This document shows, piece by piece, positions 1-64,000 of a stretch of 64,000 bases of DNA. The number at the start of each line of letters is the position of its first letter. Position 1 is the first letter of the stretch. Under the pieces are notes generated by a model that saw only the letters and a list, made by a program, of their open reading frames with translations, did not search any database and had not been told where the DNA came from. The position numbers and the translations under genes were made by a program. The stretch comes from Erysipelotrichaceae bacterium (lineage in GTDB: Bacteria; Bacillota_I; Bacilli_A; Erysipelotrichales; Erysipelotrichaceae), in NCBI GenBank assembly GCA_017515475.1, contig JAFWFS010000005.1, positions 1-64,000 on the forward strand, written 5' to 3'.

Positions 1-450
1 CCTGCCAGGAAAGTGATCATCAAACGAGGCATAAAGGCCACTGAATACTGGACATATTGCCAAGAAGTCGGGTGTGATGTCTGGGGACTCTTATCAAGCA
101 TAAAATCCATCAGCGGTGAACCGGTATGCCTGTGGCTCCCGAAACATTTAAGAAAGCCGATAGAGAATGGATACGTTCAGGGGGTGGAAGTGGGTCTTGA
201 TTATTCCGGTATCGTTCCTGAAGGGTTTGAAGTCATAGAATTGCCGGCTTGTGCATATCTTCTATTCAGAGGAGAGCCTTTTGAAGAGGATCGTTACGGC
301 GAAGCAATCGAAGAGATATGGGATGCTGAGAAAAAGTATGATCCGGAATTCATCGGATATGAATGGGATGAGATGAATCCCAGGATCCAGCTAGAGCCAA
401 TCGGAGAACGGGGATACATCGAGCTGGTGCCTGTGAAGAAGTTACAATAG
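1..450 (+). CDS. AraC-family regulator, C-terminal effector-binding domain (5' partial)
   Basis: The reading frame is open from the first base of the window, so this is the 3' end of a longer gene and the GTG at 13 is not its start. The 149 visible residues match, by recognition, the GyrI-like effector-binding half found at the end of many AraC-type regulators (the CEEVGCDVWGLL-like stretch, WLP, YVQGVEV, IPEGF, GYIE near the end). That domain usually binds a small ligand. The DNA-binding helix-turn-helix part would lie upstream, outside the window. Target genes are unknown. Family confidence is good; ligand and role are not visible. Confidence 0.75.
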   Translation, partial: PARKVIIKRGIKATEYWTYCQEVGCDVWGLLSSIKSISGEPVCLWLPKHLRKPIENGYVQGVEVGLDYSGIVPEGFEVIELPACAYLLFRGEPFEEDRYGEAIEEIWDAEKKYDPEFIGYEWDEMNPRIQLEPIGERGYIELVPVKKLQ

Positions 451-495
451 TGTTACGTGCAGATAAATAAAAAAAGAATTCCATATTGAATGTGA

Positions 496-501
496 TAGAA
501 T
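496..501 (+). promoter_or_regulatory. -10 box of the GNAT leader transcript
   Basis: TAGAAT lies just ahead of the structured leader, so RNA would start near 508. No good -35 box is seen. This placement makes the whole hairpin region part of the mRNA. Confidence 0.45.
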
Positions 502-507
502 GAAACT

Positions 508-630
508 GCATCGGAGGACAGTGTGCCGTAGCACAGGGGATCGCAAGCCGTAAGGTTGGCAGGCCGCCTGTCAGATAAGATGTCGGGTGAGCCCGGAAGA
601 ACAGCGTTTTCTTGCCGGGTTTTTGTTTTT
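508..630 (+). promoter_or_regulatory. structured 5' leader with attenuator (riboswitch-like, class not recognised)
   Basis: Several stems can form: TGTGC/GCACA around CGTA (522-535), AGCC/GGTT around the GNRA loop GTAA (546-557), GGCAGG/CCTGTC (558-572), and as an alternative an outer stem GACAG (517-521) with CTGTC (568-572). Next, CGGG (584-587) can pair with CCCG (592-595). The same CCCG is the 5' arm of a strong terminator stem (592-619) followed by a T tract. The two pairings exclude each other, which is the usual antiterminator/terminator design. I could not assign it to a known class: GGCCGCCTG recalls the 3' part of the ZTP riboswitch, but the matching 5' TGACTGGCG segment is missing. 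Confidence 0.6.
591..630 (+). terminator. intrinsic terminator inside the GNAT leader
   Basis: CCCGGAAGAA (592-601) pairs with TTCTT-G-CCGGG (609-619, one bulged G), followed by a T-rich run at 620-630. It sits about 20 bases before the GNAT start codon, so it would act as an attenuator rather than a gene-end terminator. Confidence 0.75.
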
Positions 631-650
631 CCGGCTGACAGGAGGTTTAC

Positions 651-1190
651 ATGATGAAGAAAACAAAGGTAAAACTGATTCCTCTTTCGGAGGATGACAG
701 AGAACAGTTTATCAAAGACAATCAGTGGGCTTTCAAGTATGGAGCTACCGAAGAATTCGGCAAAAGAGATGATCATTTTGAAGAGGAAGGAGAGATCATT
801 TCAAGAGAAACCATCGAAGAATCCATTGACAACGGCGAGGCTTACAGGATCATCTGTGACGGCGTCAAAGCCGGAGGTCTGATCATAAGGATCAAAAAGG
901 ACCGGGGGGATCTTGATATCCTGTTTATCGATCCTGATGTCCACAGCAAAGGCATAGGATATGCCGCCTGGTGTGAAGTCGAGAAGCTTCATCCGGAAGT
1001 CAAAGTATGGGAAACTGTGACCCCGTACTTTGAAACCAGAAACATCCATTTCTATGTGAATCGGTGCGGATTTCACATCGTTGAATTCTTCAATTCCCAT
1101 CATCCTGATTCCAATGATCCTGATCTGTCTGAAGAAACAGACGGGGAATTCTCGGATGGAATGTTCCGATTTGAGAAACGGATAAAATAA
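651..1190 (+). CDS. GNAT-family N-acetyltransferase
   Basis: This 179-residue protein looks like a GCN5-related N-acetyltransferase. It has mixed alpha/beta content and the acetyl-CoA-binding core at about residues 97-112 (LFIDPDVHSKGIG, a form of the Q/R-x-x-G-x-G/A loop). A late YVNRCGFH-like segment is typical of the GNAT C-terminal strand. The substrate cannot be read from sequence. GGAGG (641-645) is 5 bases from ATG 651 and 8 bases from ATG 654, so the second ATG is also possible. The gene stands alone behind a riboswitch-like attenuator, so its expression is probably switched by a ligand or stress signal. Confidence 0.8.
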   Translation: MMKKTKVKLIPLSEDDREQFIKDNQWAFKYGATEEFGKRDDHFEEEGEIISRETIEESIDNGEAYRIICDGVKAGGLIIRIKKDRGDLDILFIDPDVHSKGIGYAAWCEVEKLHPEVKVWETVTPYFETRNIHFYVNRCGFHIVEFFNSHHPDSNDPDLSEETDGEFSDGMFRFEKRIK

Positions 1191-1367
1191 TCTCAAGTTG
1201 GTTTTCGATAAAACACCGATTGATGGGATGCGTGTTTGAGTAACCCTACAGGCTCTTCCAGAACAATTCTGCAGGGACATTTACAAACGCATTTTTCTGT
1301 CAGAAAAGAAATTCTTCAGGTAAACTGAAATCTGTTGGTTTATCCCAAGGCACCAATCAATAACCAA

Positions 1368-1401
1368 GGATCTATTTCGGACAAACAGATCCTTTTTGTT
1401 T
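1368..1401 (+). terminator. intrinsic terminator, dispersed GGATCT family
   Basis: GGATCTATTT (1368-1377) pairs with AAACAGATCC (1383-1392) with one A/C mismatch, followed by TTTTT. Near-identical hairpins occur at 3995, 15440, 19082 and 23842. It lies 178 bases after the GNAT stop codon. Confidence 0.7.
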
Positions 1402-1482
1402 AAATAAATGATTTAGTTTTTCAGAAGCAAATCTCTTTTTGACCGGTGGAAAACCGAACGGGATTAATGTATTATTATAGTT

Positions 1483-1496
1483 AGTTAATGCTAACT
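1483..1496 (+). promoter_or_regulatory. operator-like dyad 1, DtxR/IdeR-type
   Basis: AGTTA-atgc-TAACT is a perfect 5+5 dyad starting 5 bases after a TATTAT -10-like box (1473-1478). It resembles the core of DtxR/IdeR-family boxes (TTAGGTTAG-CTAACCTAA type). An almost identical dyad lies at 20051-20066 ahead of a ZIP/HMA metal cluster carrying the same gene families. The regulator itself is not in the window. Confidence 0.55.
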
Positions 1497-1510
1497 TGGG
1501 AAAGGACAGA

Positions 1511-1533
1511 TGCCTCACGGATGTTGTGAGGCA
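1511..1533 (+). other. perfect hairpin between the two dyads
   Basis: TGCCTCAC (1511-1518) pairs with GTGAGGCA (1526-1533) around a 7-base loop. No T run follows on either strand, so it is not an ordinary terminator. It may be an RNA element of the first transcript or a protein-binding site. Confidence 0.4.
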
Positions 1534-1550
1534 AATAAAACAAGATTGAG

Positions 1551-1571
1551 TTAGTCATTACTAATTATAAT
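1551..1571 (+). promoter_or_regulatory. operator-like dyad 2 with -10 box
   Basis: TTAGT-catt-ACTAA (1551-1564) is a second dyad with the same 4-base spacing, touching TATAAT at 1566-1571. Binding here would block the promoter nearest the methyltransferase cluster. Confidence 0.45.
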
Positions 1572-1585
1572 AGGAGGAGCAAGTC

Positions 1586-1729
1586 ACGAATCCTGCTTTA
1601 TTTTTTGACGGAACTCATTATTTCACAGATCGTCTTCCTTACAAATATCGGTCTGATCAAGAGAAAAAAGTCGGATTTCCTATGCCGTATTCTGACAGAA
1701 CGTATGAATCGAAAAGATTCATGATTTAG
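1586..1729 (+). other. possible 47-codon ORF with strong SD but no normal start codon
   Basis: AGGAGGAG (1572-1579) is one of the best Shine-Dalgarno sequences in the window, yet no ATG, GTG or TTG follows at the right distance. The frame beginning at ACG 1586 stays open for 47 codons to TAG 1727-1729, just before the methyltransferase RBS. The peptide would begin NPALFFDGTHYF. A second frame, from TTG 1605, also stays open. It could be a small peptide with a rare start, a gene with a mutated ATG, or a relic. Nothing is recognised. Confidence 0.3.
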
Positions 1730-1741
1730 AAAGGATTAATA

Positions 1742-2554
1742 ATGAACAGATTTGAAGGTGTTGCCAATACGTTATTTGTACCTCTGGTGGCAAGGATCGC
1801 CATCTCTAAAGAGTTTCCGGAGTATTTTAAAGATGAAAAAGCGCTTGAACTGGAACCGTATCTGCCTGATGATGCAACAAAAGGCTCGTCCCAGTACAGC
1901 AATATCGCCTCGGTAGCGCGATATTACAACATGGACCGGATGGTCATGGCCTTTGCCGAGAAAAATCCGGAATGTAACGTGGTCTATCTCGGTGTAGGTC
2001 TGGAAACGGCTTGCGACCGAATGCAGAAAAAGCTTACTGAAGTCCAATGGTACGAGTGCGATCTGCCGGAAGTCATCGAAGCAAGAAAAAAGGTGTTCGG
2101 ACAGCGTGAAAAGGAATTTCTGATCCCCGGAGACATGTTCAAAATGGAATGGACTAAATGTATTGATTCGTCTTTACCGACGCTTCTGATCGTTTCCGGT
2201 GTATTCCAGTATTTCCATGAAGAAGACATCATCGCCTTTATCGGAAACTGTAAAAAAGTCTTTCCGGATGCGGAGATGATCTTTGATGCGACAAGCAGAT
2301 CCGGTCTGCTGTATACCAACTGGTTCATTAAACGAACCGGCAATAAGAACGCTTTGATGTATTTTGGCATTGATGACAGTAAGGAATTTGCTCAAAAATG
2401 CGAAACGGTTCTGCTTGAAGAAAGAACCTTTTTTCCGGATGCACTGAAGATGATAGGGAAGAAACTGAATCTGATAACCAGGATCTCCATGAAGATAGCG
2501 GAACGAAACAAATCGGTAAAGATCCTTCATCTGAAGCTGACTGATTCTAAGTAA
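1742..2554 (+). CDS. SAM-dependent methyltransferase, LCMT/PPM1-like
   Basis: This 270-residue class I methyltransferase looks like the leucine carboxyl methyltransferase (PPM1/LCMT) group. Features are the SAM-binding motif VYLGVGLET (about 81-89), the acidic strand YECDLPEVIEARK (about 104-116), which is a signature of this group, and a later VSGVFQYF strand. It is clearly paralogous to the gene at 22276; both share an N-terminal TL-x-x-P-L segment followed by a PE-x-F stretch. Substrate is unknown. AGAAAGGA precedes the ATG. Its neighbour 25 bases downstream is an ATC-hydrolase-like protein, and the same pairing recurs at 21.7-23.8 kb. The upstream dyads suggest metal-dependent repression. 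Confidence 0.75.
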   Translation: MNRFEGVANTLFVPLVARIAISKEFPEYFKDEKALELEPYLPDDATKGSSQYSNIASVARYYNMDRMVMAFAEKNPECNVVYLGVGLETACDRMQKKLTEVQWYECDLPEVIEARKKVFGQREKEFLIPGDMFKMEWTKCIDSSLPTLLIVSGVFQYFHEEDIIAFIGNCKKVFPDAEMIFDATSRSGLLYTNWFIKRTGNKNALMYFGIDDSKEFAQKCETVLLEERTFFPDALKMIGKKLNLITRISMKIAERNKSVKILHLKLTDSK

Positions 2555-2579
2555 AGACAAAGCACAAAAAGGAGAAAAA

Positions 2580-3203
2580 ATGAAACTGGGATTGATGGGA
2601 AGGCTGTTTCCTGTTTTATTAGAGAAAGTCGTTTATGATTACACGGTGTTTGCCGTTAAAGATATAGATATCTGCAAGTTCAAAGAAAGACATTTGAAAG
2701 AATACAAGGCGATGGTTGCCAGAACTCCTTCCATTGGTTCAATGAAAGATAATATGTTTGCACCGGTCATGTATCTGGCTTGCTATGGATTTTCCTATTA
2801 CAGGGCTGATCCGGAACATATCACAATGGAAGTCTTTGGCGGCATGATCGATGCAATCTGCAAAAGCGACATGATGAAGCGTTTTTATCAGGGGAAGAAC
2901 TGTTTCGATCAAAAAGAGATCGACAGATATGTCCGCGGATCGAAGCGTTCCAAGAAACGCGAATATCCGATGGACTGGGTCTTTGATTTTTCATATGACC
3001 TGTCGGTTCCGGAATACTATGTGACACATCATGAATGCGGTGTCTGCAAGATCGGAAAGCAGGAGAATCTGATGTTTCTAACTCCGCATATGTGCGTCAT
3101 GGATTATCCGACAATAGAGTATAAAGGCGGAAAGCTGATACGCACAAAGACACTGGGAAACGGCGATGAATGCTGCGACTTCCATGTAGTGAAAAAGGCT
3201 TGA
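2580..3203 (+). CDS. L-2-amino-thiazoline-4-carboxylate (ATC) hydrolase-family protein
   Basis: The 207-residue protein matches the ATC_hydrolase family by its C-terminal pattern: HHECGVCKIGK, a second Cys in PHMCVMDYP, then TRTKTLGNGDECCDFH. The founding family member opens a thiazoline ring on the way to cysteine in Pseudomonas. Most Bacillota members have no known activity, so that reaction should not be assumed here. The conserved Cys/Asp residues suggest a hydrolytic or metal-binding site. It has a good GGAG RBS and lies between a methyltransferase and an alpha/beta hydrolase in one operon. Two further family members lie at 21677 and 23130. Confidence 0.7.
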   Translation: MKLGLMGRLFPVLLEKVVYDYTVFAVKDIDICKFKERHLKEYKAMVARTPSIGSMKDNMFAPVMYLACYGFSYYRADPEHITMEVFGGMIDAICKSDMMKRFYQGKNCFDQKEIDRYVRGSKRSKKREYPMDWVFDFSYDLSVPEYYVTHHECGVCKIGKQENLMFLTPHMCVMDYPTIEYKGGKLIRTKTLGNGDECCDFHVVKKA

Positions 3204-3219
3204 AAGGGTCTCTTGTTGG

Positions 3220-3993
3220 ATGAGAATCTATGAATTCGGCAAAGAAAATCCGGAATGCATCCTGTTGATCCATCCATCGCTGGTGACGTGGGATTATTTT
3301 GAATATGTCATACCGTTGCTGGAGAAGCATTACCATCTGCTGATTCCGGCGCTTCCGGGATACGATTTGAAGGATGATTCGGACTTCAGTTCGGTTGAAG
3401 CGGTCGCTTTGCGGCTTGCCGCTGATCTTGCGGATAGGGGAATTCAGGAAGTGGAGACGATCTATGGCTGTTCCGTGGGAGGAAGTATCGCCCTCAGAAT
3501 GGCAGTGGATGGGAAACTGTCGGCTAAAAACATTGTCATGGACGGAGGGATCACTCCTTATCAGCTGCCTTGGATCCTGACGCGTTTTATCGCCCTTCGC
3601 GATTTTGGGCTCATGGCATTTGGCAAATCCGGAGGGGAAAAACTGATCGTAAAAGCTTTCAGTTCTACGGGGTTCAGTGAGGAGGACATGAAATACGTGG
3701 CCGGAATCTTCCGCCATTGCACATTTAAAACATTATGGAACACTTTCAATTCCTGCAACAACTACAAGATGCCGAAAGAAGTCATGCATCTTCCTTGCAG
3801 GATCTATTACTGGTATGCGGAAAAAGAACGCAAGGCCAGAGACTGGGATATAAAATACATGAAGAAGTATCTGCCGGACACTGTTTTTAGGTGTTTCGAA
3901 GGGATGGATCATGGCGATATGGCACTGTTTCACCCGGAACGGATGGCAAAGGAACTGCACAGATTAAGCCAGAAACCCGAAAACCGAGAATAA
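3220..3993 (+). CDS. alpha/beta hydrolase
   Basis: This 257-residue alpha/beta-hydrolase fold protein has LIHP (about 16-19) as the oxyanion region, the nucleophile elbow GCSVGG with Ser85, and a C-terminal MDHGD with probable catalytic His231. Substrate is unknown. It is the third gene of the methyltransferase/ATC-hydrolase operon, 16 bases after the previous stop codon, and ends just before a terminator at 3995. It may process a methyl ester or thioester made by its neighbours, but that is inference. There is no signal peptide, so it is cytoplasmic. Confidence 0.75.
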   Translation: MRIYEFGKENPECILLIHPSLVTWDYFEYVIPLLEKHYHLLIPALPGYDLKDDSDFSSVEAVALRLAADLADRGIQEVETIYGCSVGGSIALRMAVDGKLSAKNIVMDGGITPYQLPWILTRFIALRDFGLMAFGKSGGEKLIVKAFSSTGFSEEDMKYVAGIFRHCTFKTLWNTFNSCNNYKMPKEVMHLPCRIYYWYAEKERKARDWDIKYMKKYLPDTVFRCFEGMDHGDMALFHPERMAKELHRLSQKPENRE

Positions 3994-3994
3994 T

Positions 3995-4025
3995 GAATTT
4001 ATTTCAAGTAAATAGATTCTTTTTT
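3995..4025 (+). terminator. intrinsic terminator, dispersed GGATCT-family variant
   Basis: GAATTTATTT (3995-4004) pairs with AAATAGATTC (4010-4019, one T-G pair), followed by six T. It ends the methyltransferase operon, and its T run leads straight into the next promoter. Confidence 0.8.
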
Positions 4026-4031
4026 ACGATT

Positions 4032-4068
4032 GGACTTGTTTTGTATAATAAAAGAGATAGATAAATCG
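4032..4068 (+). promoter_or_regulatory. promoter/leader repeat, copy A
   Basis: TATAAT at 4044-4049 is followed by a leader ending AGATAGATAAATCGGAG. The same roughly 36-base block recurs almost unchanged at 15484-15519 and in a diverged form near 19124. No convincing -35 box is seen. CGGAG at the end serves as the RBS for ATG 4081. Confidence 0.6.
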
Positions 4069-4080
4069 GAGCTTAGAAAT

Positions 4081-4746
4081 ATGAAGAAACTGTTCACCGC
4101 CATAAGAGCAGCCGATCTGAAAACGGTAAAGCAGATCATCGAGAATAAACCGGAACTGATCAACTGTAAAGCCAAACAGCCGCCAAAGAAAGATGACGGC
4201 CAATCGCCGCTGCAGGTTTCGCTGAAGACGGGCAATACCGCCATTGCGGAATATCTTCTGGATATGGGGGCGGATGTCAATTATATTGAGGACGAATCCT
4301 GCTGCAATCAGTGGAGAGCTCCCGCCATACATGATGCGATCAGCTGTGCAGTCATGCTGAGCAGGTGGAACACCAATGACAGTCTGAGAGGATTTGTCGT
4401 ACATTCTGATGAAGAAAGGGCAAAGGCGGCAATCAATCTGCTGAAAAGAATGATAGATGCCGGAGCGAATGTCAATGCGCTTGATTCCTATGGAAATTCA
4501 GGACTGAACCGTTTTATTCTGCAGGCAAACCAGATCCTTCCGTCATACGACTACAGAGAACATAGAGAGAGCAACGATCGCATCTTCACCAAAGAGCTTC
4601 ATGATGATCTGAAAATCATCCTGCAGATCTTAAAAGATGCCGGAGCCGATATCGGATATGTAGTGCCCAATACGGGAGCAACGATCCGTGATTTCTATAA
4701 AGAAGGATCTATTTCGACATTGTTGCGTGAAGTATACGGGTATTGA
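4081..4746 (+). CDS. ankyrin-repeat protein
   Basis: This 221-residue protein has ankyrin-type repeats: AIRAADLKTVKQIIENKPELIN, then SPLQVSLKTGNTAIAEYLLDMGADVN, an interrupted middle, a third unit ending RMIDAGANVNALDSYGNSGL, and a degenerate fourth ending ILKDAGADIGYV. Ankyrin repeats bind other proteins and give no enzymatic function. An upstream in-frame TTG (4030) lies inside the promoter, so ATG 4081 with CGGAG 9-10 bases ahead is the better start. The next gene (GNAT, 4794) follows closely and is probably co-transcribed. Confidence 0.8.
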   Translation: MKKLFTAIRAADLKTVKQIIENKPELINCKAKQPPKKDDGQSPLQVSLKTGNTAIAEYLLDMGADVNYIEDESCCNQWRAPAIHDAISCAVMLSRWNTNDSLRGFVVHSDEERAKAAINLLKRMIDAGANVNALDSYGNSGLNRFILQANQILPSYDYREHRESNDRIFTKELHDDLKIILQILKDAGADIGYVVPNTGATIRDFYKEGSISTLLREVYGY

Positions 4747-4793
4747 CAGAATGGCTTTATGGCCTTGTCGGGTTATCAGCGGAGAAGATAGAT

Positions 4794-5246
4794 ATGGAGA
4801 GATTTGTTTATATCACGTTGAGAGATAAACCGTCACTCAAAGATACGGCGGCAGAATGGTTCCACAGAAAATGGGGAGTGCCGAAAGACAGCTATCTGGA
4901 GTGCATGGAACGCTATCTGAATAGAGAAACGGAATACGGATGGTATCTGTGCATGGACGGCAGCAGAATCGTCGGCGGAACAGGCGTTATCGAGAATGAC
5001 TTTCATGAGAGAAAGGATCTGTATCCGAATGTCTGCGCCGTGTATACGGAAGAAGAGTACCGTGGCAAAGGCATTGCGGGGCATTTGCTTGAGATGGCGG
5101 TAAACGATCTGAAAGTCAAAGGCATTACGCCTGTCTATCTGACAACGGATCATACCGGCTTTTATGAAAAATACGGCTGGGAGTTTCTCTGCATGGTTCA
5201 GGGAGACGGAGAACCGGATATGACCAGGATGTATATCCACCGATGA
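4794..5246 (+). CDS. GNAT-family N-acetyltransferase (intact paralogue)
   Basis: The 150-residue acetyltransferase has the acetyl-CoA loop EEYRGKGIAGHLL (about 93-105) and the late YLTTDHTGFYEKYGWEF segment typical of GNAT proteins. It is very similar along its whole length to the gene at 15535. That comparison and GGAG 9 bases ahead fix the start at ATG 4794 rather than the TTG at 4743. The C-terminus (GEPDMTRMYIHR) is the intact version of the tail that is frameshifted in the paralogue. Substrate is unknown. Confidence 0.8.
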   Translation: MERFVYITLRDKPSLKDTAAEWFHRKWGVPKDSYLECMERYLNRETEYGWYLCMDGSRIVGGTGVIENDFHERKDLYPNVCAVYTEEEYRGKGIAGHLLEMAVNDLKVKGITPVYLTTDHTGFYEKYGWEFLCMVQGDGEPDMTRMYIHR

Positions 5247-5314
5247 ATCCCGGTTTTTACGATCCATCAGTTTAAAAAGATACAACCGATCAGGGAGTAT
5301 ACGAAAGGCAGAAA

Positions 5315-5794
5315 ATGAAGAAAAAGTATATAATATGGTTCTGTTTGTTTCTGGTCTTAGTTTCCGGATGTTCGAATTCCTTGGAAGATGAAAAACAGGA
5401 AACGGACAAAACGGAAACGGCAGAGAAAGAATACAACGAGGAGAACCTTGAGATGAAACTGATTATCAGTGATACAGAAGTACCGGTAACATGGGAAGAT
5501 AACGATTCCGTAAGGGCGATCATGGATATGATATCGGACCGGCCGTTGACAGTACAGATGTCCATGTACGGCGGTTTTGAGCAGGTCGGCGAACTCGGAC
5601 GAAGCATCGTCAGGAATGACAGGCAGATCACAACGGATCCCGGTGACATCGTTCTGTATGCAGGGAACAATATCGTAGTATTCTATGGATCCAATTCCTG
5701 GGCTTATACAAGACTCGGCCACATCGATCTTTCAGACGATCAGCTGAGAGACCTTCTGGGAAACGAGGATGTTAAGATAACGCTATTCAGATAG
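5315..5794 (+). CDS. lipoprotein with cyclophilin-like fold domain
   Basis: The 159-residue protein starts with a lipoprotein signal peptide (MKKKY, hydrophobic stretch, lipobox LVSGC, lipidated Cys19), so it should be anchored outside the membrane. A short acidic, Lys-rich linker follows, then a domain resembling the bacterial cyclophilin-like fold (PF18050 type): MKLIISDTEVPVTWEDN, PGDIVLY and NNIVVFYGSNSWAYTRLG, ending in a LRDLLG helix. Enzymatic activity is unknown; proline isomerase activity should not be assumed. The gene is followed by a two-way terminator shared with the convergent muramidase. Confidence 0.75.
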   Translation: MKKKYIIWFCLFLVLVSGCSNSLEDEKQETDKTETAEKEYNEENLEMKLIISDTEVPVTWEDNDSVRAIMDMISDRPLTVQMSMYGGFEQVGELGRSIVRNDRQITTDPGDIVLYAGNNIVVFYGSNSWAYTRLGHIDLSDDQLRDLLGNEDVKITLFR

Positions 5795-5815
5795 AATACC
5801 ATTTATGAAAATTTT

Positions 5816-5860
5816 AAAAGCATCCATGGTAATATACGGAAATATCGGTGGATGCTTTTT
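5816..5860. terminator. two-way intrinsic terminator
   Basis: AAAAGCATCCA (5816-5826) pairs with TGGATGCTTTT (5849-5859), flanked by A and T runs that work on either strand. It lies between converging genes ending at 5794 (+) and 5908 (-). Confidence 0.8.
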
Positions 5861-5907
5861 ATCTGCCGTTTGTATCTTTTTTTTGAAAGGAAACTCAATG
5901 ATGCCGC

Positions 5908-6663
5908 TTACCTGACGACAAGATCTTCCAGTTCTTTGTTTTCATTCAGAACGTTCAGATCGATGTATGTTTCACCGCCCGAATATCCTTGCAGTTGACC
6001 TCTGTTGAGATACTGCCAGATATACCAGTCGTCCCTGTAGTTCCAGTTTATAGGCGTATACAGGCTGGAGATCCATTTCCTGTATCCGTCAAATTCTCCC
6101 TTCAGGTATTTCTCATATATGTCTGGTCTTGTGTAGATCAATGGTTTGACTCCGTATACTTCTTCAACGATTTCTAGGAATGTGTTCAGTTCTCTTACGA
6201 CATCTTCTTTTTCCGGAGGATTTTCTTCTTTGTTTCCGTAGTATTCCATATCGACTGCCGGAAGCAGTCTTCCCCTGATATCCGCACCTACGGCATTGAT
6301 GAAGTTCTCCGCCTGGGTCTTTCCGGGGCTGTCATAGGAAAAGAAATGATACGCTCCGGAAAGCAGACCGGCTTTTTCGGCGTTCTCCCAGTTTTCCTGA
6401 AACCTCGGGTCCTGCATGCCGCTTCCTTCCGTTGCCTTGATGTAGATGAACCTGATGTCCTGCTGTTTCAGTCTTTCCATGTCGATATCCGCCTGATACG
6501 ATGAAACATCGACGCCGATTACGCTGTTTCTTTCATCCACAAACCATCTGTTGATGAAGATCTTCTTCTGTTTCGCCAGAAGAAAGACGGTCAGGTATAT
6601 GGCCGAGAGCATCACTACCAATACAGTCAGTATGAATACAAGTCTTTTGGTGATCTTTTTCAT
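5908..6663 (-). CDS. GH25 family lysozyme (muramidase), membrane-anchored
   Basis: The 251-residue protein has an N-terminal membrane segment (about 8-30) and a glycoside hydrolase family 25 domain. Visible motifs are GVDVSSYQ (about 50-57, containing the conserved Asp), FIYIKATEG, AYHFFSY, and LLPAVDMEYYG carrying the catalytic acidic pair. WYIWQY closes the barrel, followed by a DLNVL end. It should cut the glycan backbone of peptidoglycan from the outer membrane face. TATAAT lies only 13 bases before its ATG and no SD is present, so it is probably translated from a near-leaderless message. Confidence 0.9.
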   Translation of the reverse strand: MKKITKRLVFILTVLVVMLSAIYLTVFLLAKQKKIFINRWFVDERNSVIGVDVSSYQADIDMERLKQQDIRFIYIKATEGSGMQDPRFQENWENAEKAGLLSGAYHFFSYDSPGKTQAENFINAVGADIRGRLLPAVDMEYYGNKEENPPEKEDVVRELNTFLEIVEEVYGVKPLIYTRPDIYEKYLKGEFDGYRKWISSLYTPINWNYRDDWYIWQYLNRGQLQGYSGGETYIDLNVLNENKELEDLVVR

Positions 6664-6676
6664 ATTTATGTATACT

Positions 6677-6682
6677 ATTATA
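6677..6682 (-). promoter_or_regulatory. -10 box of the GH25 gene
   Basis: TATAAT on the minus strand, 13 bases before the start codon. RNA starting 6-7 bases downstream would carry only a few leader bases. Confidence 0.55.
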
Positions 6683-6847
6683 CTGCATGAAAATGCCCTG
6701 GATGAAGACGAGAATACTCCTTTTAAACCGCAGAATGAAAACCGAATGATGTTCTGCGGTTCGTATCTGCCCTTTTAAGTGCCATCAGAAAACCGCAGTC
6801 TTGTTTCAGGTAAACGGACCATTTCCGCTTTTCATTAATATCCGGTT

Positions 6848-6864
6848 TTTACATTTTCTTTACA
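6848..6864 (+). promoter_or_regulatory. Pho-box-like direct repeat upstream of the two-component operon
   Basis: TTTACA-TTTTC-TTTACA: two exact hexamers 11 bases apart, the geometry expected for PhoB/PhoP-type response regulators binding one face of DNA. The same repeat stands before the phosphate symporter gene (9231-9247). Autoregulation is inferred. Confidence 0.6.
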
Positions 6865-6901
6865 AATATAAAATCTTTTTTCTGTATATTATTGTTGACA
6901 G

Positions 6902-7582
6902 ATGATTTACTGTGTTGAAGATGACCGTTCGATCAGAGAGCTGATCACATATACACTGAAAATATCCGGATTTGATGCCGAAGGGTTTGAGAATGCGAAA
7001 GACTTTTTCGCTGCACTTGAAAAAATGGTTCCTGAACTGATCCTTCTGGATATCATGCTGGAAGGCAAGGACGGGCTGCAGATCCTGAAAGAACTGAAGG
7101 AAAACGACAGATTCAGGGATATTCCGGTGATCATGGCTACGGCCAGAACCAGCGAATTCGACAAAGTGATCGGTCTGGATTCCGGAGCGGACGATTATCT
7201 TGCCAAGCCGTTCGGAATGATGGAGATGGTTTCGAGAATAAAGGCGGTTCTTAGAAGAAGCCGGAAGGATTCAGGAAATCAGATCATACGATACAAAGAA
7301 ATAGAAATAGATAAAACGAAGTATTCCGTCAAGGCCGATGGCAATCAGATCGATCTGACGCCGAAAGAATACGATCTGCTGGTATGTCTGGCCGAGAATC
7401 CGGGCATCGTGTTTTCCAGAGAACAGCTTCTGGATAAGATCTGGGGTCTTGACTATCTGGGAGAATCCAGAACGATCGATGTCCATATCAATACGTTGCG
7501 CAATAAACTTGGTTCCTTGGGGAAATACATCATCACGATGCACGGCATCGGCTACTGCATGAAAGAGGAGAGCAATGGCTAG
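6902..7582 (+). CDS. phoB: response regulator, PhoB/OmpR family
   Basis: The 226-residue regulator has a receiver domain (1-115; acidic pair ED at 6-7, phosphorylated Asp50 in LLDIML, Thr in MATAR, Lys in AKPFG) and a winged-helix DNA-binding domain (about 130-222, LTPKEYDLLVCL through TIDVHINTLRNKLG, ending HGIGYCM). The operon partner overlaps by 8 bases and is a PhoR-like kinase, the next gene is a phosphate symporter, and both loci carry identical Pho-like repeats. Control of phosphate uptake is therefore likely. No SD precedes the ATG and a TATTAT/TATATT box is 9-11 bases upstream, suggesting leaderless translation. Confidence 0.85.
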   Translation: MIYCVEDDRSIRELITYTLKISGFDAEGFENAKDFFAALEKMVPELILLDIMLEGKDGLQILKELKENDRFRDIPVIMATARTSEFDKVIGLDSGADDYLAKPFGMMEMVSRIKAVLRRSRKDSGNQIIRYKEIEIDKTKYSVKADGNQIDLTPKEYDLLVCLAENPGIVFSREQLLDKIWGLDYLGESRTIDVHINTLRNKLGSLGKYIITMHGIGYCMKEESNG

Positions 7583-9230
7583 GAAGGTTTTTACGAGCAT
7601 TCTTTCCGTTGCGATCATGGTCCTTCTGGTAACGACCTTTTTTATTGTCAACGAGATGTATCGAAGCTTTACGAATTCGCAGCTGGAAGTGCTGCAGGGT
7701 CAGGCGAAAATCATCGCCTACGGCATCAACAAAGACGGATTGCAGTTTATCGATCAGCTGGACGATGCCGACTACCGTATCACGATTATCAACGAAAAGG
7801 GCGATGTCATCTATGACAACATCGACAGCGACATCAATGCGATGGATAACCATCTCGACAGGGAAGAGGTCATCCAGGCTTTTTCGGAAGGCTACGGCAG
7901 CAGTATCCGTCAGTCTTCCACACTGATGGAGAGATACATCTATACGGCAATCCTTCTTTCTGATGGAAACGTCGTACGTCTTTCCAGTACCTATCCTTCC
8001 ATCTACCATTTTCTGATGCTGATTTCCCAGCCTCTGCTGGTGATTATTCTGCTGCTTATTCTGGTTTCGCTCTATATTGCCTACAAGCTGGCCAACAGGA
8101 TCGTTCAGCCTCTGAATGAGATCGATACGGACATGCCTGATCAGGTTCCCTACAATGAAGTCAGACCTATCATGGAGAAGCTTTCAGCGCAGAAAAAGAT
8201 GATCGAATACGACAGGGAAACGTTAAGAAGAAAACGCCAGGAATTCGAGACGATCACCGCAAACATGAGTGAAGGCATGGTTCTGCTGAACGATGAGATG
8301 ACCGTCGTCGATATCAACAGGAGCGCGCAGATGATCCTGCAGACCGATGAAGACGTGATCGGCAGAAAGATTTCAGAAGTAAAGAATTACGACAGACTGT
8401 CTTCGCTGTTTGAAGATGCGCTGCTGGGACACAGAAGTTCGAATAAAGTGAAAATCAACGGAAAGAGATATGATGCCGAAACAAGTCCGGTAGAAATAGA
8501 CAAGGAAGTCATAGGCATCGTTCTTTTCCTGTTCGACGATTCTTTCAAGGAAGCCAATGAAGCCATCAGGAAAGAGTTCGCTTCCAACGTATCCCATGAA
8601 TTGAAGACTCCTTTACAGACGATATCAGGCTATTCCGAGCTGCTGAAAAACGGTTTCGTCAGAGAAGAAGACCAGGAGAAATTTGCGGACAAGATCTATC
8701 TGGAATCGCAGAGAATGATGAAACTGATCGAAGATGTCATCAAGCTTTCCCATCTTGACAACGATGAGCTTCAGATCAGGAAAGAGAAGATAGACCTGAA
8801 CGAGATCTGCGCCAACGCAGTAGAAACGATAAGAAAAGGCAAAATCGAAGATATTGAAGTCATTTATGAAGGTGAAACAGCCACGGTTTACGGCAACAGG
8901 GAGCTGATCGAAAGCATCATCTTCAATCTCTGCGAAAACGCGATCAGGTACAATGTGGAAAACGGAAAAGTGTTCGTGAAGGTCTTCTGTGATGACGATT
9001 CTTCTGTTCTGGAAGTGAAGGATACCGGTATCGGTATCGAAAAGAAGGATCATGAACGCATTTTCGAGAGATTCTACCGCGTCGACAAGAGCCGTTCCAA
9101 GAATACCGGTGGAACGGGTCTGGGACTTTCCATCGTCAAGCACGCCTGTATCCTGAACAATGCGAAAATCGAACTGGAATCAAAGCCCGGAAAAGGAAGT
9201 ACGTTCAGAGTCCTTTTCCCTAAGGCATGA
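7575..9230 (+). CDS. phoR: sensor histidine kinase, PhoR-like
   Basis: The 551-residue kinase has two membrane segments (about 7-24 and 145-170) bounding a short extracellular domain, a linker, a PAS-like domain (about 225-325, starting FETITANMSEGMVLLNDE), and a HisKA domain with phospho-accepting His341 in SNVSHELKTPLQ. The ATPase domain follows, with N-box (NLCENAIRYN), DTGIGI and GGTGLGLSIV. Its ATG overlaps the end of the response regulator gene, so they are translationally coupled. It probably senses phosphate status, as inferred from the neighbours and Pho-like boxes. Confidence 0.85.
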   Translation: MARKVFTSILSVAIMVLLVTTFFIVNEMYRSFTNSQLEVLQGQAKIIAYGINKDGLQFIDQLDDADYRITIINEKGDVIYDNIDSDINAMDNHLDREEVIQAFSEGYGSSIRQSSTLMERYIYTAILLSDGNVVRLSSTYPSIYHFLMLISQPLLVIILLLILVSLYIAYKLANRIVQPLNEIDTDMPDQVPYNEVRPIMEKLSAQKKMIEYDRETLRRKRQEFETITANMSEGMVLLNDEMTVVDINRSAQMILQTDEDVIGRKISEVKNYDRLSSLFEDALLGHRSSNKVKINGKRYDAETSPVEIDKEVIGIVLFLFDDSFKEANEAIRKEFASNVSHELKTPLQTISGYSELLKNGFVREEDQEKFADKIYLESQRMMKLIEDVIKLSHLDNDELQIRKEKIDLNEICANAVETIRKGKIEDIEVIYEGETATVYGNRELIESIIFNLCENAIRYNVENGKVFVKVFCDDDSSVLEVKDTGIGIEKKDHERIFERFYRVDKSRSKNTGGTGLGLSIVKHACILNNAKIELESKPGKGSTFRVLFPKA

Positions 9231-9247
9231 TTTACATATTTTTTACA
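9231..9247 (+). promoter_or_regulatory. Pho-box-like direct repeat upstream of the phosphate symporter
   Basis: TTTACA-TATTT-TTTACA starts right after the kinase stop codon. It has the same hexamers and 11-base period as 6848-6864, making the symporter a likely direct target of the response regulator. Confidence 0.6.
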
Positions 9248-9304
9248 ATTAACTGATATTGAATTAAAACCCGTTTTATATGGTAGATTCGGGAGGATCT
9301 GCCT

Positions 9305-10984
9305 ATGAGTCAAATAGAAATAATAGAGCATCTGCTGGAACTGACTGCCGGTATTGGCGTCTACCTGATCGCTTTTAAGATGATCAGCGGCAATCTGGAA
9401 GCGGTCAGTTCAGACAGACTGAAAAAAACATTCGCAAAGATCTCCGACAGCAAAATCATCGGTCTTTTTATCGGTATTGTCGCAACCGTTCTGATACAGA
9501 GTTCCAGTGCTGTCACAGTCATGACGATCGGTTTCGTGAATGCCGGTATTCTTTCTCTGACCCAGGCTGCGACGATTGTTTTTGGCGGCGAGATCGGAAC
9601 GACGGTCAGCGGCCAGATCGTCGCCCTGGGACTGTTCAATTCGGAAACGGTCGACCTCAACATCCTGTTTTCTTCGATGGCAGGACTGGGAGTCGTCCTG
9701 TCTTCGCTGGCAAAAACAGACAATCTGAAGAAAACGGGAGAGATCGTCTCCGGTTTTGGCATCCTGTTCATCGGCCTTGGGCTGATGTCTTCTTCGATGC
9801 GTTCCTTTGCGGAACTGGACAGCCTGAAGGTTTTCCTTTCCCGGTTGGACAATGTCGTCTTCCTGACGGCGGCAGGTGCCATCATTACGGCAATCATCCA
9901 TTCTTCCGCGGCTATGACTTCGATCGCGATTACCATGGTTGCGACCGGACTGATCAGCCTGGAACAGGGCATCTATATCACCCTTGGCGCAAACGTGGGA
10001 ACCTGCTTCACGGGAGCGATGGCGGCAATGTCAAGCAACACCAACTCCAAGCGGACCTCCGTGATCCAGATGATCTTCAATACCGGAGGCGTCCTGCTGG
10101 TGCTTCTGATCGATCTATTGATAAAGGGATTAAGCTCAAACGCTCTTTCAATCGGATTTTTGTTTGACCGGATGTTCCCGGGAACGCCGCATTTTCAGCT
10201 GGCGATGTTCCATACGGTATTCAATATTGTCTCCGTTATCATCGTTCTTCCTTTGACCGATCTGCTCGTATCATTATCGAAGAAGATCATTCCGGACAGC
10301 GATGAGGATCTGGAAGGCGAAAGATTCTACTATATCGACGAAAACATGCTGTCGACACCGGCAATCGCCGTTTCTCAGGTCAAGAAAGAGATCATAAACA
10401 TGGCCGGGATCGCCATGGAAAACTTCAACGATTCAATCGCCTCGATCATCGATTTAAAGACCGACAACATCAAGAAGTTCAGAAACAACGAAAAAGAACT
10501 GAACTTCCTGAACCAGGGACTGGTTGAATATGTCGTAAAACTCAGCAGTCTGAGCAACATGAGCCGGAAGGACCATCAGTATCTGAGCTCCACCTACAAG
10601 ACGATTGCGGATATCGAAAGGATTGGCGACTACTCCGAGAATATCATGGAGTATACGGAAAACCTGAAATCATTCAATGAATCACTTTCCGAGGATGCAA
10701 AGGAAGAGGTTAGAGAACTGTCCTCACTGATAAACAAGCTTTATGAACTGACCATGGATGTGTATGAAGACGGAAACAGGGCTACCTTCGTGAAGTCCAT
10801 GAAGATCGAGGAGAAGATTGACGATCTGACGCAGAAGATGGCGAAAAACCACATCAAGAGGCTGGGTAAGAACCAGTGCAGTGTAGAAGCAGGAGCGCAG
10901 TATCTGAAGCTGGCGAGCGATGTAGAGAGGATCGGAGACCATCTCATCAACATCAACGACAGGGATTACGAGGTATCACACTAA
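9305..10984 (+). CDS. Na+/phosphate symporter with PhoU-like C-terminal domain
   Basis: The 559-residue protein has an N-terminal membrane part (about 1-320) with two inverted Na/Pi-cotransporter repeats. The QSS motifs are visible as TVLIQSSSAVTVM and, in the second repeat, AIIHSSAAMTSIAI. The cytoplasmic tail (about 345-555) is PhoU-like, with repeated helices including ERIGDYSENI and ERIGDHLINI. It should import phosphate using the sodium gradient. GGGAGG precedes the ATG. The Pho-like repeat upstream and the adjacent phoBR-like genes fit phosphate-starvation control. A small membrane protein follows after 13 bases. Confidence 0.9.
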   Translation: MSQIEIIEHLLELTAGIGVYLIAFKMISGNLEAVSSDRLKKTFAKISDSKIIGLFIGIVATVLIQSSSAVTVMTIGFVNAGILSLTQAATIVFGGEIGTTVSGQIVALGLFNSETVDLNILFSSMAGLGVVLSSLAKTDNLKKTGEIVSGFGILFIGLGLMSSSMRSFAELDSLKVFLSRLDNVVFLTAAGAIITAIIHSSAAMTSIAITMVATGLISLEQGIYITLGANVGTCFTGAMAAMSSNTNSKRTSVIQMIFNTGGVLLVLLIDLLIKGLSSNALSIGFLFDRMFPGTPHFQLAMFHTVFNIVSVIIVLPLTDLLVSLSKKIIPDSDEDLEGERFYYIDENMLSTPAIAVSQVKKEIINMAGIAMENFNDSIASIIDLKTDNIKKFRNNEKELNFLNQGLVEYVVKLSSLSNMSRKDHQYLSSTYKTIADIERIGDYSENIMEYTENLKSFNESLSEDAKEEVRELSSLINKLYELTMDVYEDGNRATFVKSMKIEEKIDDLTQKMAKNHIKRLGKNQCSVEAGAQYLKLASDVERIGDHLININDRDYEVSH

Positions 10985-10997
10985 AGGAGCGGCAGAA

Positions 10998-11237
10998 ATG
11001 TATAGATTTATTTGGAATCAAATCAATAAAATGGAAATTGACAGAAAAACGAAGCAAAGGCTTTTTATCTCTGCAAACGTCACCCTGTATCTATTGATCG
11101 GAATACTGTGCTGGTATCTGTTCGGACTGAAACTGTTTGGAAGCAATATTTCGTGGTTCATCAGTTTCGTCGGCTATCCTGCGGTACTGCTGGGATTTGC
11201 GGGCAGCATATTCGCCCTGTTCAAGATAGATCAATAG
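10998..11237 (+). CDS. small two-helix membrane protein, unknown
   Basis: The 79-residue protein has a Lys-rich N-terminus and two membrane segments (about 26-48 and 53-74). A clear AAAGGAG RBS precedes the ATG, and it follows the phosphate symporter after 13 bases, so it is probably in the same operon. I do not recognise the family. A helper or regulatory subunit of the symporter is possible, but only by context. Confidence 0.65.
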   Translation: MYRFIWNQINKMEIDRKTKQRLFISANVTLYLLIGILCWYLFGLKLFGSNISWFISFVGYPAVLLGFAGSIFALFKIDQ

Positions 11238-11361
11238 ACCGGACTTTGGGGCGTTCAGTAAGGAGTTTGTGAAGAGAGCTTCATGTTTGAATAAAAACAT
11301 CTCCTTTAATTCGCACCAGACATGACGGGATTGGCAGGAGTTTCCTATCACAATGCTTATA

Positions 11362-11387
11362 AACAGGACCGAAACGGTTCTGTTTTG
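11362..11387 (+). terminator. intrinsic terminator
   Basis: AACAGGACCG (11362-11371) pairs with CGGTTCTGTT (11375-11384, one G-T pair) followed by T. A TATAAT starts two bases later, so one operon ends where the next begins. Confidence 0.7.
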
Positions 11388-11388
11388 A

Positions 11389-11394
11389 TATAAT
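11389..11394 (+). promoter_or_regulatory. -10 box for the hybrid kinase operon
   Basis: TATAAT directly behind a terminator T tract, 142 bases before the kinase ATG. No clear -35 box. The long leader between shows no obvious structure. Confidence 0.45.
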
Positions 11395-11536
11395 GATAAA
11401 AAGAGAAGTGCGAATGCTGCAGTTATTTAAAAACCATGCGTCATTCTGAACCATATCAATTATGGTCTTATCCTGCTTCCGTTTCAGATGTTTGAATACC
11501 GGTAGTCATGGCTTGGCTATTCAAGGAGACAAGAAT

Positions 11537-14068
11537 ATGAAGAAAAAAACAGTAATCATTGCCAATATCATCATTGTGCTTGCCATATTGGCTTTTGTCG
11601 TATTCTACTCCAGATCTGAAAGCAGGATTTCTTACCAGAGGCAGCTGGAACATTTTGAAAACACCACGATCACAATGGGACGTGTAACGGAGAACTATCT
11701 GGAAGGCGAACAGCGGATCTGCGATGTTTGGGCACAGTATATCAACAGCAAAACCATGACCATGGAAGAGGCAGAAGAGTATATCCGCGCTTCCCATGTG
11801 CTTTCAAATACTTCTGCGCACCTTGTTTCCCTTGAAACGCTTACCGGCCTTTCTACGCGCCCTAAACAGGGAACGGATGACGATCATGCCGTTTCATATG
11901 AACGGCTGGGTCTTCTGGAGGATGTGGACTGGATCGATGAAGTCGGAGAATCAATCAACATCACCCGCGCTTTCACCAATCCGATGAACGGCGAACAGTC
12001 GCTGGCTTTCTGCAACAGAGTCGATCTGTATGATCCGGAAAACAAAACCTCTGAAGCTGCAGTCCTGCTGCGGGTAGTACCCGTTTCGGAACTTGAAGAG
12101 AAGTGGGTTTTTCCGCAGGTTGAGTTTGTCAATGCCGAGCTTTCCATGATCGACGCCGACGGCAATTACATCCTGAAAGGTTACAGTTTCAAGAACTCCA
12201 GTTTCTTTGAGTTCTACAAATCCTATAATCCAACCGATCCAGCATCGTCGAAAGAACTGTTCGATCGTATCACTTCATTGACAGGTTCCGTTTCAATGAC
12301 CGATTCACATGGACAGGAGTGCATACTTGCCTTTACTCCGGTTTCTTCCACTGCCGGATGGACATTGCTGAGCATTGTGCCGGCTATGGATCTCAGCGTG
12401 AATAAGGAAAACTGGCTGCTGATCGGAATCGTTTCCGCCGGTTTACTGATTCTGTTCCTCTTCGACATGTTCTATACTCTTTACATAAACAAGCGTCTTC
12501 AGGTTGCGGCCAGGGAAGCCGAATCCGCAAATAAGGCAAAGACCGATTTCCTATCCACCATGTCACACGATATCCGTACGCCTATGAATGCAATCATAGG
12601 TCTTACGACCATTGCCGAAAAGAATCTGGGAGATGTGGAATCGACCAGGGAAAGCCTTCGTAAGATCAGCCTTGCCAGCAATCACCTGCTGACGCTGATC
12701 AACGACATTCTGGATATATCCAAGGTTGAAAGCGGAAAACTGAAACTGAGTCCGGTAAAGTTCTCGATTGTAGAAACGGTCGAGAATCTTGTCAATATTT
12801 CGCAGCCGATGATCAAGGAAAAGAACATAGAGTTCAGCTTCCATGTCAATCAGATGGAGAAGGAATACCTGTATACAGACCAGCTTCGTCTGAATCAGAT
12901 CTACATCAATATCCTCTCCAATGCCATCAAGTATACGGAACCTGGCGGACACGTCAGCGTAGATATGCGTGAGGAGGAAAGCGCTCAGCCGGGTTGCATA
13001 CGGCTGGTCTATACCGTAAGTGATACGGGTATTGGCATGAGTCCGGAATTCATGGCGACCATGTATCAGCCTTTCTCGCGTCAGATTGACAGCCGAGTCA
13101 ACAGCATTCAGGGAACCGGTCTTGGCCTGGCCATCACGAAGCAGATGGTTGAACTGCTCGGCGGAACGATCGAATGTCAGTCCGAACAGAACAAAGGAAC
13201 GACTTTTACGGTTACGCTGGACATTCCTGTAGCCGACAGCCAGCGGGACGATATGCAGCTAGAACCGATTGACGTTCTGATTGTCGATGACGACGAGATC
13301 ATGCTTCAGACGACCGCCAATACTCTCAGGTCTCTTGGCGCTACCCCGGAGCAGGCAAGAAGCGGACAGGAAGCGCTCGATATGATCAGAAACAGACATC
13401 TTTCCGGGAAGGATTACGGTGCAATCATCATCGACTGGAAAATGCCTGAAATGGACGGCGCTGAAACGATCAGACGGATCCGTTCGGAGATAGATGCAGA
13501 CATCCCGATTTTACTGATTTCCGCATACGACTGGTCGGACATTGAAGAAAAAGCTAAAGAAGCAGGCGTTAACGCCTTTGTCAGCAAGCCGCTTTTCCGT
13601 TCTACGCTTTATGATAAGATCAACGGTCTGATCGGGAAAAAGTCTTCTTATGAACCGGAGGACGATTATTCCGATCTGCAGGGAATGCATATCCTTGTAG
13701 CCGAGGATAATGATATCAACTGGGAAATCATTTCCGCCATGCTTGCCATGTTTGGAATCACTGCCGAGCGCGCTGAGAACGGACGGATCTGCGTTGAGAA
13801 GATGCAGGCGGCTGCGAAAGACAGTTATCAGCTGATCTTTATGGATGTACAGATGCCGGAAATGAACGGTCTTGATGCAACAAGGGCGATCCGGAACTTA
13901 AAGGATTCCTGGGTGTCTTCCATCCCGATCGTCGCAATGACGGCAGACGCATTCTCGGAAAATGTCACGGAATGTCTGAATGCAGGAATGAACGGGCATA
14001 TTGCAAAGCCTGTCGATATTAAACTGGTTATCAAGGAGATTCGAAGAATCAAGGAAGAAAGGAAATAA
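11537..14068 (+). CDS. hybrid sensor histidine kinase with two receiver domains
   Basis: The 843-residue protein has a membrane segment (about 4-22), an extracellular sensor region (about 25-295), a second membrane segment (about 297-318), a HisKA domain with His in STMSHDIRTPMNAI, and an ATPase domain (SNAIKYTEPGG, DTGIGM, GTGLGLAI). Two receiver domains follow: the first with IIIDWKMPEMDG, the second starting MHILVAEDNDINWEI with MDVQMPEMNG. No DNA-binding output is fused. ATG 11537 with AAGGAGA is preferred over an earlier in-frame ATG (11462), because the membrane helix then begins at once. The solute-binding lipoprotein starts two bases after its stop codon. Confidence 0.88.
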   Translation: MKKKTVIIANIIIVLAILAFVVFYSRSESRISYQRQLEHFENTTITMGRVTENYLEGEQRICDVWAQYINSKTMTMEEAEEYIRASHVLSNTSAHLVSLETLTGLSTRPKQGTDDDHAVSYERLGLLEDVDWIDEVGESINITRAFTNPMNGEQSLAFCNRVDLYDPENKTSEAAVLLRVVPVSELEEKWVFPQVEFVNAELSMIDADGNYILKGYSFKNSSFFEFYKSYNPTDPASSKELFDRITSLTGSVSMTDSHGQECILAFTPVSSTAGWTLLSIVPAMDLSVNKENWLLIGIVSAGLLILFLFDMFYTLYINKRLQVAAREAESANKAKTDFLSTMSHDIRTPMNAIIGLTTIAEKNLGDVESTRESLRKISLASNHLLTLINDILDISKVESGKLKLSPVKFSIVETVENLVNISQPMIKEKNIEFSFHVNQMEKEYLYTDQLRLNQIYINILSNAIKYTEPGGHVSVDMREEESAQPGCIRLVYTVSDTGIGMSPEFMATMYQPFSRQIDSRVNSIQGTGLGLAITKQMVELLGGTIECQSEQNKGTTFTVTLDIPVADSQRDDMQLEPIDVLIVDDDEIMLQTTANTLRSLGATPEQARSGQEALDMIRNRHLSGKDYGAIIIDWKMPEMDGAETIRRIRSEIDADIPILLISAYDWSDIEEKAKEAGVNAFVSKPLFRSTLYDKINGLIGKKSSYEPEDDYSDLQGMHILVAEDNDINWEIISAMLAMFGITAERAENGRICVEKMQAAAKDSYQLIFMDVQMPEMNGLDATRAIRNLKDSWVSSIPIVAMTADAFSENVTECLNAGMNGHIAKPVDIKLVIKEIRRIKEERK

Positions 14069-14070
14069 CT

Positions 14071-15366
14071 ATGAAAAGGACGATGTGCATGCTTTTAGCG
14101 GTGCTGATGCTTCTGGCTTTAACCGCATGCGGACAGAAGGAACAGGAAACAGCGACAGAGGAGGGTTTTGTTCCTTCTCTGGATACGACAACCGACTGTT
14201 ATATCAACATTGGTGGCGGTTACGACAACTTTGAGGCGCTGGAAGCCGAATTTGACCGTTTCAACGAGTATTATCCTGATGTGGAACTGAAATACACGAA
14301 GATCGACGACTACAACAACATGATCGGCACGGTTCTTAACGGAAACGAGGCTCCCGACATCTATGTCAATTATTCATGGATGTACGGACGTGAACAGTAT
14401 CGTTCATCTATCGATCATGCCGAGGATCTGTCCGATCCGGCGCTTGGATTTGATCTGGACTGCATCCGCGGCAATATCATTCTGAATACGGAAGACGGTT
14501 CGCTTCCGATGGTTCCGGTTTTTTCCAACACCTACGGCATGCTGGTGAACAACGATCTGTTTGAAAAAGAAGGACTGAACGTTCCGACGACCTATCAGGA
14601 ACTTGTGGAAGTGTGTAAAGCGTTTCATGAAAAGGGCTATGAAAATCCGATCATGGGCTTCTCCAAAGAGGAAACGACATCCATATTCACCCTGGCGACT
14701 TATCCGTTCTTCTGCGGAACCGTAGCGCATGATGCAGATGCCGTCAAAAAGTTAAACGCTCTTGATCCTTCAGCCGGAGAATACATGCGTCCGTCTCTCG
14801 AAAAGATCGTGCAGTTCTTAAACGACTGCTTCGTGAATCTTGACAACTGCGCACAGATCGAAAACAACTATGACGCCGTGATCCTTCGCTTCTTTGAAGG
14901 CGACGTACCTATGATGACCTGCTCCGGAGATACCGTCTCAGGAACCAAGAAAAGGGAAAGCCGTTCCGAATCGTTTATCGCAAATCCATTTAAATATTCT
15001 TTCGCCCCGGTACCGATGTCAGATGAAGGCGCCAACTTCCTCGACATGCCGAATCTGCAGTTCTCCGTCAATAAGGACAGTCCGAATCTGGACATGGCCA
15101 ATGAATTCATGCGTTTCCTGATCACGTCAGAAGAGCTGAGTGAAATGGCACAGAAAAAGGGACTTATGTCGCCGACCAAGGACCTGTCTTTCAACAGCAT
15201 GTATGCTGCGTTTGGAAGCGTTCCGGAATCCCGGATCCTGTCTCCGGAAGAATTCGGTCTGACGGACGATGCGGTCAAGCAGTTAAGAATGGCGGTCTAT
15301 GGAGTTGGAACCGGTGCCATTAGCATAGACGAAGCGATTGCCGCCTTTGGTACCTTTGGCAAATAA
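14071..15366 (+). CDS. extracellular solute-binding lipoprotein (sugar ABC type)
   Basis: The 431-residue protein has a lipoprotein signal (MKRTMCMLLAVLMLLALTAC, lipidated Cys20) and a type 1 solute-binding fold: EFDRFNEYYPDVELKY, NGNEAPDIYV, then GMLVNNDLFEKEGLNVPTTYQELVE, and a late TSEELSEMAQKKGL. Such proteins usually deliver sugars to an ABC permease, but no permease or ATPase gene is near. It starts two bases after a hybrid sensor kinase, so it may be a ligand-presenting partner of that sensor rather than of a transporter. It is followed by a dispersed-type terminator at 15440. Confidence 0.85.
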   Translation: MKRTMCMLLAVLMLLALTACGQKEQETATEEGFVPSLDTTTDCYINIGGGYDNFEALEAEFDRFNEYYPDVELKYTKIDDYNNMIGTVLNGNEAPDIYVNYSWMYGREQYRSSIDHAEDLSDPALGFDLDCIRGNIILNTEDGSLPMVPVFSNTYGMLVNNDLFEKEGLNVPTTYQELVEVCKAFHEKGYENPIMGFSKEETTSIFTLATYPFFCGTVAHDADAVKKLNALDPSAGEYMRPSLEKIVQFLNDCFVNLDNCAQIENNYDAVILRFFEGDVPMMTCSGDTVSGTKKRESRSESFIANPFKYSFAPVPMSDEGANFLDMPNLQFSVNKDSPNLDMANEFMRFLITSEELSEMAQKKGLMSPTKDLSFNSMYAAFGSVPESRILSPEEFGLTDDAVKQLRMAVYGVGTGAISIDEAIAAFGTFGK

Positions 15367-15439
15367 TTCTTTTACAGAAGATTGTTTGATTGAGGTTCTT
15401 CGGGGATGTTTTTCCCTTATGACACCAAAGATTTTCCAA

Positions 15440-15469
15440 GGATCTGTTTCCAGTAAATAGATCCTTTTT
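15440..15469 (+). terminator. intrinsic terminator, dispersed GGATCT family
   Basis: GGATCTGTTT (15440-15449) pairs with AAATAGATCC (15455-15464, one G-T pair) and TTTTT follows. It ends the sensor kinase/binding-protein operon. Confidence 0.8.
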
Positions 15470-15483
15470 CCTTTATGACGGAT

Positions 15484-15519
15484 CTTGTTCTGTATAATAA
15501 AAAGATAGATAAATCGGAG
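15484..15519 (+). promoter_or_regulatory. promoter/leader repeat, copy B
   Basis: TATAAT at 15493-15498 lies within a roughly 36-base block nearly identical to 4032-4068, ending AGATAAATCGGAG. Both copies follow the same kind of terminator and precede homologous GNAT genes, suggesting that regulatory block and gene were duplicated together. Confidence 0.6.
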
Positions 15520-15534
15520 TATTGAGAACTGAGG

Positions 15535-15999
15535 ATGAATGAATATGTTTATGTCACGTTAAGAGAAAGATCGGACTTGAAAGAAGAAGCTGCGGAATGG
15601 TTCCACAGCAGATTCGGCGTTCCGACTGAAGCATATCTGGAATGCATGGAAGCATATCTCAATAAAAAAACGGAATACGGGTGGTATCTGTGTCTGGATG
15701 GCGACAGGATTGTCGGCGGTATGGGCGTCATCGAAAATGATTTCCATGACAGAAAGGATCTTTCACCGAACATCTGTGCAGTCTTTACGGAAGAAGAATA
15801 CCGCTGTAAAGGCATTGCCGGCAGTCTGTTGAATATGACCGTTGAGGATCTGCGGTCAAAAGGCATCTCGCCGGTCTATCTGGTTACTGACCATACAGGA
15901 TTCTATGAGAGATACGGGTGGGAATTTCTCTGCATGGTTCAGGGCGATGGCGAACCGGATTGGCCAGAATGTACATTTACCGGTAGATTCCATATATAG
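15535..15999 (+). CDS. GNAT-family N-acetyltransferase paralogue with frameshifted tail
   Basis: The 154-residue protein closely matches the gene at 4794 (same EYGWYLC, GVIENDFH, EEEYR-x-KGIAG, TDHTGFYE-x-YGWEFLCMVQGDGEPD). In the acetyl-CoA loop the Arg-Gly pair is replaced by Arg-Cys (EEYRCKGIAG). After GEPD the tail diverges to WPECTFTG. Adding one A between 15960 and 15961 restores MARMYIYR and a stop at 15986, matching the paralogue. So a one-base deletion has changed the last residues, or the assembly has an error. The enzyme core is intact and may still work. Confidence 0.75.
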   Translation: MNEYVYVTLRERSDLKEEAAEWFHSRFGVPTEAYLECMEAYLNKKTEYGWYLCLDGDRIVGGMGVIENDFHDRKDLSPNICAVFTEEEYRCKGIAGSLLNMTVEDLRSKGISPVYLVTDHTGFYERYGWEFLCMVQGDGEPDWPECTFTGRFHI

Positions 16000-16021
16000 C
16001 AGTCTGCTACGATTCGTATTG

Positions 16022-16047
16022 AAAACACATCCGAAGATGTGTTTTTA
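16022..16047. terminator. two-way intrinsic terminator
   Basis: AAAACACATC (16022-16031) and GATGTGTTTT (16036-16045) form a 10-bp stem with a CGAA loop and a following T run. It overlaps the stop codon of the minus-strand gene and serves both converging genes. Confidence 0.75.
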
Positions 16048-16887
16048 TACTGTCATTTTCTTGCCTGTGGGTTCTTCCAGCATTTCGGGATGTTGAAGGA
16101 TGTATTCGATCATCTGTATGGATCTTGCGAAGTAGAAACCGTCGGCGATCCTTTCATCGATCGTGATGCCGAAGGAACATACCTTTCTTAGTTTTTCCGT
16201 TCCGTCGTCGCCGATCCGTTTCTCATTCACGATCTCTCCGATCGTAGTCAGCGAGGAGCAGGTTCCGAAATCTGCCAGGTTGTGATAGATCGCTCCGCAT
16301 CCGATTGAACCGAGATTGGAAATGATCATGCTGGAGAAATAGATGTTGTTGTCGGTCATCGATTTCGGCAGCATGCCGTGTTTGCCAAAGAAACCGATCA
16401 GCGCCAGGATCGGGACCCGGAAGAGATTGGGAAGTTTGCCCAATACATCTGCGACGCTGTTTGCGCCGGCTTTTTCTTCTTTAGCGTTCCGTATCTTATC
16501 GACCATTTCCGCGGTCTTGCGGGAAATGCTTTCGATGTTGTCGTTTTCTTCGATCGGAACCACCAGCATCAGTTCTCCGGCGTTGTCGTCGAAAGATACT
16601 TTTGCCGCAAAAGACAGCAGGACCTCACTGTTTTCGTACATGTGTCTGTTTACGATGTAACGATTCAGGAAAGGACAGTTATGCATGACCTTGCCTATGG
16701 TTGTCAGAAAGGCATGGAAGTAGGTATATGAATCCCTTTTTTTCTTGCATTCATCGATATATCTGACCAGTTCTGTCACATCGAGATCGGAGTTGATATA
16801 GACTTCGTTTTCTTTGCGGTTCGGTTTCAGATCGATCATGCACTGCTTCAGGGTATCGATTTTGACTCTGCGGGCATTCATACTCAT
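16045..16887 (-). CDS. 2-oxoacid dehydrogenase E2-like acyltransferase domain protein
   Basis: The 280-residue stand-alone protein resembles the catalytic domain of E2 acyltransferases and chloramphenicol acetyltransferase. Features are YTYFHAFLTTIGKVM, the long middle with NIYFSSMIISNLGSIGCGAIYH, and FGITIDERIADGFYFARSI at the end. In active E2/CAT proteins the last motif is H-x-x-x-D-G, with His as the general base. Here Glu replaces His, while Asp and Gly remain. No lipoyl or E1-binding domain and no dehydrogenase genes are present. The function is therefore unclear and may be non-catalytic. A strong AAAGGAG precedes ATG 16887. Confidence 0.7.
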   Translation of the reverse strand: MSMNARRVKIDTLKQCMIDLKPNRKENEVYINSDLDVTELVRYIDECKKKRDSYTYFHAFLTTIGKVMHNCPFLNRYIVNRHMYENSEVLLSFAAKVSFDDNAGELMLVVPIEENDNIESISRKTAEMVDKIRNAKEEKAGANSVADVLGKLPNLFRVPILALIGFFGKHGMLPKSMTDNNIYFSSMIISNLGSIGCGAIYHNLADFGTCSSLTTIGEIVNEKRIGDDGTEKLRKVCSFGITIDERIADGFYFARSIQMIEYILQHPEMLEEPTGKKMTV

Positions 16888-17031
16888 TGTGGTCTCCTTT
16901 CGGAAGTATTATTGGCTGTATTCTATCATGAAAGAGGGACCGCAGTCATTTATAATGAACGCTTTTGATTCCGGACTTGAAGTATTGTCGACACTTTGTA
17001 CAATGATACATGTCAGAAACAGGAGAGATCT

Positions 17032-17604
17032 ATGGCGCTTGCGGATTATATCAACAATAAACCGGTTATTGAAACAGATCGTCTGCTTATCAGACCGATG
17101 ACGGTTTTGGATGTTCCCGCACTTAGGAAATGGATGCAGGACAGATCGATCTATACTTACTGGGGCAAAGGACCAGGCAAGGCCGAAATGTATCCGGAGC
17201 TTCTGTTTGAGAAAACAGAAAGACCGACAAAAAGTTTTCATCTGGGAATCGCCAATAAACAGAACAATGAAGTGATCGGTGATCTTTGGGTCTACCTGAT
17301 TGAGAACGACAGAATGGCACAGGTTGCAATCAGACTGTCAAAAGAAGAACACGGCAAGGGTTATGGAACAGAAGCTCTGTCAGCCATGATTAGATTCTGT
17401 TTCGAGAATACGGAGCTGCAGAGGCTCTGGACGCAGGTCGATGTCAGAAATACTGCTTCATGGAAGATGCTTGAAAAATGCAGCTATAAAAGAGAAGGGC
17501 TGATCAGGCAAGGGAAGATGGTGAACACCTGGTGCGACTACTACAACTACGGAATCCTGGCATCCGATATTAAGCAGGAAGTATTCAACGAGAATGATAG
17601 TTAA
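17032..17604 (+). CDS. GNAT acetyltransferase, RimJ/RimL-like
   Basis: The 190-residue protein has the typical RimJ/RimL opening (PVIETDRLLIRPMTVLDVPALRKWM), the acetyl-CoA loop SKEEHGKGYGTEAL, and VDVRNTASWKMLEKCSYKREG followed by a DYYNYGIL end. This group acetylates ribosomal proteins or small amines and peptides; the target here is unknown. AGGAGAG 5 bases before ATG 17032 makes this the start rather than an upstream in-frame ATG (16996). The gene is divergent from the E2-like gene and ends at a terminator. Confidence 0.8.
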   Translation: MALADYINNKPVIETDRLLIRPMTVLDVPALRKWMQDRSIYTYWGKGPGKAEMYPELLFEKTERPTKSFHLGIANKQNNEVIGDLWVYLIENDRMAQVAIRLSKEEHGKGYGTEALSAMIRFCFENTELQRLWTQVDVRNTASWKMLEKCSYKREGLIRQGKMVNTWCDYYNYGILASDIKQEVFNENDS

Positions 17605-17637
17605 AGACAAGCATTAGGCTTGTCTTTTTGTTTTTTG
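17603..17637 (+). terminator. intrinsic terminator
   Basis: AAAGACAAGC pairs with GCTTGTCTTT around ATTAG, followed by a long T-rich run. It starts at the GNAT stop codon. Confidence 0.8.
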
Positions 17638-17687
17638 ATATTGGCTTTTGTTAGAATAGATATATAAGATATAGGAGAAACAATCAT

Positions 17688-18509
17688 ATGAAAAAAACAA
17701 TCCAATACTTTTTACTGATATTACTTATATTCGGAGAACTTCTCTTTTCAGCCTGTACAAATCATAATGAGCCTCCTAGTAATGAAATCAAGGGTTACAG
17801 CAGAAAATATGAGCTCATAGAAGATCTTAACCAAGAGTTAAAAATGCTTATCTGTGGATGTTTAGATGATAAGGAAATGGGACAGATGATTTATGAGTTT
17901 GAAGAGATTGAAAAGAAATGGGAAGGGGAGGAAGGCGAAGACGGATATAAAATCCCTGACCTTATACTTGTGGCAGATGATATAAGCGAATATGACGATA
18001 ACACAAGATACCATATATCTGTTTTGGAGAAAGATGATGATGGTCTTTATAAAGGTATAAAGATTTCTAAAATGGAGGACACTTCCGGCTGTAAGATTGA
18101 TAAACCTGAGGATACAGCAGTCGGTCTTCCTGCAAAGGAAATCGAAGGAGCATATACCTGTGCATCTGTACTTAAGGTAAACATGAAGGGCAAGGATGAG
18201 GATGAACCTTGGACGGAAATCTATTCCGAAGAATTTACCTTTACCTATAATGTTTCTGCAGTAGATGAAAAGACGCTCAGGATCGATATAGAAACAACAA
18301 AGTTTGGCGAAGGCCCTTATGATCCGGCAACAGGCATATGCGAATTCAAAATAGCTCCGGAATTCTATGAGGCAATGCCTAATGCAAAAAACGATGGGCT
18401 TACTCGAAGATTTACTTTCTCAAGAAAGGGAGACAAGATTCAGCTGGAAGGAATAGTTGTCGGTAATGAAGATGATGACTCCGTTACGGTAGGAATCAAA
18501 GAAGAATAA
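17688..18509 (+). CDS. lipoprotein, unknown function
   Basis: The 273-residue protein has a lipoprotein signal with lipobox LLFSAC (lipidated Cys about residue 23), then an acidic body rich in Asp and Glu, with EEIEKKWEGEEGEDGYKIPDL and several beta-rich segments toward the end (EEFTFTYNVSAVDEKTLRIDIETTKF). No domain is recognised. ATAGGAGA precedes the ATG. Base use is A/T-richer than in the neighbours, with many AAA, GAA, TTA and ATA codons, which could mark later acquisition. A small membrane protein gene follows after 22 bases. Confidence 0.7.
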   Translation: MKKTIQYFLLILLIFGELLFSACTNHNEPPSNEIKGYSRKYELIEDLNQELKMLICGCLDDKEMGQMIYEFEEIEKKWEGEEGEDGYKIPDLILVADDISEYDDNTRYHISVLEKDDDGLYKGIKISKMEDTSGCKIDKPEDTAVGLPAKEIEGAYTCASVLKVNMKGKDEDEPWTEIYSEEFTFTYNVSAVDEKTLRIDIETTKFGEGPYDPATGICEFKIAPEFYEAMPNAKNDGLTRRFTFSRKGDKIQLEGIVVGNEDDDSVTVGIKEE

Positions 18510-18531
18510 CCGGGGTATTGTTTAACCTGAT

Positions 18532-18768
18532 ATGAAAAAGAAGCTGCCGATCATATGCAATGCTGCAAGTGCTGTTCTTGTGATTGTCTTTGTGATCAAG
18601 TGCATCACAGACTATAAACAGTACCTGGCATCCTTTGGTTCCGCGCCTTACAGCGTGTGGATTCTGTTCAATGCTTTGTATCTGCTGATTCCCGCGACGA
18701 TCGTATTCGCTGCCGGTTTTATCGCAAAGAAGAAAATCATAAAGAAAGAATCTAATTCAAGCAATTAG
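18532..18768 (+). CDS. small membrane protein, unknown
   Basis: The 78-residue protein has a Lys-rich start, two membrane segments (about 6-24 and 42-66) and a Lys-rich tail. The RBS is poor (GGGG more than 15 bases upstream), so translation may depend on the preceding lipoprotein gene. No family is recognised. Confidence 0.55.
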   Translation: MKKKLPIICNAASAVLVIVFVIKCITDYKQYLASFGSAPYSVWILFNALYLLIPATIVFAAGFIAKKKIIKKESNSSN

Positions 18769-18907
18769 ACTCTTTTTTATTGGATTCATTCTTACGATTC
18801 AATCGATTTGAAACGTATGCTGCATGCTTTGATTCTCATGATCTTATTATGATATATAATAAAAAATAATTAAGTGATTATCTTCTTTTAATGGGGGAAC
18901 AACCTGT

Positions 18908-19057
18908 ATGAAACATTTTAGAAAAACAGTCCAGAGCACTCTGGCTGTAACGCTGATGATGCTAGTTCGTTCCGGGTCTGACCGATTATCTGGCTGCCCA
19001 TCCGCACGAATAACTCGAAACAATCAGATTTCGAATAATACATATTTGAAGTGTTAA
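18908..19057 (+). pseudogene. remnant of a secreted-protein gene
   Basis: ATG 18908, behind GGGGGAA, opens with a signal-peptide-like stretch (MKHFRKTVQSTLAVTLMM). It then turns into unlikely Arg/Ser-rich sequence and stops after 49 codons. In another frame the following bases read GLTDYLAAHPHE and stop at 19011-19013, like a genuine protein end. The simplest reading is that an internal deletion joined the first codons and the last codons of one gene out of frame. The original family cannot be told. Confidence 0.4.
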
Positions 19058-19081
19058 GAAGTTATAGTGCTTCTTCTATAG

Positions 19082-19111
19082 GGATCTATTCGTAATAATA
19101 GATCCTTTTTT
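19082..19111 (+). terminator. intrinsic terminator, dispersed GGATCT family
   Basis: GGATCTATT (19082-19090) pairs exactly with AATAGATCC (19097-19105), and six T follow. Confidence 0.75.
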
Positions 19112-19123
19112 CATTCTGACAGG

Positions 19124-19158
19124 TCTTGTTTTGTATAATAGAGAAGATAAATAAATCA
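19124..19158 (+). promoter_or_regulatory. promoter/leader repeat, copy C (diverged)
   Basis: CTTGTTTTG-TATAAT (19134-19139) followed by AGATAAATAAATCA resembles the blocks at 4032 and 15484. The AlkD-like gene begins about 60 bases later. Confidence 0.5.
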
Positions 19159-19217
19159 CGTTTCATCAGAATCATTATTTTTAATTCTATATAGATAAAA
19201 AAGAAAGGAGACCGACG

Positions 19218-19889
19218 ATGACTCTATATGACCGGCTGATAGGAGTGAAAGACGATGCATACCGGGAGTTTCAGGCAAAGCTTGTTCCTAACATTTCACC
19301 GGAGACCATTTTGGGTGTAAGAACACCCGATATGAGAAAGATCGCCAGGGAACTTTTTGAAAGTCCCGAAAGGAATGCGTTCCTGAACGATCTGCCGCAT
19401 CGGTATTACGAGGAAAATCTGATCCATTTCTTTGTGATATCGATGATCAAGGATTTCGATGAATGCGTTGAGGCTGTAGAGGCGTTCCTGCCTTATGTCG
19501 ACTGCTGGCCGGTATCGGATCAGGCGACTCCAAAAGCGTTTGCGAAGAACCATCAGAAGCTTCTGCCTTATATCAGAAAATGGATTGCATCAGACCACGT
19601 GTATACCGCAAGATTCGGAATACGCATGCTGATGAACGAATTTCTAGGTGATGATTTTAAGGACGAATATCCTGAACTTGTCGCAAACAAAAAGGGAGAC
19701 GACTACTATCTGAAGATGATGATTGCCTGGTATTTTGCCACGGCGCTGGCGAAGAAGTACAATGAGACGATTCCGTTTTTTGAGCAGCGCAGACTGGATG
19801 AGTGGGTACATAGGAAAGCCATCCAGAAGGCAGTAGAAAGCTATCGGGTCAGCGATGAACACAAGGAATATCTGAAGAGTCTTAGATAG
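19218..19889 (+). CDS. DNA alkylation repair protein, AlkD-like
   Basis: The 223-residue, all-helical protein matches the AlkD/HEAT-like glycosylase family: GVRTPDMRKIARELF, HRYYEENLIHFFVI, VDCWPVSDQATPKAF with the conserved W-x-x-D, ARFGIRMLMNEFL, YYLKMMIAWYFATALAK and WVHRKAIQKAVES. This family removes alkylated bases without base flipping; some members are bound to other roles. AAGGAGA precedes the ATG. The gene stands alone between two terminators. Confidence 0.85.
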   Translation: MTLYDRLIGVKDDAYREFQAKLVPNISPETILGVRTPDMRKIARELFESPERNAFLNDLPHRYYEENLIHFFVISMIKDFDECVEAVEAFLPYVDCWPVSDQATPKAFAKNHQKLLPYIRKWIASDHVYTARFGIRMLMNEFLGDDFKDEYPELVANKKGDDYYLKMMIAWYFATALAKKYNETIPFFEQRRLDEWVHRKAIQKAVESYRVSDEHKEYLKSLR

Positions 19890-19982
19890 AATTCTTGTGT
19901 AGATGATTATCCGGCCTGCAAAAGCCTGTGTAAATGCGCAGACGGTCAAGAAATGTGAATTCAGAATAATGTTTATAAAATG

Positions 19983-20008
19983 AGCCTATTGCTGCAATAG
20001 GCTTTTTT
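19983..20008 (+). terminator. intrinsic terminator
   Basis: AGCCTATTG pairs with CAATAGGCT around a 3-base loop, followed by six T. It lies 94 bases after the AlkD-like gene. Confidence 0.75.
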
Positions 20009-20035
20009 ATTCGTACAGCAACATATAATCTGTTA

Positions 20036-20066
20036 TATAATAGTAGTAGTTAGTTATGGCTAACTA
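20036..20066 (+). promoter_or_regulatory. promoter with DtxR/IdeR-type operator dyad
   Basis: TATAAT (20036-20041; another at 20024-20029) is followed nine bases later by the perfect dyad TAGTTA-tggc-TAACTA (20051-20066), covering the start of transcription. The match to the dyad at 1483-1496 and to DtxR-family boxes, with metal-transport genes directly downstream, supports metal-dependent repression. Confidence 0.65.
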
Positions 20067-20101
20067 CATGGATGGAATACGCTTGTTGTTTAGGAGGTTA
20101 T

Positions 20102-20353
20102 ATGAATAGAGTTGTTTTGAAGATAGACTGCATGGTTTGCGGAATGTGTGAAGCTCATATGAATGATACGGTCAGAAAGGTTCTTCCTGATGCCAGAAAA
20201 CTAAGATCATCCTATAAGAAAGGGGAAACGGAATTCCTGTATGAAGGGGATTTTGATCGAAACAGGCTGATCGATGCGATCAAGGAGACCGGTTATGTCT
20301 GCAGCGATATCGTAATCGAGCCGTATCAGAGGAAAGGACTGTTTGGCAGATGA
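20102..20353 (+). CDS. HMA-type heavy-metal-binding protein
   Basis: The 83-residue protein has a heavy-metal-associated fold with the metal-binding MVCGMCEAH motif (C-x-x-C, about residues 12-15) near the N-terminus and DAIKETGYVCSDI at the end, as in copper-chaperone-like proteins. GGAGG lies before ATG 20102; an upstream in-frame ATG at 20072 lacks an RBS. It overlaps the ZIP transporter gene by 4 bases (ATGA), so the two are coupled. A metal chaperone or sensor role is likely; the metal cannot be told. Confidence 0.8.
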   Translation: MNRVVLKIDCMVCGMCEAHMNDTVRKVLPDARKLRSSYKKGETEFLYEGDFDRNRLIDAIKETGYVCSDIVIEPYQRKGLFGR

Positions 20354-21138
20354 TTCTGAATGAAGAATTGCTGACAGGTTTGCTGATCCCGTTCATCGGA
20401 ACTGCTGCAGGTGCATCCTGTGTCTTTTTTCTGAAAAAAGATCTGAAGGTTTCCGTGCAGAAAGCACTGACCGGCTTTGCGGCGGGCGTTATGGTGGCGG
20501 CTTCGATATGGAGCCTGATCGTACCGGCGATCGAACAGTGCTCCGATAAAGAAAGATGGGCATTTCTGCCTGCCTTCATCGGTTTCTGGTTCGGTATCCT
20601 GTTTCTGCTGCTTCTGGATGAAGTCATTCCGCATCTGCACAGGAGTATCGATCAGGTCGAAGGTCCGCAAAGCAGACTGACCAGAATCGCCATGATGGTT
20701 CTGGCCGTTACATTGCATAACATTCCGGAAGGCATGGCGGTCGGTGTTGTTTATGCCGGACTGATGAACGGTTCGGGCAGTATCACGGCAGGCGGAGCTC
20801 TGGCTCTGTCTCTGGGTATCGCCATACAGAACTTTCCGGAAGGGGCGATCATTTCAATGCCGATGTATGCGGAAGGAAAAAGCAAAATCAAGTCATTCTG
20901 GCTTGGCGTTTTATCCGGAGCGGTAGAACCTTTGTCTGGTGCGCTGACGGTGATCGTTGCCGGTCTTGTCGTACCTGCCATGCCTTATTTCTTATCGTTT
21001 GCTGCAGGAGCGATGCTGTATGTAGTCGTAGAAGAACTGATTCCGGAAATGTCTGCCGGCAGACATTCCAATATCGGCGTAGTATCTTTTGCGATCGGAT
21101 TCAGTCTGATGATGGCACTGGATGTAGCACTGGGTTAA
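20350..21138 (+). CDS. ZIP-family metal transporter
   Basis: The 262-residue membrane protein has about eight hydrophobic segments. Helix IV motif AVTLHNIPEGMAVGVVY and helix V motif ALSLGIAIQNFPEGAIISMPMY carry the conserved His/Asn-Pro-Glu metal-site residues of the ZupT/ZIP group. VVEELIPEM lies near the end. It probably moves Zn, Fe or Mn into the cytoplasm. It is the second gene in the dyad-controlled metal cluster and follows the HMA protein with an ATGA overlap. Confidence 0.9.
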   Translation: MILNEELLTGLLIPFIGTAAGASCVFFLKKDLKVSVQKALTGFAAGVMVAASIWSLIVPAIEQCSDKERWAFLPAFIGFWFGILFLLLLDEVIPHLHRSIDQVEGPQSRLTRIAMMVLAVTLHNIPEGMAVGVVYAGLMNGSGSITAGGALALSLGIAIQNFPEGAIISMPMYAEGKSKIKSFWLGVLSGAVEPLSGALTVIVAGLVVPAMPYFLSFAAGAMLYVVVEELIPEMSAGRHSNIGVVSFAIGFSLMMALDVALG

Positions 21139-21150
21139 GGAGAAATCGGC

Positions 21151-21642
21151 ATGAAAACAACGATACTTCTTGCGTTATTATCGATGGCTGCGCTGTTTCT
21201 GCTGCTGTATGCGGCTGTCGCCCTGATTCAGGACAGGCATTTTTTCACGACGGCGCCAAAGGATATTCAGGAAGCCGTACAGGAACACGAGGAGCGTTTT
21301 CCATATCAGAGGATCTTAGGCTGGAAGCTGGCGTTCATCGCTTTTTTGATGTTCGGCTTCGTGTTTATCTATGCCGGCTATGACGGGATTCAAAACGGTT
21401 ATGGTTTTGGCTGTTTCTTCATCCGCTATCTTACGATCCTTTATCTGCTTAAGGCTTTTGATATACTGTTCTTTGACTATTACCTATTAACGAAATCGCA
21501 TTTCTTTCAGCATTATTATCCGGAAACAAAGGAATGTCAAGGATATCATAATTTCGGTTTCAACAGGAAGGAACAGCTGACCAGGCTGATCCTGTTCCCG
21601 TTTGCTGCCATGGCTATGGCATTTATATGTACTTTGTTTTGA
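21151..21642 (+). CDS. membrane protein, unknown
   Basis: The 163-residue protein has about four membrane segments (residues 4-26, 58-78, 88-110 and 142-163) and a loop with HHF-like and YYPETKECQGYHNFG aromatic/His residues. TAAGGAG precedes the ATG, and it lies 12 bases after the ZIP gene. No family is recognised. Its place inside a metal-regulated operon suggests a membrane partner of either the transporter or the following methyltransferase/ATC-hydrolase pair. Confidence 0.65.
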   Translation: MKTTILLALLSMAALFLLLYAAVALIQDRHFFTTAPKDIQEAVQEHEERFPYQRILGWKLAFIAFLMFGFVFIYAGYDGIQNGYGFGCFFIRYLTILYLLKAFDILFFDYYLLTKSHFFQHYYPETKECQGYHNFGFNRKEQLTRLILFPFAAMAMAFICTLF

Positions 21643-21654
21643 TAGGAGGTCATT

Positions 21655-21684
21655 ATGGCAAAGAAGGAGAATAGAAATGGATAA
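21655..21684 (+). CDS. nine-codon upstream ORF
   Basis: A strong AGGAGG RBS precedes ATG 21655, which reads MAKKENRNG and stops at TAA 21682-21684. The stop codon overlaps the next gene, whose ATG is 21677. This arrangement could couple translation of the ATC-hydrolase-like gene to the mini-ORF. It may also be chance. Confidence 0.35.
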   Translation: MAKKENRNG

Positions 21685-22279
21685 GCGTGTCGGAAAGTAC
21701 GCAAAACTCTATTACAGTGCGCTTACGGGAATGGATTTTTCCGATGCCGGAGCTATGAAAGAAAAATACGAGGAACGGCTGCAGAAGATGTATGATTCGC
21801 CTGTCTTCAAGGTTCATGACATCTATCCGACCATGAATGTCTCTCTGATCTATGCGGTCATTGCCATGTGTCTGGAATTAAAGGAGAAGGGCATGAACGA
21901 TAAGGAGATCATGGATTTCTCGGATCTGGTTTTCCGGAAACGGAAGAGGACTTTTGCGATGTTGGAGAGAGCCATCGACACCCTGCCGGATGCCTACAGG
22001 ATCGCTGAAAAATGGAACATCAGCGATCATGAAAAGAGAGTGAAAGACGGCAGTATCACCTATGATCGCTTTAATGTCAAAGACGGCAGAATCGAGTATT
22101 CCATCAGCCGCTGCATGTATGTGAATATGTTTGAATATTACGGGATTAGATCTTTGTGCAAGATCTTCTGCAACACTGATATCTCTGCCTACCGTCAGCT
22201 GAAGCGCCATGTGAAGTTCACGCGTTATTCCGATCTGTCTGACGGCGAATGCTGCCATGATGTCATAGAAAGAAGGTGA
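21677..22279 (+). CDS. ATC-hydrolase-family protein (paralogue 2)
   Basis: The 200-residue protein is related to the gene at 2580. It has a helical N-terminal half (MNVSLIYAVIAMCLELKEKGMNDKEI) and the C-terminal Cys-rich half (SRCMYVNMFEYYGIRSLCKIFCNTD, ending RYSDLSDGECCHDV). The Cys, Asp and ECC-x-D pattern is shared. AAGGAGA precedes ATG 21677; earlier in-frame starts fall inside the previous gene. It overlaps the methyltransferase by 4 bases. Activity is unknown. Confidence 0.65.
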   Translation: MDKRVGKYAKLYYSALTGMDFSDAGAMKEKYEERLQKMYDSPVFKVHDIYPTMNVSLIYAVIAMCLELKEKGMNDKEIMDFSDLVFRKRKRTFAMLERAIDTLPDAYRIAEKWNISDHEKRVKDGSITYDRFNVKDGRIEYSISRCMYVNMFEYYGIRSLCKIFCNTDISAYRQLKRHVKFTRYSDLSDGECCHDVIERR

Positions 22280-23133
22280 AGACTACGGGAAAGTATCATA
22301 TCGAAAAGAATACGGTACAGGAGACTTTGGTCATTCCGCTTTATGGAAGGAAAGTCTGTGCCGATCATTATCCTGAACTGTTTATGGATAAAGAAGCCGA
22401 AAGGATCTGTGAGATGCTGGACTACGATTTCGCGTCGAAAAAGAAGATCATGGAATCTCCGGCAGGACTTTTCGGTGCTCTGGAAGTGGCGCAGCGTCAT
22501 TACGACCTTCTTTGCGAGATCAGTGATTATCTTAAAGTGTACCCGGAAGCGGCGGTGGTGAATCTTGGCTGCGGTCTGGATGATTCTTTCCATAAGGCGG
22601 ATAACGGTCTGTGCCGCGGTTATAATATCGATCTGCCTGAGGTTATTGAAATCAGGAATGAACTGCTGGGAGCAACGGAAAGGGAAGTAAACATCAGTTT
22701 TGATCTGAATGATCATGCCTGGATGAATCTGATCGACGGCAGAAAGGGAGCGATCTTTTTTGCGGCGGGTGTTTTCTATTATTTTCAAAGAGAAGAGATC
22801 AAAAAGCTGTTTAAGAAAATGGCGGAAAGCTTCCCGGAAGGAGTACTGGTCTTTGACTGCTGCAATGAGCTGGGTGCGAAAATGATGCGTAAGACCTGGC
22901 TAAAAGAAGCCGGAATCAGCGATGTTTCCGCTTATTTTTCTTTGAAAGACAAATCGGAAATCGAAGGATGGAGTAATCGTTTTAAAAGAGTCAGCGAAAG
23001 AAGCTACATGAGAGGCTATCGGGACATCTATCATGATGTCGGTTTTTTCCATAAGCTGATGCTGGTATTCTGCGACAGGCTGGTCAGAATGAAAATAATC
23101 AGGATAGAATTCGGAAAGGAGGAAAGGGGATGA
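22276..23133 (+). CDS. SAM-dependent methyltransferase, LCMT/PPM1-like (paralogue 2)
   Basis: The 285-residue protein starts at GTG 22276, overlapping the previous stop codon. The SAM motif VVNLGCGLDDSF (about 94-105), NIDLPEVIEIRNEL (about 117-130) and FAAGVFYYF match the same features of the gene at 1742. Both begin with a TL-x-x-PL-x-x-R segment and PE-L/Y-F. The group methylates carboxyl or hydroxyl groups; the substrate is unknown. It is flanked on both sides by ATC-hydrolase-like genes, with overlaps, so the three proteins are probably made together. Confidence 0.75.
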   Translation: MKTTGKYHIEKNTVQETLVIPLYGRKVCADHYPELFMDKEAERICEMLDYDFASKKKIMESPAGLFGALEVAQRHYDLLCEISDYLKVYPEAAVVNLGCGLDDSFHKADNGLCRGYNIDLPEVIEIRNELLGATEREVNISFDLNDHAWMNLIDGRKGAIFFAAGVFYYFQREEIKKLFKKMAESFPEGVLVFDCCNELGAKMMRKTWLKEAGISDVSAYFSLKDKSEIEGWSNRFKRVSERSYMRGYRDIYHDVGFFHKLMLVFCDRLVRMKIIRIEFGKEERG

Positions 23134-23771
23134 GGTATGTCGGTATGCCTATGGGCATGTGGATATTGTTTCAGAATTCGTTTCGGGATAATCTGACGGA
23201 TGTACTGAAGTACAGCAAGAAAGAAGCGGCGGAAATTGCCGGCAAGGCAAAGAAAGAGTATAAAAGGATCGTTGTCGGTCTTCCGGAATTTGAAAAGAAA
23301 GACAGATTCAAAATGAATATTCTTTCCTGTGCAATGTTGTGCGCTTTTATTCTGAATCTAAAAGAAAAAACGACAGTGAAGCAGATGAGCGAGTATTATG
23401 AATCGGCAATGATGACAGAAACAATGAAGTGGTTCTGCAGGAAAATGGGGAAAAGGAAATTCACTGATGCGGACATCAGGGGAATGAAGCAGACTGCTGC
23501 ATTCAAAGCGGCTGACCGTAATCCTTATTCCTGGAACATGGACTTTTTTCCTTATGAAGACGGGTCCGGTTATGAGGCCAGATTCTATAAATGCGGAATC
23601 TGTACTCTGATGAAGGAACTTGGCTTAAGCGAGTATACTCCTGCCATGTGCCATCTGGATTATGCGATGAGCGATGCCGGAGGGACTTCTGATTTTATCC
23701 GGGAATATACATTGGCATCCGGGGGTCCCTACTGTGACTGCGGATATAGAAAAAAGCATAAGCATTCGTGA
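23130..23771 (+). CDS. ATC-hydrolase-family protein (paralogue 3)
   Basis: The 213-residue protein overlaps the methyltransferase by 4 bases (ATGA). The helical N-terminus contains SCAMLCAFILNL. The C-terminus shows the family pattern: FYKCGICTLMKELG, TPAMCHLDYAMSD, then PYCDCGYRKKHKHS. The His/Lys-rich last residues (KKHKHS) could add metal binding. The family name implies thiazoline hydrolysis, but the reaction is untested for this branch. It ends the metal-regulated operon; a terminator follows at 23842. Confidence 0.65.
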   Translation: MRYVGMPMGMWILFQNSFRDNLTDVLKYSKKEAAEIAGKAKKEYKRIVVGLPEFEKKDRFKMNILSCAMLCAFILNLKEKTTVKQMSEYYESAMMTETMKWFCRKMGKRKFTDADIRGMKQTAAFKAADRNPYSWNMDFFPYEDGSGYEARFYKCGICTLMKELGLSEYTPAMCHLDYAMSDAGGTSDFIREYTLASGGPYCDCGYRKKHKHS

Positions 23772-23841
23772 CTTTGAAAAGGAGAATGGCGGAACGTTTT
23801 TCTGAAGTGATAGATCTGCCTGCGAATAATCCGGTTTTTAT

Positions 23842-23870
23842 GGATCTGTTTCAATAGACAGATTCTTTTT
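23842..23870 (+). terminator. intrinsic terminator, dispersed GGATCT family
   Basis: GGATCTGT (23842-23849) pairs with ACAGATTC (23858-23865, one G-T pair), followed by five T. Confidence 0.65.
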
Positions 23871-23981
23871 GTATTTACGTTATCTGTTTTCAAGAAATAA
23901 GCCATTTCTGTATAATGAATATATAGGTTTTTCGTACAAACAATAGTCAAATTATATGATTTCATACAAAAAGGAGGATTC

Positions 23982-25610
23982 ATGTCAAACGCCTACTTCA
24001 CTATCGATCGTCCCGAGAATGACGCTTTCCGCGGTTATCTGCCGGGATCAAAAGAACGTAAGGAACTAAAGGAAGAGCTTGTCCGCCAGTCCGAGCAGAT
24101 CGTTAAGATCCCTTTAATCATCGGCGGAAAAGAGATATTCACAGAAAAGACTTTCAAGGTCACCATGCCTCACGATCATGACCATGTGATCGCCGAATGT
24201 TCGGTTGCCGGGGAAAAGGAACTGAACATGGCTGTCGATGCTGCGCTGGCTGCCAAGAAAGCATGGGAAGAAATGCCTTGGGAGCACCGTTCGGCGATCT
24301 TCCTGAAGGCAGCCGACATGATTACCGGTCCTTACAGGAAAGTGCTGAATGCCGCAACGATGCTAGGCCAGTCCAAGACCGTATTCCAGGCGGAGATCGA
24401 CATTGCAGAGCTTGCGGACTTTCTACGTTTTGGCGTCTGGTCCGCGCAGGAGATCTTCAAGGACCAGCCTGCCTCCGTTCCGGGCATATGGGACCGTCAG
24501 GATTATCGTGCACTTGATGGATTCGTCTGCGCCATTACGCCGTTTAATTTCACTTCGATCGGCGGCAATCTTCCGACTGCGCCGGCCATTGTCGGTAATG
24601 TAGCGGTGTGGAAACCTTCCCGTACAGCAGTGTTATCCAATTACTATTACTTGAAGCTGCTGATGGACTGCGGTCTTCCTGCAGGCGTCATCAACTTCGT
24701 GCCTTCAAATGGAAGCGATGTAGCGAAATACGTCATTTCCCGCAAGGAACTGGCAGGCTTCCACTTTACTGGTTCTACCGAAGTCTTCCAGGGCGTCTGG
24801 AAACAGATCGGAGAAAACATTGCATCTTACCGCAACTATCCGCGTATCGTAGGCGAAACCGGAGGAAAGGACTTCATATTTGCGCACAATACCGCCAAGA
24901 TCCGCCCGCTTGCGGCAGCTCTGATCCGTGGTTCCTTCGAATACCAGGGACAGAAATGCTCGGCCTGTTCCCGTGCCTTCATTCCTGAAAGCATCTGGCA
25001 TGAAGTGCTTTCCGTCATGAAAGAGATGATGCGGGAAGTCAAGATGGGCGATGTGAAAGATTTCGATACCTTCCTGGCTGCCGTTATCGACAAGACGTCC
25101 TTTGAACGTTGCAGGGATTATCTGGATCGTGCGAAGAAGAACCCGGACTGCGAGATCGTGATCGGCGGCAACTGTGATGATTCTAAAGGCTGGTTCATTG
25201 AACCTACCGTCATCCTGTGCAAGAAGCCGGATTATGAAAGTATGGTTAAAGAAATCTTTGGACCAATCCTTTCCGTTTACGTCTATCCGGATGAAAAACT
25301 GGAAGAGACACTGAAAATCTGCGACGAGGCTTCCCCGTATGCCCTGACCGGTGCTGTCTTTGCTCAGGATCGTGAAGCCATCGTCATGATGGAGAAGGCG
25401 CTGCTGCATACGGAAGGCAACTTCTATATCAACGACAAGTGCACAGGCGCGGTCGTAGGACAGCAGCCGTTCGGCGGAGCACGTCAGTCCGGAACCAACG
25501 ACAAGGCCGGAACAGCGCTCAACATGATCCGCTGGATGAGTCCGCACTCCGTAAAGGAAGCCTTCAATCCTTCAGATGCGATCGTCTATCCGTACATGTC
25601 TGAAAAGTAA
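23982..25610 (+). CDS. pruA: 1-pyrroline-5-carboxylate (glutamate semialdehyde) dehydrogenase
   Basis: The 542-residue aldehyde dehydrogenase matches the P5C dehydrogenase group in length and motifs: ITPFNFTSIGGNLPTAPA (NAD site), FTGSTEVF, GETGGKDF with the catalytic Glu, and GSFEYQGQKCSACSR with the nucleophile Cys. It oxidises glutamate semialdehyde to glutamate with NAD+. AAAGGAGG precedes the ATG and TATAAT lies near 23912. The next gene, 30 bases downstream, is ornithine aminotransferase, so the pair converts ornithine to glutamate. Confidence 0.93.
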   Translation: MSNAYFTIDRPENDAFRGYLPGSKERKELKEELVRQSEQIVKIPLIIGGKEIFTEKTFKVTMPHDHDHVIAECSVAGEKELNMAVDAALAAKKAWEEMPWEHRSAIFLKAADMITGPYRKVLNAATMLGQSKTVFQAEIDIAELADFLRFGVWSAQEIFKDQPASVPGIWDRQDYRALDGFVCAITPFNFTSIGGNLPTAPAIVGNVAVWKPSRTAVLSNYYYLKLLMDCGLPAGVINFVPSNGSDVAKYVISRKELAGFHFTGSTEVFQGVWKQIGENIASYRNYPRIVGETGGKDFIFAHNTAKIRPLAAALIRGSFEYQGQKCSACSRAFIPESIWHEVLSVMKEMMREVKMGDVKDFDTFLAAVIDKTSFERCRDYLDRAKKNPDCEIVIGGNCDDSKGWFIEPTVILCKKPDYESMVKEIFGPILSVYVYPDEKLEETLKICDEASPYALTGAVFAQDREAIVMMEKALLHTEGNFYINDKCTGAVVGQQPFGGARQSGTNDKAGTALNMIRWMSPHSVKEAFNPSDAIVYPYMSEK

Positions 25611-25640
25611 TGAAACAAATCAAGAAACAGGAGAAACATT

Positions 25641-26837
25641 ATGCATACTTCAAAAAAAATCATAGATAAAACCAATCTGTACGGTGCCCACAACTATGCG
25701 CCGAAACCGGTCGTCATCGTGAAAGCCGAAGGGGCCGTTGTAACTGATCCGGAAGGCAGAGAATACTATGACATGCTGTCGGCATATTCAGCTCACAACT
25801 TCGGTCACCGTCATCCCGAGATCGTTGCAGCTGCCAAAGAACAGCTGGATAAATGTACACTGACAAGCCGTGCGTTCCATTGCGAGAATCTGGGCGAGTT
25901 TTATGAAAGCCTGGCAAAACTGACAGGCAAGGATATGGTCCTGCCGATGAACACCGGTGCGGAAGCGGTTGAGACTGCCTTGAAGACGGCCCGTCTGTGG
26001 GGAACCCGCGTCAAGGGCGTTGAAAACGAGAAACAGGAGATCATCACCTGTGCGAACAATTTCCATGGCCGTACGATCACGATCATCAGCTTTTCGACCG
26101 ATCCGCTGGCCAAGGACGGCTATGGTCCGTATACTCCGGGATTCAAGACCATTCCTTACGGCGATGCGAATGCGCTGCGCGAAGCCATTACACCTAATAC
26201 CGTCGCTTTTCTGGCTGAACCGATACAGGGGGAAGCGGGCATCATTCTTCCGCCAGACGGATGGCTCAAGGAAGTCCGCGAAATCTGTACGGAAAACAAC
26301 ATCCTCTTCCTTGCGGATGAAGTTCAGACCGGATTTGCCCGTACCGGTGACATGTTCGCCTGCTGGCATGAAGATGTAATCCCGGATATTTACATCATGG
26401 GCAAGGCCCTCGGAGGAGGCGTTATGCCGTTGTCCGCCATTGCGGCGAATGAAGATATCCTTGGGCTTTATACACCGGGTTCACACGGCTCCACTTTCGG
26501 CGGCAACCCTTTGGCCTGTGCCTGCGGCATCAAAGCGCTTGAAATCCTGCAGCGCGACGATTATCCGAAGATGGCCAGAGAAAAAGGAAAGTACTTCATG
26601 GATGCTCTAAAGAAGATTCATAATCCGGAAATCAAGGAGATCCGCGGCCGCGGTCTGCTGGTTGGCGTCGAGTTCTACGGGGATGCATTCGACTATGTCA
26701 AGGCATGTATCCATGAGGGTATACTCTGCAAAGAAACGCATGATCATACGATCCGTTTTGCTCCGCCTATTCCAATCTCTTACGAACAGCTGGATTATGC
26801 TATTGCCCGCATCACAAAAGCACTCAGCAGAAAGTAA
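25641..26837 (+). CDS. rocD: ornithine aminotransferase
   Basis: The 398-residue class III aminotransferase shows MNTGAEAVETALKTAR, FHGRTITIISFSTDP, EPIQGEAGIILPPDGWL, LADEVQTGFARTG, and the PLP-binding Lys in YIMGKALGGGVMPLSAI. These match ornithine delta-aminotransferase closely. It transfers the delta-amino group of ornithine to 2-oxoglutarate, giving glutamate semialdehyde, the substrate of the preceding dehydrogenase. AGGAGAA precedes the ATG. No arginase or arginine deiminase gene is in view. Confidence 0.93.
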   Translation: MHTSKKIIDKTNLYGAHNYAPKPVVIVKAEGAVVTDPEGREYYDMLSAYSAHNFGHRHPEIVAAAKEQLDKCTLTSRAFHCENLGEFYESLAKLTGKDMVLPMNTGAEAVETALKTARLWGTRVKGVENEKQEIITCANNFHGRTITIISFSTDPLAKDGYGPYTPGFKTIPYGDANALREAITPNTVAFLAEPIQGEAGIILPPDGWLKEVREICTENNILFLADEVQTGFARTGDMFACWHEDVIPDIYIMGKALGGGVMPLSAIAANEDILGLYTPGSHGSTFGGNPLACACGIKALEILQRDDYPKMAREKGKYFMDALKKIHNPEIKEIRGRGLLVGVEFYGDAFDYVKACIHEGILCKETHDHTIRFAPPIPISYEQLDYAIARITKALSRK

Positions 26838-26956
26838 TACTAAAAAACCTTATTAAGAATGTATTCTGTAAAAATAAAATCATTCGTTTCTGGTCTAGCC
26901 TTGTTTGTTATTGAAATAGATTAGACTGAAGCATTTTCAAAAAACGGAAAGGAATA

Positions 26957-27946
26957 ATGATGAAAAAAAGGTTGGGAATCACCATGGGAGATCCGGCAGG
27001 AATTGGCCCTGAGATCATTCTCAAGATCATGGATGTTTATCTGAATGACGTTATCATCTATGGGTCCTTTGATGTTCTAGATCATTACAGTAAAGAGTTT
27101 GGATACGGGTTTTTGTTAAATCAAATCAACGATCCAGATGAAGCGTCTGATAACAGAATCAACATTATCGATCCAAATACGTTAAAATACACAGATTTCA
27201 TCACCGGAAATCTATCGGCAGCATGTGGAAAGAGCGCATATCTCTATCTGGAAAATGCCGTAAAGGATGCTCTGCATCAGAAAATCAGAGCAGTCGTAAC
27301 CTGTCCTTTGAACAAAGAAGCTCTGCATATGGGCGGATACAACTATGCCGGTCATACTGAGATTCTCGCTGCACTGACTTGTGCGTCAGGATGCGCCATG
27401 CTGCTGTGGTCTGACAGGCTTAAGACGATTCATGTTTCATCCCACGTTTCTCTGGCTGAAGCAATACGAAGAGTCAAAAAAGACAGAATCGTTGAAGTAA
27501 GCCTGATGGCATACGATATCTTAAACAAAGCGGGCTATGATAAGCCTAGAATCGCAATAGCAGGACTGAATCCTCATGCCGGTGAGAACGGACTGTTTGG
27601 AGACGAAGAAATCAGAGAGATCATACCGGCTGTAAGCGAACTGAAAGAAAAAGGACTGAATGTTTTTGGACCGATACCGCCTGATACTGTTTTTCTGAAA
27701 TGTCTGAAAGGAGAATATGATCTGGTCGTAGCCATGTATCATGACCAGGGTCATATTCCTTTAAAACTGCTGGATTTTGATGGAGGTGTAAACATAACCT
27801 GCGGTCTGCCGATCATCAGGACTTCGGTAGATCATGGAACTGCGTTTGATATTGCCGGAAAGAATACAGCAAAGCCCGATTCACTGATCAAGGCCATTGA
27901 AGCTGCAGAAATGATTTCAAGGATCAAGGATATCGAACATCCGTAA
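26957..27946 (+). CDS. 4-hydroxythreonine-4-phosphate dehydrogenase family (PdxA-like)
   Basis: The 329-residue protein has ITMGDPAGIGPEI at the start, TCPLNKEAL, AGHTEILA, and the metal site VAMYHDQGHIPLK, ending with RTSVDHGTAFDIAGK. These define the PdxA family. PdxA works in the long pyridoxal phosphate pathway, while the PdxA2 branch acts on phosphorylated threonate or erythronate sugar acids. No pdxJ, pdxB or four-carbon acid kinase gene is nearby, so which role applies is open. GGAAAGGA precedes ATG 26957/26960. Confidence 0.85.
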   Translation: MMKKRLGITMGDPAGIGPEIILKIMDVYLNDVIIYGSFDVLDHYSKEFGYGFLLNQINDPDEASDNRINIIDPNTLKYTDFITGNLSAACGKSAYLYLENAVKDALHQKIRAVVTCPLNKEALHMGGYNYAGHTEILAALTCASGCAMLLWSDRLKTIHVSSHVSLAEAIRRVKKDRIVEVSLMAYDILNKAGYDKPRIAIAGLNPHAGENGLFGDEEIREIIPAVSELKEKGLNVFGPIPPDTVFLKCLKGEYDLVVAMYHDQGHIPLKLLDFDGGVNITCGLPIIRTSVDHGTAFDIAGKNTAKPDSLIKAIEAAEMISRIKDIEHP

Positions 27947-27991
27947 CAGATACATACGAATATGAATCTGTTCATGCGGACATAATGTTAA

Positions 27992-27997
27992 TATAAT
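27992..27997 (+). promoter_or_regulatory. -10 box six bases before plsY
   Basis: TATAAT, six bases before ATG 28004, with no SD possible between. Transcription would begin at or next to the start codon. Confidence 0.65.
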
Positions 27998-28003
27998 AGA
28001 TAT

Positions 28004-28636
28004 ATGAATTATATCCTTACATCACTGATTTCCTACCTGCTGGGAAGTTTCAATATTGCTTATCTTGTTTCCAAGGCTCACGGTTTTGACATCCGTGAAA
28101 CGGGAAGCAGGAATGCCGGTGCCAGCAACATGAAAGTCAACTTCGGCTGGGGTGCAGGCATCATGACCTGTCTGATCGACATGCTGAAGGCCATCGTCGC
28201 CATGAAGCTGTGTGCCTGTCTGTTCCCGAACGACGAAGTCATACCGGCTCTTGCGGGTGCCATGACCATTGTCGGTCACATCTATCCGTTCTACATGGGT
28301 TTCCATGGAGGAAAGGGATTTGCCAGCTACATCGGCATGCTTCTGGGTCTGAACTGGAAGTTCGCTCTTGCCATCATGGCGCTGACTGCGGTCGTTACGC
28401 TTTTAAGCAACTACATTGTCGTGGGAACACTGACCACAATGGCTGTCGTCCCGCTCTGCTTGATCATTTTCAAGGCAAACATCTATGTTACCTTGATCGT
28501 TTCGGCTGTTTCTGCGCTGATCGTCTACAAGCACCGCATCAACATCAAGAGGATCATCAACCGCGAAGAGATCGTTGTGTTCGACAGAAGCAAAAAGAAG
28601 CAGCAGAAAGACGATTCATCAAGGAAAGACAATTAA
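28004..28636 (+). CDS. plsY: glycerol-3-phosphate acyltransferase PlsY
   Basis: The 210-residue membrane enzyme has about five hydrophobic segments and the PlsY motifs SYLLGSFNIAYL, RETGSRNAGASNM (substrate/phosphate site) and FHGGKGFASYIG (acyl-phosphate site). It transfers an acyl group from acyl-phosphate to glycerol 3-phosphate, the first step of phospholipid synthesis. The Lys-rich tail is cytoplasmic. Its TATAAT lies only six bases before the ATG and there is no RBS, so the message is probably leaderless. A terminator begins at its stop codon. Confidence 0.93.
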   Translation: MNYILTSLISYLLGSFNIAYLVSKAHGFDIRETGSRNAGASNMKVNFGWGAGIMTCLIDMLKAIVAMKLCACLFPNDEVIPALAGAMTIVGHIYPFYMGFHGGKGFASYIGMLLGLNWKFALAIMALTAVVTLLSNYIVVGTLTTMAVVPLCLIIFKANIYVTLIVSAVSALIVYKHRINIKRIINREEIVVFDRSKKKQQKDDSSRKDN

Positions 28637-28658
28637 CAGGACCCGACGGTCCTGTTTT
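28635..28658 (+). terminator. intrinsic terminator fused to a promoter
   Basis: ACAGGACC pairs with GGTCCTGT around CGAC, then TTTTT. The -10 box of the next gene starts two bases after the T run. Confidence 0.8.
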
Positions 28659-28659
28659 T

Positions 28660-28665
28660 GTATAA
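28660..28665 (+). promoter_or_regulatory. -10 box for the monooxygenase-like gene
   Basis: TATAAT within TTTTTGTATAATATAAG, touching the plsY terminator. The -35 region falls inside the terminator stem, so this promoter lacks a normal -35. Confidence 0.5.
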
Positions 28666-28732
28666 TATAAGATAGGTGAAACAGATTTTTGAATCGGAAT
28701 AAAAAGAATCATATGAAAGTGAGGCATATTGA

Positions 28733-29053
28733 ATGATAACGGTTCATCTTTATTACACCGGGAAAGATGGAAACGCCCGGAACTTTGCACAGGAAATGGA
28801 AGATACAGGAATCGCCGAAGCAATCCGCAACGAACCGGGGAATCTGGGATACAGGTATTTCCAGCCTTTAGATGATCCTGAAACGGTACTGCTGATAGAT
28901 TCCTGGAAGGATCAGGAGGCCATCGATATTCATCATGCTTCAAAGATGATGAAACAGATTGCTGAATTAAGAGAAAAATACGATCTGCACATGCGGGCAG
29001 AACGTTTTGTCAGTGAAGAAATGGGAGGAAATGAGAAGTTTATCCGTAAATAG
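28733..29053 (+). CDS. antibiotic-biosynthesis-monooxygenase (ABM) domain protein
   Basis: The 106-residue protein matches the small ABM/quinol monooxygenase fold: an N-terminal strand (MITVHLYYTGK), NEPGNLGYRYFQPLDDPETVLLIDSWKDQEAIDIHHAS, and the DLHMRAERF end. Such dimers oxidise quinols or act on reactive small molecules without cofactor; substrate is unknown. AAGTGAGG lies before the ATG. The gene is alone between plsY and tRNA-Val. Confidence 0.75.
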   Translation: MITVHLYYTGKDGNARNFAQEMEDTGIAEAIRNEPGNLGYRYFQPLDDPETVLLIDSWKDQEAIDIHHASKMMKQIAELREKYDLHMRAERFVSEEMGGNEKFIRK

Positions 29054-29083
29054 TCTTTATGGAGATATAATAGATGTAGGAAC

Positions 29084-29159
29084 GGAGGATTAGCTCAGTT
29101 GGGAGAGCGCGCCCTTCACAGGGGTGATGTCGCAGGTTCAAGTCCTGTATTCTCCACCA
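29084..29159 (+). tRNA. tRNA-Val (anticodon CAC)
   Basis: A 76-base cloverleaf: acceptor GGAGGAT/ATTCTCC (one G-T), D stem GCTC/GAGC, anticodon stem CGCCC/GGGTG with loop TTCACAG (anticodon CAC at 29117-29119), T arm GCAGG-TTCAAGT-CCTGT, discriminator A and encoded CCA. Confidence 0.92.
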
Positions 29160-29169
29160 TTGAAAGGAT

Positions 29170-29191
29170 AAGGATCTTATGATCCTTTTTT
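29170..29191 (+). terminator. terminator of tRNA-Val
   Basis: AAGGATC and GATCCTT form a 7-bp stem with a TTAT loop, followed by T. Confidence 0.75.
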
Positions 29192-29246
29192 ATATGTTTC
29201 TTTTAACATTAAAATGGTATGATTTTAATAGAAAAAGGAGTAAAGT

Positions 29247-30911
29247 ATGATGAATATTTCACCGCTTCAGAAAGAAAGACTTCAGTATAATCCGAAATTA
29301 CCGGGAATGCTTAGAAACGGTATTTCCGAGATCTGTGTAAAAGAAGGAAAAGAGACGGAAAGCGTAGCCGATCAGGCTAAGATCAAGGAGCTTTTCCCGA
29401 ATACTTACGGCAAGAGAGAAATCACGTTCGAGAAAGGCCAGAATACCTCTCTGGCAAAGAAACAGGTCGTAGGCGTTATCCTTTCCGGCGGACAGGCTCC
29501 GGGTGGACATAATGTCGTATGCGGTCTGTATGATGCCTTGAAAGCCACCAATAAGGAAAATGTATTGTATGGATTCAAGGGCGGACCTAGCGGCCTGCTG
29601 GAAGACGACTATCTGATATTTGATGATGAATATATCGACCAGTTCAGGAATACGGGCGGATTCGATATTATCGGTTCCGGAAGAACCAAACTTGAAACCA
29701 AAGAACAGTTTGCAGTTGCGGCAGAGGTATGCAAGAAGCACGGCATCACGGCTATCGTTATCATCGGCGGTGACGACTCCAATACCAATGCGGCTGTTCT
29801 TGCAGAATACTTTGCAGCACACGAAACAGGAGTACAGGTAATCGGCTGTCCGAAAACGATCGACGGCGATCTGAAGAACGAGGATATCGAGTGTTCCTTC
29901 GGTTTTGATACGGCAACCAAGACCTACAGCGAGCTGATTGGAAACATCGAAAGAGATGCCAATTCAGCCAAGAAATACTGGCACTTCATCAAAGTCATGG
30001 GACGTTCCGCTTCTCATGTCGCTCTGGAGTGCGCACTGCAGACCCAGCCTAACATCTGTCTGATCGGTGAAGAAGTAGCTGAAAAGAAAATGTCGCTCTC
30101 TGCGATTGCCGACTATATTACGGATGCGGTTGCGGAAAGAGGAAACAGCGGCATGAACTTCGGTGTCGCAATCATTCCTGAAGGCATTGTGGAATTCGTT
30201 CCGGAATTCTCTGTACTGATTGCGGAGATCAACGAATTGCTGGCGGGAGAAAAGGCCGAAGAATTCAACGCACTGTCTACCTGGAAAGAAAGATATGCCT
30301 TTATCGAGAAGGGTCTGACCAAACAGTCCATGGATGTCTTTGCGATCCTTCCTGAAAGCATTCAGCAGCAGCTGTTCATGGAAAGAGATCCGCACGGCAA
30401 TGTGCAGGTATCCCTGATCGAATCCGAGAAGCTCTTCTCTGCATTGGTAAAGGCAAAACTGGCCGAGAGAAAGAAAGCCGGAACCTACAAGGGCAAGTTC
30501 TCCGCTCTGCATCACTTCTTCGGCTATGAAGGAAGATGCGCTTTCCCATCCAACTTCGATGCGGACTACTGCTACTCCCTGGGCTACAATGCATTCATGC
30601 TGATACAGTACGGATACAACGGCTATCTGTCCAAGATCTCCAATCTGTCGAAACCGGCAGAAGAGTGGGTCGCAGGCGGTATGCCTATTACGAAGATGAT
30701 GAACATCGAAAGAAGACACGGAGAAGACAAGCCGGTTATCAGAAAAGCTCTGGTAGAACTTGACGGAAATCCGTTCAAGTATTTTACCGCACATCGTGAG
30801 AAATGGGCTGTCGAGACCTGCTACACTTATCCGGGTGCGATCCAGTACTACGGACCAAGTGATGTCTGCGACCAGACGACCAGAACCCTGGCTCTGGAAA
30901 AAGGAGAATAA
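29247..30911 (+). CDS. pfp: pyrophosphate-dependent 6-phosphofructokinase
   Basis: The 554-residue protein belongs to the long PPi-PFK group. The nucleotide/PPi loop reads [12 protein letters not shown] (about 171-182), with Asp in the position that is Gly in ATP-dependent enzymes, the usual mark of PPi use. [10 protein letters not shown] and [12 protein letters not shown] form the sugar-phosphate site. It interconverts fructose 6-phosphate and fructose 1,6-bisphosphate with PPi. GGAGTAAAG precedes ATG 29247/29250. Terminator and tRNA-Ala follow. Confidence 0.92.
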
Positions 30912-30917
30912 AAGATG

Positions 30918-30945
30918 AAAGGCTTCCATTGTGAAGCCTTTTCTT
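30918..30945 (+). terminator. intrinsic terminator of pfp
   Basis: AAAGGCTTC (30918-30926) pairs with GAAGCCTTT (30933-30941), followed by TCTT. The tRNA-Ala -10 box (TATAAT, 30950-30955) follows within ten bases. Confidence 0.75.
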
Positions 30946-30949
30946 GTGC

Positions 30950-30955
30950 TATAAT
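30950..30955 (+). promoter_or_regulatory. -10 box of tRNA-Ala
   Basis: TATAAT, 11 bases before the first base of the mature tRNA. Confidence 0.6.
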
Positions 30956-30966
30956 AGTGCTGTGAT

Positions 30967-31042
30967 GGGGCGTTAGCGCAGTTGGGAGCGCGTATCGCTG
31001 GCAGCGATAAGGTCACGGGTTCGAATCCCGTACGCTCCACCA
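30967..31042 (+). tRNA. tRNA-Ala (anticodon GGC)
   Basis: A 76-base cloverleaf: acceptor GGGGCGT/ACGCTCC with the G3-T70 pair that identifies alanine tRNAs, D stem GCGC/GCGC, anticodon stem TATCG/CGATA with loop CTGGCAG (anticodon GGC), T arm ACGGG-TTCGAAT-CCCGT, discriminator A and encoded CCA. Confidence 0.94.
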
Positions 31043-31052
31043 TTGGCGGAAT

Positions 31053-31074
31053 AAGGATCATTGCGATCCTTTTT
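31053..31074 (+). terminator. terminator of tRNA-Ala
   Basis: AAGGATC pairs with GATCCTT around ATTGC, followed by T. It resembles the tRNA-Val terminator. Confidence 0.75.
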
Positions 31075-31096
31075 GTTAGAAAAGGGAGGATATGAT

Positions 31097-31633
31097 ATGA
31101 AGATAGAAGTGAATACCAGAGGAAGCAGGGAATACTACGACGAGTTTCTTTACATTGTTCCTAGATATAAGAAATACCAGAAGAATCTCAAGAAGAAGAC
31201 TTATAGACTGACATATTATCTGACCGTCTATGAAGTCCTGGCTTTCATTGTAGGAGCGCTGAACGCCTACTTCTACTATCTGAACGGAAACGTCATTCAT
31301 CTCGTGATGGCATGCATGTTGGGACTGATGCTGATTATTTATCTGCGCTATCATCTTGCGGTCGGTAAACAGATCAAGACATACCTGAACGAAAAGGGAA
31401 ACAAGGAAATCGAAATCAACGAAGAATATGTCGGATTCAGAGATGATTCCAAGGACATCAGGCTGAAATGGGATGAGCTCAGCGGTATCGTAATGGGAAA
31501 ATACGGACTCTGTTTTCTTCCGAAAGACCAGACCGGCATACTGATATCTGTCAGCAGGGAATATGAAGACGAAGTCAGAAAAGGATTGCATGAAGTCGGC
31601 AGGGAATACCTGATGACAGAAAACAGGAAATAA
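31097..31633 (+). CDS. YcxB-like membrane protein
   Basis: The 178-residue protein has two membrane helices (about 47-65 and 72-92). A C-terminal domain like YcxB follows: EIEINEEYVGFRDDSKDIRLKWDELSGIVMGKYGLCFLPKDQTGILI. The domain resembles bacterial PH-like folds. Function is unknown. AAGGGAGG before ATG 31097 favours this start over an upstream in-frame one at 31061. Confidence 0.75.
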   Translation: MKIEVNTRGSREYYDEFLYIVPRYKKYQKNLKKKTYRLTYYLTVYEVLAFIVGALNAYFYYLNGNVIHLVMACMLGLMLIIYLRYHLAVGKQIKTYLNEKGNKEIEINEEYVGFRDDSKDIRLKWDELSGIVMGKYGLCFLPKDQTGILISVSREYEDEVRKGLHEVGREYLMTENRK

Positions 31634-31664
31634 AAAAAGAGCTGCATCTGCAGCTCTTTGTTTT
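31632..31664. terminator. two-way intrinsic terminator
   Basis: AAAGAGCTGCA and TGCAGCTCTTT face each other with A and T runs outside. It lies between convergent genes (YcxB-like and PTS IIC). Confidence 0.8.
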
Positions 31665-31681
31665 GCTTACTGTACTTAAAA

Positions 31682-32944
31682 CTAGTGCAGCAGTCTGGCA
31701 ATCAGGCCTTCGATTATGCCAAACAGCGAGAAGTCCTGTCCGCCGTATACCAGCATCCATGGCTGAATCGTATTGTTGAAGAAGTAAGCACCGAAGCCTA
31801 CCAGCAATACCATTACAACACCGTTGATTGCGCAGGCGATGATCGTACCTCTGATACCGCCTTTTGCGTTTGCTACGATTGCGGCACAGCCGTTCTCGAA
31901 GAAACAGGTGAAGATCAGCGGAAGGATAACGGTCGGGAACATGCCTCTGGTGAGCAGGATGGTGATCGTAGAAGTGATGACCGCTACGATGAAACCGATC
32001 AGCAGAGAGTTAGGACCATAACCGAACAGAACCGGGCAGTCCAGTGCAGGAATAGCACCCGGAACGACTTTTTCCGCAATACCCTTGAAAGCAGGAACGA
32101 TTTCGGCAATCAGCATACGTACGCCCTGAAGCATGACGGTAACGCCGACACCGAAGTATACGGAGTGAATGAACCAGTAAGAGAAGAAACTTCCGCCGTA
32201 ACCGAATACTTCAGCCGGAGAAAGACCGTTGGCCTGTAATACAAAGTACATAACGATGTAGACCAGGGAAATGGCCAGTGAGCCGGTAATGGATACTTCT
32301 CTTAAGAAGCCTAATGATTTCGGAAGTTTCAGGTCTTCGCAACTCTTGGACTTATCGCCGACAATTGGAGCGATCAGACCGGCCAGAACAGACAGTGTCG
32401 TAGTCGGGTGACCGATCGAGAAGTCTTCTTTGCCTGTAACGTCTTTAACCAGAGGTCTCATCAGGTTTGGAGCGACGATCATGTACAGAGCCGTAAATAC
32501 GGCAGCCAGACCGATCAGTTTGCCGCCTGTCAGACCTGCGTCAACACCTGCAGCGATGAAGACATACGGGAACCAGTAGAGCATGTGTCCTGTCAGGAAG
32601 ACTGTCTTCCAAGGAGTGAAACGGGCAACCAGAAGGTTGATCGCAAAGGCAACGATCATAACGATACCGATCTGCGTACCGTACTGACCGCCGATGTCGA
32701 TGTTTGCTCCGGCGTTGCCAGGCATCAGCGTATTGAAGGCATTGATGATACCATCGATGGAGTTGCCGGTGATAAGACCGGTACCGGTATTCAATACGAA
32801 GAAGCCTACTGCCGTCATCAGAGTTCCTCTAATGACTTCAGAAACCGATTTCTTCTGCAGGATCAGACCGATCATTGCTACTAAAGCAAGGAAGATCGCA
32901 CCCTGACCAAAGATCTCATTGATAATGAAATTGAGAATTGCCAT
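31682..32944 (-). CDS. ulaA: PTS ascorbate-type transporter subunit IIC
   Basis: The 420-residue membrane protein has about ten or more hydrophobic segments and the SgaT/UlaA pattern: RGTLMTAVGFFVLNTGTGLI near the start, HMLYWFPYVFIAAGVDAG, KEDFSIGHPTTTLSVLAG and LMRPLVKDVTG. It is the membrane channel of an ascorbate-type phosphotransferase system. AAAGGGGG precedes the ATG. It is the last gene of a IIA-IIB-IIC operon. No UlaD-G-type sugar acid enzymes are nearby, so the sugar is not certain. Confidence 0.88.
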   Translation of the reverse strand: MAILNFIINEIFGQGAIFLALVAMIGLILQKKSVSEVIRGTLMTAVGFFVLNTGTGLITGNSIDGIINAFNTLMPGNAGANIDIGGQYGTQIGIVMIVAFAINLLVARFTPWKTVFLTGHMLYWFPYVFIAAGVDAGLTGGKLIGLAAVFTALYMIVAPNLMRPLVKDVTGKEDFSIGHPTTTLSVLAGLIAPIVGDKSKSCEDLKLPKSLGFLREVSITGSLAISLVYIVMYFVLQANGLSPAEVFGYGGSFFSYWFIHSVYFGVGVTVMLQGVRMLIAEIVPAFKGIAEKVVPGAIPALDCPVLFGYGPNSLLIGFIVAVITSTITILLTRGMFPTVILPLIFTCFFENGCAAIVANAKGGIRGTIIACAINGVVMVLLVGFGAYFFNNTIQPWMLVYGGQDFSLFGIIEGLIARLLH

Positions 32945-32979
32945 AAAAATACCCCCTTTTTTATTTATAATAGCTTTCT

Positions 32980-33270
32980 CTATTTGTTGAACTCATTCAG
33001 ATATGCCAGTACTTTTTCCTCGATCTCCGCATTGTCCATGAAGTTTTCGATGATAACGACAGGCATTTCGGCTCTATCTGCGATTCTTTCCGCTAGATCG
33101 CGGGAAATAAAGATCACGTCGCAAGGATTGGACAGGCAGGTCCCAACATCACCGACCAGCGTATCGGCCTCCAGCCCGTTTTTCTTCAGAACATCGTCGA
33201 TCGCCATTCTCAGCATCAGCGATGATCCGCAGCCAAATCCGCAAACACATTGAATTTTAGGTAATGCCAT
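32980..33270 (-). CDS. ulaB: PTS ascorbate-type subunit IIB
   Basis: The 96-residue protein has the phospho-cysteine loop QCVCGFGCGSSLML near the N-terminus and a Rossmann-like IIB fold (DTLVGDVGT, CDVIFISRDLA, VVIIENFMD). It passes phosphate from IIA to the sugar bound in IIC. GAGGAGG lies within the end of the IIA gene, and the ATG starts two bases after that stop codon. Confidence 0.88.
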   Translation of the reverse strand: MALPKIQCVCGFGCGSSLMLRMAIDDVLKKNGLEADTLVGDVGTCLSNPCDVIFISRDLAERIADRAEMPVVIIENFMDNAEIEEKVLAYLNEFNK

Positions 33271-33272
33271 AT

Positions 33273-33719
33273 TTAAACCTCCTCAGCATTGTTTATTCTC
33301 TGATACAGTTCTTCAACTGTCTTAGATTCCGCAAGTCTTTCTATCGATCCCTTCTGCATCAGAACTCTGGCGATCTTCTGCAGGGTTTCGATATGGGAAG
33401 TCTTATCCACGCAAGCCAGGCACATCACCACATTGACGGGGTCGTTGTTGCTGCCGAATTCGACAGGATCTTTCAAGGTGATCAGGGATATGCCTGAATG
33501 GATGACGGAAGGACATGGTGCGCTGTGCGCCAGAGCGAACCCCCTAGTCAGAACGATGTAGGGACCGAGTTCTTCAACGCTGCGTATCATGTCGTCGATA
33601 TACTGTTTTTCGATATCGCCGGATTCAATCAGGGGATCTCCCGCCAGCTGAATGGCTTCCTTCCAGTCTGGTGCTTCCAGTCCGACTCTAATATGATCTT
33701 TTTTTACCAGTTCTTCCAT
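33273..33719 (-). CDS. ulaC: PTS ascorbate/mannitol-type subunit IIA
   Basis: The 148-residue protein has the IIA fold of the mannitol/fructose/ascorbate group, with the phosphorylated His in GFALAHSAP and the helix IEKQYIDDMIRSVEELGPYIVL. ATG 33719, preceded by AAGAAGGAAG, is preferred over an upstream in-frame start at 33779 that lies in the promoter region (TATAAT, minus strand, about 33738). First gene of the operon. Confidence 0.87.
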   Translation of the reverse strand: MEELVKKDHIRVGLEAPDWKEAIQLAGDPLIESGDIEKQYIDDMIRSVEELGPYIVLTRGFALAHSAPCPSVIHSGISLITLKDPVEFGSNNDPVNVVMCLACVDKTSHIETLQKIARVLMQKGSIERLAESKTVEELYQRINNAEEV

Positions 33720-33903
33720 GGACTTCCTTCTTAATCCTATTATACAAGAATTAAAGAAGAATAGAATATTCTGACTCATAGATGTGATCCGTACATGTTT
33801 TGGATATCTTTGTATAAACTGTTTAGGAATTCATAATAATAAAAAAATGCTACAATGAAATAGATTTCAGTTTTTCTAAACAATCTATAGGAGGTTATCG
33901 ATA

Positions 33904-35508
33904 ATGAGTACTGTTGATCTGTCAAAATATGGCATTTCCAATGTGAATGAAATCATCTATAATCCGTCTTATGAACTGCTCTTTGAAGAAGAGATGAAGA
34001 GCGGTCTGGAGGGATATGAGAAGGGGCATCTTACGGAATTGGATGCGGTAAATGTCATGACCGGCATCTATACCGGAAGGTCTCCGAAGGATAAATACAT
34101 CGTCATGGATGAGAATTCCAGAGATACGATCTGGTGGACGACAGAAGCCTATCCGAACGATAATCATCCGATGTCCATAGAGGTATGGGAGAAGGTCAGG
34201 GATCTTGCCAGGAAACAGTTAAGCGGCAAGAGACTGTTTGTCGTGGATGCCTACTGTGGTGCCAACAAGGATACGAGAATGGCTGTACGCTTCATGATGG
34301 AAGTTGCATGGCAGGCTCACTTTGTCAGGAACATGTTCATTAAGCCTACGGAAGAAGAACTGAAGAGTTTTGAACCTGATTTCGTAGTCTATTGCGCATC
34401 GAAGGCGGAAGTTGAAAACTACAGGGAACTCGGTCTGAATTCCAGTACCTGCGTAGCCTTCAATATCACGTCCGGGGAACAGGTCATTCTGAATACCTGG
34501 TATGGCGGCGAGATGAAGAAAGGCATGTTCTCGATGATGAACTATTACCTGCCTTTAAAGGGTATTGCTTCAATGCACTGTTCCGCCAATACGGACATGA
34601 ACGGCGAGAATACGGCGATCTTCTTCGGTTTATCCGGTACAGGCAAGACCACGCTTTCTACCGATCCGAAAAGACTGCTGATCGGCGACGATGAACACGG
34701 ATGGGACGATAACGGCGTCTTTAACCTGGAAGGGGGCTGCTACGCCAAGGTCATCAATCTGGACAAAGAGTCCGAACCGGATATCTACAATGCGATCAGA
34801 AGAGATGCCTTGCTGGAAAACGTTACAGTCGATGAAGGCGGAAAGATTGACTTTGCGGATAAGTCGGTAACCGAGAATACCAGGGTATCCTATCCGATCG
34901 ATCATATCGAAAAGATCGTCAGACCTGTATCCAGTGCTCCGGCTGTGCAGAATGTGATCTTCCTTTCCGCAGACGCTTTCGGCGTACTGCCTCCTGTTTC
35001 CATTCTGACGCCTGAACAGACGCAGTACTATTTCCTTTCCGGCTTTACCGCAAAACTGGCAGGTACGGAAAGAGGCATCACTGAACCGACGCCGACATTC
35101 TCTGCCTGCTTCGGCCAGGCTTTTCTGGAACTGCCTCCGGTGAAATACGCGGAAGAACTGGTAAGAAAAATGAAGATGTCCGATGCAAAAGCCTATCTGG
35201 TCAACACCGGATGGAACGGTACGGGAAAGAGAATCTCCATCAAGGATACCAGAGGGATCATCGATGCGATCCTCAACGGCGCGATCGACAAGTCCGAAAC
35301 AAAGAAGATCCCTTATTTCGATTTTGAAGTACCGGTAGAACTGGATGGCGTGGATACCGGGATCCTGGATCCTAGAGATACGTACGCAGATCCTGAGGAA
35401 TGGGACAGAAAGGCAAAAGATCTGGCTTCTCGTTTCATCAGAAACTTCCATAAATACGAAGACAGCGAAGCAGGAAAAGAACTGAGCAAAGCCGGGCCTG
35501 AACTGTAA
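33904..35508 (+). CDS. pckA: phosphoenolpyruvate carboxykinase (ATP)
   Basis: The 534-residue enzyme has the ATP-PEPCK signatures: [14 protein letters not shown], the kinase-type P-loop [13 protein letters not shown] (about 240-252), [24 protein letters not shown] (metal and substrate site), and [17 protein letters not shown]. It interconverts oxaloacetate and PEP, and can run in the ATP-making direction in fermentative bacteria. AGGAGGT precedes the ATG. With the PPi-dependent PFK this suggests an economy built on PPi and PEP. Confidence 0.95.
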
Positions 35509-35524
35509 TCAGATTCATGGATAC

Positions 35525-35560
35525 GGACTTCATTCGACAGAGTGAAGTCTTTTTGTTTTT
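35525..35560 (+). terminator. intrinsic terminator of pckA
   Basis: GGACTTCATT and AGTGAAGTCT form a 10-bp stem with two weak pairs, followed by T runs. The next gene's -10 box starts within five bases. Confidence 0.75.
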
Positions 35561-35564
35561 ACGA

Positions 35565-35570
35565 TAGAAT
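35565..35570 (+). promoter_or_regulatory. -10 box six bases before the rRNA methyltransferase
   Basis: TAGAAT, six bases before ATG 35577, so the transcript would be leaderless. The -35 region falls in the T tract of the pckA terminator. Confidence 0.5.
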
Positions 35571-35576
35571 AGAGGT

Positions 35577-36884
35577 ATGAAACTGAATGTCAAGAAGACA
35601 GGAATCAATGGAGAAGGAATCGCCTATTTTAAGCGTAAACCAGTATTTATCGAAGGCTGTTTTCCTGGTGAAACGGTAGAGTGTACCCTGGAGGATCAGG
35701 GAAGGTACTTTAAAGGGAAACTGGTCCGTATACTGAAAAAGAGCCCTGACAGGATTTCCTGTGTCTGTCCGTATCAGAAAGAATGCGGAGGATGCGCCTT
35801 GTTGCCTCTGGAATATCAGAAACAGCTTGAAATCAAGAAAGAGCTCTTGATGGAAGCCTTGCATAAATATGCCGGATTTAAGCAAAAGATAGATGACATC
35901 GTTCCAAGCGAAAAGAGCTTGTCTTACCGGAATCGAAGCAACATGCCGGTCATTGAAGAAGACGGAAAACTGGTTTCGGCAATGTACCGGAGCGGAAGCA
36001 ATCATCCGATCCCGATCGAACAGTGTCCTGTCCATGACACGACGGTAGAAAGAATACGGTCAGACATCCTGCAGATAATGAACAGACATCATTATTCCGT
36101 CTACTCTCAATCGGAGAAAAAGGGGATCCGACAGCTGGCTGTAAGAGGATTCCACAATGAATTTCAGGCAGTCATCATCACCGGAAACGATGAACTTGAT
36201 CAGGAAACCGTCGATGACCTGTCAAAGATTCAGAACCTCGTTTCCATTTATCAGGGTATCAACACGCAAAAAGATCCGATCCGGATGATGCCTGAGAAGC
36301 TGAAACGCTTATACGGGAAAGAGAAGATCACCGTCAGGATGGACGACTATTCGTTAAGTCTAAGCCCGCAGGCCTTTTTCCAGTTGAACAGGGATCAGGC
36401 CGAAAGGATCTACAAGGATGCGGTATCGTTTGTTCCGGAAGGAAGCGGCAGGGTCGTGGAAGCATATTGCGGAATCGGAACGATCTCTCTATATCTGAGC
36501 GGGAAAGCCGAAGAAGTGATCGGAATAGAGCTAGAAAAGGAAGCCGTGAAAGATGCGACAGAGAATGCGGAAAGAAACGGCTGTCATAATCTTCGCTTCC
36601 TGTGTTCCGATGCGTCCAGGGCGATCCGGAAGCTTCTGGAAAAACAGAAAGCCGATATGCTGATTGTCGATCCGCCAAGGACGGGTCTGGATCAGGATCT
36701 GATTGAAACGCTATTACAGTCAAAGATCAAAAGACTTGTATATATTTCCTGCAATCCCGCAACCCTGGGAAAGGATCTGAATCTGCTGCAGAAAAAATAT
36801 ATGATTAACTCGGTCAAAGGCTACGACATATTTCCGAATACTCCGCTGATAGAAACAATCGTCTGTCTTGACCGTAAATGCTAA
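35577..36884 (+). CDS. rlmD: 23S rRNA (uracil-C5)-methyltransferase, RlmD/RlmCD type
   Basis: The 435-residue protein has an N-terminal TRAM-like domain (about 1-55), an iron-sulfur site (CVCPYQKECGGC, about 62-73), and a SAM methyltransferase domain: AYCGIGTISLYLSG, IVDPPRTGL, YISCNPATLGKDL with the catalytic Cys. It methylates uracil C5 in 23S rRNA or tRNA. The family in Bacillota is usually the dual RlmCD. No SD is seen, and a -10 box is six bases upstream. The acetyltransferase gene follows after 15 bases. Confidence 0.9.
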   Translation: MKLNVKKTGINGEGIAYFKRKPVFIEGCFPGETVECTLEDQGRYFKGKLVRILKKSPDRISCVCPYQKECGGCALLPLEYQKQLEIKKELLMEALHKYAGFKQKIDDIVPSEKSLSYRNRSNMPVIEEDGKLVSAMYRSGSNHPIPIEQCPVHDTTVERIRSDILQIMNRHHYSVYSQSEKKGIRQLAVRGFHNEFQAVIITGNDELDQETVDDLSKIQNLVSIYQGINTQKDPIRMMPEKLKRLYGKEKITVRMDDYSLSLSPQAFFQLNRDQAERIYKDAVSFVPEGSGRVVEAYCGIGTISLYLSGKAEEVIGIELEKEAVKDATENAERNGCHNLRFLCSDASRAIRKLLEKQKADMLIVDPPRTGLDQDLIETLLQSKIKRLVYISCNPATLGKDLNLLQKKYMINSVKGYDIFPNTPLIETIVCLDRKC

Positions 36885-36899
36885 AACGGAGGAGTTCAC

Positions 36900-37535
36900 A
36901 TGAACAACTGGGAAAGAATGAACCGGGAGATGGCGTATATCTCGGATGAAACGGTCATGGAAGAACAGAAGAAATGCCGCAGGATCCTGCAGAGACTGAA
37001 CTTCTGCGACCGCTCGGACTTTGAGAAGATTTCGGAAATCCTTCAGGAACTGCTGGATGCAAAAGAAGGCGCCTTCGTGAATCCACCGTTCTACTGCGAT
37101 TACGGGAAACGGATCCACGTCGGGAAGAACTTCTATGCCAACTACAACTGTACGATTCTGGATACGGCTCCGGTGACGATCGGAGACAACTGTCAGATCG
37201 CTCCGAATGTCGGTATTTATACAGCAGGCCATCCGATCCATCCGGATACCCGGGCTTCTGCCTATGAATACGGCAAGGCAATTCATATCGGGGATAATGT
37301 CTGGATCGGCGCAAACACTGTGATCCTGCCGGGAATCAATATCGGAAACAATGTTGTGATCGGAGCGGGAAGCGTTGTGACCCGCGATCTGCCGGACTGG
37401 GCGATCGCATCGGGGAATCCCTGCAAGGTTAGAAGGATGATCACCGATGAGGACCGCAGAAAGCTGTACAAGGATGAACTGATCGACGAGGAAGCCTGGA
37501 ACGAGATCTGCGAGAAGTTCGGCTGGGAATCATAG
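36900..37535 (+). CDS. maa: sugar O-acetyltransferase (maltose acetyltransferase-like)
   Basis: The 211-residue protein has the Maa/LacA N-terminal helical region (ERMNREMAYISDE) followed by left-handed beta-helix repeats: FYCDYGKRIHVGKNFYANYNCTILD, GDNCQIAPNVGIYTAGHPIHPDTR with the catalytic His, and IGDNVWIGANTVILPGINIGNNVVIGAGSVVTRD. It transfers acetyl from acetyl-CoA to sugars; the real substrate is unsettled in most species. GGAGG precedes the ATG. Confidence 0.88.
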   Translation: MNNWERMNREMAYISDETVMEEQKKCRRILQRLNFCDRSDFEKISEILQELLDAKEGAFVNPPFYCDYGKRIHVGKNFYANYNCTILDTAPVTIGDNCQIAPNVGIYTAGHPIHPDTRASAYEYGKAIHIGDNVWIGANTVILPGINIGNNVVIGAGSVVTRDLPDWAIASGNPCKVRRMITDEDRRKLYKDELIDEEAWNEICEKFGWES

Positions 37536-37561
37536 ATAGACAATACCGCAGAATAGAAAAT

Positions 37562-37587
37562 CCTGTCATCTGACAGGCTTTTGTTTC
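37562..37587 (+). terminator. intrinsic terminator
   Basis: CCTGTCA and TGACAGG form a 7-bp stem with a tight loop, followed by CTTTTGTTT. It ends the rRNA methyltransferase/acetyltransferase operon. Confidence 0.65.
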
Positions 37588-37657
37588 AGGAATCTAAAGA
37601 CGTTGATCCGGCGGATCGTTTTCGTTGATGAAGGGAAAACGTTTTTCCGTAAATCTC

Positions 37658-38137
37658 TTACTGGTGAATCCTTATCTTATCGCTTAGAACGATCCCGATC
37701 AGCAGGGGTATGACATCGGCGACAAAGGCTACGGAATTGCTTAGGAATTTCGCATATAGCGGCAGCTGGAACAAGGCGACTTCCAGGACGGTCTTGATCA
37801 AGGCAATGCCGATGAAGGCCATCACGATGCCGTAGAGAAACTTCATGTATAGCTTCTTTGTTTTCGGAAGAAGAAAACCCAGCGTCAGGGCGATAAACAA
37901 TTGACCGATTGCCCAGGCGATGGGGAACGATCCACCCTTCAGCATGTTTCCGATGATGCAGCCGATTACGCCGACCGGTGCAGCGGCAATACCGAACTTG
38001 TTCAGATACAGACCGAATACGACATAACCCAGATCCAGCTTGATCCGGTTGACGATCGGAATAATGACAAAGGCCGACAGCACGGCATACAGCGCGATTC
38101 CTAGGGAAAGCAGCGCGATCTTACGATTTCTTTTCAT
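37658..38137 (-). CDS. ECF transporter substrate-binding (S) component
   Basis: The 159-residue membrane protein has about five hydrophobic helices, and matches ECF S-components: RKIALLSLGIALYAVLSAFV at the start, then KLDLGYVVFGLYLNKFGIAAAPVGVIGCIIGNML. S-components bind a vitamin or cofactor and share a common energy module coded elsewhere. The ligand cannot be told. TATAAT (minus strand, 38144-38149) is six bases from ATG 38137. The upstream in-frame start at 38158 would lie beyond the promoter, so 38137 is the start and the mRNA is leaderless. Confidence 0.8.
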   Translation of the reverse strand: MKRNRKIALLSLGIALYAVLSAFVIIPIVNRIKLDLGYVVFGLYLNKFGIAAAPVGVIGCIIGNMLKGGSFPIAWAIGQLFIALTLGFLLPKTKKLYMKFLYGIVMAFIGIALIKTVLEVALFQLPLYAKFLSNSVAFVADVIPLLIGIVLSDKIRIHQ

Positions 38138-38143
38138 ATGATT

Positions 38144-38149
38144 ATTATA
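38144..38149 (-). promoter_or_regulatory. -10 box six bases before the ECF S-component gene
   Basis: TATAAT on the minus strand with a six-base spacer to the ATG and no SD. Confidence 0.6.
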
Positions 38150-38205
38150 CCGAAACAAAGGGAAATTATTGTAGAATAAAGGTGTAAAGCATAAAGGAGA
38201 AAAAC

Positions 38206-38949
38206 ATGAAACTTGTACTGGTAAGACATGGCGAAAGCGAGTGGAACAAGCTGAATCTGTTCACCGGATGGACGGATGTCGATTTGAGCGAAAAGGGTCA
38301 TGCGGAAGCGATTCAGGCCGGCAAGCTTTTGAAAGAGGAAGGGTATGACTTCGATGTCTGCTACACTTCTTATCTGAAAAGAGCGATCCACACATTGAAC
38401 CATATTCTGGATGAAATGGACCGTAACTGGCTTCCTGTCTATAAGACCTGGAAACTGAACGAGCGTCATTATGGCGCTTTGCAGGGCTTGAACAAATCCG
38501 AGACCGCCGAGAAATACGGTGAGGATCAGGTAAAGCTGTGGAGACGTTCTTACGACGTTAAGCCTCCTGCACTGGAGCCTGACGATGAGAGAGCTCCTAA
38601 GAATCAGGATGTATACCGCAATGAAGATCCTGCTCTGATGCCTCTGAACGAGTCTCTGGAAACAACGGTAGAAAGAGTCGTTCCTTATTACAACGAAGTC
38701 ATTCTTCCGGCCATGAAGGCAGGCAAGAGAGTCATTATTGCCGCTCACGGAAACTCTTTAAGGGCTCTGGTCAAGTATCTTGACAACATGTCCGATGAAG
38801 AAATCATCGCTCTGAACATTCCGACGGGCGTTCCTCTTGTCTATGAATTCGATGAAGACTTCAACGTAAAGGGTCACTATTATCTGGGCGATCAGGAAGC
38901 GCTGAAGGCGGCGATGGAAGCCGTAGCCAACCAGGGCAAAAAGAAATAA
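38206..38949 (+). CDS. gpmA: 2,3-bisphosphoglycerate-dependent phosphoglycerate mutase
   Basis: The 247-residue protein has [27 protein letters not shown] (phospho-His), [14 protein letters not shown] and [16 protein letters not shown], the standard dPGM motifs, with the length typical for bacterial GpmA. It interconverts 2- and 3-phosphoglycerate. AAAGGAGAA precedes the ATG. It is followed by a terminator. Confidence 0.95.
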
Positions 38950-38955
38950 AAAAAG

Positions 38956-38982
38956 AAAAGAAGCCGGAAGGCTTCTTTTTTC
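38956..38982 (+). terminator. intrinsic terminator of gpmA
   Basis: AAAAGAAGCC and GGCTTCTTTT form a 10-bp stem with a GGAA loop, followed by T. Confidence 0.85.
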
Positions 38983-39081
38983 TTTAAGGCTTTTAAAAAA
39001 ACCGCGGAATATCAAACACGTTAATCCAAACGTAGTCATCTATGTATAATAGTAAATATAGGTTTTTAGGAGTGTTGCGAT

Positions 39082-40455
39082 ATGAATGACGTTCTGATAT
39101 GGATTGACAACAACATAATGTGGGGTCCGGTGATGATCCTCTTTCTGCTGGGAACGCATGTTTTCCTGACGGTTCAGACAGGTTTTGTTCAGAAGAAGGT
39201 ATTCCAAGGCGTAAAGGAATCTCTGAGAAGCGATGGTTCCAACAAGGGCGATCTTTCAATTTTTGGTTCGCTGATGACTGCATTAAGTTCAACGATCGGC
39301 ACAGGAAACATTATCGGCGTCGGTACGGCTGTGGTTACCGGTGGACCGGGGGCGGTTCTGTGGACCTGGATCGGCGGAATTTTCGGAATTGCGACAAAAT
39401 ATGCAGAATCGCTGATTGCCGTGAAGTACCGGAAGAAAAGAGAAGACGGAACTTATATGGGCGGTGCGATGACCGCTTTCGAACATCTCAACATGCCAAC
39501 CATGGGCAAGATCTTTGCCTGGTGCTGTGCCTTGGGCGCTTTCGGGATCGGATGTTCCTCGCAGTCCAAAGCCATAAGCGACGTCATTTCCGTCAACTAC
39601 AACATACCTAACATCGCAGTGGGAATCGTGATCTGCGTACTTACGGCTCTGGTCGTTTTCGGGGGATTAAAAGCGATATCGAAAGTCTGCGAGATGCTGG
39701 TACCGTTCATGTCTATCGTATATGTAGTCGGCTGTCTTCTGATTCTGATCATCAATATCAGATATCTGCCGCAGACCATCGGCGTGATCATCGCCTCGGC
39801 CTTTACGCCAAGAGCGGCGGTTGGAGGCTTTATCGGTACAAGCGTCATCATGGCTGCCCGGGCAGGAATTGCCAGAGGTCTGTTTTCCAATGAGGCCGGC
39901 ATGGGTTCGGCACCGCAGGCTTCTGCCGCTTCGGTAGCGAAAAACGCCGTCAAGCCTGCACTGGTAGGTTCAACGGGCGTTTTCTGGGATACGGTCGTCG
40001 TCTGTCTGATGACGGGTCTGGTGCTTGTTTCCAGCATCATTGCCAACGGGGATATTTCCTGTATTCTGACTGATGGTTCGACTATCAGCGGTTCCGGTCT
40101 GGTGGCTGCCTGCTTCAATCAGATCCCGTTCTTCGGAAGACCGCTGCTGACATTCGGCATTCTGACTTTCGCCTATTCGACGATCCTAGGCTGGAGCTAC
40201 TATGGCGAAAACTGCATCCGTTATCTTCTGGGCGACAAGGCGATCAAGGCCTATCAGGTCCTGTGGATCCTTGTGATCCTTATCGGATCTCTGGTTTCCG
40301 AAGGTGCAGTCTGGACACTTGCAGACATTCTGAATGCCGCAATGTGCATTCCAAACGTCATCGCCGTCCTGCTGCTAAGAAACGTGATCGCCAGGGATAC
40401 GAAATACTATCTGGATGAAGGTCATCTGGAAGAAGAAGATCCGGATCTGGAGTAA
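39082..40455 (+). CDS. sodium:alanine/glycine symporter (AGCS family)
   Basis: The 457-residue membrane protein has the AGCS signature: FGSLMTALSSTIGTGNIIGVGTAV, GPGAVLWTWIGGIFGIATKYAESLIAVKYR, and GIARGLFSNEAGMGSAPQASAAS. About ten membrane helices. It imports alanine or glycine with sodium. TATAAT at about 39046 and AGGAG before the ATG give a normal start. A two-way terminator follows. Confidence 0.9.
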   Translation: MNDVLIWIDNNIMWGPVMILFLLGTHVFLTVQTGFVQKKVFQGVKESLRSDGSNKGDLSIFGSLMTALSSTIGTGNIIGVGTAVVTGGPGAVLWTWIGGIFGIATKYAESLIAVKYRKKREDGTYMGGAMTAFEHLNMPTMGKIFAWCCALGAFGIGCSSQSKAISDVISVNYNIPNIAVGIVICVLTALVVFGGLKAISKVCEMLVPFMSIVYVVGCLLILIINIRYLPQTIGVIIASAFTPRAAVGGFIGTSVIMAARAGIARGLFSNEAGMGSAPQASAASVAKNAVKPALVGSTGVFWDTVVVCLMTGLVLVSSIIANGDISCILTDGSTISGSGLVAACFNQIPFFGRPLLTFGILTFAYSTILGWSYYGENCIRYLLGDKAIKAYQVLWILVILIGSLVSEGAVWTLADILNAAMCIPNVIAVLLLRNVIARDTKYYLDEGHLEEEDPDLE

Positions 40456-40484
40456 TCTGTATTAAAAATCATCATATAAAAGAA

Positions 40485-40515
40485 AACCACCCGAATGGGT
40501 GGTTCTTTATTCTTT
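40485..40515. terminator. two-way intrinsic terminator
   Basis: AACCACCC pairs with GGGTGGTT around GAAT, with A-rich and T-rich flanks. It lies between convergent genes. Confidence 0.75.
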
Positions 40516-40516
40516 T

Positions 40517-41482
40517 TTATCGGAAGGCATCGATGAAGATCTTTGCGAACTTTTCGTGATCTCCTCTGAAGGCAAAGTATACGTTTCGGTTTTCCTGTAT
40601 CGCTCTTTGATCGACGACGGTCTGTCCTTCCGTTACACCGCCAAGAGATACCTCGACGTTGCAGAACTTCACATCCTGTAGTACATCCGGATCGATCAGA
40701 TAGGCGATGCACAGAGGATCGTGCAGGGCGCAGGTATGCGGTACTTCCAGAGGCTGAGCCTGGTCGTGAACCAGAATCCTTAAGTCAAGCTGGCTTGCCG
40801 CAAACAAAGATGCAGGAGTGTTGATCCTCTTGAGCTCGTCGGAGTCTTCCTGGGAAATGTAGGCGGTATGGGTCGCATCCAGCGGAACCATCGTGATCTT
40901 TGCACCGCAGTGCAGGACTTTCTGGGCCGCTTCCGGGTCGTCATAGATATTGAATTCAGATGCGATTGTGGCATTGGTGATGTTCCATCCGCCGCCCATG
41001 ATGACGATCTCTTCGATATTCTTGACGATTTCCGGTTCTATCGTCAAAGCGACTGCCAGATTGGTCAGAGGTCCAACCGGAACCAGCGTGACAGGCTCCT
41101 TGGCGTTCATTAGATAGTTGACATAGAAGATCGGAGCAGGAATATCTTCTTCTTTTCTGGTGGATGCAGGAAGAGGAAGAAGCGGCGTATGGATATGGAC
41201 TTTTTCGCCGTTTGCATCGATGGCATCGGCGTTCTGTGTCCTTTGGATACGCGGATAGACGGTCGTCTTAACCAGTGAACCTGAGCATCCCCGATAGACC
41301 GGGAAGTCCGCTTTCAGCAGATCTCTTACTCTTAAGGTATTCTCTGTCGTATTCTCGATCGGCTGATTGCCTTTCACGGTACATACGGCAACCAGATCGA
41401 TTTCAGGACGAAGATACGCCAGCAGGATCGCACATGCGTCATCGGAGCCGGTATCGACATCCAGGATTACTTTTCTAGTCAT
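40517..41482 (-). CDS. nucleoside hydrolase (IunH family)
   Basis: The 321-residue protein begins with VILDVDTGSDDACAILLA, the calcium-binding Asp cluster of ribonucleoside hydrolases. It has VTLVPVGPLTNLAVAL, EIVIMGGGWNITNATIASEFNIYDDPEAAQ, and CALHDPLCIAYLIDP near the end. It splits nucleosides into base and ribose. AAAGGAGAAA precedes the ATG. It is divergent from the PsuK/PsuG genes, so the region handles nucleosides and pseudouridine. Confidence 0.92.
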   Translation of the reverse strand: MTRKVILDVDTGSDDACAILLAYLRPEIDLVAVCTVKGNQPIENTTENTLRVRDLLKADFPVYRGCSGSLVKTTVYPRIQRTQNADAIDANGEKVHIHTPLLPLPASTRKEEDIPAPIFYVNYLMNAKEPVTLVPVGPLTNLAVALTIEPEIVKNIEEIVIMGGGWNITNATIASEFNIYDDPEAAQKVLHCGAKITMVPLDATHTAYISQEDSDELKRINTPASLFAASQLDLRILVHDQAQPLEVPHTCALHDPLCIAYLIDPDVLQDVKFCNVEVSLGGVTEGQTVVDQRAIQENRNVYFAFRGDHEKFAKIFIDAFR

Positions 41483-41589
41483 GATATTTCTCCTTTTACT
41501 ACTTTTATTCTAACACCAATCACTTCCGTATTTACTTATTGTGCATCCCATATTATAATAAACATGTGCTTATATAACTAAATAACAAT

Positions 41590-42687
41590 ATGACCAAGAA
41601 GGAAAAAGAAATACTGGAAATCATCAGAGAGAATCCACTGATTGAACAAAGCGAGATCGCCAGACTTTTGGATATTTCCAGAAGTACGGTAGCGGTACAT
41701 ATCTCTTCGCTGCAGAATCAGGGCTATATCTCGGGAAAGGGATATATTCTGAAGGAAGAAGACTATATTGTCGGTATCGGTGCCTGCAATGTCGACGTAT
41801 ACGGCAGATCCCGGATCCCGATCCGGACACATTACGATCATCCTGCGGATATTGTATCCGCCGTGGGCGGAGTGATGCACAACATCATCTGCAACTACGT
41901 GAAACTGGGAGGAAAGGCCGATCTGATCACGGCCTACAGCGATGATGCGTATGGAATGATGATCACGGCCGGATGTAAACGCAACGGCATCGACATCCAC
42001 GATTCCCTGCTGGTAAAGGGTGCCACATCGGGAATATTCATGCAGATACAGGATGAGAACAACGACATGTACATGGCGATCTGCGACATGTCCATTCTGG
42101 AGAATCTTACACCTTCCTATCTTCGCAGCAAGGAGAAAACCATCCGAAACGCCAGACTGGTCGTCATGGATCCTTCGCTGCCTGATGATGTAATCAAGGA
42201 ACTGATCAGCATCTGCAAGGATCACACTCCGCTGTACATCGATCCGATCTCGGACAACTATGCTCTGAAGATGCGGGAATATGTGCCGTATTTCGATCTG
42301 ATCAAGCCGAACAGAGGCGAACTGGAAAACCTGAGCGGTGTTAAAATCAAGAATGACAAGGACCTCATCAAAGCGGTAGACAGACTTCTGGAACAGGGAA
42401 CAAAACGGGTTGTCGTATCCCTGGGTGCACAGGGCTTGCTGTATGCCGATCATCAGCAGAAGATCCGCAGAAAGCTTCCGGAAGAAAAACGCATGGTCAA
42501 CGCTTCCGGTGCGGGAGACGCCCTGATGGCGGCCATCATCTACGGAGACGTGAATGGTCTGGATATCGAAAAGACGCTGGATTACGGTATGGCTGCCGGA
42601 ATTGCGGCCATCAGAAGCGAGAATACAATAAGTAATGAAATGTCAGTAGAACTGCTGGATAGAATACTAAAGGAGAAGAAAAAATGA
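41590..42687 (+). CDS. psuK: pseudouridine kinase with N-terminal HTH domain
   Basis: The 365-residue protein is a fusion. Residues 1-58 form a winged helix (EKEILEIIRENPLIEQSEIARLLDISRSTVAVHISSLQNQGYI). The rest is a PfkB-type carbohydrate kinase: GIGACNVDVYG, GGVMHNIICNYVKLG and the catalytic VNASGAGDALMAAII. PsuG overlaps by 4 bases, so the kinase probably phosphorylates pseudouridine, and the HTH may let it control its own locus. No SD is seen; TATAAC lies 11 bases before the ATG and TATAAT 30 bases before. Confidence 0.88.
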   Translation: MTKKEKEILEIIRENPLIEQSEIARLLDISRSTVAVHISSLQNQGYISGKGYILKEEDYIVGIGACNVDVYGRSRIPIRTHYDHPADIVSAVGGVMHNIICNYVKLGGKADLITAYSDDAYGMMITAGCKRNGIDIHDSLLVKGATSGIFMQIQDENNDMYMAICDMSILENLTPSYLRSKEKTIRNARLVVMDPSLPDDVIKELISICKDHTPLYIDPISDNYALKMREYVPYFDLIKPNRGELENLSGVKIKNDKDLIKAVDRLLEQGTKRVVVSLGAQGLLYADHQQKIRRKLPEEKRMVNASGAGDALMAAIIYGDVNGLDIEKTLDYGMAAGIAAIRSENTISNEMSVELLDRILKEKKK

Positions 42688-43601
42688 ACTACAGAGACTA
42701 TTTATCCATTACCCCAGAAATTCAAGAAGCATTAGCGCAAGGCAAACCGATCGTTGCCCTGGAATCAACGATCCTTTCTCATGGCATGCCTTATCCTGAG
42801 AATGTCGAGTTTGCGCATAAAGTGGAAGAAATCATCAGAGGCGAAGGCGCCATTCCGGCTACGACGGCAATCATCGGCGGCAAACTGAAGGTTGGACTCA
42901 ACAGCGACGAGCTGGAACTCATGTGCAAGGCCGAGAACGTTGCCAAGGCATCCAGAAGAGATGTAGCGGTATATCTGGTCAGCGGACAGACGGCTGCGAC
43001 AACCGTCGCTACGACGATGCTGATTGCGGATCTGGCAGGAATCAGAGTCTTCGCAACAGGCGGTATCGGAGGCGTACATAGAGGCGCACAGGAAACCATG
43101 GACATTTCTGCCGACCTGCAGGAACTGGCTCATACCAGCGTCTGCGTCGTATCCGCAGGATGCAAGTCTATCCTGGATATCGGACTGACTCTGGAATATC
43201 TGGAAACCTACGGCGTTCCTGTACTGGGCTATCAGACGAGCGAATTCCCGGCATTCTATTGCGAGTCTTCCGGCTTTGGCGTTGACTACAAAGTAGCGGA
43301 TGCGGCAGAAGCGGCCAGGATTATGAAGACGAAATGGGATCTTGGACTCAAGGGCGGTGTCGTATTAGGCAACCCGATCCCGCACGAGTATTCTCTGGAT
43401 CATTCTTATATCGACAAAGCCATTGATCAGGCTCTGGAAATGGCAAAAGAGAAAGGCATCAGAGGAAAGGCTACGACTCCGTTCCTGCTGGCTACGATCA
43501 AGGATCTGACCGGAGGCACTTCTTTCGCCAGCAATCTGCAGCTTGCCTACAACAATGCGAGAGTCGCTTCGAAAGTCGCGATCGAATTCGCCAAACTGTA
43601 A
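42684..43601 (+). CDS. psuG: pseudouridine-5'-phosphate glycosidase
   Basis: The 305-residue protein shows the PsuG family pattern: IVALESTILSHGMPYPEN, PATTAIIGGKLKVGL, RRDVAVYLVSGQTAATTVATTM, FATGGIGGVHRGAQ with the active-site region, and the catalytic Lys region later (VSAGCKSILDIG). It splits pseudouridine 5'-phosphate into uracil and ribose 5-phosphate. The ATGA overlap and AAAGGAGAAG tie it to the kinase. Confidence 0.95.
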   Translation: MNYRDYLSITPEIQEALAQGKPIVALESTILSHGMPYPENVEFAHKVEEIIRGEGAIPATTAIIGGKLKVGLNSDELELMCKAENVAKASRRDVAVYLVSGQTAATTVATTMLIADLAGIRVFATGGIGGVHRGAQETMDISADLQELAHTSVCVVSAGCKSILDIGLTLEYLETYGVPVLGYQTSEFPAFYCESSGFGVDYKVADAAEAARIMKTKWDLGLKGGVVLGNPIPHEYSLDHSYIDKAIDQALEMAKEKGIRGKATTPFLLATIKDLTGGTSFASNLQLAYNNARVASKVAIEFAKL

Positions 43602-43624
43602 AGAAGGTTCAAACCTTCTTTTTC
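43601..43624 (+). terminator. intrinsic terminator of the psuK-psuG operon
   Basis: AAGAAGGTT and AACCTTCTT form a tight hairpin with T run. The next promoter and leaderless gene follow at once. Confidence 0.75.
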
Positions 43625-43637
43625 TTTTCCAATAGAT

Positions 43638-43643
43638 TATAAT
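43638..43643 (+). promoter_or_regulatory. -10 box nine bases before the HAD gene
   Basis: TATAAT, nine bases before ATG 43653, with no SD. Confidence 0.6.
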
Positions 43644-43652
43644 GAATGATAG

Positions 43653-44327
43653 ATGATTAAATTGTGTGTTTTTGACATGGACGGACTGCTTCTGGATACC
43701 GAGAGGCAGATGTATGCGAAGTTCGGAGAAGAAGCATCCGCCGAGATGGGCAGACCTATGAGCCTGGATTTTCTTACGACTGTAATGGGTGGAAGCAAGG
43801 AGCTTTACCGCGACAGAGTCTTAAGCGTATACGGCGAAGACTATCCTTATGAAGAATATCAGCGCAGACGCTGGGAAAAGATCAACCGCTTCATTGACCG
43901 TGGCGATATTCCGCTGCGTCCGGGTGTACCGGAATTCCTGGAATTCTGCAGCAGGCAGGGTATCCTCAAGGCAATTGCGACATCGACCAGAGGAGAAGTG
44001 GCACAGAAATGTCTGAAGGCTTCGGGGATCGCCGCTTATTTTGACTATATGGTCTCCGGAGACATGGTAGAAAAGACAAAACCGAATCCGGAGATTTTCC
44101 TGAAACCGATCGAGCATTTCAACATTCCATTAAACGAAACGCTGGTATTTGAGGATTCCCATAACGGAGCCCAGGCCGCAATCAACGGAAAACTGCGTTA
44201 CATTCTGGTAAAGGATCTGGCTTTTTTAACGGAAGAAGACATGGAGAATGCGGAAATGGTGACAGATGTCATCTCCAAGGCTATCCCTTTAATAGAGAAA
44301 GAAAATGAAAGAACCGCTGGCATATAG
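43653..44327 (+). CDS. HAD-family phosphatase (beta-phosphoglucomutase-like)
   Basis: The 224-residue protein has the HAD motifs: FDMDGLLLDTER (nucleophile Asp and acid Asp), ATSTRG, and KTKPNPEIFLKP...VFEDSHNG. The helical cap between residues 15 and 85 places it in the beta-phosphoglucomutase/pseudouridine-phosphatase group. Following psuK-psuG, a role with (pseudo)uridine phosphate is possible but unproven. It overlaps the start of rarA by 23 bases and starts nine bases after a -10 box. Confidence 0.85.
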   Translation: MIKLCVFDMDGLLLDTERQMYAKFGEEASAEMGRPMSLDFLTTVMGGSKELYRDRVLSVYGEDYPYEEYQRRRWEKINRFIDRGDIPLRPGVPEFLEFCSRQGILKAIATSTRGEVAQKCLKASGIAAYFDYMVSGDMVEKTKPNPEIFLKPIEHFNIPLNETLVFEDSHNGAQAAINGKLRYILVKDLAFLTEEDMENAEMVTDVISKAIPLIEKENERTAGI

Positions 44328-45561
44328 GCTTAGACCTGAAACGATTGACGATATTCTCGGACAGAAGGATCTGGTCGGAGAAAACGGCATCATCAGAAGG
44401 TGTCTGGAGAAACAGACGATCTTTTCCTGTATCTTTTTCGGACCTCCGGGTACGGGAAAGACGACTATGGCCAGAGTCATCGCCAACGAACTGCATAAAC
44501 CTTACAGGCAGTTCAATGCCGTCACCGGCAACAAGAAGGATCTGGATCAGATCTTTGCGGAAGCCAGACTATCCGGCCAGCTGATCATGATCTGCGATGA
44601 GGTACACCGGCTGAACAAAGACAAGCAGGATCTTCTGCTTCCGCATGTAGAAGACGGTTCTGTGATCCTGATCGGCGCCACGACGGCCAACCCCTATCAT
44701 TCCATCAATCCCGCCATCCGTTCCAGATGCCATCTGTTTGAATTCAGACCTTTGACTGATGAAGATATCGGTGAAGGTATCAGAAAGGCCCTGGAATCTC
44801 AAAAGGGCCTGAATAACGAATACACGATCGAAGAAGACGCATTGCAGGTGATTTGCGATACAGTCAACGGAGATATCCGCTGGGCTTTAAACATCCTGGA
44901 GATTTCCGCCGTCCTTTCTCCTGATAAGGTCATTAGAAAAGAAACCGTTCAGGAGAACTGCCGTCATGTATCCAACCGCTCTTTCGGCTCGGAAGACGGA
45001 CACTATGATCTATTGTCCGCTTTACAGAAATCGATCCGGGGATCCGATCCAAATGCGGCACTTTATTATTTAAGCATTCTGATCCAGTCGGGAGACATCG
45101 AATCCATAAGCCGGCGTCTGCTGGTAATCGCCTATGAAGACATCGGACTGGCAAATCCCGCTCTTGCCGCAAGGACTTACAGTGCCTGTCAGGCTGCGGA
45201 ACATGTCGGTTTTCCGGAAGCCATCATTCCGCTTGGCATGCATGTCATAGATCTGTGTCTTTCACCGAAATCGAGAACGGCAGCAGATGCCATTCACAAG
45301 GCCTACAGCATCGCCGAATCCAAAGCCTGCGACATGCCGAAATACCTCAAACTGTCTCCTGTAGGTTTAGCCAGGAATGAACAGTATTCCTATGAACGCT
45401 ACGACTGCTTTCATAAAATACAGTATCTGCCGGATGAACTGAAAGATGTGGATCTGTTTCCTTCTTTCAATCCGAATCGTTATGAACAGCAGCTGAAACA
45501 GATCTACGAAGAACTGAAACAGAACAAGCGTACAAGCAATCTAAAGGAACTGTACCGTTAG
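44305..45561 (+). CDS. rarA: replication-associated recombination protein RarA (MgsA)
   Basis: The 418-residue AAA+ protein has LAYRLRPETIDDILGQKDLVG, Walker A FFGPPGTGKTTMA (about 49-61), Walker B MICDEVHRLNKDKQD, and the sensor region AIRSRCHLFEFRPL. The C-terminal tetramer domain includes VGFPEAIIPLG. RarA acts at stalled replication forks. It overlaps the HAD gene by 23 bases and its weak RBS lies within that gene. Confidence 0.92.
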   Translation: MKEPLAYRLRPETIDDILGQKDLVGENGIIRRCLEKQTIFSCIFFGPPGTGKTTMARVIANELHKPYRQFNAVTGNKKDLDQIFAEARLSGQLIMICDEVHRLNKDKQDLLLPHVEDGSVILIGATTANPYHSINPAIRSRCHLFEFRPLTDEDIGEGIRKALESQKGLNNEYTIEEDALQVICDTVNGDIRWALNILEISAVLSPDKVIRKETVQENCRHVSNRSFGSEDGHYDLLSALQKSIRGSDPNAALYYLSILIQSGDIESISRRLLVIAYEDIGLANPALAARTYSACQAAEHVGFPEAIIPLGMHVIDLCLSPKSRTAADAIHKAYSIAESKACDMPKYLKLSPVGLARNEQYSYERYDCFHKIQYLPDELKDVDLFPSFNPNRYEQQLKQIYEELKQNKRTSNLKELYR

Positions 45562-45573
45562 AAAGGAATATCC

Positions 45574-46740
45574 ATGAAGTTTGTAAAAGAGAACGAAAAC
45601 GTCGAGAGATACGTAGACAACATCTTTTCTGTCGTCAGAGCCGCCAAGGCCGATCCGAAAGGAATCAACGCTACTGCGGGATGTCTCTATAATGAAGAAG
45701 GAAAACTCTTTACCTACAGATCCGTATACGACCAGGAAAAACAGATCACACCGATTCAGCGCGCATCCTATGCCTCTTCTCCGGCGGGAAATGACGCCTA
45801 TATTGAAGCCATAACCCGCTTTGTGCTGGAAGATAAAGTTGATAACCATCATCGGACAATGGCAACGCCGGGAGGAACCGGAGCGATCTTCGCCGCCATG
45901 CGGATGTGTCTGGATGAAGGAGATACGGTCTTGTATCCCGAGATTTCCTGGGGCAACTACAAGGTCATGGCTGCCGAAATGAACCTGAAGACGATGACCT
46001 ACGACATCTACGATCTTAACGATCTCTTCAGCAAGCTGGACATGTTTCCATCCAAGGTCTTCCTGATCGTCAACAGTCCATGTGAAAATCCTCTGGGTCA
46101 TTCCTATTCCCTGAAAGAATGGGAACAGATCAAAGAGAAACTCGTCAGTCTGAATAAAGAAGTGATACTGCTTTGCGATATTGCCTATATCGACTATGCG
46201 CATGATGATCCGAAAGGATTCTTCACGCTGTTTAACGATATCCCGGACGATCTGCTGGTGCTGATCGCGGCATCCGCATCCAAGGCCTTCTCCTACTATG
46301 GACAGAGAATAGGCGCTCTGATCGCCATCCACAACGACGCCGGATATCTGGACCATTTCATCAATCTTTCCAGCCGTCTTGCCCGCGCAACCTGGTCCAA
46401 TTTAAGCAATGCGGCCATGCTAAATATCACCGAAGTATTAAACAATCACGGTGAGGAATATCTGAATGAGCTCAGTCAGGCAAAAAAGATGCTGAAGAAA
46501 AGAACCGACCTGTTTATTAGACAAGCGGAAGAATGTGGGTTAAAATTATATCGGTTTTCGGACGGGTTCTTTGTCACGATGGAAATGGATAACAACGAAG
46601 TGCGTGATGCATTCCATCAGAAACTGATCGATCACCATATCTATACCATCAAGGTAAACAGGGGTATCAGGGTCGGACTGTGTTCCCTGCCTCTAAAAAC
46701 CGTTGACGGTCTGGCTAAGAAAATAAAGGAATTAATGTAA
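45574..46740 (+). CDS. class I/II aminotransferase (aromatic/aspartate-like)
   Basis: The 388-residue PLP enzyme has TPGGTGAIFAAMRMCLDEGD, EISWGNYKVMAAEMNLKT, VNSPCENPLGHS (the PLP Asn region), LCDIAYIDY and the Schiff-base Lys in AASASKAFSYYGQRIGAL. It resembles the aromatic amino acid aminotransferase group. Amino acid specificity is not certain. AGAAAGGAAT precedes the ATG. Its stop codon overlaps the GtrA gene start (TAATG). Confidence 0.85.
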   Translation: MKFVKENENVERYVDNIFSVVRAAKADPKGINATAGCLYNEEGKLFTYRSVYDQEKQITPIQRASYASSPAGNDAYIEAITRFVLEDKVDNHHRTMATPGGTGAIFAAMRMCLDEGDTVLYPEISWGNYKVMAAEMNLKTMTYDIYDLNDLFSKLDMFPSKVFLIVNSPCENPLGHSYSLKEWEQIKEKLVSLNKEVILLCDIAYIDYAHDDPKGFFTLFNDIPDDLLVLIAASASKAFSYYGQRIGALIAIHNDAGYLDHFINLSSRLARATWSNLSNAAMLNITEVLNNHGEEYLNELSQAKKMLKKRTDLFIRQAEECGLKLYRFSDGFFVTMEMDNNEVRDAFHQKLIDHHIYTIKVNRGIRVGLCSLPLKTVDGLAKKIKELM

Positions 46741-47231
46741 TGGAAGAAAAGAACAATACTACCGTAAGCGAAACAAAACCGCAGTTTGCGATCTTTGACT
46801 GGATCGTATCATTGCCTGTCATCAGGATCCTGAAACCTTTATACGAATGGAAGAGAGCCTTCTGGATCTACTGTTTCCTGGGCTTTGTATCTACGGTATG
46901 CAACTATGTATTCACCATCATTCTGGCTGACAAGCTGCTTCTTTCGGGAACTGTCGCAAACGTAACGGCATGGATCCTTTCTACGCTGATCTCGTTTGTT
47001 CTATTCAGATATCTGTATTTTGACCGTACGGACAACAGCTTCATCAACGAACTGATCAAGTTCGCCTCTGCCAGAATCTTTACTCTGGGCGTAGAAACGG
47101 TATCTGTCCTGGTCTTTGTCGATCTGCTGCACATGGATCTGAAGATCGTCAAGGCGATCCTGATTCCGGTAACGGCGATCCTGAACTACTTCATTTCGAA
47201 ACTCTTCGTTTTTAAAAACAAGAAAAGTTAA
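46740..47231 (+). CDS. GtrA-like membrane protein
   Basis: The 163-residue protein has a charged N-terminus and four membrane helices. The GtrA pattern shows as RAFWIYCFLGFVSTVCNYVFTIILADKLLL, WILSTLISFVLFRYLYFDRTD, and ending AILNYFISKLFVFKNKKS. Family members help move lipid-linked sugars across the membrane. Its place behind an aminotransferase (1-base overlap) does not say which sugar. No clear terminator follows. Confidence 0.85.
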   Translation: MEEKNNTTVSETKPQFAIFDWIVSLPVIRILKPLYEWKRAFWIYCFLGFVSTVCNYVFTIILADKLLLSGTVANVTAWILSTLISFVLFRYLYFDRTDNSFINELIKFASARIFTLGVETVSVLVFVDLLHMDLKIVKAILIPVTAILNYFISKLFVFKNKKS

Positions 47232-47365
47232 ATAGACAAAATGACAGTCTATCAAAGATAATCCAAAGATCTGTTTTCATTTTGACACGCAATTTCCGGA
47301 TGATTATCTGTATTGTTTTTGACTGTTCGGTTTGCATCCCGGATAAAACCGGTTAGGAGATACTT

Positions 47366-48943
47366 ATGAAAGATTTATTTGATCGATTTAAAAACGCGCT
47401 TGGAAGACTGGAAGACTGTATCAGACGTTTTCCGTTCAGCTTCATATATCTGTGTCTGATCACGCTTGCGGGATCCTATCTGATCATCAGCGAGAACGAG
47501 GGATATGAAGTAATGGCTGCCCTGGTATTCGGCGGTTTGTCTTGCTTCCTGATAGAACTTGCTTATGAATACGGAATGCATAAAATCAGACTTGCCAGCC
47601 CGGCAGCGAGCCTACTGATAGCGGTTCTGGTATTCTGGCTTCTTAAGAACCATCAGAACGAATATGTCTATACGGCCGTTTTCGCCATGGCAATCGCCAT
47701 CGTTTCGCTGATCTGTTTCATTCTTTATAAAAACAGAGAAAACAGAAAACTGTTCAGTCATCTTGTTAAGTCGCTGTTCATCGTTCAGATTTTCGCTGCC
47801 GTGGTTTTTTCAGGCTTTGCCGTCTGTATCGCCGCCTTTCATTTTCTGATATTCGGTTTTCAAGACATCTGGAAGCTTTACGGAATACTCTTTCTGACAG
47901 TAGCGTCGCTTTTCGGCATCACTCTGTTTCTGTCTTATGTCCCAAGACCTGATGAAGAAACCGAAGTCCCGGATCTATACAGAACGATGATCCACAAGGC
48001 GCTTTTCTACATTTATCTTATTCTGATAAGCATTCTGTATCTGTACATTCTGAAGATCATCATCACCTGGAAGATGCCGATCGGGAAGCTTAACTGGTTT
48101 GGCAGCTTTGCCTTGCTGTTCTATGTATTCTTCTATCTGTCGCTTGATGAAACGGACGGCAGACTGCAGGCGCTGTTTAAGAAATACGGGGCTTGTCTGC
48201 TGCTTCCTGTTCTGGCCATTCAGATTTTTGCCATCATTATCAGACTGAATGCCTATGGCCTGACTACAGCGAGATTCGTATCGCTGATCTTCATCGGCAT
48301 TGCCGTCGCATTCATGCTTTCGAGCGTCTTGAAGTTCCCTGTTTCCGGATGCTTCCTGCTGATCCCTGTCCTCGCGGTGATTTTCACCTGCACCCCGTTA
48401 AATGTATACGATGTTCCAAACCGCGTTCAGGAGCACAGGCTGATGAATGCCCTGACAAAAGGAGGAGCTCTAGTCGAGGGAAAACTTGACGACACCGTCG
48501 AAATGGAAGTGGAGTATCTGGAGGACGCGAAATCCGCATATGAATACCTAAGATGGAGCAGCGGCAGAAAGAGCGCTTTCTATGAGACTTTTGCCGAATC
48601 GAAGATCGCCAAGTCTTTCTATGATTACGGAGAGAACGGCAAGAATATCAAATCATACTATTATCGTTATGAATTGGATGGAGAAGAAATCGATGTCGGT
48701 GAATATCATTCTCTGCAGATGATATCGGAAAACGGAACAGATCGATTGCAGGATCTTGATATGACTGCGTTCCTGTTAAGTCTTGATTCTGCCGATGAAC
48801 AGTCTTTCCAGGCTCCGCTTGCGTATGAATTGCCTGATGGACGCAGGATTATCTTCGGATGTATCAGTTATGATTATGATCAGGACGAAAGAGAATTCGC
48901 TTATTTATACTACAGCGGGATACTGCTTAGCGGACGTCAATAA
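47366..48943 (+). CDS. DUF4153-like membrane protein
   Basis: The 525-residue protein has at least ten membrane helices in its first 340 residues. It includes the IRLNAYGLTTARFVSLIFIG stretch recognised from DUF4153 proteins. A soluble C-terminal region (about 350-525) follows. Function is unknown; the family is often near cell-envelope genes. GGTTAGGAGAT precedes the ATG. Confidence 0.7.
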   Translation: MKDLFDRFKNALGRLEDCIRRFPFSFIYLCLITLAGSYLIISENEGYEVMAALVFGGLSCFLIELAYEYGMHKIRLASPAASLLIAVLVFWLLKNHQNEYVYTAVFAMAIAIVSLICFILYKNRENRKLFSHLVKSLFIVQIFAAVVFSGFAVCIAAFHFLIFGFQDIWKLYGILFLTVASLFGITLFLSYVPRPDEETEVPDLYRTMIHKALFYIYLILISILYLYILKIIITWKMPIGKLNWFGSFALLFYVFFYLSLDETDGRLQALFKKYGACLLLPVLAIQIFAIIIRLNAYGLTTARFVSLIFIGIAVAFMLSSVLKFPVSGCFLLIPVLAVIFTCTPLNVYDVPNRVQEHRLMNALTKGGALVEGKLDDTVEMEVEYLEDAKSAYEYLRWSSGRKSAFYETFAESKIAKSFYDYGENGKNIKSYYYRYELDGEEIDVGEYHSLQMISENGTDRLQDLDMTAFLLSLDSADEQSFQAPLAYELPDGRRIIFGCISYDYDQDEREFAYLYYSGILLSGRQ

Positions 48944-49114
48944 ATCCGGTGGTTTAAAAGAAGAAACAAAACAGCGGAAAAGGCCAATTATTCACTGCTG
49001 GGCATAAACGTAGATGCGCTTCTGAGAATATAATAAGATTGTATGTGATTAGGAGAACAGCACCGGATACCGTTTCTGATGATTTACAGGCCGGTTAGAA
49101 AGAAGGAAATCAGA

Positions 49115-50281
49115 ATGCTTGAAGCAAAAAAACTGTTTGATAAGATCGAGGAGAAGGAACAGGAATATATCCGGTTCTGGCGAGATTTGTGCGAAATCGA
49201 ATCGCCTACGTACTACAAGGAAGGCGTTGACGCTGTAGCTGATCTGATCATTGAAAAAGCTTCACATTACGGAATGCAGGTAGACAGGCATCATTTTGAA
49301 AGGGCGGGCGATACTTGCACAATCACATTAAACCCTGAAGCAAAGAAAAAACCGATCTGTCTTTCTGCCCATATGGATACCGTTTTCAAGCAGGGAGCTT
49401 TTTCTTCGCCGCGGACAAGGATCGAAGGCGACACGATATACGGGCCGGGAGTGACAGACGACAAGGGAGGTCTTGCGGCAGCGTTGTATACGATGGCTGT
49501 TCTTGCGGAATGCGGCTTCAAGGACCGGCCGGTCAAGCTGATTATGCAGTGCGATGAAGAGAACAGTTCGATCGCTACCGGATTACAGTCGATCGACTAT
49601 ATGTATGAACAGGCAAAGAACTGTCTGTGCTTTTTCAATCTGGAATGGTACCGCTACGGTCAGGCTATCTTATGGAGAAAAGGCTCCTTTACCACGCTTG
49701 TCAAAGTATATGGAAAAACTTATGTCTCAAAGAGATGTTTTCTGGGACACAGTGCATTGGCGCAGGCTTGTTTCATGATCTGCGAACTTGAAAAATACAA
49801 ACAGCCGGATGGACTGTGCTGCAACGTGGGATATATCAAAGCCGGAGAATACGGAGATACCGAAATGAATGTCCCGGATTATTGCGAATTCGCCTTCGAT
49901 TTAAGTTATATGACTGCTCAGGAATATGAATCCGTTATAAAACAGATCAACGACATGTGCAGCAATCCAATAATCGAAGGAACAAGATGTGAATATGAGC
50001 TAAAGGGAGGTTTCCCAAACATGGAGAAGCGGCAAGACAATTTCGAACTTCTCGAAAAAATGAACCGGATCTACAGGGAGCTGGGAATGAAACAGCTTGA
50101 AGCGACCTGGTCTCATGGCGGTTCAGACGCTTCCCGAATGAATCAAAAAGGAATCACTACGATTGATTCGCTTGGTGTACATGGACTGTATATTCACACT
50201 TTAGATGAACAGGCCGACATCAGTTCTCTGAAAGATGCGGCAAGAAGACTTTCGACCGTCATAGCCTACATTGAAGACTGA
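49115..50281 (+). CDS. M20-family metallopeptidase (ArgE/DapE-like)
   Basis: The 388-residue protein has LSAHMDTVFKQ (zinc His and Asp), GPGVTDDKGGLAAALYTM with bridging Asp, MQCDEENSS with catalytic Glu-Glu, and a late GVHGLYIHTLDEQADIS zinc His. It removes N-acyl groups or cuts dipeptides; substrate is unknown. ATG 49115 with AAGAAGGAAA is preferred over an in-frame ATG at 49079. A TATAAT at about 49027 is a possible promoter. Confidence 0.85.
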   Translation: MLEAKKLFDKIEEKEQEYIRFWRDLCEIESPTYYKEGVDAVADLIIEKASHYGMQVDRHHFERAGDTCTITLNPEAKKKPICLSAHMDTVFKQGAFSSPRTRIEGDTIYGPGVTDDKGGLAAALYTMAVLAECGFKDRPVKLIMQCDEENSSIATGLQSIDYMYEQAKNCLCFFNLEWYRYGQAILWRKGSFTTLVKVYGKTYVSKRCFLGHSALAQACFMICELEKYKQPDGLCCNVGYIKAGEYGDTEMNVPDYCEFAFDLSYMTAQEYESVIKQINDMCSNPIIEGTRCEYELKGGFPNMEKRQDNFELLEKMNRIYRELGMKQLEATWSHGGSDASRMNQKGITTIDSLGVHGLYIHTLDEQADISSLKDAARRLSTVIAYIED

Positions 50282-50306
50282 CACGATTCAGACTATCAAT
50301 AAAGAC

Positions 50307-50334
50307 AAGAGGAACTTTCGTTCCTCTTTTTTTA
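50307..50334 (+). terminator. intrinsic terminator
   Basis: AAGAGGAAC and GTTCCTCTT form a 9-bp stem with a TTTC loop and a long T run. The 230 bases after it hold only the promoter region of the PASTA operon. Confidence 0.85.
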
Positions 50335-50565
50335 TTTCAAGTGGTAAATAATCTATATACGATAGAACAATTCCGTGTCTGAAAACAAGAAGAGAAACAC
50401 AGGGCTTTTTGAATAACAACAGTTATGACGCGAAGTTAACAACGTCTGTCGATCAATGTTTAAGGACTGCATAAGAATGTGACCGGATTCTACAATTTCG
50501 TGAATAGATCATTGAATAATCATGCATTTAAGTTAAAATGAAGTAGATCAGACAGGAGGATACAC

Positions 50566-52029
50566 ATGGCAGACAAAGATTTTCTAAGTCAGTTCTCTGA
50601 CGCCAATAAACCCGAGAGTTTTAAAGAAGAAGAAAGAATACCGGTTGTTAAGGAAAAAAAGAAGGTCAATCCTTTGCTTCTTGGTATTGCCATAGCGCTT
50701 CTTTTAGCCATAGCCGTACTCCTGTATTTCCTCTTCCTGGCACCGAAGATTGCAGTTCCGGACTTTGTCGGCAAAAACAAGTCCGATGTTGCGGCGTGGG
50801 TCAGACAGCAGGGTATCGAAGCATCAGGTATCGTCTTTGATGAGACCTATGATTTCGATACCGAAGAAGGGACGGTTCTTTCTCAGAATGTCGCTGCCGG
50901 CAAGAAGGTCAAGAAGGATGTGAAGATGAATTTTGTTCTTTCTCTCGGTCCTGATCCGGATGAAGCGATCAGGGTTCCCGATCTTTCCGGTATGACGAAA
51001 TCCGAAGTTCAGGAATGGATCAGCAGAAACAAGCTCAGTAAGACGAAAGTCGTTACCGCATACAACGACAGCGTGGAAGAAGACGGAGTCATCAGTTATT
51101 CTTTCAGCGGCTGCGAGGAGGACAGTTTTACCAGAGCGTGCAGTCTAAAGATCAGTGTATCCAAAGGCCCTGCTCCGGCTGGAAAAGTGACGGTAGAGGA
51201 TTTTGAAAAGAAGCTTTATGAGACGGTTGAAGCCTGGGCGAAATCGAAGAAGATCGAGCTGAGCAAGTCCGAGACTTATTCAGATAAGGTAGAAGCCGGG
51301 TATGTCATTTCTCAGTCTATTGAATCAGGGAAAACCATCAACGAAGGCGATACTCTGCATGTGGTTGTTTCTTTAGGAAAAGCCATAAGCATACCGAATA
51401 TGTACGGCTGGACCAGAAAAGAAGTTGAAAACTGGTGCAGGAAAAACGGTGTCGCATATGATGATTCTGAAGAGGATTATGATACGACGAACGGTCTGTG
51501 TATCAAACAGTCCATTAATCCCGGAAGCATCGTAAAAGAAGGCGATATCATTTATTTCATTATTTCGAAAGGCGATCCGGATATCTCCGAATTCTACGGT
51601 ACCACCCTGGATGAGTTGAAGGCCTGGGTAGAAAAGATCAACATCGAAAGCGCAAGAGTAACGCTGAACAAGCCTGTCTACGATTTCAGCGACAGCGTTC
51701 CTGCCGGAAACATCATTTCCCTCAGCAAAAAGGTAAAGACCGGCGGAAGCATCGATGTCGTCATATCCAAAGGGAAAAACGTTTATCTGAATGATACTCT
51801 TTGGGACACGTTAAGAACTGATCCGCATTCTTTGAATGAAGAAGACGTCAGAAATCTATTCAACGCCAATCCGGACATCAGTTTTGTGTTCAGATATGAA
51901 AAGAACGAAAGCCTGGAAAACTCCGTTGTATTGAGTGCTTCCAGAAGCGACGGAAAACAGCTGGAGAACCACACGTATCTGCCGCAGAGCGAATCGATCG
52001 TCGTTGTCGTTAACGACAAAGGAGAATAA
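50566..52029 (+). CDS. membrane-anchored multi-PASTA protein (no kinase)
   Basis: The 487-residue protein has a cytoplasmic N-terminus (1-43), one membrane helix (about 44-66), and then about five PASTA-type repeats (starting near 69, 137, 207, 275 and 345). Repeat signs are VPDFVGKNKSDVAAWV, VPDLSGMTKSEVQEWI and IPNMYGWTRKEVENWC, each followed by a V-x-SQ-x-x-x-G-x-x-V-x-x-x-x-x-x-x-V-x-S pattern. A C-terminal domain (about 405-487) follows. PASTA repeats normally sit on Ser/Thr kinases or PBPs and bind muropeptides; here no kinase is fused. It is followed after six bases by an FtsX-like permease. ACAGGAGG precedes the ATG. Confidence 0.85.
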   Translation: MADKDFLSQFSDANKPESFKEEERIPVVKEKKKVNPLLLGIAIALLLAIAVLLYFLFLAPKIAVPDFVGKNKSDVAAWVRQQGIEASGIVFDETYDFDTEEGTVLSQNVAAGKKVKKDVKMNFVLSLGPDPDEAIRVPDLSGMTKSEVQEWISRNKLSKTKVVTAYNDSVEEDGVISYSFSGCEEDSFTRACSLKISVSKGPAPAGKVTVEDFEKKLYETVEAWAKSKKIELSKSETYSDKVEAGYVISQSIESGKTINEGDTLHVVVSLGKAISIPNMYGWTRKEVENWCRKNGVAYDDSEEDYDTTNGLCIKQSINPGSIVKEGDIIYFIISKGDPDISEFYGTTLDELKAWVEKINIESARVTLNKPVYDFSDSVPAGNIISLSKKVKTGGSIDVVISKGKNVYLNDTLWDTLRTDPHSLNEEDVRNLFNANPDISFVFRYEKNESLENSVVLSASRSDGKQLENHTYLPQSESIVVVVNDKGE

Positions 52030-52035
52030 AAGTCC

Positions 52036-53667
52036 ATGAACTTTATCAATAGGGCATTTAAAAACGTAAGCAGAAGGATGTCTAAGACGGTACTGCTGAT
52101 TCTGACATTCTTTCTGATCGGAAACCTCGTCATTATCGGTCTGGGCGTATCAAAGGCTTCCGAAAGCGCCAAAATACTGACCAGGCAGAAGATGAGGGCG
52201 GTCGTAACCTACGGTCTGGATTACAACAAGATCTGGCAGTATGCGGATACGATCGAGGATGAAGATGAACTGGAGGAATTCTACAACAATTACCCGAGAA
52301 TCAAGCTGGAAGAAGTGACTTCCTTTCTGCAAGACGAAAGAGTCAAGACAGCTAACACGGTCAACATCAACATGTGGTATGCCGACAGTCAGAATTCCCT
52401 GGATTTCGTTCATCTGGGCAACAGGGCGGAAGAAGATATCGATTCCAGCAGCGGCCAGTCCTGCTGGTACGACGATGTAACTAACGAGCAGATGTGCGAG
52501 ACCTACAAAAACCCTTATTTCCTGATCAAGAGCAACATGTTCCCGGACATGATCGAATTTGAAGACGGGGAATATCAGATCGTCAGCGGCAGATTCTATA
52601 CCCAGCAGGAGATCGACAACGGTTCGCTGGTCTGCCTGATTTCAGAAAACCTCGCTGCCCTAAACGGCGTGGGTGTCGGCGATTCCATCAGTCTGGCCGT
52701 CAACTATCTGGCAGGATACATGCAGCAGTTCGGTCTGACGGAAGAAGATCTGGAAAACCGTTTTGAAGTCATCGGCATTTTCTCCCACAGTCAGCCGATC
52801 ACTCCGGATGCGCCGAACTTCGACTACTGCTATCCGTACGAGAATCCTGACAACATGATTTTCATGCCTTCCACCACCATCTACATGGCTCAGCTGCCGA
52901 TGCAGCAGAAACAGTTCGACTATTATGCGGAAATGTACGGCGATGATGAGAACAACGAGTACTATCTAGATCCTGCCAACAGACCGAGTGAAGAAAACAT
53001 GGCATCCCAGATGAACATCAACGATGTCACGCTGCTTCTCAATGATCCGCTGGATGTCGATGATTTCGTAAGAGACTATCAGGGATCCTTGAGCCAGTTC
53101 GCTGCGCTCTCCGCAAACAACGAGGAATTCAACCGGCTGTCAAAGCCTCTGGATACCCTGAGCATGTATGCGAACTTCATCGTCTGGCTGGTGGTGATCA
53201 ATGCGATCGTCATCATTACTCTGGTAACGGCATTGACTCTTAAGACCAGAGAATACGAGATCGGCGTGTTGCTCTCCATCGGCGCTTCCAAGCTGAAAGT
53301 GATCGGACAGTTCTTTATCGAGCTGGCTATCGTAGCCGTTCTCGGATTCACGCTGTCAGTCGTCTCCGGAAGTCTGATTGCCAAGAGGATAGGCAATACC
53401 GTTCTGGAATACCAGATCGCTTCCAGCGAAGTATCGCAGGAAGAAGAGTATTACTATAATGGGCACGGTTTTGATCCATGGAATACCGACTACACGACAG
53501 ACATCTCCCTGGAAGACCTGGTTTCGGAATATGAAGTCAGGATCTCTCCACTGATTATCGGTGAGATCTATGTACTGGGTCTGGGAATTGTTCTGATTTC
53601 CGTCATCATTCCTTCCTTCATGATCATGCGCTACAATCCGAAGAAGATCCTGATGAATCAGAACTAG
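52036..53667 (+). CDS. ABC transporter permease, FtsX/MacB type
   Basis: The 543-residue protein has an N-terminal membrane helix (about 17-37), a long extracellular domain (about 40-375), then three membrane helices (about 380-402, 424-450 and 502-525). The FtsX-like signature reads LKTREYEIGVLLSIGASKLKVIGQFFIELAIVAVLGF. Such permeases usually work mechanically on extracytoplasmic partners. The preceding PASTA protein and following ATPase make a three-gene operon with gaps of six and nine bases. Signal or substrate is unknown. Confidence 0.87.
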   Translation: MNFINRAFKNVSRRMSKTVLLILTFFLIGNLVIIGLGVSKASESAKILTRQKMRAVVTYGLDYNKIWQYADTIEDEDELEEFYNNYPRIKLEEVTSFLQDERVKTANTVNINMWYADSQNSLDFVHLGNRAEEDIDSSSGQSCWYDDVTNEQMCETYKNPYFLIKSNMFPDMIEFEDGEYQIVSGRFYTQQEIDNGSLVCLISENLAALNGVGVGDSISLAVNYLAGYMQQFGLTEEDLENRFEVIGIFSHSQPITPDAPNFDYCYPYENPDNMIFMPSTTIYMAQLPMQQKQFDYYAEMYGDDENNEYYLDPANRPSEENMASQMNINDVTLLLNDPLDVDDFVRDYQGSLSQFAALSANNEEFNRLSKPLDTLSMYANFIVWLVVINAIVIITLVTALTLKTREYEIGVLLSIGASKLKVIGQFFIELAIVAVLGFTLSVVSGSLIAKRIGNTVLEYQIASSEVSQEEEYYYNGHGFDPWNTDYTTDISLEDLVSEYEVRISPLIIGEIYVLGLGIVLISVIIPSFMIMRYNPKKILMNQN

Positions 53668-53676
53668 GAGGATCAT

Positions 53677-54354
53677 ATGACAGAAATACTTAGACTAGAA
53701 AACATCAATTATTCCTATATCGACGGCGGATATGAAAGACAGATCCTGAAAGATCTGAGTTACTCGTTTGAAGCAGGAAAGTTCTATACCATTCTTGGTC
53801 CTTCCGGTTCAGGAAAGACTACGCTGCTGTCCCTGGTTGCCGGTCTGGATACCGCCAAGAGCGGAAAAATCTACTTCAACGGAAAAGACATCGACGAGAT
53901 CGGTCTGCACAAGTTCAGAAGGAATGCGATTTCCATCGTCTTCCAGCAGTTCAATCTGATATCCTATCTGACGGCTGTAGAAAACGTTATGCTGGCGATG
54001 TCGGAAACGGACAACGAAATACCGAAGGACAGAAAGAATGTCGCCTACAATCTGCTGGAACGTTTCGGTATCGTCAGATCCAAGGCAGACCGCATGGTCA
54101 ATCAGCTGTCCGGCGGTGAACAGCAGAGAGTTGCGATCGCCAGATCGCTGGCATCCAATGTCGATCTGATCTTCGCGGACGAACCGACAGGTAACCTGGA
54201 TACGGCAACCGAAAAGGAGATCATCTCCATCTTCAAGGAACTGGCCCACGACTTCGGAAAGACGATCATCGTCGTGACCCATTCCGATACCGTATCGGCA
54301 ATGTCCGACCAGAGAGTACTGCTGAAGGACGGCAAACTGACAAAGATAAAATAA
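53677..54354 (+). CDS. ABC transporter ATPase, LolD/MacB type
   Basis: The 225-residue ATPase has Walker A LGPSGSGKTTLLSL (about 40-53), Q-loop VFQQFNLISYLTAVENVMLA, signature LSGGEQQRVAIARSL, Walker B DLIFADEPTGNLD and switch His in VVTHSD. These match the LolD/FtsE/MacB group. It powers the preceding permease. AGGAGG precedes the ATG. A two-way terminator starts at its stop codon. Confidence 0.92.
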   Translation: MTEILRLENINYSYIDGGYERQILKDLSYSFEAGKFYTILGPSGSGKTTLLSLVAGLDTAKSGKIYFNGKDIDEIGLHKFRRNAISIVFQQFNLISYLTAVENVMLAMSETDNEIPKDRKNVAYNLLERFGIVRSKADRMVNQLSGGEQQRVAIARSLASNVDLIFADEPTGNLDTATEKEIISIFKELAHDFGKTIIVVTHSDTVSAMSDQRVLLKDGKLTKIK

Positions 54355-54382
54355 AAACCCGGAATCATCCGGGTTTTGTTTT
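54353..54382. terminator. two-way intrinsic terminator
   Basis: AAAACCCGG and CCGGGTTTT form a 9-bp stem around AATCAT. It lies between converging genes. Confidence 0.85.
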
Positions 54383-54396
54383 GAGCTGGAATTCAG

Positions 54397-54981
54397 TTAT
54401 TCTTCTGGCTTGTCTTCTTCAGCCTTAGCAGGTTCTTCCTCGTTCAAGATCTCTTCTGTCTTCAGAGCTTTCTTCAGGTTTTCTACACCCTTTTCAGCAA
54501 TGCTGACAGTCGTCGTCTTGGCCTTGTTGATGGCGGCCTTGACTTCAGGTTTCTCGAAGAATTCAGTGACTTTATCACCGATATCGCTCAGGAAATCGGC
54601 AGTCTTCTTGAAGGCATCGGATTCCTTGATCTTGTCGAATTCAGCCATGATGTCGTTTCCGAGATCTTCCAGAGTTCTGCCTTTTTCGTCAGGCTTCCTG
54701 GTCAGTTCAGCAATCTTGCCCTTGGTGAAATCAACTGCTTCCATGGATTTTGCCTTTACCTTATCAAGGAATTCATCCAGTTTTTCATCTTCCTGAACAT
54801 CGTTGATAATTCCCTTTACTTTTTCTATTGAAGACCTGATGGCTTCTTCCGTCTTTTCAACGAGAGCCTTTGCCTTTACCTTACCTTCATCGTCCAGCTT
54901 CTCAACTTTTTCAGCCAGATCGTCCTCAAGTTCCTTAACCTGAGATTCCATCTCTTTTACAGTATCATCAAATTTCTGCAT
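54397..54981 (-). CDS. all-helical, charged repeat-like protein, unknown
   Basis: The 194-residue protein is almost all amphipathic helix, rich in Lys and Glu with regular heptad- or 11-mer-like spacing (EMESQVKELEDDLAEKVEKLDDEGKVKAKALVE). It ends with an acidic Glu/Pro/Lys tail. It has no signal peptide or membrane helix and no recognised domain. It resembles phasin- or apolipoprotein-like proteins that coat surfaces, though this is only a likeness of composition. AAGGAGG precedes the ATG. Confidence 0.7.
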   Translation of the reverse strand: MQKFDDTVKEMESQVKELEDDLAEKVEKLDDEGKVKAKALVEKTEEAIRSSIEKVKGIINDVQEDEKLDEFLDKVKAKSMEAVDFTKGKIAELTRKPDEKGRTLEDLGNDIMAEFDKIKESDAFKKTADFLSDIGDKVTEFFEKPEVKAAINKAKTTTVSIAEKGVENLKKALKTEEILNEEEPAKAEEDKPEE

Positions 54982-55076
54982 ATGATATACCTCCTTATAA
55001 ATCTATTATATAAGAATTCGTGAAAACAATGTGAATTATGAAATAATTTAGCACTCGTTTAGTAATCATATAATGA

Positions 55077-55082
55077 TATAAT
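55077..55082 (+). promoter_or_regulatory. -10 box ten bases before the XpaC-like gene
   Basis: TATAAT with a ten-base T-rich spacer to ATG 55093 and no SD. Confidence 0.55.
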
Positions 55083-55092
55083 AGATTTTGTT

Positions 55093-56061
55093 ATGAGAAG
55101 AAGAGGCGGAATCGGAATTTTCGGATTTATCATTATCATGTCTATTCTGGATGCTTTCTTTGAAAGCGGAGGCATGCTGATTTTCGGTCTGATCGTTCCT
55201 GTAGTATTTACTGGATTGTTTATTTACGGGATAGCCAAGTTCCTTAGCTACGTATTTGGTGAGGGACAGACAAACAGGAGGAGTTCCAACGTTTACACCA
55301 ACAGGTCTACGAGCTATGTGAAGAATGCCCGGAATGCGCAGATCGACAAGGTTCTTGCGGAATATTTTGAAAACAATGTTTCTCTGGTGCTGTTCGACGA
55401 TGTATCGATCAGCACACAGAACGGCGTATATACGACGGTGGACAATCTCTATGTCAACTACAAGGAAGAGAAGATCTGTCAGCTGAAGGAGTTCAAGAGC
55501 TACTATCCGGGCGCCTACGAAAAAATCATCAATTCTCTGGCACAGCTGACCAAAAAGTCAGTGAAACAGAACGAGAAGAAAAAGAAGAAAGACAAGGAAG
55601 AGAAGAAGGAAGAAGTCAAGGAAACAAAGAAGGATTCCTTCTCCGATGCGGATAAGTACATCGATCAGATCAACTCTTTGAATCGCGATCTGATCAACGA
55701 AGAAGTTACCAACGGTCTGTACCAGACCTGTGACCTCCTGAAACAGATCGATATCGTCGATAGAGAAGACGGTACGGTCGATCCGAAGCTGAACAAGCTG
55801 TATGAATATTATCTGCCTATCCTGACAGGTATTCTGGAGGACTACAAGCGCCTTTCCGCTTCTCCGATTAAAGGCGATGAATTCAAGAAATGCGAGACGC
55901 AGCTGGTCAAGACGATCAAGCTGATCAACGAGGCATTGAAGACGATCTACAATTCGATGCACGAGAGCGACTATATGAATCTCAATGCCAATATCAATAC
56001 CCTGCAGTCGTTGCTGAAGCAGGACGGTTTCGGCTCTACGCCGTTTAAGGAGGACAAGTGA
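55093..56061 (+). CDS. XpaC-like membrane protein
   Basis: The 322-residue protein has an Arg/Gly start, two membrane helices (about 6-22 and 28-50), a predicted soluble domain, a highly charged Lys/Glu linker (about 155-180), and a C-terminal helical domain (about 185-310: INSLNRDLINEEVTNGLYQTCDLLKQIDIVD and KLNKLYEYYLPILTGILEDYKRL). The C-terminal part recalls XpaC (5-bromo-4-chloroindolyl phosphate hydrolysis family) proteins, which are often next to TelA. Here the next genes are a small helical protein and a tandem AAA+ ATPase, overlapping by one base. Molecular role is unknown. Confidence 0.65.
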   Translation: MRRRGGIGIFGFIIIMSILDAFFESGGMLIFGLIVPVVFTGLFIYGIAKFLSYVFGEGQTNRRSSNVYTNRSTSYVKNARNAQIDKVLAEYFENNVSLVLFDDVSISTQNGVYTTVDNLYVNYKEEKICQLKEFKSYYPGAYEKIINSLAQLTKKSVKQNEKKKKKDKEEKKEEVKETKKDSFSDADKYIDQINSLNRDLINEEVTNGLYQTCDLLKQIDIVDREDGTVDPKLNKLYEYYLPILTGILEDYKRLSASPIKGDEFKKCETQLVKTIKLINEALKTIYNSMHESDYMNLNANINTLQSLLKQDGFGSTPFKEDK

Positions 56062-56570
56062 TGGCAGACAAAAGCATTGACATGTTTAAGCTTGTTGAGG
56101 AAGTAGAGAAGCAGAAGGCGATGGACATCGATGCCATTTTCTCTGACCTGGATTCCGTTAAGAACGAAGAAGTCACCACAGTCAAAAAGAAGGTCTATGC
56201 TTCGGATACGAATACAACGGCAACCGTCAGCAAGCCGCGTATTCCGGATCAGATCGGTTCCTTCGAAACCCGTTTTGAAGCGTTCAGAGGCGTCATTGAG
56301 CATGTCTACTACGGTGTAAGCAATGTGAACGTCTACGTCGAAGGACACCGCGATGCTCTGGAGAAATACTACAAGGATGCCTACAACAATTCCAAGGATC
56401 TCTATGTCATAGAAGCCAGAGTCAACGACGAGATCAACCGTTACGGTACGCATTCTCAGCTTTATGAGAAAGGCTACTATGATGGACTCTTCTATGTGCT
56501 GAAGGCTCTGAAACGTTCCAAGGAACTGCTGATGACCAAGCTGAACAGCGAGATTAACAGGAACCTCTAA
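56061..56570 (+). CDS. helical protein in the XpaC/AAA+ operon, unknown
   Basis: The 169-residue protein starts at ATG 56061 within TGATG, after AAGGAGG. The N-terminal 75 residues are charged and likely flexible. The rest is helical (FETRFEAFRGVIEHVYYGV, YVEGHRDALEKYYKDAYNNSKDLYVIEARVNDEINRYG). I recognise no family. Tight coupling on both sides (1-base overlap before, one base after) suggests it acts with the XpaC-like protein and the AAA+ ATPase, perhaps as adaptor. Confidence 0.6.
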   Translation: MADKSIDMFKLVEEVEKQKAMDIDAIFSDLDSVKNEEVTTVKKKVYASDTNTTATVSKPRIPDQIGSFETRFEAFRGVIEHVYYGVSNVNVYVEGHRDALEKYYKDAYNNSKDLYVIEARVNDEINRYGTHSQLYEKGYYDGLFYVLKALKRSKELLMTKLNSEINRNL

Positions 56571-56571
56571 T

Positions 56572-58560
56572 ATGAACAAGCACGAAGAAAAAGAAAAAAT
56601 GATGGATGAGCTTTTCTCTAAAAAGAGAAGCTTTTCAAATATCTACAACGATTCCATGGATATTCTGAAAGATACAGAAAGCGAACTGAACAAGATCCTG
56701 GCGCAGAATCAGAAAGACATCGAAGAACTGACGAAGAAGTTCAACTATTCGGATGATGACCTGAAGAGGCTGAAGGCGGATATCGAAAAGGATTTCAACA
56801 TCTCTATCGACACGCCGGAAACGGTCGTGCTAGGAAAGGCCTCCAAGGAAGTGTTCGACAATATCTACAAGGATCTTTCCGATAAGGTCATCGGTCAGGA
56901 TGAAGCCTGCAAGGCATTTACGACAGCCTTCAGAAGACCTTATGTCGTAGGTTCCGATCCGAAGAAGATCCGTAACAGCGTCATTCTTTACGGAAGCAAC
57001 GGTACAGGAAGATATCAGATGGTTACCGAGATGGGCCAGCTGCTGAAACAGTACGGCTTAAGCGTATCCTCCGAAGTCTACGTTCTGGATATGTCCAGAT
57101 ATCAGTCCACTTCGCAGGAAGTTCTCTTCCTGCAGGATATCTATGTAGCTCTGACCGGAAAGAATCCGATCATTCTGGTGGAAAGATTCGAGGAGGCGTC
57201 TCCTGTATTCAACAGAATGCTTGCGGAACTTGTTCTGGAAGGGACCTGCGTCTTAAGCAAGCGTTATACGCTGAAAAACAATCAGCTCATAGAGGCAACC
57301 AATACTTTGACAGGCGATGTCATCGACCGCCTGAACGGCAACGATAAGATCCTGGTCTTTGTCTCGGAAAAGAATCCGACCAAGATCATGGACATCTTCG
57401 GAAAGTCGTTCATCGACAAGATCGACGACAAGGTCCAGACCAAGAAACTCGATGAAGAAGCGCTGGCGATCATCATCGATCAGCTGGTTGAATCTCTGGA
57501 AAACCGATGCAAGAATCAGCTGGAGATCGATCTCAAGGCAGACAGGTCGATTCATGAATACCTGCGATCGATCTATGAACCGAACGACGGCAAGGATTCC
57601 ATCTCGCCGATGGTGCAGAAGATCTACAACGAGATGGTGGATGTCGCACTGAAATACGATGATCTTAACAGCGCACAGATCCGTTATGAGGATGGCGTTA
57701 AGGTTACCTTCAACGATGTTACGCTGGATCTGGATGTCATAGATGACGCCAAGGCGGAAAGAGAAGAGATTCAGAAGGAACTCGATGAGATCGTCGGTCT
57801 GGACTTCGTAAAGAACTATCTGCTTTCACTGGAAAATCTGATCAAGATCAATCAGATCCGTAAACAGAAAGGCCTCAAGACCAACGAGATCTCGAAACAT
57901 ATGATCTTTACCGGCAACCCCGGTACAGGTAAGACCACCATTGCCAGACTGGTATCGAGAATGATGAAAGCCTGCGGTATTCTGAAACAGGGTCAGCTGG
58001 TGGAAGTGACCAGAGCGGATCTGGTCGGCAAGTATGTCGGCCACACTGCTCCGTTGACGATGTCGGTCATTCAGTCGGCTCTGGGCGGCGTTCTGTTCAT
58101 CGACGAAGCCTATTCGCTTTACAGAGGAAAGGACGACTCCTTCGGTCTGGAAGCCATCGATACCCTGGTCAAGGCCATGGAAGACCACCGTGACGATCTG
58201 ATCGTCATCCTGGCCGGATATACAAAGGAAATGAAGGAATTCCTGGAAGCGAATTCAGGTCTGAAATCGAGATTTGCGAACATCATCGAATTCTCCGACT
58301 ATACGGGCGAAGAACTGATGCTGATTGCGAAATCGATTGCCAAGAGCAAGGACTACGTGATTGCCGAGGATGCCTTAAGACCTCTGCAGGATTACTTCAC
58401 GATCATTCAGGCTAAAGGCGATCCGAACTCAGGCAATGGCCGTCTGGCCAGAAACCTGGTCGAAGATGCGATCCTGAATCAGTCCAAGAGACTGCTGGAG
58501 CATCCTGATGATCAGATGAACCTACTGGAAAGAGTAGACTTCAATTTAGGAGAAAAATAA
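56572..58560 (+). CDS. tandem AAA+ ATPase, second module SpoVK/CbbX-like
   Basis: The 662-residue protein has a coiled N-terminus (1-95) and two AAA+ modules. The first (about 100-340) starts with DKVIGQDEACKAF but has GSNGTGR where Walker A should have GK(T/S), and ILVERF where Walker B should have DE, so it is probably inactive. The second (about 400-640) is intact and CbbX/SpoVK-like: GNPGTGKTTIARLVSRMM, ADLVGKYVGHTA (pore loop), GVLFIDEAYSLY, ILAGYTKEMKEF and NPGLKSRF-like SGLKSRF. CbbX-type motors pull on target proteins. Here the targets may be the two operon partners or an envelope protein. Confidence 0.8.
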   Translation: MNKHEEKEKMMDELFSKKRSFSNIYNDSMDILKDTESELNKILAQNQKDIEELTKKFNYSDDDLKRLKADIEKDFNISIDTPETVVLGKASKEVFDNIYKDLSDKVIGQDEACKAFTTAFRRPYVVGSDPKKIRNSVILYGSNGTGRYQMVTEMGQLLKQYGLSVSSEVYVLDMSRYQSTSQEVLFLQDIYVALTGKNPIILVERFEEASPVFNRMLAELVLEGTCVLSKRYTLKNNQLIEATNTLTGDVIDRLNGNDKILVFVSEKNPTKIMDIFGKSFIDKIDDKVQTKKLDEEALAIIIDQLVESLENRCKNQLEIDLKADRSIHEYLRSIYEPNDGKDSISPMVQKIYNEMVDVALKYDDLNSAQIRYEDGVKVTFNDVTLDLDVIDDAKAEREEIQKELDEIVGLDFVKNYLLSLENLIKINQIRKQKGLKTNEISKHMIFTGNPGTGKTTIARLVSRMMKACGILKQGQLVEVTRADLVGKYVGHTAPLTMSVIQSALGGVLFIDEAYSLYRGKDDSFGLEAIDTLVKAMEDHRDDLIVILAGYTKEMKEFLEANSGLKSRFANIIEFSDYTGEELMLIAKSIAKSKDYVIAEDALRPLQDYFTIIQAKGDPNSGNGRLARNLVEDAILNQSKRLLEHPDDQMNLLERVDFNLGEK

Positions 58561-58594
58561 AAAAAGAACTGTTTCCCAACAGTTCTTTTCTTTC
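58561..58594. terminator. two-way intrinsic terminator
   Basis: AAAAGAACTGTT and AACAGTTCTTTT form a 12-bp stem with a TCCC loop between converging genes. Confidence 0.85.
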
Positions 58595-58608
58595 ATGATA
58601 ATGATCTT

Positions 58609-58983
58609 TTAGTCTTTCTTTGTTTCTACAGGTGAAACAGAATTCTTCTTGACGGATTCGATGCCGTTCTTCGCGGCTGCCTTTGAGTTGTAGCCTTCTG
58701 AACGTCCAACTGCCTGTCCGTTACCTGCGACAAGTCTGAAGTAGAATTTCTCATCCTTTCCCTGATAGAGCTGGAACTTAGGATTTCTTTCCTTTACGAT
58801 TTTTTCAACAGTCTGGTCTTCGACAGGAGCGATGTCCGCATTCTTGGTGATGGAGGCAATGCCTTTCAGGGCGCCTTTTCTTGCCTTGTACATCTGTGAA
58901 TGAAGGATCGGTTCATTGTTTCCCGCCAGCAGGTTGAAATAATAACTTCCCTTGTCATTGACCTCAATAAGATACTTTCCCAT
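58609..58983 (-). CDS. YegP-like protein with two DUF1508 repeats
   Basis: The 124-residue protein has two DUF1508 units: GKYLIEVNDKGSYYFNLLAGNNEPILHS (about 2-50) and NPKFQLYQGKDEKFYFRLVAGNGQAVGRSEGYNSKAAAKNGIESVK (about 67-112). These small beta-rich proteins are of unknown function and often stress-linked. AGGAGGAAA precedes the ATG. The Lys/Asp tail is short. Confidence 0.85.
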   Translation of the reverse strand: MGKYLIEVNDKGSYYFNLLAGNNEPILHSQMYKARKGALKGIASITKNADIAPVEDQTVEKIVKERNPKFQLYQGKDEKFYFRLVAGNGQAVGRSEGYNSKAAAKNGIESVKKNSVSPVETKKD

Positions 58984-59119
58984 AGTTTTCCTCCTATATT
59001 ATGTTTATATGAAATATTCCTATTATCATTTTAAAATGTATCCAGTACTTTTTTCAAGTACGGCATCCTGTTTGCGTTTGTTTTTCGCAATACTTGTTAA
59101 ATTATATTAAAATGGATGT

Positions 59120-60430
59120 ATGCTGAATGATACGATCTGCGCAATATCGACAGCCGTCAAGGACGGAGCGATCTCGATTGTCAGGATGTCCGGAGAGGAT
59201 GCTTTTGAGATAATCCGGAAGATATCCGACGTCAGGGAGATCCATCCGAATACGATCGTTTACACGCACATCAAAGACAAGGGACGGATCATCGATGAAG
59301 TCCTGGTTTCTTTTTTTGAGAAAGGAAAGTCCTATACCAGAGAGGACATGGTTGAGATCAACTGCCATGGCGGTGTTTATGTGACTAGAATGATTCTGAA
59401 CATTCTGCTGGAGAATGGCTGCAGGCTGGCGGAACCGGGCGAGTTTACCAGAAGGGCTTATTTGAACGGAAGGATAGATTTGAGCGAAGCGGATTCCATT
59501 AATGATCTGATCAAGGCCGAAAGCATGGTTCAGGCAAGATCGGCTATCAGAGGAATCAGCGGGTCGGTGGAAAGACTGATCATGCCGCTGATGAACGAAA
59601 TGAAGGATGTCATTGCGATGATCGAAGTGAATATCGATTATCCGGAATACGAAGACGAGAAACAGATGTCGCAGGATGTCGTCAAGCCTTACATCGAGAA
59701 GTGGGTGAAAGAGTGCAGGGATATGATCGACAAGGCGGAACGGTTCAGAGTCATCAAGGATGGTCTGAATACGGTCATTATCGGCAAGCCGAATGTCGGC
59801 AAGTCTTCTTTGCTAAACGCTCTGCTGGAGAAAGACAAGGCGATTGTCACCGATATTGCCGGTACGACCAGGGATCTGGTGGAAGGGAAGGTCCATCTGA
59901 AAAACATCACCCTAAATCTAATCGATACGGCAGGCATCAGGGATACGCAAGAGAAGATTGAACAGATCGGCATCGAAAAGACGATGGAAGCCATAGATGG
60001 CGCAGATCTGATCATTCTTGTCGTGGACGCTTCGAACATCGATGAAGAAGACCGAAGACTGATGGAAGAATACAAGGACAGGAATCTGATCGTCGTCTAC
60101 AATAAATCCGACCTGAATAAAATGGGCGATATCTCGATCAGTGCGATGAATAACGACATCGATTCTTTGAGAGATTATCTGAACGGCAGATATCAGGAAG
60201 ACATCTCGCTGGCGGATGAAGACATCCTGAACAACGAGAGACAGATCGCTCTCATGAAACAGTGCCTTAAGGAACTGGAAGACGTACTGGCTCATATCGA
60301 CCGGGATTCTCTGGATATGACGGTAACCGATCTGGATGCCGCCTACCACGATCTGTGTCTGATTCTGGGAAAGGAGTATCAGGAGGATCTGATCGATCAC
60401 ATGTTCAGAAACTTCTGTCTGGGAAAATGA
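59120..60430 (+). CDS. mnmE: tRNA modification GTPase MnmE
   Basis: The 436-residue protein has the formyl-THF-binding N-terminal domain (AISTAVKDGAISIVRMSG, MVEINCHGGVYVTRMIL, EPGEFTRRAYLNGRIDLSEAD), a helical middle, and the G domain: G1 IGKPNVGKSSLLNALL, G2 GTTRD, G3 DTAGIRDT and G4 NKSD. The C-terminus carries the modification Cys in FRNFCLGK. With MnmG it modifies U34 of some tRNAs. TATATT lies 11 bases before the ATG and only GGAT is present as RBS. It overlaps tatD by 4 bases. Confidence 0.96.
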   Translation: MLNDTICAISTAVKDGAISIVRMSGEDAFEIIRKISDVREIHPNTIVYTHIKDKGRIIDEVLVSFFEKGKSYTREDMVEINCHGGVYVTRMILNILLENGCRLAEPGEFTRRAYLNGRIDLSEADSINDLIKAESMVQARSAIRGISGSVERLIMPLMNEMKDVIAMIEVNIDYPEYEDEKQMSQDVVKPYIEKWVKECRDMIDKAERFRVIKDGLNTVIIGKPNVGKSSLLNALLEKDKAIVTDIAGTTRDLVEGKVHLKNITLNLIDTAGIRDTQEKIEQIGIEKTMEAIDGADLIILVVDASNIDEEDRRLMEEYKDRNLIVVYNKSDLNKMGDISISAMNNDIDSLRDYLNGRYQEDISLADEDILNNERQIALMKQCLKELEDVLAHIDRDSLDMTVTDLDAAYHDLCLILGKEYQEDLIDHMFRNFCLGK

Positions 60431-61188
60431 CGAACTGGCTGGATTCGCACTGCCATATCAACGACAAAGCCTTCCAGGAAGATCTGGATGGCGTTTTGGA
60501 ACGCATGGCCGAAAACGACGTCAGAAAAGCCATGATCATTTCTTCCTATATCGAAGACTATGACTTCGCTTTGAAGATCAGCCATCCGGATATTGTCTTT
60601 AAGCATTCCCTCGGCATTTATCCGGGCGATGCCGACGATATTGATGAAGAAATGTTTCATTCCTATGAGAAACTTTATGAAGGCGATGGCTGCGATGCGA
60701 TCGGAGAGATCGGACTGGATTATCACTGGAACAGGGAAAACAAGGAAAGACAGAAAGAGATCTTCAAACGGCAGCTGATTCTGGCTCAGAAGCTGCACAA
60801 GCCGATCATCGTTCACAGCCGGGATGCCATTCAGGATACCTATGATCTGATGAAGGAATACAGAAACCAGGGAGTCATGCACTGCTACTCGGATTCCGCG
60901 GAAATGGCCAGAGAATTCGTCAGGCTTGGATATTACATCTCCATCAGCGGCACCGTTACCTGGAAGAATGCCAGAGAACCGCTGGAAGTGATCAGAAACG
61001 TTCCTTTGGACCGCCTGCTGATCGAAACCGACTGCCCGTATCTGACGCCCGTGCCGAAACGCGGGACGAGAAACGAGCCTTCCTACGTAATCTATACAGG
61101 GAAGAAGATCGCCGAGGAACTGGGAATCGATGAAGAGGATTTTAAAAAACAGCTGAATGAAAACTATCATAGACTGTTTGGGTTATAA
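60427..61188 (+). CDS. tatD: TatD-family metal-dependent DNase
   Basis: The 253-residue protein has LDSHCHINDKAF (metal site), IGEIGLDYHWNRENKERQKEIFKRQL, IVHSRDAIQDT and LLIETDCPYLTPVPKRGTRNEP. This is the standard TatD pattern. It cuts DNA from the 3' end and is implicated in repair. ATG 60427 overlaps the mnmE stop (ATGA) and is preferred over an in-frame start at 60355 inside mnmE. It is usual in Bacillota to find tatD near such housekeeping genes. Confidence 0.93.
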   Translation: MTNWLDSHCHINDKAFQEDLDGVLERMAENDVRKAMIISSYIEDYDFALKISHPDIVFKHSLGIYPGDADDIDEEMFHSYEKLYEGDGCDAIGEIGLDYHWNRENKERQKEIFKRQLILAQKLHKPIIVHSRDAIQDTYDLMKEYRNQGVMHCYSDSAEMAREFVRLGYYISISGTVTWKNAREPLEVIRNVPLDRLLIETDCPYLTPVPKRGTRNEPSYVIYTGKKIAEELGIDEEDFKKQLNENYHRLFGL

Positions 61189-61214
61189 TGGAAGAAAGAT
61201 AAAGGGGTATAAGT

Positions 61215-61964
61215 ATGGATTACATGTTGTTTGGATTTATGGCTCTGCTGCTGCTGTATACGGTATACCGCAATGTTACGCTGCTGAAGAGGTATAAACA
61301 GAATAAGGAATATATCGAGTGTTACAAGGCGATTCTGCGCGGTGACGAGAATGCCTACGAGCGGATCAGCGGTTTCATAGACTCCCAGAAGGATCAGGAG
61401 TTCGCTTCTAAGGCCAGGCTTCTCAAACTGTACGTAGAGCTGGATAAGAAGATGCCTTATCAGGAAACGCTGAATGCCATCAACTTCAAGGACGTGTTCT
61501 ATAAGAAAGACAAGCTCGATAAGAGCAAGTATGCCCTGAATGTGGATCTGTTTGTCTGGATCTATATCGTCATGGCAAAAGCCAGACAGATGTCCGGATT
61601 CGATGTACTGAATGAACTGTACGAGAAGGTCAGATCATTGAAGGAAATGGATGATTGTGTGGAGTATTGCGCAACCGAGGCGGTATACAACGCCCTGTGC
61701 GAGAAGGAAGACGGCGGCGTTAAGTTCTTTACGGATCTGCTGGATGGAAACTACACTAATCTGCGCTACGATAAGAATCTGATCGGTTTATTCAAGCGTT
61801 TTGCGGCTGCGACTCTGGCATATGGCGGAGAACCGATGGAAGAATACTATAAAAAGGATCTGCACAGCTTTGCGGAAACGCTGATCGGTAAGACATATCT
61901 GGAAACCCTGGGTATCTATGACAAGTATCTGCCGTTAACGGAGAATACAGAAACAGAAGAATGA
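61215..61964 (+). CDS. membrane-anchored helical protein, unknown
   Basis: The 249-residue protein has one N-terminal membrane helix (about 2-19) and then an all-helical body reminiscent of tetratricopeptide-like repeats (ENAYERISGFIDSQKDQEFASKARLLKLYVELDKK). No family is recognised. It lies between tatD and pth and overlaps pth by 4 bases, so it is part of the same operon. Confidence 0.7.
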   Translation: MDYMLFGFMALLLLYTVYRNVTLLKRYKQNKEYIECYKAILRGDENAYERISGFIDSQKDQEFASKARLLKLYVELDKKMPYQETLNAINFKDVFYKKDKLDKSKYALNVDLFVWIYIVMAKARQMSGFDVLNELYEKVRSLKEMDDCVEYCATEAVYNALCEKEDGGVKFFTDLLDGNYTNLRYDKNLIGLFKRFAAATLAYGGEPMEEYYKKDLHSFAETLIGKTYLETLGIYDKYLPLTENTETEE

Positions 61965-62518
61965 AACTGATCGTCGGTTTGGGAAATCCTGGTCTGGAAT
62001 ACAGTAAGACCCGTCATAATGCGGGTTTTTTACTCATTGACAGGGTAGCCGATAAACTGAACGTCCAGCTTGACAAGAACAAGTGCCGCTCCCAGTACGG
62101 AATCTACCGCAGGGGGAACGACAGGATCATTCTGGCCAAGCCTCAGACTTATATGAATCTTTCGGGAGAAGCCGTCAGTTCCCTGATGCATTTTTATCAG
62201 ATCGGTCCTGAAAATCTGATCGTGATCCACGATGATCTGGATCTTCCGGTAGGGAAGTTGCGCCTGAGAAGACAGGGCTCTTCCGGCGGCCAGAAAGGAA
62301 TGGGGAACATCATCGATCGTTTAGGTACTACCAGGATAGACCGCATCAGGATCGGCATTTCCAACGACAAGAACATCGACACGAAGGATTACGTCCTTGG
62401 ACGTTTTTCGAAGGAAGAGACCAAGATCATGGATGAAACGCTGGACAGAGCCGCGGATGCCGTGATCTATGCGCTGGATCATGATTTTGACGAAGTCATG
62501 TCGAAATACAACGGATGA
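61961..62518 (+). CDS. pth: peptidyl-tRNA hydrolase
   Basis: The 185-residue protein has LIVGLGNPGLEYSKTRHNAGF (catalytic His), KPQTYMNLSG, and VIHDDLDLPVGKLRLRRQGSSGGQKGMGNII. This is the standard bacterial Pth. It frees tRNA from stalled peptidyl-tRNA. ATGA overlaps on both sides link it to the preceding gene and to mfd. Confidence 0.96.
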   Translation: MKLIVGLGNPGLEYSKTRHNAGFLLIDRVADKLNVQLDKNKCRSQYGIYRRGNDRIILAKPQTYMNLSGEAVSSLMHFYQIGPENLIVIHDDLDLPVGKLRLRRQGSSGGQKGMGNIIDRLGTTRIDRIRIGISNDKNIDTKDYVLGRFSKEETKIMDETLDRAADAVIYALDHDFDEVMSKYNG

Positions 62519-64000
62519 AATACACTGAGATCTTAAACCGGATAGAACCGTTACTGAATGATGCAGATCATTCTTTTTTAAGTTATAACTCTCTGGTAGA
62601 AGAAGCGGTAAAACTCAGCATCAGAGCCAAAGAAGCCAAAAAGCCTATCGTCATCGTCAAGGAGAACGCCTATCTGGCGAACCGTCTGAAAGAGATCCTT
62701 CTCTCCTATTTCGACGACGAGGAGATCGTATCCTATCTGCCGGAAGAATCATTAAGAGCCGAAGAGATTGCCGCATCCTATGAAAACAGGGCAGGCAGGA
62801 TCAATGCCTTATACCGCATCCTGAGGGATAAAAAACTGAAGATCGTTCTGACTTCCCCTTATGGAATGATACGTCATCTTCCAAGAAAGGAAGAACTCCT
62901 AAACAGGATTATCAGGATCCATAAAGACGATGTTCTGGAGAAAGAAGAACTGATCGGAAAGCTTAATGAACTGGGCTATGAGAAGACCAGCCACGTCGAG
63001 ACACCGATGACCTATGCCTCCAGAGGCTATATCGTCGATATCTTCTCGGTGAACTACGAGAAACCTATCAGGATCGAATTCTTTGATAACGTGATCGATT
63101 CGATCCGTTTCTTCGACAACGATACCCAGAGATCTCTGGAAGCGGTTGATGAAGCGGAGATCTGTTTTGCCCGTGATGTTTTCTTTTCCGAAGAAGAAAA
63201 AGAATATCTCAGAAACAATGTCCGTATCGCTTCCGGAGAGATGGAACTGGACATGGAATACATTCAGGCGGGCAATTACCGCCCTTCCCAGTATTTCTAC
63301 TACTGCTACTTTGAGAAATCGCACCTGAAAGACTATTTCCCGGATAATTACCTCTATCTGTCTGACAGAGAGAAGATTAAGAGCCATCTGAAGCTTCTTA
63401 CGGATGAAACGGTTGCCTATATTCAGGAAATGTATGAGGAAAACAGGCTTCCGCTGAAATTCTATGTCTATGCGGACTTTGAAAAAGAGTGCGCAGGTGA
63501 AGACATTCTGGAAGGAAGACCGTTTTCCGACATCGGCGTAATCTCCGAGATCGATCTTCCTTACGGAACCCTGGATTATGTACTGAATGTCTTGAATACG
63601 GAAAAAAGCAGATACAAGCTTCTGGTCATGGACGAGAAGCAGCTGGAAGAAACCGTCAATGCCCTGACAAGACTGTCGATCCCTTACGGCATCTATACAG
63701 GCGAACTGAAAGAAGGTCTGAATCTTTCTTTCGGACAGATGTATGGCGGATACGAGGTTGAGAAACTGGATCTGTCTGTCTATACCGCGAAGGAGCTGTT
63801 CAAGAAACGGGCTCATTCCGGACGTTATGCCAACAGATATGCCGAAGCAAGGACTCTGAATTCCTATGAAGAACTCAACAAGGGCGACTATGTCGTTCAT
63901 GATCAGTACGGTATCGGTCAGTATGTGGCGATCGAATCGAGGATGGTCAACGGCATCGAGTGCGACTATCTGAAGATCATTTACAAGGGTAACGACGAAC
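62515..64000 (+). CDS. mfd: transcription-repair coupling factor Mfd (3' partial)
   Basis: ATG 62515 overlaps the pth stop codon and the frame stays open to the window end (495 complete codons). The visible part is the N-terminal UvrB-like region (KPIVIVKENAYLANRLKEIL, KLKIVLTSPYGMI, TPMTYASRGYIVDIFSVNYEKPIRIEFFDN). It ends in the RNA-polymerase-binding CarD-like domain (LNKGDYVVHDQYGIGQYVAIE). The helicase domains lie outside. Mfd removes stalled RNA polymerase at DNA damage and recruits UvrA. The pth-mfd order is common in Bacillota. Confidence 0.95.
   Translation, partial: MKYTEILNRIEPLLNDADHSFLSYNSLVEEAVKLSIRAKEAKKPIVIVKENAYLANRLKEILLSYFDDEEIVSYLPEESLRAEEIAASYENRAGRINALYRILRDKKLKIVLTSPYGMIRHLPRKEELLNRIIRIHKDDVLEKEELIGKLNELGYEKTSHVETPMTYASRGYIVDIFSVNYEKPIRIEFFDNVIDSIRFFDNDTQRSLEAVDEAEICFARDVFFSEEEKEYLRNNVRIASGEMELDMEYIQAGNYRPSQYFYYCYFEKSHLKDYFPDNYLYLSDREKIKSHLKLLTDETVAYIQEMYEENRLPLKFYVYADFEKECAGEDILEGRPFSDIGVISEIDLPYGTLDYVLNVLNTEKSRYKLLVMDEKQLEETVNALTRLSIPYGIYTGELKEGLNLSFGQMYGGYEVEKLDLSVYTAKELFKKRAHSGRYANRYAEARTLNSYEELNKGDYVVHDQYGIGQYVAIESRMVNGIECDYLKIIYKGNDE

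Follow-up and report, generated by a model that had tools for sequence, protein, structure and literature searches.

Metal-linked, reshuffled gene clusters of ruminant-gut bacteria pairing LCMT-like methyltransferases with PF14196 proteins: possible metallophore loci

A 64,000-nucleotide stretch of an Erysipelotrichaceae contig, hereafter the window, contains a gene for an LCMT-like methyltransferase set between two genes for proteins of PF14196, the Pfam family known as ATC hydrolase. What these proteins might do together is the question raised by this locus. An earlier note on the same DNA regarded the methyltransferase and its ATC partners as a system in itself and proposed that they jointly make or modify a thiol- or thiazoline-containing small molecule tied to metal supply. 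Of the papers retrieved in a literature search, a single one mentions PF14196 by name, and a description of this gene cluster was found in none.

The reported arrangement was verified by reading of the open reading frames and by Pfam searches. ATC1 (21677..22279, + strand), a divergent PF14196 protein with the weakest match of the three in the window (2e-11), overlaps the LCMT-like SAM methyltransferase (22276..23133, +; PF04072, 1e-8) by GTGA, and the latter overlaps ATC2 (23130..23771, +; PF14196, 4e-22) by ATGA. These genes form the distal half of an operon on one strand (20072-23771), which is opened by three genes unreported earlier. The first encodes an HMA/CopZ-like metallochaperone with a CxxC motif (20072..20353, +); its NCBIfam CopZ/MerP-like matches were below cut-off, its homologue in a related locus (L032) matched PF00403 above cut-off, and its likely start is the ATG at 20102, following AGGAGG. 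The second encodes a ZIP-family (ZupT-like) divalent metal transporter (20350..21138, +) that matched PF02535 (3e-21) and the ZupT model NF003243 (4e-34, yet under the equivalog cut-off). The third encodes a 163-aa membrane protein of a family termed TM7 (21151..21642, +), in which D104 and D109 are invariant in the alignment. A Pfam search of the TM7 protein gave nothing above cut-off, and its confident AF2 model (pLDDT 90) had no fold match in the PDB. TM6 and TM7 are related families of 160-170-aa membrane proteins that are frequent in the clusters described below (e.g. L030:5571-6065), share the invariant aspartates, and both lack a Pfam match above cut-off and a PDB fold match.

Terminator-like hairpins precede the main operon (at 19982) and stand at its end (23842..23872, +; a consensus match only). 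Direct reading of the sequence revealed a -10-like hexamer, TATAAT (20036..20041, +), within TGTTATATAAT; it is absent from the full sigma-70 sites of the promoter scanner. Downstream of it lies the palindrome GTTAG-TTATGG-CTAAC (20049..20064).

A second copy of the methyltransferase-PF14196 set, accompanied by an alpha/beta hydrolase, had also been noted and was verified by Pfam. It comprises a second LCMT-like methyltransferase (1742..2554, +; PF04072, 2e-7), a PF14196 protein (2580..3203, +; 7e-22), and the alpha/beta hydrolase (3220..3993, +; Abhydrolase_6, PF12697, 2e-14, above the gathering cut-off). An exact copy of the palindrome, GTTAGTTAATGCTAAC, is located upstream at 1480..1495, and a sequence scan detected a further copy with one mismatch, GTTAGTCATTACTAAT, at 1550..1565, adjoining TTATAAT. 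Between the two copies, the leader contains a strong hairpin at 1510-1533 (TGCCTCAC...GTGAGGCA) and has a better fold than the majority of its shuffled versions (z = -2.3); this hairpin is possibly an attenuator or a terminator of the first promoter.

The genome to which the window belongs is a 1.3-Mb draft, 90.5% complete. Of its five PF14196 genes, three are located in the two operons, as are both of its two LCM genes. A solo short PF14196 gene beside the ribosomal protein L21/L27 genes (L001:1486-1986) looks like a member of a separate, non-cluster subfamily. The ZIP gene of the main operon is the sole match to the cluster ZIP family in the assembled part of the genome, in which neither FeoB nor a DtxR-family gene was found; given this sole match and the missing FeoB, the species may rely on the ZIP protein as a main importer of divalent metals.

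Both methyltransferases matched the LCM domain (PF04072) above its cut-off of 22.3 bits, with 35.5 bits for the first and 31.7 bits for the second, and share 24% identity with each other. The first matched TIGR00027 at 2e-9, far below the cut-off, and the LCMT sequence profile matched LCMT1/PPM1 structures (4e-7). The SAM-binding motif G-x-GL...D was invariant in the methyltransferase alignment. The DLPEVIE signature that the earlier note had emphasized was present in both window enzymes, but only its D and V-I are kept family-wide. Characterized LCMT enzymes methylate carboxyls.

Subsequently, the co-occurrence of the two families was surveyed. In 61 related genomes, PF14196 genes lay within 6 kb of 19 of the 41 LCMT loci, compared with 0.73 expected, all on the same strand as the LCMT gene. 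In 150 genomes of Lachnospiraceae, the family of Butyrivibrio sp. FCS014, six of 38 LCMT genes had a PF14196 neighbour (0.15 expected). The families thus pair widely, and the objection foreseen in the earlier note, that they might not co-occur outside this genome, falls away.

When named genomes were scanned with the alignment of the methyltransferases, 502 relatives were obtained, from which the best 80 (67-99% identity) were taken. The hosts of these 80 are overwhelmingly ruminant metagenome-assembled genomes (MAGs) and isolates, comprising Erysipelotrichaceae/Solobacterium, Lachnospiraceae (including two Butyrivibrio isolates), Oscillospiraceae/Ruminococcaceae, and one Sphaerochaetaceae MAG. 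The closest relative at this locus among the named loci was a cattle-duodenum MAG of the Erysipelotrichaceae (L048). The window bacterium lives in the gut, probably that of a ruminant. In the methyltransferase tree, well-supported branches by themselves required six or more switches between Erysipelotrichia and other hosts, where MAG names depend on binning quality and one row (L028) was assigned to the wrong group. These switches indicate that the methyltransferase gene moves horizontally. A plasmid origin was rejected, as the PF14196 protein was not found on plasmids and LCMT relatives there had 32% identity or less; so was a phage origin, as viral contigs carried only lone LCMT relatives (29-41% identity) with no PF14196-profile matches beside them. 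On five of these contigs (L128-L132, about 9990-10830), the lone relative (40-41% identity) lies on the strand opposite to its neighbours, which resemble late genes of phages, perhaps those for terminase and portal, so that it looks like a phage moron; on another (L133), a more distant LCMT adjoins a second methyltransferase.

The gene content around the LCMT genes was then analysed in the 80 named loci. Clustering of the neighbours yielded about 18 recurring families in the LCMT operons, among them PF14196 subfamily N1 (45 of the 80 operons), the alpha/beta hydrolase family found in the second window cluster (31), HMA (30), ZIP (28), three Methyltransf_11 families (26, 14, and 14), the metallo-beta-lactamase fold (26), the two small membrane families (18 and 16), and an ApbA-like reductase (12). 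Other PF14196 subfamilies, DUF6796, a pair of ABC half-transporters, and DUF6110 together with a P1B-ATPase were further members. The gene order was scrambled, with 397 adjacencies falling into 147 distinct ordered pairs at a median gap of 4 bp. Hence, the methyltransferase-plus-ATC pair is not the unit that it had been taken for; the unit is a variable operon drawn from about 18 families.

A metal gene was present in 43 of the 80 LCMT operons. When only loci with full flanks were considered, 28 of 31 had a metal gene, a count that includes DUF3793 and DUF6110, which are metal-associated by context only, and 26 of 31 had a PF14196 gene. FeoB and the P1B-ATPase lie amid the cluster genes in Butyrivibrio sp. 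FCS014. The ABC half-transporter pair adjoins a Trep_Strep/MptD ECF S component in four loci (L140:1-4561, L082, L103, and L117), with EcfT and EcfA also beside them in L140; in some loci these ABC-ECF genes, which resemble metallophore import or export genes, have the palindrome described below in front. Taken together, the two operons very probably belong to a real, horizontally spread gene cluster linked to metals. The tie to metal supply, which had been suggested earlier, was strengthened by the HMA, ZIP, P1B-ATPase, FeoB, and DtxR neighbours and by a common operator with the geometry of a DtxR box.

This operator, GTTAG-N6-CTAAC, is common to the clusters and is newly described here. The 80 named loci contained 94 copies of it, whereas no other permutation of the half-site with this spacer exceeded three copies, and GTTAG ranked first of the 1024 half-sites at N6 spacing. 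It was found upstream of 29 of 66 LCMT operons and 12 of 43 other cluster operons (41/109 together) versus 15 of 301 other operons (cluster versus others, Fisher p = 3e-15); metal/ABC/TetR operons had it in 11 of 40 cases, and 56% of the LCMT operons were without an exact copy in the 300 bp scored. In the relatives, a -10-like hexamer lay no more than 25 bp upstream of 62 of 97 sites, compared with 48 of 464 control places, and the operator overlaps promoters. Twelve loci outside the motif discovery contained 14 more exact sites. In the genome of the window, read as stretches totalling 1.295 Mb, exactly two exact copies were present, one upstream of each operon.

In the relatives, the operator also precedes FeoB, DtxR-family genes, and DUF2325-DUF3793, DUF6110-P1B, and TetR-ABC operons. 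Tandem copies at the DUF2325-DUF3793 operons of four loci (L115, L123, L124, and L093) place these in the same apparent metal regulon. DtxR-family genes lie within or adjoin the clusters, some divergently, in six loci (L059, L082, L086, L103, L104, and L107). The minimal, single-dimer IdeR/DtxR box is TTAGGNNNNCCTAA, that is, TTAG-N6-CTAA (PMC8464063). From these observations, the cluster is likely to be metal-regulated, and on balance a DtxR-type repressor appears to be responsible. A metal riboswitch was rejected, since none was found in the window or in seven loci, where only a TPP riboswitch (L080) and tRNAs were detected.

We next consider the PF14196 proteins. Those in the window scored 45 (ATC1), 80 (ATC2), and 79 bits (second cluster) against a gathering cut-off of 28.1 bits. 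Their Cys/Asp signature, given earlier as Cys...Cys-Asp...Cys-x-Asp, is indeed conserved, although its exact form is C-x18-C-x2-D...C-(C/D). Among 60 relatives (ATC2 numbering), C155, C174, and D177 were invariant and C202/D203 were kept in at least 90%. A sequence search among solved structures gave no match for PF14196. When the AF2 model of ATC2 (pLDDT 95) was compared with the PDB using Foldseek, the leading matches were H-NOX, TRAPPC3/Bet3, and the phenol-sensor domains of MopR, PoxR, and DmpR, with probability up to 1.00 and modest scores (E 2e-3 to 0.08, TM 0.2-0.46); a search of a viral structure library gave no match. A V4R/H-NOX/Bet3-type fold is predicted from this model for the PF14196 proteins here, and a relation of PF14196 to V4R and HNOB was published earlier, as noted for MetOD1 (PMC5847659). 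In V4R domains of the MopR type, a structural zinc is held by three Cys and one Glu (PMC10715001). As the V4R Cys/acid cluster binds zinc, the PF14196 signature is more likely to represent a metal site than to prove thiazoline hydrolysis.

What molecule, then, could the cluster act on? Thiazolines are usually made by NRPS condensation/cyclization domains or by YcaO. In the eight cluster genomes searched, YcaO was found in none, and an NRPS condensation domain was found in none of six, including the genome of the window; the other two (G031 and G388) gave condensation-domain matches. ALAD was absent from all eight, whereas 11 of 14 controls were positive. Given these absences, a de novo tetrapyrrole was rejected as the product in the eight genomes, as was a thiazoline made by NRPS or YcaO in the assembled genome of the window, about 10% of which is missing. 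The cluster has no visible enzyme that would build a scaffold.

Our best explanation, which we advance tentatively, is that both operons are small versions of a horizontally spread and reshuffled cluster of ruminant-gut Bacillota that is induced by metal starvation and whose product is most plausibly a metallophore or metal ligand. In this reading, GTTAG-N6-CTAAC would be bound over the promoter by a repressor that depends on metal, most likely one of the DtxR/MntR type, and scarcity of iron (or manganese) would switch the operon on. The ZIP transporter and the HMA protein would take up a divalent metal and hand it on, and the LCMT-like enzyme would tailor one small molecule, presumably by methylation. 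In other genomes, further enzymes might tailor the same molecule, namely as many as three Methyltransf_11 enzymes, alpha/beta hydrolases of two kinds, a hydrolase of the metallo-beta-lactamase fold, and an ApbA-type reductase. The PF14196 proteins, as putative V4R-fold, zinc-site proteins, would bind or process that molecule and would not be thiazoline hydrolases. Most plausibly the molecule would serve metal acquisition, either as a non-NRPS metallophore or as a modified metal ligand; a metallophore product is plausible. It is possible, if doubtful, that the clusters represent a new metallophore or metal-handling class that works without NRPS, PKS, or YcaO and in which a DtxR-type repressor controls a combinatorial, horizontally traded set of methyltransferases, hydrolases, and PF14196 proteins of the V4R fold. 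If so, the bacteria of the ruminant gut would each produce a variant of their own and compete for iron or manganese in an arms race.

Alternatively, the cluster might capture and process metal-organic compounds of the rumen and make no metallophore of its own, which we regard as unlikely; this reading and the metal-stress response considered next are the chief rivals. The compounds would be nicotianamine or phytosiderophores of plants, haem or tetrapyrroles derived from chlorophyll, or siderophores of other microbes; the hydrolases and methyltransferases would modify them, the V4R-fold proteins would bind them, and the ZIP, ABC, and ECF transporters would import the metal or the complex. Such a role would suit the ruminant origin of the hosts, the predominance of esterase-type hydrolases with no visible backbone enzyme, and the binding of haem, aromatics, or acyl chains by V4R-fold relatives. 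The PF14196 gene tolI, moreover, belongs to the cluster for tolyporphin, a tetrapyrrole (PMC8401325), and the ABC pair and a Trep_Strep-type ECF importer occur in or near the clusters, sometimes with the same operator. However, the ABC pair and the ECF importer are both missing from the window operons, no tetrapyrrole gene is clustered, and three or four methyltransferase families suit synthesis more than catabolism.

It is also rather improbable that the cluster serves a metal-stress response, such as remodelling of membrane lipids or a cofactor or production of a signal, in which the metal genes would be co-regulated without being pathway partners. Common operators can join unrelated pathways in one regulon, and the TM6, TM7, and DUF6796 membrane families are frequent members; nevertheless, the operons are tight (median gap as given above) and their members travel together between families.

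Detoxification of a metal or metalloid, with methylation by Methyltransf_11/TehB-like enzymes and handling by the Cys-rich PF14196 proteins, HMA, and P1B-ATPase, is very unlikely. Genes for ArsR, MerR, ArsM, MerA, and MerB were not identified, a ZIP importer together with a DtxR-type box indicates scarcity and not excess, and the carboxyl specificity of characterized LCMT enzymes also counts against it, despite the presence of HMA, P1B-ATPase, and three-Cys sites and a sub-threshold TehB similarity in one methyltransferase.

The Pfam name, the Cys/Asp conservation, and the metal context would agree with the earlier version, in which the PF14196 proteins hydrolyse thiazoline during synthesis of a thiazoline metallophore. 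This version is highly improbable, because the predicted fold and the conserved residues suit a putative zinc site of the V4R kind and the assembled genome contains neither the NRPS condensation/cyclization domains nor YcaO; the thiol/thiazoline part of the proposal was thus not sustained. Finally, the strong shuffling of gene order and the GTT/AAC within attC core sites would agree with the palindrome being an integron attC-like recombination site that causes the shuffling, but this is scarcely credible and was rejected. Of 107 distinct sites, 76 precede the start of a gene or operon and only 21 fall at close gene junctions, and 62 of 97 have the -10-like hexamer within 25 bp. The GTT...AAC order is reversed relative to attC, and FeoB and DtxR genes also have sites in front of them.

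For the preferred reading of a metal-starvation-induced cluster, the operator supplies a testable expression condition. It also puts the PF14196 subfamilies, DUF6796, DUF6110, DUF3793, DUF2325, and the two small membrane families in one metal-linked context, and the label "thiazoline hydrolase" on many gut genes would be corrected as misleading. To our knowledge, such molecules are not known as products of ruminant-gut bacteria. Standard cluster finders would probably miss these clusters, since they seek backbone enzymes, which are absent here.

Compared with known systems, the window methyltransferases share the LCM Pfam domain with LCMT1/PPM1 and the bacterial TIGR00027 methyltransferases and match LCMT1 structures by profile, but they are far under the TIGR00027 cut-off, and PP2A is impossible as a target here. 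Like the Pseudomonas ATC hydrolase, the PF14196 proteins exceed the Pfam cut-off and have conserved Cys and Asp; they differ in forming several paralogous subfamilies in metal-linked operons, with no thiazoline-making machinery found. With the V4R/H-NOX/Bet3 proteins (MopR, PoxR, DmpR, BchJ, and MetOD1), they share the predicted fold and three conserved Cys plus an acid. Unlike the V4R sensors, however, they are free-standing, lack a DNA-binding domain, and have a helical N-terminal half, and their Cys spacing is 19/28 compared with the classical 26/8. The operator resembles IdeR/DtxR regulons in the TTAG-N6-CTAA core geometry and in its position before FeoB and DtxR-family genes in relatives, whereas its outer bases are G/C (GTTAG...CTAAC), its inner bases are relaxed, and the regulon in the genome of the window consists of these two operons only. 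As in the equibactin and yersiniabactin loci (with DtxR-like EqbA, ABC importers, and a YbtPQ-like pair), a DtxR-type regulator and an ABC pair or importers occur in the clusters, and methyl transfer and hydrolases are combined in one mobile locus that is iron-regulated or, here, probably metal-regulated (PMC3672683); the clusters described here differ from those loci in lacking NRPS/PKS, in their variable content and order, and in the addition of HMA, ZIP, and PF14196 genes.
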